DNA of 12,327 nucleotides. Source: Nocardia rhamnosiphila NBRC 108938. Lineage in GTDB: Bacteria; Actinomycetota; Actinomycetes; Mycobacteriales; Mycobacteriaceae. The stretch covers positions 1-12,327 of the forward strand of contig NZ_JOAJ01000022.1 of the NCBI RefSeq assembly GCF_000720425.1, written 5' to 3'. Shown one piece after another: positions 1 to 12,327 of the stretch (its first letter is position 1; the number at the start of each line of letters is the position of its first letter). The position numbers and the translations under genes are program-made. The notes beneath the pieces were generated by a model. It did not search any database. It saw nothing but the letters and a program-made list of their open reading frames with translations, and was not told the origin of the DNA.

Positions 1-864
1 ACGACCCGCGATCGGCGTACCCACCGCCACATCATCGGTAGCCGACAACCGCGCCAACAGCAACGCCAGCACCGCATGCACAACCATGAACACCGTCGCG
101 TTGTGCTCGGCCGCCAACCGCGACACCGCCCGATGCAACTCCGCATCGATCTCGAACGGCACCGTGCCACCCGCCATCGACGGCACGATCGGGCGCGGCC
201 GGTCACCCGGCAGGTTCAACTCGTCCGGCAACCCGGCCAACGCCTCGCGCCAATAAGCGGCCTGCGCGCTGACCAGACTCTCGGGATCGTCCTCCGAACC
301 CAGGACCTCGCGCTGCCACAGGCTGTAATCGGCGTACTGCACCGGCAGCGGCGTCCACGCCGGAGCCGAACCGGAGGTGCGCGCCGCGTAGGCGGTCATC
401 AGGTCCCGGATCAGCGGGCCCATCGACCAGCCGTCGGTACTGATGTGGTGCACCACGAACACCAGCACGTATTCGCCGTCGGCCGGCTGGAACACGGCCG
501 CACGCGACGGCACCTCGGTCGTCACATCGAAACCGGTCGCGAGCACCTCGGTGATCCGGCCGCGTAGTTCGGTGGCGGAAACCGGGATCGGCGTCGGATC
601 CGGAACCGCCCGGCCGACGGGCAGGACCTGCTGGTACGGCTTTCCGTCCTGGGCGGGGTAGATGGTCCGCAGGGCTTCGTGCCGGCCCACCACGTCCGCG
701 ACGGCCTGCCGTAGCGCGGGAATATCGAGATCCCCGGACAGCCGGACGGCCAGCGGGATGTTGTAGGCCGACGATCCGGTGTCGAACTGGTTCAGGAACC
801 ACATCCGCTGCTGCGCCAGCGACAACGGCACCCGCTCCGGCCGCTCCCGCGGCGCCAGCACCGG
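1..864 (-). other. Condensation domain C4, partial
   Basis: Begins with RVPLSLAQQRMWFLNQFD and continues through RHEALRTIYP, the catalytic HHISTDGWSMGPL (residues 2934-2940) and PVQYADYSLWQRE to GTPIAGR, where the window ends. The HHISTDGWS motif is closer to the usual L-peptide-accepting consensus (HHIISDGWS) than the HHIAGDG of C2 and C3, but subtype cannot be set by eye. C4 differs clearly from C2 and C3 (for instance VPSMAGGTVPFEID against VQSFAGGRVEVTVD), so the tandem duplication ends at T3. At least one more A-T unit should follow downstream. Confidence 0.93.
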
Positions 865-3800
865 CATGTCGCCCCGTCCGGTGGCGGATTCCGCGGCGGC
901 GGCCAGCGCGGCCACCGTGGAGGCCTCGAACAGCGTCCGAACCGCCACCTTGGTGTCCAATGCCGCGCTCAGCCGGGCCGCGACCTGGGTCGCGATCAGC
1001 GAGTTACCACCGAGCGCGAAGAAATCGTCGTCCGCGCCGACCCGCTCGACACCCAGGACCTCGGCGAAGACGCCGGCCACGATCTCCTCGACCGGGGTCG
1101 ACGGCGCCCGGAACTCCCGGGTTTCGAATACCGGCGCGGGCAGGGCTTTACGATCCAGCTTCCCGGAGGTGTTCAACGGGAACGCGTCGAGCACGACCAC
1201 CGCGCCCGGCACCATGTACACCGGCAATACGCCGCGCAGCGCGTCCAACAGCGCCGCGGCAACGATCTGCTCGCCGGGTGCGGGTACCACGTAGGCGACC
1301 AACTGCTCACCCAGCTCGGACGCCGCGACCGTCACGACGGCCTGGCTCACCACCGGCTGCGCCAGCAGTGCCGATTCGATCTCCCCCAGCTCGATCCGCT
1401 GACCACGGAACTTCACCTGGAAATCGGTACGACCCAGATACTCCAGCGCCGGCCGAGTCTCCGGGCGGCCCTCCACCAGGGTCTCGGCCCGGCGCCACCG
1501 CACCAGGTCACCCGTGCGATACATCCGCTGACCGGCATCGAACGGATTCGCCACGAAACGATCCGCCGACAGATCCGGACGTGTCACATATCCGCGAGCC
1601 AACTGGTCGCCCGCCAGATACAACTCGCCCGTGACACCCGGCGCCACCGGCCGCAACCGCGAATCCAGCACATACACACGGGTGTTCCACTCCGGCACAC
1701 CGATCGGCACACCGGCCGACTCGGTACCGGTCGCCTGCCAGTACGTGACCGTCACCGCCGCCTCGGTCGGACCGTAGACGTTGTGGACCGCGGCATCGGA
1801 GATCGCCTGCATCGCACCGACCGTCTCCGGTGGTAGCGCTTCACCGAGCGCGAACACGTGCTGGAGCGAGGGAATCGAACCCGCCGGGGTATGCGCGGCG
1901 AACATTCCGAGCATCGAGGGAACGAAGTCCGTCATCGTCACCCGCTGCTCGGCGATGACCCGCGCCAGGTACTCGGCATCACGATGGCCGTCGGGGGTCG
2001 CGACGACCAGGCGCGCTCCCACTGCCAGCGGCAGGAAATAACCCCACAGCGACACGTCGAACGTCGTCGCCGTCTTCTGCAGATACACATCGTCGGCGTC
2101 CAGCCGGTACTGCGCCAGCCACCACGCGATCTGATTGCCGATCGCCGCATGCGAAACCGCCACGCCCTTCGGCCGGCCCGTCGAACCCGACGTGAAGATC
2201 ACATACGCCGTATTCGACAGACGCACCGGCGCCGACCGATCCGCGTCGGTCACCGGCGCCGAGCCGAAACGATCGGTATCGAGGCTGTCCAGGGCCAGTA
2301 TCGGTACGCCCGCGAGGGCGTCCGCACCGGCGCCGCCGTCCGCGCCGATACCGACGGCCCGCGCGTCGGCGGTGGTGGTCAGCAGACACACCGGTGCCGC
2401 GGTATCGAGAATGTAGCCGATACGTTCGGCGGGATGCGCCGGGTCCAGCGGCACATACGCACCGCCCGCCGCCACTACCGCGTACATACCGACCACCAGG
2501 TCGATCGACCGGGAGATCAGCACCCCGACCAGCGATTCCGGACCCACGCCCTGCGCGATCAGCAACCGCGCGAGCCGATTCACCCGGCCCGCGAACTCGG
2601 CATACGTCAGGGTGGTGCCCTCGAACGACAACGCCACCCGATCCGGATACGCGGCGACGGCCCGCTCGAACCCGTCCAGCAGCAATTGCGCCGGCACCGC
2701 GTGCTCGGTCGCGTTCCACTCCGCCAGCACCCGGGTGCGTTCGGCGGGAGCCAGGATCTCGAAGTCACCGACCGGGGTCGCGGGATCGGCCACGATCGCA
2801 CCGAGCAACCGGGTGAAGCGGCCGGCGAAGCCTTCCGCCGTTTCCTGGTCGAACAACGCCGTGGCGTAGGTCAGGTAACCCACCACGCCCTGCGCAGCAC
2901 CCGAATCGTCGTAGGCGTCGGCGAGGACGAGGTTCAGGTCGAACTGAGAGTTCTCGGTATCGATCTCCACCCCGGACACCGTCAGGCCCGGCAGTTCCAG
3001 ACTCGACGCCGCGAGGTTCTGGAAGGTGAACCCGACCTGGAACAGCGGATGCCGCGCCTGCGAACGCGCCGGGTTGATCACCTCGACCAAACGCTCGAAC
3101 GGCACATCCGCATGCGCGAACGCCGCGATATCGATTTCCCGCTGCCGTGCCAGCAGATCCGTGAACGACTCACCACGATCCAGTTGGGTCCGGAACACCA
3201 GCGTGTTCACGAACATACCGATCAGATCATCGAGCGCCTGCTCACCACGACCCGCGACCGGGGTACCCACCGTGATGTCATCGCTTCCGGACAACCGCGA
3301 CAGCAATACCGCGAACGCCGTATGCGCCACCATGAACAGAGTGGCGCCCTGCTGCTGTGCCAGTCGCTGCAGACCGGCGTGGGTCGCGGCGTCGATATGG
3401 AGCTCCACCCGGCGGCCGGCGAACGACTGCACCGCCGGACGCGGCCGGTCCATCGGCAGGTCCAGCTGATCGGGCACCCCGGCCAGCGTCGACTGCCAGA
3501 AGGCGAGTTGCTGCGCTGCCGGCGACTCCGCGTCGGATTCGTCGCCCAGCAGGTCGCGCTGCCAGATGCTGTAGTCGGCGTACTGCACCGGCAACGCCGC
3601 CCAGCCCGGGGCTTCGCCGGCCGCACGGGCCGCGTACGCGATCATCAGATCCCGCGTCAACGGCCCCGCCGAGGACCCGTCACCGGCGATGTGGTGCACC
3701 ACCATCACCATCACGAACTCGTCGGCGGCGTCGTCCACCCGGAACAGCGCCACCCGCAGCGGCACCTCGGCGGTCACATCGAATCCCACCGCCGCCAGTT

Positions 3801-6800
3801 CCGCCACCGCCGCCGCGACCTCACCGGCGGCCACGGACCGCACCTCGAGCTGCGGAACAGCCTGCCCGGCCGACAACACCACCTGTACCGGGCCGGACTC
3901 GGTCTCCGGGTAGACCGTACGCAACACCTCGTGCCGCGCGACGACATCGGCGACGGCCCGCCGCAACGCGTCCACATCGAGACCACCCGACAAGCGGATC
4001 GCCAACGGCAGGTTGTAGGCAGCCGTTGCCGCGTCGAAGCGGTTCAGGAACCACATCCGCTGCTGCGCCGGCGACAACGGCGCCGCCGGTACCGTCTCGC
4101 CCGACAGCAGGGTCCGGCTCGGACGCGGCTGCGCCACCAGCGCCGCCCGGCCGCCGGTACCGGCCTGCTCCTGGATCCGCGCGGCCAAGGCGGCGACGGT
4201 GGAGGTCTCGAACAGCGACCGGACCGCGACCGTGGTGTCCAATGCCGCACTCAGCCGGGCCGCGACCTGGGTCGCGATCAGCGAGTTACCACCGAGCGCG
4301 AAGAAATCGTCGGCGGCGCCGACCCGACGCACATCGAGGACGTCGGCGAAGACGCCGGCCACGATCTCCTCGATCGGGGTCGACGGCGCCCGGAACTCCT
4401 TGGTCTCGAACACCGGCGCCGGCAACGCTTTACGATCCAGCTTCCCGGAGGTGTTCAGCGGGAACGCGTCCAATCCGACCACGGCCGCCGGAACCATATA
4501 GGTCGGCAGCACATCCCGGACAGCCCCGAGCAGTTCGGTGGAGTTCAGTTGCTCGCCCGGAGCCGGCACGACGTAGGCGACGAGTTGCTCACCGAGCTGG
4601 GACGCGGCGACGGTGACCACGGCCTGGCTCACCTCGGGCCGGGCCAGGAACGCGGACTCGATCTCACCGAGTTCGATGCGCTGGCCGCGGAATTTCACCT
4701 GGAAATCGGTGCGCCCCAGATATTCCAGTACCGGTTGACCACCGACCCGCTGCCACCGCACCAGGTCACCCGTGCGATACATCCGCCGGCCGGTATCGAA
4801 CGGGCTCGCCACGAACCGGTCGGCGGAAAGGTCCGGACGCGTCACATATCCACGAGCAAGCTGGTCACCGGCGAGATACAACTCACCTGTGACACCCGCG
4901 GGAACCGGCCGCAACCTGCTGTCGAGCACATACACGCGGCTGTTCCACTGCGGCACGCCGATCGGCACACTGCCCGACTCGGCGCCCGTGGCCTGCCAAT
5001 AGGTGATCGACACCGCGGCCTCGGTCGGGCCGTACAAGTTGTGTACCGCGGCATCGGAGACCGCGTGCATCGCGGTCACTGTCGCCGGGGGCAGGGCCTC
5101 ACCGATGACGAATACGTGCCGCAGGCTCGGAATCGACCCCGCCTCGGTATGTGCGGCGAACATCGTCAACATCGACGGCACGAAATCCGTCACCGTGACC
5201 TGCTGTTCGGCGATCACCTGCGCGAGATAGGCCGGGTCGCGATGACCGTCCGGCGTCGCCACCACCAACCGGGCGCCGACGGACAGCGGCAGGAAGAAAC
5301 CCCACAACGACACGTCGAACGTGGTCGCGGTCTTCTGCAGATACACATCCGAGATACCCATCGGGTACTGCGACAGCATCCAGGCCACCTGGTTCGCGAT
5401 CGCCGAATGCGGCACCGCCACACCCTTCGGACGGCCGGTCGAACCCGAGGTGAAGATGACGTACGCGGTATTGCCGGGCCGCACCGGCGCGAGCCGATCC
5501 GCATCGGTCACCGGCGCAGAGTCGAAACCGCTGGTATCGAGGGTATCCAGGAATAGCGCCGGTACCCCGTCCAATTCGCCCGTACCGGCAGCGTCGGTGG
5601 AGACCGCATCGCCGTGGACGGTTCGCGCGTCGATGGTCGTGGACAGCAGACAGGCCGGCCGCGCGGTATCCAGGATGTAGCCGATCCGCTCGGCCGGATG
5701 GGCCGGGTCCAACGGCACATACGCACCACCCGCGGCCACCACCGCGTACATTCCGACCACCAGGTCCAGCGACCGGGACACCAGCAAACCGACCAGCGAC
5801 TCCGGACCCACACCCTGCGCGATCAGCACTCGCGCCAACCGGTTCACCCGAGTAGCGAACTCACCGTAGGACAGACTCGTCCCCTCGAACGACACCGCGA
5901 CCCGGTCCGGGTGAGCCGCCACCGCCCGATCGAAGCCTTCCAGCAGCAGACGAGGGGTGAAGGGGTAAGCGGTGGCGTTCCATTGCTCCAGCACCCGGGT
6001 CCGCTCCACCGGCGCCAGGATCTCGAGGTCGCCGACCGGCACGGAAGAATCCGCTACCACTGCGGCCAGCAAGCGCACGAAGCGGTCCGCGAAGCCCTGA
6101 ACGGTGGTGTGGTCGAACAACGCGGTGGCATAGGTCAGGTAACCCGCCACGCCCAAGGGCGCACCCGATTCGTCATAGGAATCACCGAGGTCGAGGTTCA
6201 GATCGAACTGTGCGATCGCGGTATCGAAATCCAGCCCCGAAACCGTCAGGCCCGGCAACTCCAGACTGGACGGCGCCAGGTTCTGGAACGCGAACCCGAC
6301 CTGGAACAATGGATGCCGCGCCTGTGACCGGGCGGGATCGAGTACCTCTACCAGCCGCTCGAACGGCACATCCCCGTGCGCGAACGCCGCGATATCGACC
6401 TCACGCTGCCGCGCCAGCAGATCCGCGAACGACTCACCACGATCCAACTCGGTCCGGAACACCAGCGTGTTCACGAACATACCGATCAGATCATCGAGCG
6501 CCTGCTCACCACGACCCGCCACCGGCGTGCCGATGGTGATGTCATCGGTACCCGACAGGCGCGCCAGCAACACCGCCAGCGCCGCGTGCACGACCATGAA
6601 CAGCGTCGCGTTCTGCTCCTGGGCGATCCGCTGCAAACCGGCATGGATCTCGGCATCGACAGTGACCTCGACCCGGCCGCCCGCGAAGGACTGCACCGCC
6701 GGACGCGCCCGATCCGTCGGCAGATCCAGCTGATCCGGCACCCCGGCCAGCGCCGACTGCCAATAGGCGAGCTGAGCCGCCGCGATCGACTCCGGATCGG

Positions 6801-9249
6801 ATTCGTCACCCAGCAACTCACGCTGCCACATCGCGTAGTCGGCGTACTGCACCGGCAACGGCGCCCACCCCGGAGCTTCCCCGGCCGTACGCGCCACATA
6901 CGCGGTCATCAGATCCCGCGTCAGCGGAGCCACCGACAAGCCGTCACCGGCGATATGGTGCACCACCATCGCCAACACGAATTCGTCCACCGCGTCGCCG
7001 ATATCCGATCCGGCACCGGCCGCTGCGGCGTCCACCCGGAACAGGGCCACCCGCATCGGCACCTCGGCCGTCACATCGAAACCGGCCGACGCCAGCTCCG
7101 CCACCGCCGAGACTTCTTCCCCCGCCGCAACCGAACCCACCCGCAACCGCGGCGCGGCCTCACCGACCGGCAACACCACCTGCACCGGACCCGATTCGGT
7201 CTCCGGATACACAGTCCGCAACACCTCGTGCCGCGTCACCAGATCCGCGACGGCGGCACGCAGGGCGTCCACATCGAGCGCACCCGACAACCGGATCGCC
7301 ATCGGAATGTTGTAGGCGACCGACTCCGGATCGAACCGGTTCAGGAACCACATCCGCTGCTGCGACAACGACAACGGCACCCGCTGCGGCCGCTCCCGCG
7401 CCACCAGCGGCCGATGGCCGCCGGATCCGCTCAGCTCGGCCAGCCGTTCGGCGAACTCGGCCACCGTCGGCGCCTCGAACAGCACCCGTGCCGGAATCCG
7501 GGCGTCCACCGTGGCACCCAACCGGCCCGCGACCTGGGCGGCGATCAGCGAATTACCGCCGAGTTCGAAGAAATCGTCGTCCGCGCCGACCGGATCGACG
7601 GGATTCAGCAGATCAGCGAAAACAGCCGCGACCTGCTTCTCCAACGGGCTGTCCGGCGCCCGGTACGCCTTGGTCCGCAGCTGCGGTTCGGGCAGCGCGC
7701 GGCGATCGACCTTGCCGCCCGGAGTAAGAGGGATCTCGTCGAGGACGGTGATACTCGCCGGAACCATGTACGCGGGGAACCGGCTCGCGGCCAGCGCGAG
7801 CAGCTCGTCGGGGTCGACAGCGGCCCCGGCGGCCGGATGCACATAGCTGGCCAGGACGGTCGCGCCGCTGGAGGGCTCATAGCCGACGGTGACAGAGAAA
7901 TCCACCGATTCGTGTGCGGCCAGTACGGCGTCGATCTCACCGAGCTCGATCCGGAAGCCACGGATCTTCACCTGGAAGTCGTTGCGGCCCACATATTCCA
8001 GTGACCCGTCGGCCAGCCAGCGCACCAGGTCGCCGGTGCGGTAGAGCCGGGAGCCGTCCTCGGCGAACGGGTTGGCCACAAAACGTTCCGCGGTCGGCCC
8101 GGGCCGGTTGCGATAGCCGCGCGCCAATTGGGCACCGCTGATATAGAGTTCGCCCGTCACGCCGGTCGGCAGTGGGGAAAGCCGTTCGTCCAGGACGTAT
8201 TCGGTGATACCGCGGGTCGGCGCGCCGATGCTCACCGGCTCGTCCGGCTGCATCGGGTCACTGATATTGACCGCGACCGTGGTCTCGGTCGGGCCGTAGG
8301 CGTTGAAGAACTCCCGCGGACGCCCATCCGCCGCGGGAACGGCCCAGCGCCGCACCAGGTCCGGCGGGCACGCTTCACCGCCGGTGATCACGACACGCAG
8401 ATCGTCCAGGCCCGCCGGATCGATCGAGGCCAGCGCGGCCGGCGTGACGAAGGCATGGGTCACCCCTTCGCTGCGCAGCAGCCCGGCCAGTTCGTCACCG
8501 CCGTACACCGTGGGCGGGACCACCACCATGGTCGCCGCGCCGCCCAGCGCCAGCAGCAGTTCCAGCACCGAGGCGTCGAAGGAGGGGGAGGCGAAGTGCA
8601 GGGTACGAGCGGTCGTGTCGACGCGATACCGTTCCCGCTGCTCGGCGCAGAACCCGGCCAGCCCGGCCTGCGTGATCACCACGCCCTTCGGCGTCCCGGT
8701 CGAACCCGAGGTGTAGATGATGTAGGCCGGATGCTCGGCGCGCAGCGGCCGCAGCCGCTCGTCGAAGGACACCGGTTCGGCCGAGTACTGCGTGAGGCCG
8801 GCAGCGATCTCCGCGCTGTCGATGGAGACCCACTCCACCCGACCGGGCAGTCCGGCGGACGATTCCGTGACGGTCAGTCCGAGGACGGCACCGGAATCGA
8901 TGACCATATGTGTGACGCGGTCCACCGGATAGGTCGGGTCGACGGGTACATAGCCGGCGCCGGTCTTGGCCACCGCCCATACCGCGACCACCGATTCGAT
9001 CGAGCGGGTGATCCCGACCGCGACCAGATCCTCGGGCCCGATACCGCGGGCGATGAGCAGCCGGGCCAGCCGGTTGGAGCGTTCGTCCAGTTCGGCGTAG
9101 GTGAGCCGGCCGAGGTTACCGGTGGCGTCGGCGTAGCTGATCGCGACACCCGAGGGATTGGTCTCGACCGCCGTCGCCATGAGCTGGGGCAGGGTGGTCC
9201 CCCTGGGCCGCCGGGTTCGGGTGGGTCGTGTGCGCGCCGTTCGGGTCAT
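1..9249 (-). CDS. Non-ribosomal peptide synthetase, A-T-C-A-T-C-A-T-C(partial), 3' end outside window
   Basis: A cytoplasmic multimodular enzyme that activates amino acids as adenylates, loads them on phosphopantetheine carriers and joins them. The frame is open without a stop for 3083 codons. Approximate residues: Arg-rich tail 1-18, A1 20-525, T1 530-605 (Ser567), C2 612-1090, A2 1096-1610, T2 1620-1695 (Ser1656), C3 1703-2180, A3 2190-2705, T3 2715-2790 (Ser2750), C4 2796 to the edge. Start: the ATG at 9249-9247 is preceded by AGGAAG with a 10-base spacer, and an in-frame TGA at 9276-9274 leaves no earlier start codon. All three A domains have the TSGSTGxPKG loop, YGPTE and the GKxDR lysine; every C domain has HHxxxDG. 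The protein starts with A, not C, and follows a gene that ends in C plus an A-like relic, so the two probably act in sequence. No epimerisation or thioesterase domain is seen. Product unknown. Confidence 0.97.
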   Translation of the reverse strand, partial: MTRTARTRPTRTRRPRGTTLPQLMATAVETNPSGVAISYADATGNLGRLTYAELDERSNRLARLLIARGIGPEDLVAVGITRSIESVVAVWAVAKTGAGYVPVDPTYPVDRVTHMVIDSGAVLGLTVTESSAGLPGRVEWVSIDSAEIAAGLTQYSAEPVSFDERLRPLRAEHPAYIIYTSGSTGTPKGVVITQAGLAGFCAEQRERYRVDTTARTLHFASPSFDASVLELLLALGGAATMVVVPPTVYGGDELAGLLRSEGVTHAFVTPAALASIDPAGLDDLRVVITGGEACPPDLVRRWAVPAADGRPREFFNAYGPTETTVAVNISDPMQPDEPVSIGAPTRGITEYVLDERLSPLPTGVTGELYISGAQLARGYRNRPGPTAERFVANPFAEDGSRLYRTGDLVRWLADGSLEYVGRNDFQVKIRGFRIELGEIDAVLAAHESVDFSVTVGYEPSSGATVLASYVHPAAGAAVDPDELLALAASRFPAYMVPASITVLDEIPLTPGGKVDRRALPEPQLRTKAYRAPDSPLEKQVAAVFADLLNPVDPVGADDDFFELGGNSLIAAQVAGRLGATVDARIPARVLFEAPTVAEFAERLAELSGSGGHRPLVARERPQRVPLSLSQQRMWFLNRFDPESVAYNIPMAIRLSGALDVDALRAAVADLVTRHEVLRTVYPETESGPVQVVLPVGEAAPRLRVGSVAAGEEVSAVAELASAGFDVTAEVPMRVALFRVDAAAAGAGSDIGDAVDEFVLAMVVHHIAGDGLSVAPLTRDLMTAYVARTAGEAPGWAPLPVQYADYAMWQRELLGDESDPESIAAAQLAYWQSALAGVPDQLDLPTDRARPAVQSFAGGRVEVTVDAEIHAGLQRIAQEQNATLFMVVHAALAVLLARLSGTDDITIGTPVAGRGEQALDDLIGMFVNTLVFRTELDRGESFADLLARQREVDIAAFAHGDVPFERLVEVLDPARSQARHPLFQVGFAFQNLAPSSLELPGLTVSGLDFDTAIAQFDLNLDLGDSYDESGAPLGVAGYLTYATALFDHTTVQGFADRFVRLLAAVVADSSVPVGDLEILAPVERTRVLEQWNATAYPFTPRLLLEGFDRAVAAHPDRVAVSFEGTSLSYGEFATRVNRLARVLIAQGVGPESLVGLLVSRSLDLVVGMYAVVAAGGAYVPLDPAHPAERIGYILDTARPACLLSTTIDARTVHGDAVSTDAAGTGELDGVPALFLDTLDTSGFDSAPVTDADRLAPVRPGNTAYVIFTSGSTGRPKGVAVPHSAIANQVAWMLSQYPMGISDVYLQKTATTFDVSLWGFFLPLSVGARLVVATPDGHRDPAYLAQVIAEQQVTVTDFVPSMLTMFAAHTEAGSIPSLRHVFVIGEALPPATVTAMHAVSDAAVHNLYGPTEAAVSITYWQATGAESGSVPIGVPQWNSRVYVLDSRLRPVPAGVTGELYLAGDQLARGYVTRPDLSADRFVASPFDTGRRMYRTGDLVRWQRVGGQPVLEYLGRTDFQVKFRGQRIELGEIESAFLARPEVSQAVVTVAASQLGEQLVAYVVPAPGEQLNSTELLGAVRDVLPTYMVPAAVVGLDAFPLNTSGKLDRKALPAPVFETKEFRAPSTPIEEIVAGVFADVLDVRRVGAADDFFALGGNSLIATQVAARLSAALDTTVAVRSLFETSTVAALAARIQEQAGTGGRAALVAQPRPSRTLLSGETVPAAPLSPAQQRMWFLNRFDAATAAYNLPLAIRLSGGLDVDALRRAVADVVARHEVLRTVYPETESGPVQVVLSAGQAVPQLEVRSVAAGEVAAAVAELAAVGFDVTAEVPLRVALFRVDDAADEFVMVMVVHHIAGDGSSAGPLTRDLMIAYAARAAGEAPGWAALPVQYADYSIWQRDLLGDESDAESPAAQQLAFWQSTLAGVPDQLDLPMDRPRPAVQSFAGRRVELHIDAATHAGLQRLAQQQGATLFMVAHTAFAVLLSRLSGSDDITVGTPVAGRGEQALDDLIGMFVNTLVFRTQLDRGESFTDLLARQREIDIAAFAHADVPFERLVEVINPARSQARHPLFQVGFTFQNLAASSLELPGLTVSGVEIDTENSQFDLNLVLADAYDDSGAAQGVVGYLTYATALFDQETAEGFAGRFTRLLGAIVADPATPVGDFEILAPAERTRVLAEWNATEHAVPAQLLLDGFERAVAAYPDRVALSFEGTTLTYAEFAGRVNRLARLLIAQGVGPESLVGVLISRSIDLVVGMYAVVAAGGAYVPLDPAHPAERIGYILDTAAPVCLLTTTADARAVGIGADGGAGADALAGVPILALDSLDTDRFGSAPVTDADRSAPVRLSNTAYVIFTSGSTGRPKGVAVSHAAIGNQIAWWLAQYRLDADDVYLQKTATTFDVSLWGYFLPLAVGARLVVATPDGHRDAEYLARVIAEQRVTMTDFVPSMLGMFAAHTPAGSIPSLQHVFALGEALPPETVGAMQAISDAAVHNVYGPTEAAVTVTYWQATGTESAGVPIGVPEWNTRVYVLDSRLRPVAPGVTGELYLAGDQLARGYVTRPDLSADRFVANPFDAGQRMYRTGDLVRWRRAETLVEGRPETRPALEYLGRTDFQVKFRGQRIELGEIESALLAQPVVSQAVVTVAASELGEQLVAYVVPAPGEQIVAAALLDALRGVLPVYMVPGAVVVLDAFPLNTSGKLDRKALPAPVFETREFRAPSTPVEEIVAGVFAEVLGVERVGADDDFFALGGNSLIATQVAARLSAALDTKVAVRTLFEASTVAALAAAAESATGRGDMPVLAPRERPERVPLSLAQQRMWFLNQFDTGSSAYNIPLAVRLSGDLDIPALRQAVADVVGRHEALRTIYPAQDGKPYQQVLPVGRAVPDPTPIPVSATELRGRITEVLATGFDVTTEVPSRAAVFQPADGEYVLVFVVHHISTDGWSMGPLIRDLMTAYAARTSGSAPAWTPLPVQYADYSLWQREVLGSEDDPESLVSAQAAYWREALAGLPDELNLPGDRPRPIVPSMAGGTVPFEIDAELHRAVSRLAAEHNATVFMVVHAVLALLLARLSATDDVAVGTPIAGR
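865..4144 (-). other. Elongation module C3-A3-T3, near-duplicate of the preceding module
   Basis: C3 has PLSPAQQRMWFLNRFD, HHIAGDG (residues 1852-1858), GTPVAGRGEQALDDLIG and RHPLFQVGFTFQN. A3 has YVIFTSGSTGRPKGVAVSH (about 2155-2210), HNVYGPTEAAV, YRTGDLVRW, DFQVKFRGQRIELGEIE and NTSGKLDRKALP. T3 has DDFFALGGNSL, Ser2750 (1002-1000). Pocket residues read D, V, W, D, F, L, V, V, T plus lysine, differing from A2 only by Ile/Leu, Leu/Val and Ser/Thr. The two modules therefore probably load the same or closely similar residues. A3 carries about eight extra residues (around AETLVEGRPETRP) between motifs A7 and A8. Sequence identity to the previous module is very high across C, A and T, including a 63-bp exact match at the carrier site. 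Confidence 0.94.
968..1030. repeat. 63-bp exact repeat at carrier site T3 (copy 1)
   Basis: Identical base for base to 4250-4312, at an offset of 3282 bases. It encodes the region around the carrier serine. Identity at silent positions over this length suggests recent duplication or gene conversion between modules 2 and 3 rather than protein-level constraint alone. Confidence 0.85.
4145..7419 (-). other. Elongation module C2-A2-T2
   Basis: C2 has PLSLSQQRMWFLNRFD, the catalytic HHIAGDG (residues 764-770), GTPVAGRGEQALDDLIG and RHPLFQVGFAFQN. A2 has YVIFTSGSTGRPKGV (about 5420-5470), HNLYGPTEAAV, YRTGDLVRW, DFQVKFRGQRIELGEIE and NTSGKLDRKALP. T2 has DDFFALGGNSL, Ser1656 (4284-4282). Pocket residues read by alignment to GrsA and EntF are D, V, W, D, F, I, L, V, S plus lysine. 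The scaffold around the pocket (DFVPSML, VFxxGEALPP, HNLYGPTEAAV) resembles serine-activating EntF, but the positions that read His, Ser and Asp in EntF are Asp, Ile and Ser here, so serine should not be assumed. C2 is about 11 residues longer than C3 just before the catalytic motif, through an Ala/Gly-rich insert. All motifs look active. Confidence 0.94.
4250..4312. repeat. 63-bp exact repeat at carrier site T2 (copy 2)
   Basis: Second copy of the exact match described for 968-1030. The flanking bases also match well, with 81 of 84 positions identical over 4243-4326 against 961-1044. T0 and T1 carry the same protein motif but with several silent differences, so the match is specific to modules 2 and 3. 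Confidence 0.85.
7420..9249 (-). other. N-terminal Arg-rich tail, adenylation domain A1 and carrier T1 (no C domain)
   Basis: The first 16 residues contain seven arginines (MTRTARTRPTRTRRPR), followed directly by TLPQLM, the start of A1. Core motifs seen: WAVAKTGAGYVPVD, YIIYTSGSTGTPKG (8683-8730), NAYGPTETT (about 8283-8307), YRTGDLVRW, DFQVKIRGFRIELGEID and GGKVDRRALPEP. By hand alignment to GrsA the pocket residues are D, A, L, F, I, G, A, V, A plus the lysine, which suggests a hydrophobic residue; the exact amino acid is uncertain. T1 has DDFFELGGNSL with the modified Ser567 (7551-7549). T1 differs from T0, T2 and T3 (EKQVAAVFADLLNPVDP; LFEAPTVAEF). It could be a chain-starting module, but the neighbouring gene's terminal C domain makes a split elongation module likelier. 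Confidence 0.93.
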
Positions 9250-9251
9250 GC

Positions 9252-9302
9252 CTACATCACTTCCTGGTGGTGGTCACACTGCTCACCGACAACCGAACCC
9301 AT
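9252..9302 (-). CDS. Possible 16-residue leader peptide upstream of the NRPS
   Basis: An ATG at 9302-9300 opens MGSVVGEQCDHHQEVM and stops at a TAG (9254-9252) two bases before the NRPS ATG. AAGG lies seven bases before its start. The NRPS ribosome-binding site (AGGAAG) is inside its final codons, the arrangement expected for translational coupling. The peptide has one Cys and a His-His pair, so ribosome stalling on these codons could in principle regulate the NRPS, but no attenuator stem was identified with it. A chance open frame of this length is quite possible in GC-rich DNA. No homologue is recognised. Confidence 0.22.
   Translation of the reverse strand: MGSVVGEQCDHHQEVM
9259..9265 (-). 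promoter_or_regulatory. Ribosome-binding site of the downstream NRPS
   Basis: On the minus strand AGGAAG lies ten bases before the ATG at 9249. Together with the in-frame TGA at 9276-9274 it fixes the start of the NRPS and its short Arg-rich N-terminal tail. Confidence 0.6.
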
Positions 9303-9305
9303 CAA

Positions 9306-9323
9306 CCTGCCTTGCCTGCCTTG
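9306..9323. repeat. 9-bp perfect tandem repeat before the possible leader ORF
   Basis: CCTGCCTTG is repeated head to tail at 9306-9314 and 9315-9323. On the coding strand this reads CAAGGCAGG twice, placing AAGG seven bases before the ATG of the small leader ORF. The repeat therefore supplies a Shine-Dalgarno-like element; it may be chance slippage. Confidence 0.6.
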
Positions 9324-9430
9324 TTCGCTTCCTCCGGCGGTGCACCCGCCGACAGCGGACCGCTACCGACCTGCTGGGCGTACCTCGCGCAGGGCGCGGT
9401 CGATCGCCGCCGGACTCGCCGTCGTCCATC

Positions 9431-9460
9431 ATTACATGGGCCGGAGGTACCCATCTGTTA
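9431..9460. promoter_or_regulatory. Possible operator: imperfect inverted repeat in an AT-richer island
   Basis: ATTACATGGG (9431-9440) and CCCATCTGTTA (9450-9460) form an imperfect inverted repeat with a 5-bp exact core (ATGGG/CCCAT) and a 9-base centre. It is the most AT-rich patch of an otherwise GC-rich spacer and lies about 180 bases before the downstream NRPS start. On the minus strand it contains TAATGA, a weak -10-like hexamer, with no good -35 element. It could be a regulator site or part of a promoter, or chance. It does not resemble an IdeR/DtxR iron box. Confidence 0.2.
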
Positions 9461-9476
9461 CCACCGAGGATGCCGG

Positions 9477-9508
9477 CGCCCGGCGACGCGGCCGGTCGCC
9501 CGGCGACG
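9477..9508. repeat. 12-bp direct repeat overlapping the hairpin arm
   Basis: CGCCCGGCGACG occurs at 9477-9488 and again at 9497-9508, a 20-base period. The second copy includes most of one hairpin arm, so the opposite arm (CGCCGGGCG at 9513-9521) could pair with either copy for nine bases. This gives two competing stems. The pairing is visible in the sequence; any switching function is speculative. Confidence 0.6.
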
Positions 9509-9526
9509 GTGACGCCGGGCGACCGG
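9492..9526 (-). terminator. Perfect GC-rich hairpin 20 bases after the upstream NRPS stop
   Basis: The 14-base arms 9492-9505 (CCGGTCGCCCGGCG) and 9513-9526 (CGCCGGGCGACCGG) are exact reverse complements around a 7-base loop, with 19 bases between the stop codon and the stem. No run of T follows on the minus strand, so it is not a classical intrinsic terminator. GC-rich hairpins without a U tract are common after actinobacterial genes and could terminate, pause or protect the 3' end. If it stops transcription fully, the downstream NRPS needs its own promoter within about 240 bp. Confidence 0.55.
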
Positions 9527-9545
9527 GGCCGCTACACCGGAGGGC

Positions 9546-12327
9546 TCAGTCCAGCAGAGCGCTCAGCTCGAGCATCTGCTCCACCGCTGCCCACGCTCCG
9601 TCCGGCCGGCCCGCCTCCTCCAGGAGAAGCGCGGACAGATCCTCCAGGGCGTCCGGCTCCAAGGCGTCGAGGCCTGCCCGGTCGATCCACAGGTGTGTGA
9701 CCCATTCGTCGCCGAGCGCCGCGCCGGTGACCTCGGGTACGAGCACCACCGCCGCGCCCGCCGCGCCCGCCGCCACGATCTCGGCCACCGCGGCCGGACC
9801 GTTGTTACGGCCGTACCGGAAGGTCCGGGATTCGTAGGTCAGCCCGGTCACGGTGTGCACTTCGGCCACCACGGCGGCCAGCTCGTCGTAGGACAGCACA
9901 CGGCCACCGGCGCCGACGCATACCGGATCGCCGCCCTGTAGCGGCCGCACCCGATCGGCGTAGGTCACCGGACGGGACGACTCCGCCGCGATCTCCGCGA
10001 TACGCGCCGGATCATCCAGCACCAGCCAGTCGACTCCCGGCGCGGCCGGCGGCGCGCCCGCCACGAGGCCGGCCTCGACCGACAGACCCGCGGCCGCGGC
10101 GGCGGACACCGCGTCGGCGGGCACCAGCGCCGCACCCGCCTTGAGCACCGCCCAGGTCGCGACGGCCGCGTCGACCCCGCGTTCGAGCCGCAGCACCACA
10201 CCGGTACCCGGCCCGTACCCGCGCCCGATCAGGACCCGGGCCAGCCGCGACGAACGCGCGTCCAGCTCCTGATAGGAGACCTCTTCCTCACCCCATACCA
10301 CCGCGGGGGCTTCCGGATCGTCCTCCACCGACGCGCGCAGCGTCTGCGGCAACGCGGTACCGGTGGTGGCAGCGGGCGCCACCGGCTGCGCGGGCGCCGC
10401 CATCCGGTCGCGTTCGGCGGTATCGAGGATATCGATCTCACCCACCCGGACCTGCGGGTCGGCGGCCACCGCGGCGAGGATCCGGGCGAACCGGCGACCG
10501 AAGGACTGCACGGTCGATTCGTCGAAGAGGTCGGTGGCGTACCCGAATACCGACCACAGTTCCCCGAAGCCGCCGTCGGCGTCCCGCTGCGGGTCGATAC
10601 CGATCTGGAGATCGAACTTCGCGGCCAGTGCCTGCTCTCCCAGCGCCTGCACACTGAGCCCGGGCAGATCCAGCGTGGGCTGTTCGGTGTTCTGGAAGGA
10701 CAGCACCACACCGAGGAGCGGGTTGTGCGCGGTGGCCCGGCCCGGCAGTACCGCTCCCACCACCTGTTCGAACGGGATATCGGCATTCGCGAATGCCGAG
10801 AGATCCGTCTCCCGGGCCTGCTCCAGCAATTCGGCGAAGGTCATATCGGGTTCCACCTTGGTACGCAACGCCAGGGTGTTGACGAACATACCGACCAGAT
10901 CGTCGAGCTCCTGCTCCCCGCGTCCGGCGATCGGGGTGCCGACCACGACATCGCCGGCGTTGGTGAGCCGGGACAACAGCACGGCCACCGCGGCGTGCAT
11001 CACCATGAACAGCGTGACGCCGTGTGCTCGCGCCGACTCGTCCAGCGAGCGGTGCACCTCGGCCTCGACGGCGAAACTCGTCAGCCCGCCGCGCATCGAC
11101 GGTACCGGCGGACGCGGCCGGTCCAGCGGCAGCTCGACATCCACGGCAACCCCGTCGAGCTGTTTCTGCCAGTACGCCAACTGGCCGGCGGCCGGCGAGG
11201 TCGGGTCGGTTTCGTCACCGACCACCGCACGCTGCCACAGCGCGAAGTCCGCGTACTGCACCGGCAACGGCGACCAGCCCGGCGAATCACCACCGACACG
11301 AGCCAGGTAGGCCGTCATCAGGTCCCGGGCCAGTGGCGCCATCGAGGCACCGTCGGCCGCGATGTGGTGCGCGACGAACGCGAGCACATGTTCGCCGGGT
11401 CCGGTTTCGAGCAGCAGTGCCCGGACCGGCACCTCCTGGGTGACATCGAAACCGACCGACATCAGCTCGCTGATCCGAGCCACCGGATCAGCGGCGGCAG
11501 CGACCTCGAGCCCACTACCGAGAGCCTGCGCGGCCGGCAGGACCTCCTGGTACGGGCGATCGCCGGGGCCGACCGGATACCGCGTCCGCAGCGTTTCGTG
11601 CCGTTCCAGCACATCCGCGACCGCCGCGCGCATGGCGGCGACATCCAGTTCACCCGTCAGCCGGATCGCCAGCGGAATGTTGTACGCGGGCGAACCGGGA
11701 TCGAACTGGTTGATCAGCCACATGCGCTGCTGCGCCAGTGACAACGGCACCAACTCCGGCCGCGGCTGCGGCACCAGCGGCGTCCGCGCACCGGACCCGG
11801 CATGCTGCTCCACCCGCACCGCCAGACCGGCCACCGTCGACGCCTCGAACAGAGCCCGCACCGGGACAGTCGTGTCGAGTGCCTTACCCAACCGCGCCGC
11901 CACCTGCGTCGCGACCAGTGAGTTACCACCGAGCGCGAAGAAATCGTCGTCGGCGCCGACCCGGTCCACCCCGAGCACATCGGCGAACACACCCGCCACG
12001 ATCTCCTCGATCGGAGTCGACGCAGCCCGGAACGCACGAGCCTCGAACACCGGCTCCGGCAGAGCCTTACGATCCAGCTTCCCGTTGACGGTCAATGGGA
12101 GCGCGGACAGTTCCACGAATGCCGACGGCACCATGTACGACGGCAACCGCTGCGCCAGTTCCGACTGGATCCGCCCCGTATCCAACCCGGCCGCACCGCC
12201 GGGCACCACATACCCGACCAACCGATCCCCGGTCCGCGGATCCGACTTCGCCAGCACCGCGACCTGCGCGACCTCCGGCAACGCCAGCAACGCCGCCTCG
12301 ATCTCACCCAGCTCGATCCGGAAACCA
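9546..12327 (-). CDS. Non-ribosomal peptide synthetase C-terminal part: A(end)-T-C-degenerate A, 5' end outside window
   Basis: The 3' end of an upstream NRPS gene; 926 codons plus a TGA stop at 9548-9546, open at the right edge, where the frame enters inside an A domain (GFRIELGEIE, core motif A8). In order (fragment numbering): the C-terminal A subdomain with GKLDRKALPEP near residues 80-90; T0 with LGGNSL, Ser136; C1 from about residue 180 with PLSLAQQRMW and the catalytic HHIAADG (second His at 321); then from about residue 657 to the end an A-like stretch lacking catalytic motifs. C1 reads HNPLLGVV where C2 and C3 read RHPLFQV, so it is the more divergent C domain. No thioesterase follows, so the peptide is not released here; handing on to the next protein, starting 296 bp downstream with an A-T pair, is the natural reading. 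The frame has no breaks, and homology is continuous to near the stop. Confidence 0.97.
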   Translation of the reverse strand, partial: GFRIELGEIEAALLALPEVAQVAVLAKSDPRTGDRLVGYVVPGGAAGLDTGRIQSELAQRLPSYMVPSAFVELSALPLTVNGKLDRKALPEPVFEARAFRAASTPIEEIVAGVFADVLGVDRVGADDDFFALGGNSLVATQVAARLGKALDTTVPVRALFEASTVAGLAVRVEQHAGSGARTPLVPQPRPELVPLSLAQQRMWLINQFDPGSPAYNIPLAIRLTGELDVAAMRAAVADVLERHETLRTRYPVGPGDRPYQEVLPAAQALGSGLEVAAAADPVARISELMSVGFDVTQEVPVRALLLETGPGEHVLAFVAHHIAADGASMAPLARDLMTAYLARVGGDSPGWSPLPVQYADFALWQRAVVGDETDPTSPAAGQLAYWQKQLDGVAVDVELPLDRPRPPVPSMRGGLTSFAVEAEVHRSLDESARAHGVTLFMVMHAAVAVLLSRLTNAGDVVVGTPIAGRGEQELDDLVGMFVNTLALRTKVEPDMTFAELLEQARETDLSAFANADIPFEQVVGAVLPGRATAHNPLLGVVLSFQNTEQPTLDLPGLSVQALGEQALAAKFDLQIGIDPQRDADGGFGELWSVFGYATDLFDESTVQSFGRRFARILAAVAADPQVRVGEIDILDTAERDRMAAPAQPVAPAATTGTALPQTLRASVEDDPEAPAVVWGEEEVSYQELDARSSRLARVLIGRGYGPGTGVVLRLERGVDAAVATWAVLKAGAALVPADAVSAAAAAGLSVEAGLVAGAPPAAPGVDWLVLDDPARIAEIAAESSRPVTYADRVRPLQGGDPVCVGAGGRVLSYDELAAVVAEVHTVTGLTYESRTFRYGRNNGPAAVAEIVAAGAAGAAVVLVPEVTGAALGDEWVTHLWIDRAGLDALEPDALEDLSALLLEEAGRPDGAWAAVEQMLELSALLD
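9549..10362 (-). other. Degenerate, C-terminally truncated adenylation-like domain (A*) at the NRPS C-terminus
   Basis: About 270 residues that align end to end with the N-terminal two thirds of A1. Shared landmarks: TLPQ, SYQELDARSSRLARVLI, TWAVLKAGAALVPAD (A2 motif), DWLVLDDPARIAEIA, RPVTYADRVRPL, then a VTHLWIDRAGLDALEPD segment matching VTHAFVTPAALASIDPA of A1. Where A1 has YIIYTSGSTGTPKG, A* has only CVGAGGRVLSYDEL, so the ATP-phosphate loop is gone. Where A1 has SPSFDASVLE, A* has RNNGPAAVAE, so the Asp that holds the substrate amine is lost. The domain ends before the YGPTE motif, and A6-A10, including the catalytic lysine, are absent. It cannot adenylate. The frame is intact and keeps GC-rich codon use, which argues for a kept structural or docking role rather than fresh decay. 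That role is inferred. Confidence 0.88.
10425..11795 (-). other. Condensation domain C1, last functional domain of the upstream NRPS
   Basis: Forms the peptide bond between the chain on T0 and the next aminoacyl carrier. Visible motifs: PLSLAQQRMWLINQFD at the start, ETLRTRYP, the catalytic HHIAADGASMAPL (second His encoded at 11366-11364), PVQYADFALWQR, GTPIAGRGEQELDDLVG with MFVNTLALRT, and a divergent HNPLLGVVLSFQN. The catalytic His and Asp-Gly are intact, so it should be active. No functional A-T follows it in the same protein; its acceptor is probably T1 of the next protein. Whether it takes an L- or D-configured donor cannot be decided by eye. No epimerisation domain precedes it in the visible part. 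Confidence 0.9.
11800..12326 (-). other. Domains: end of adenylation domain A0 and carrier domain T0
   Basis: Only the A8-A10 part of A0 is inside the window, so its substrate pocket cannot be read. The A10 lysine is in LTVNGKLDRKALPEP, encoded near 12055-12100. The linker and carrier (STPIEEIVAGVFADVLGV, then DDFFALGGNSL) end in the phosphopantetheine-bearing serine encoded at 11921-11919. T0 is closer in sequence to T2 and T3 (shared EEIVAGVFA, VGADDDFFALGGNSL, LFEASTVA) than to T1. That is consistent with the split between the two proteins falling next to a different kind of A-T unit. T0 would carry the peptide donated to C1. Confidence 0.93.

Follow-up and report, generated by a model that had tools for sequence, protein, structure and literature searches.

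The window analysed here, 12,327 nucleotides of Nocardia rhamnosiphila NBRC 108938 (contig NZ_JOAJ01000022.1), carries the end of one NRPS and the beginning of the next, and it raises the question of why the upstream protein ends in an adenylation (A) domain devoid of catalytic motifs.

A half-domain at the junction of two NRPS proteins

The upstream NRPS fragment is a 926-codon open frame on the minus strand (12326-9549, stop TGA at 9546-9548). Its final 271 residues (residues 656-926; 9549..10361, minus strand) represent the N-terminal half of an A domain, designated A* below, a putative docking domain. The preliminary description had placed this domain at 9549..10362; the end at 9549 was confirmed and the start was corrected to 10361. 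By homology, A* belongs to the Pfam AMP-binding family (PF00501; 59.6 bits at a cut-off of 29.9), the match covering only profile positions 2-83 of 384, and it lacks the catalytic features of that family (ATP loop, A5, A8-A10). Alignment of the window A* with a model built from 28 intact A domains of related lines revealed no ATP loop, A4, A5, A7, A8, or A10; the whole A6-A10 part is missing. The stretch GDPVCVGAGGRVLSYDEL (9879..9932, minus strand) occupies the place of the ATP loop TSGSTGTPKG of A1, the first A domain of the next protein. BLASTP aligned A* and A1 collinearly with 31% identity over 286 columns (E 2.7e-27), so that the earlier view of a truncated, dead domain collinear with A1 was borne out. 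The segment DEWVTHLW (9687..9710, minus strand) includes Trp875, a candidate contact residue that is 92% conserved among A*, whereas most partner A1s have Arg or Gly at this position.

A* is preceded by a linker (10362..10439) that is Ala/Pro-rich towards its end, lacks the Trp-Asn signature common in C-A linkers, and is of low model confidence, and by the condensation domain C1 (10440..11777) with an intact HHIAADG motif (11349-11369), all on the minus strand. The next NRPS, likewise on the minus strand, follows after a gap of 296 bases (9250..9545) and begins with a 16-residue Arg-rich tail, MTRTARTRPTRTRRPR (9202..9249; net charge +7), a putative part of a docking site. Directly behind the tail lies A1 (7672..9201), in which all core motifs are intact (TSGSTGTPKG at 8683-8712, YGPTE, NDFQVK, GGKVD); its N-terminal half (8320..9201) is homologous to A* and forms a putative partner surface. 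T1 follows A1 with the motif LGGNS (7549-7563).

In a different assembly, that of a relative, Nocardia fusca (L009/L113), the domain was 97% identical over its whole length and ended identically. A sequencing frameshift or assembly error, already discounted from the letters of the window, therefore does not explain A*. A chance match to a generic A domain was also rejected: with A* as query, a second true A* in the same genome scored 354 bits while all other A domains reached at most 104 bits.

Occurrence of A* and of its partner gene

Loci were fetched by their match to an A* profile, and a sorting script required a C-terminal position and the absence of both the ATP loop and A5, which yielded 125 distinct A*; one further true A*, L162, was misfiled through a chance pattern. 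Because the definition of A* is built into this sorting, only the results on neighbouring genes, charge, tree, and selection are independent of it. C-terminal A* was found in Nocardia, Rhodococcus, Prescottella, Antrihabitans, Aldersonia, and Millisia. Matches occurred in 144 of 148 Nocardia genomes at E<=1e-35 and in 137 at E<=1e-50. Among 39 hand-picked, high-scoring loci from the other genera, 36 were A* ending at the stop without an ATP loop, and the three with the lowest scores (L109-L111) were ordinary A domains. This wide occurrence rules out that A* is a sporadic relic. In searches that scored the best six candidates per genome, 20 of 397 genomes of the order matched, all from the same family, and 20 of 394 genomes of the class, seven of them outside the family; the best locus of each of these seven carried an ATP loop and was rejected as A*. 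A* that are rarer or more divergent may have escaped these searches.

The preliminary description had suggested testing whether such ends are followed by a gene starting A-T. An A-first reading frame was present downstream of A* in 110 of the 118 cases with at least 700 bases of downstream sequence, the A domain being preceded by an Arg-rich tail. The eight exceptions comprised a misfiled fragment (L071), two cut or broken frames (L145 and L148), three short A* with no adjoining partner (L171, L173, L174), and L073 and L077, in which a basic-tailed A-first NRPS gene lies on the opposite strand at a distance of 11 and 18 kb, respectively. Basic-tailed A-first starts also occurred without an A* gene just upstream (the first protein of the C5 pair and L250-L252), and the tail is therefore not exclusive to A* junctions. 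No natural single-frame fusion of A* and A1 was seen by eye among the matches listed. The few A* without an adjoining partner would fit a target other than the next NRPS, such as MbtH-like proteins, tailoring enzymes, chaperones, or cellular structures, and A domains are known binding platforms for MbtH-like proteins. The MbtH-binding part presumably lies C-terminal to the portion retained by A*, and a target of this kind leaves the prevalence of A-first genes after A* unexplained; we regard it as quite unlikely.

Charge, ancestry, selection, and predicted structure

Net charge averaged -22.9 in A* (n=125); the corresponding part of ordinary A domains averaged -10.5 (n=241), and A1 -9.3 (n=111). 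Conversely, the 30 residues before A1 had a mean charge of +7.1 with a minimum of +2 (n=111), while internal C-A linkers averaged -3.3 (n=138), although one of them reached +9. The charge of A* and that of the partner tail were not correlated (rho 0.13, p 0.21), which is in line with A* being mainly a length or solubility tail whose acidity is an adaptation without a specific partner. Its ordered predicted fold, its invariant residues, and its association with basic-tailed A-first genes argue against such a role, which appears highly improbable.

In the tree, all 121 A* used and the misfiled L162 formed a single clade (support 1.0) that included neither internal A domains nor A1 domains. A* and the N-terminal A domains together constituted a clade of 246 tips containing 238 of the 242 of them (support 0.97). 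Signals of co-evolution were mixed: distances of A* correlated with those of A1 and C1 with Pearson coefficients of 0.74 and 0.62 and Spearman coefficients of 0.70 and 0.80, respectively, and 6 of 10 swap comparisons were concordant.

A* is under purifying selection with a dN/dS of about 0.31: the two line types (77 and 104 pairs) shared a median of 0.306, and no full-domain value exceeded 0.52 over the 181 pairs. Evolution of A* is thus not neutral, a point on which the preliminary description had made its claim depend. In the window-type line, A* was less constrained than either C1 (0.182) or A1 (0.245). This difference, as well as the single origin, which is compatible with one old fission, would suit a passive remnant, left by a gene fission that became fixed a single time and persisting only as nothing removes it. 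The selection observed over all pairs, the residues of A* that are invariant across genera (part of them specific to A*), and the acidity gained relative to A1 speak against a passive remnant, and we consider it very unlikely.

AlphaFold predicted an A-like alpha/beta fold for A* (mean pLDDT mostly 84-98); of the 97 and 96 sequences prepared for the two alignments, 90 each entered the runs, and one best model was taken from each run. For C1-A*, the pTM was 0.62 at 22-25 Å rmsd to solved C-A modules, a low pTM that is compatible with contact between C1 and A*, while an ordinary C-A fragment of similar length and alignment depth gave a pTM of 0.82 at 5-7 Å. The canonical C-A platform geometry was reproduced for the ordinary fragment but not for C1-A*. 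In addition, the W[N/A/S] linker signature was present in 68 of 137 internal C-A linkers and in none of 118 C-A* linkers. Sporadic relics, neutral dN/dS, and the lack of a fold, the outcomes that the preliminary description had named as damaging to its proposal, did not occur.

C-A platforms are established in NRPS structures, and C1 might depend on an A-like body against its C-lobe in order to fold or stay rigid, with A1-T1 reaching C1 in another way. The covalent order of C1 and A* matches that of an ordinary module, the HHxxxDG motif of C1 was intact in 108 of the 116 cases that could be read far enough, and by rank correlation the distances of A* are closer to those of C1 than to those of A1; passages of PMC8097286 also stress retention of the native C-A linker. 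Since AlphaFold places the ordinary C-A pair canonically and not C1-A*, the models speak against a role in preserving the C-A interface, as does the missing linker signature. Such a role further leaves the acidity of A*, the basic tail of the partner, and the retention of dead A1s (see below) unexplained. Altogether, we judge it unlikely.

A* as a putative docking domain

The reading we favour as probable is that A* is a docking domain, derived from a dead adenylation half-domain, that docks the tail and A1 of the next subunit. It is based on the predicted fold of A*, the loss of catalytic motifs, conservation, acidity, and the basic-tailed A-first partner. C1, at the end of NRPS-I, needs the aminoacyl-T1 of NRPS-II as acceptor, and the contact between the two proteins therefore has to fall between C and A. 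Attached to C1 by a flexible linker, the acidic A* may bind NRPS-II at its Arg-rich tail and at the N-terminal half of its A1 and form a heterotypic A*:A1 pair, so that A1-T1 would be kept close enough to C1. A* and A1 probably derive from a single A domain, duplicated at the point where an ancestral C-A module became divided between two genes.

Known NRPS docking domains, as outlined in PMC9113145, comprise COM (helix-hand), the PAX three-helix bundle, and beta-hairpin docking; all consist of short helices or hairpins, and the ones treated in that review are located at E/C or carrier/C junctions. Like these (PMC9113145), the A* system would combine a C-terminal element with an N-terminal element of the next subunit, and charge often aids specificity in the known cases. 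In contrast to them, A* comprises about 270 residues, folded as half an A domain and located after C, and the N-terminal side consists of the Arg-rich tail and A1. COM docking involves an E/C junction, a short C-terminal helix, and an N-terminal element of a C domain, whereas the junction here is C/A, with C1-A* followed by tail-A1. In PAX, two helices follow a carrier domain; A* instead comes after a C domain and has a predicted A-like alpha/beta fold. The beta-hairpin docking domain is an N-terminal hairpin fold that accepts a short C-terminal motif; the next NRPS of the window opens with the 16-residue Arg-rich tail, behind which A1 begins.

Dead A domains are also found in other contexts. 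According to passages of PMC8949500, an inactive in-line A domain in albicidin, ramoplanin, and enduracidin synthesis relies on a separate A-T protein acting in trans; in ramoplanin, complementation requires a ~300-residue N-terminal extension of this protein. These systems resemble A* in having a dead A domain after C and an aminoacyl-T from another protein; there, however, the A-T protein stands alone and the main line continues, whereas A* is truncated and ends its protein, and the A-T opens the next multi-module NRPS of the line. The dA of module 2 of fungal SidD, as described in part of PMC10192304, is likewise a truncated, inactive A domain kept within an NRPS, but it is internal and lacks about 290 N-terminal residues, while A* is C-terminal and retains the N-terminal half. 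An analogy is offered by the inactive/active adenylation pairs of ubiquitin E1, in which two versions of the same adenylating domain, one dead and one live, work together; fold and chemistry are unrelated, and E1 is one enzyme whereas A*:A1 would connect two NRPS subunits. In open-licence PMC papers, we found no truncated A domain at a C-terminus described as serving in docking, although a subscription paper may exist. If the docking reading holds, a half A domain without catalytic motifs can join NRPS subunits between C and A, and C/A would be a third docking place in the module. It would also provide a ready-made set of orthogonal connectors for assembly-line engineering. Annotation tools that count A* as an A domain would then predict one residue too many for these lines, and truncated A domains at protein ends would signal the order of the line.

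In Nocardia (L136/L138) and in another genus (L078), the tail and the N-terminal half of a dead A1 are kept directly before an intact A-T. Moreover, a conserved, largely dead NRPS pair occurs, in which the first 250 columns of protein 2 had dN/dS values of 0.08 and 0.09 (two sets of six species each), compared to 0.22 in intact lines. Two non-catalytic roles had been proposed for A*: docking of A1-T1 is supported indirectly by the neighbouring gene, charge, clade, retained dead A1s, and constraint on the partner N-terminus in the largely dead pair, whereas the alternative, preservation of the C-A interface of C1, is not supported by the AlphaFold models and the linker signature. A wider and rather doubtful proposal is that A*:A1 might be a new NRPS docking class, in which a dead domain pairs with its live counterpart in several genera, and that in part of Nocardia also joins the catalytically dead pair; the latter might act as a non-catalytic partner, decoy, or scaffold and possibly cross-dock with the live window-type line. 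The largely dead pair offers a test case for whether the docking element outlives catalysis. Its A* is 68% identical to that of the window-type line, and the tails of the two are nearly the same.

Anatomy and distribution of the truncated domain A*

The window consists of one entire contig with both NRPS genes on the minus strand. The first NRPS, of which 926 codons were seen, ends in the order T-C1-A*, where C1 is a condensation domain and A* the terminal adenylation-like domain (9549..10361, minus strand). The second, of which 3083 codons were seen, comprises an Arg-rich N-terminal tail, the domains A1 and T1, and then C-A-T-C-A-T-C. The motif HHIAADG is present in C1, and the motif set of A1 and T1 is complete. 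Alignment confirmed that A* is a truncated, catalytically dead A domain at an NRPS C-terminus, as the preliminary description had it: only the portion upstream of A5 is kept, a different sequence stands in place of the ATP loop, and conservation is lacking in the FDxS region (A4). The names of the closest proteins point to Nocardia, as does the A* of Nocardia fusca (L113), which is 97% identical. Among deposited structures, those similar to A* in sequence are A domains from NRPSs and from related enzymes. According to the available part of PMC4035055, Ser/Thr-rich NRPS clusters are common to Nocardia, and the NRPS genes of the window may belong to these.

A second A* in the source genome (68% identity across 281 residues) forms the end of another NRPS, and here too an A-first NRPS gene follows. 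At E<=1e-35, 144 of 148 Nocardia genomes matched A*, and seven of the matches, with E 1e-37 to 1e-46, could be to ordinary A domains; 137 of 148 genomes matched at E<=1e-50. At all 31 A* loci fetched from the source genome and other Nocardia, a stop codon occurs 0–39 bases past the match. Among 39 chosen high-scoring loci from other genera, 36 were A* at the frame end, lacking the ATP loop and A5, while the three lowest-scoring were ordinary A domains; carriers named on direct reading include Rhodococcus, Prescottella, Antrihabitans, Aldersonia, and Millisia. Throughout the wider order and class, with the best six candidates per genome scored, A* was found in its own family only. The 137 Nocardia genomes and the further genera mark A* as a general feature and not a sporadic relic.

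Known NRPS docking classes are COM, PAX, and beta-hairpin (review PMC9113145, in part). Inactive A domains aided by separate A-T proteins, one of which needs an N-terminal extension, are described in part of PMC8949500, and a truncated A domain without its N-terminal part in part of PMC10192304. The arrangement found here is not described in the available parts of these three papers or of PMC4035055, PMC5550956, PMC8097286, and PMC6563249.

The downstream gene, charge and origin

Sorting of 192 sequences yielded 125 distinct A*, 118 of them with at least 700 bases downstream. The pairing of C-terminal C-A* ends with a following gene that starts in an A domain, raised in the preliminary description, was observed in 110 of these 118, the A-first frame lying in the same orientation and at most 1500 bases away; eight exceptions are left. 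The 30 residues before the partner A domain had a mean charge of +7.1 (n=111, range +2 to +11), internal C-A linkers of -3.3 (n=138, highest +9), and C-A* linkers of -4.4 (n=125). The mean charge of A* itself was -22.9 (n=125), compared to -10.5 for the equivalent region of ordinary A domains (n=241) and -9.3 for that of partner A1s (n=111).

When the tail was used as a query in the source genome, the only strong matches were the two A* partners, and no Arg-rich tail was seen by eye at eight C-first NRPS starts of this genome (L254-L258, L263, L264, L266). A basic tail with an A start also occurs without an A* gene just upstream, in the first protein of the C5-type pair, the second NRPS pair of the source genome (L038 position 6807), and in its relatives L250-L252; thus, the tail is not exclusive to A* junctions. 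For two A* that lack a partner next to them (L073, L077), a basic-tailed A-first gene lies on the opposite strand, at 11 and 18 kb. Three shorter Nocardia A* of about 250 residues (L171, L173, L174) lack an A-first gene downstream; the genomes of L171 and L173 carry basic-tailed A-first genes elsewhere (L242, charge +4; L247, +5), as does that of L174 (L235 and L250, +7 each). A match with the tail of L127 suggests that L235 adjoins another A*.

Besides its demonstrated anatomy, dead motifs, fold prediction, distribution, neighbor, charges, single origin, and selection, A* probably has a docking role: the acidic A* would bind the basic tail and the N-half of A1, and this binding would bring T1 to C1. 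Co-evolution tests were mixed and supported neither binding of A* to the tail or A1 nor the bringing of T1 to C1.

A FastTree phylogeny was calculated on 376 domains: 121 A*, 108 A1 of partner proteins, 13 further N-terminal A domains, 126 internal ones, and 8 taken from other families or from distant genera. Every A* was placed in a single clade (support 1.0), which held one additional tip, L162, an A* misfiled by the sorting pattern. A* and N-terminal A domains formed a clade of 246 tips (support 0.97) which includes 238 of the 242 such domains and, besides L162, seven internal domains; the partner A1s alone did not form a clean clade. The result was the same in a tree built on fewer internal domains, where the supports were 0.92 and 0.77. 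The topology therefore indicates a single origin of A*, with N-terminal A domains as its nearest kin.

Predicted fold and selection

The AlphaFold model of C1-A* (90 sequences) had a mean pLDDT of 90 and a pTM of 0.62, with A* well folded and a linker stretch below 50. Against solved C-A modules, 670-714 residues aligned at 21.7-24.5 Å (14 rows), a deviation indicating that C1 and A* are not placed in the model as in those modules. By comparison, an ordinary C-A fragment of the second NRPS of the window, cut near the same point and also modeled with 90 sequences, reached a pLDDT of 93 and a pTM of 0.82 and fitted solved modules at 4.9-6.7 Å over 684-725 residues (13 rows). The W[N/A/S] signature was present in 0 of 118 A* linkers vs 68 of 137 internal linkers. 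Model and linkers speak against the earlier suggestion that A* preserves the C-A interface of C1, and we take them to argue against retention of a C-A platform, bearing in mind that a low pTM amounts to an absence of prediction.

The proposed calculation of dN/dS over A* (Nei-Gojobori, medians over pairs with dS 0.1-1.2) gave a non-neutral 0.306 in both line types. In the window-type line (A*, 77 pairs), C1 had 0.182 (78 pairs) and A1 0.245 (65); in the C5-type line (A*, 104 pairs), the values were 0.385 (105) and 0.117 (104), respectively. These medians indicate that A* is under purifying selection, weaker than that on the catalytic neighbors of the live line.

Dead partner domains and a dead NRPS pair

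The C5-type pair (L038:6807-17081 and L112:1-9414; G000:C5:290806-310782) encodes proteins roughly 3,400 and 3,100 residues long. In 13 of 15 orthologues (dead orthologues of the pair: L193-L198, L200-L204, L206), protein 2 retains no ATP loop, no HHxxxDG, and no detectable carrier domain; protein 1 has lost most of these features and keeps a single carrier and a central A domain that is partly or wholly intact. The pair is intact in the other two (L199, L205). Both frames of the dead pair are open in 13 species, at a dN/dS of about 0.26-0.33. For full-length protein 2, two sets of six dead pairs gave 0.26 and 0.32, and the first 250 columns, comprising the tail and the N-half of A1, gave 0.08 and 0.09, the minimum of the full windows, one short end window being lower still (0.06, three pairs). 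The same columns gave 0.22 in five intact window-type lines. Thus, in a protein without catalytic motifs, the best-kept part is the stretch that would meet A*.

Each of the 13 dead-pair genomes carries the window-type line as well, and no window-type A* was seen in the two with an intact C5-type pair (G050, G137); in both cases, these are related species and not independent.

In two Nocardia loci (L136, L138), the protein following A* has the tail and the N-half of an A1 without the ATP loop, and directly after it an intact A-T. Between the two (one pair), dN/dS was 0.33 for the dead A1 part, 0.12 for the intact A domain, 0.42 for A*, and 0.12 for C1. L078, from another genus, has this order too, its A1 being more decayed. 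In all three loci the next NRPS thus opens with a dead A1 half and then an intact A and T, a dead A domain being kept before a live one. A decayed ATP loop occurs in further N-terminal A domains, namely those of L140 and L191 (Nocardia panacis) and of L162 (Nocardia altamirensis); in L191, the decayed A domain continues into another A domain.
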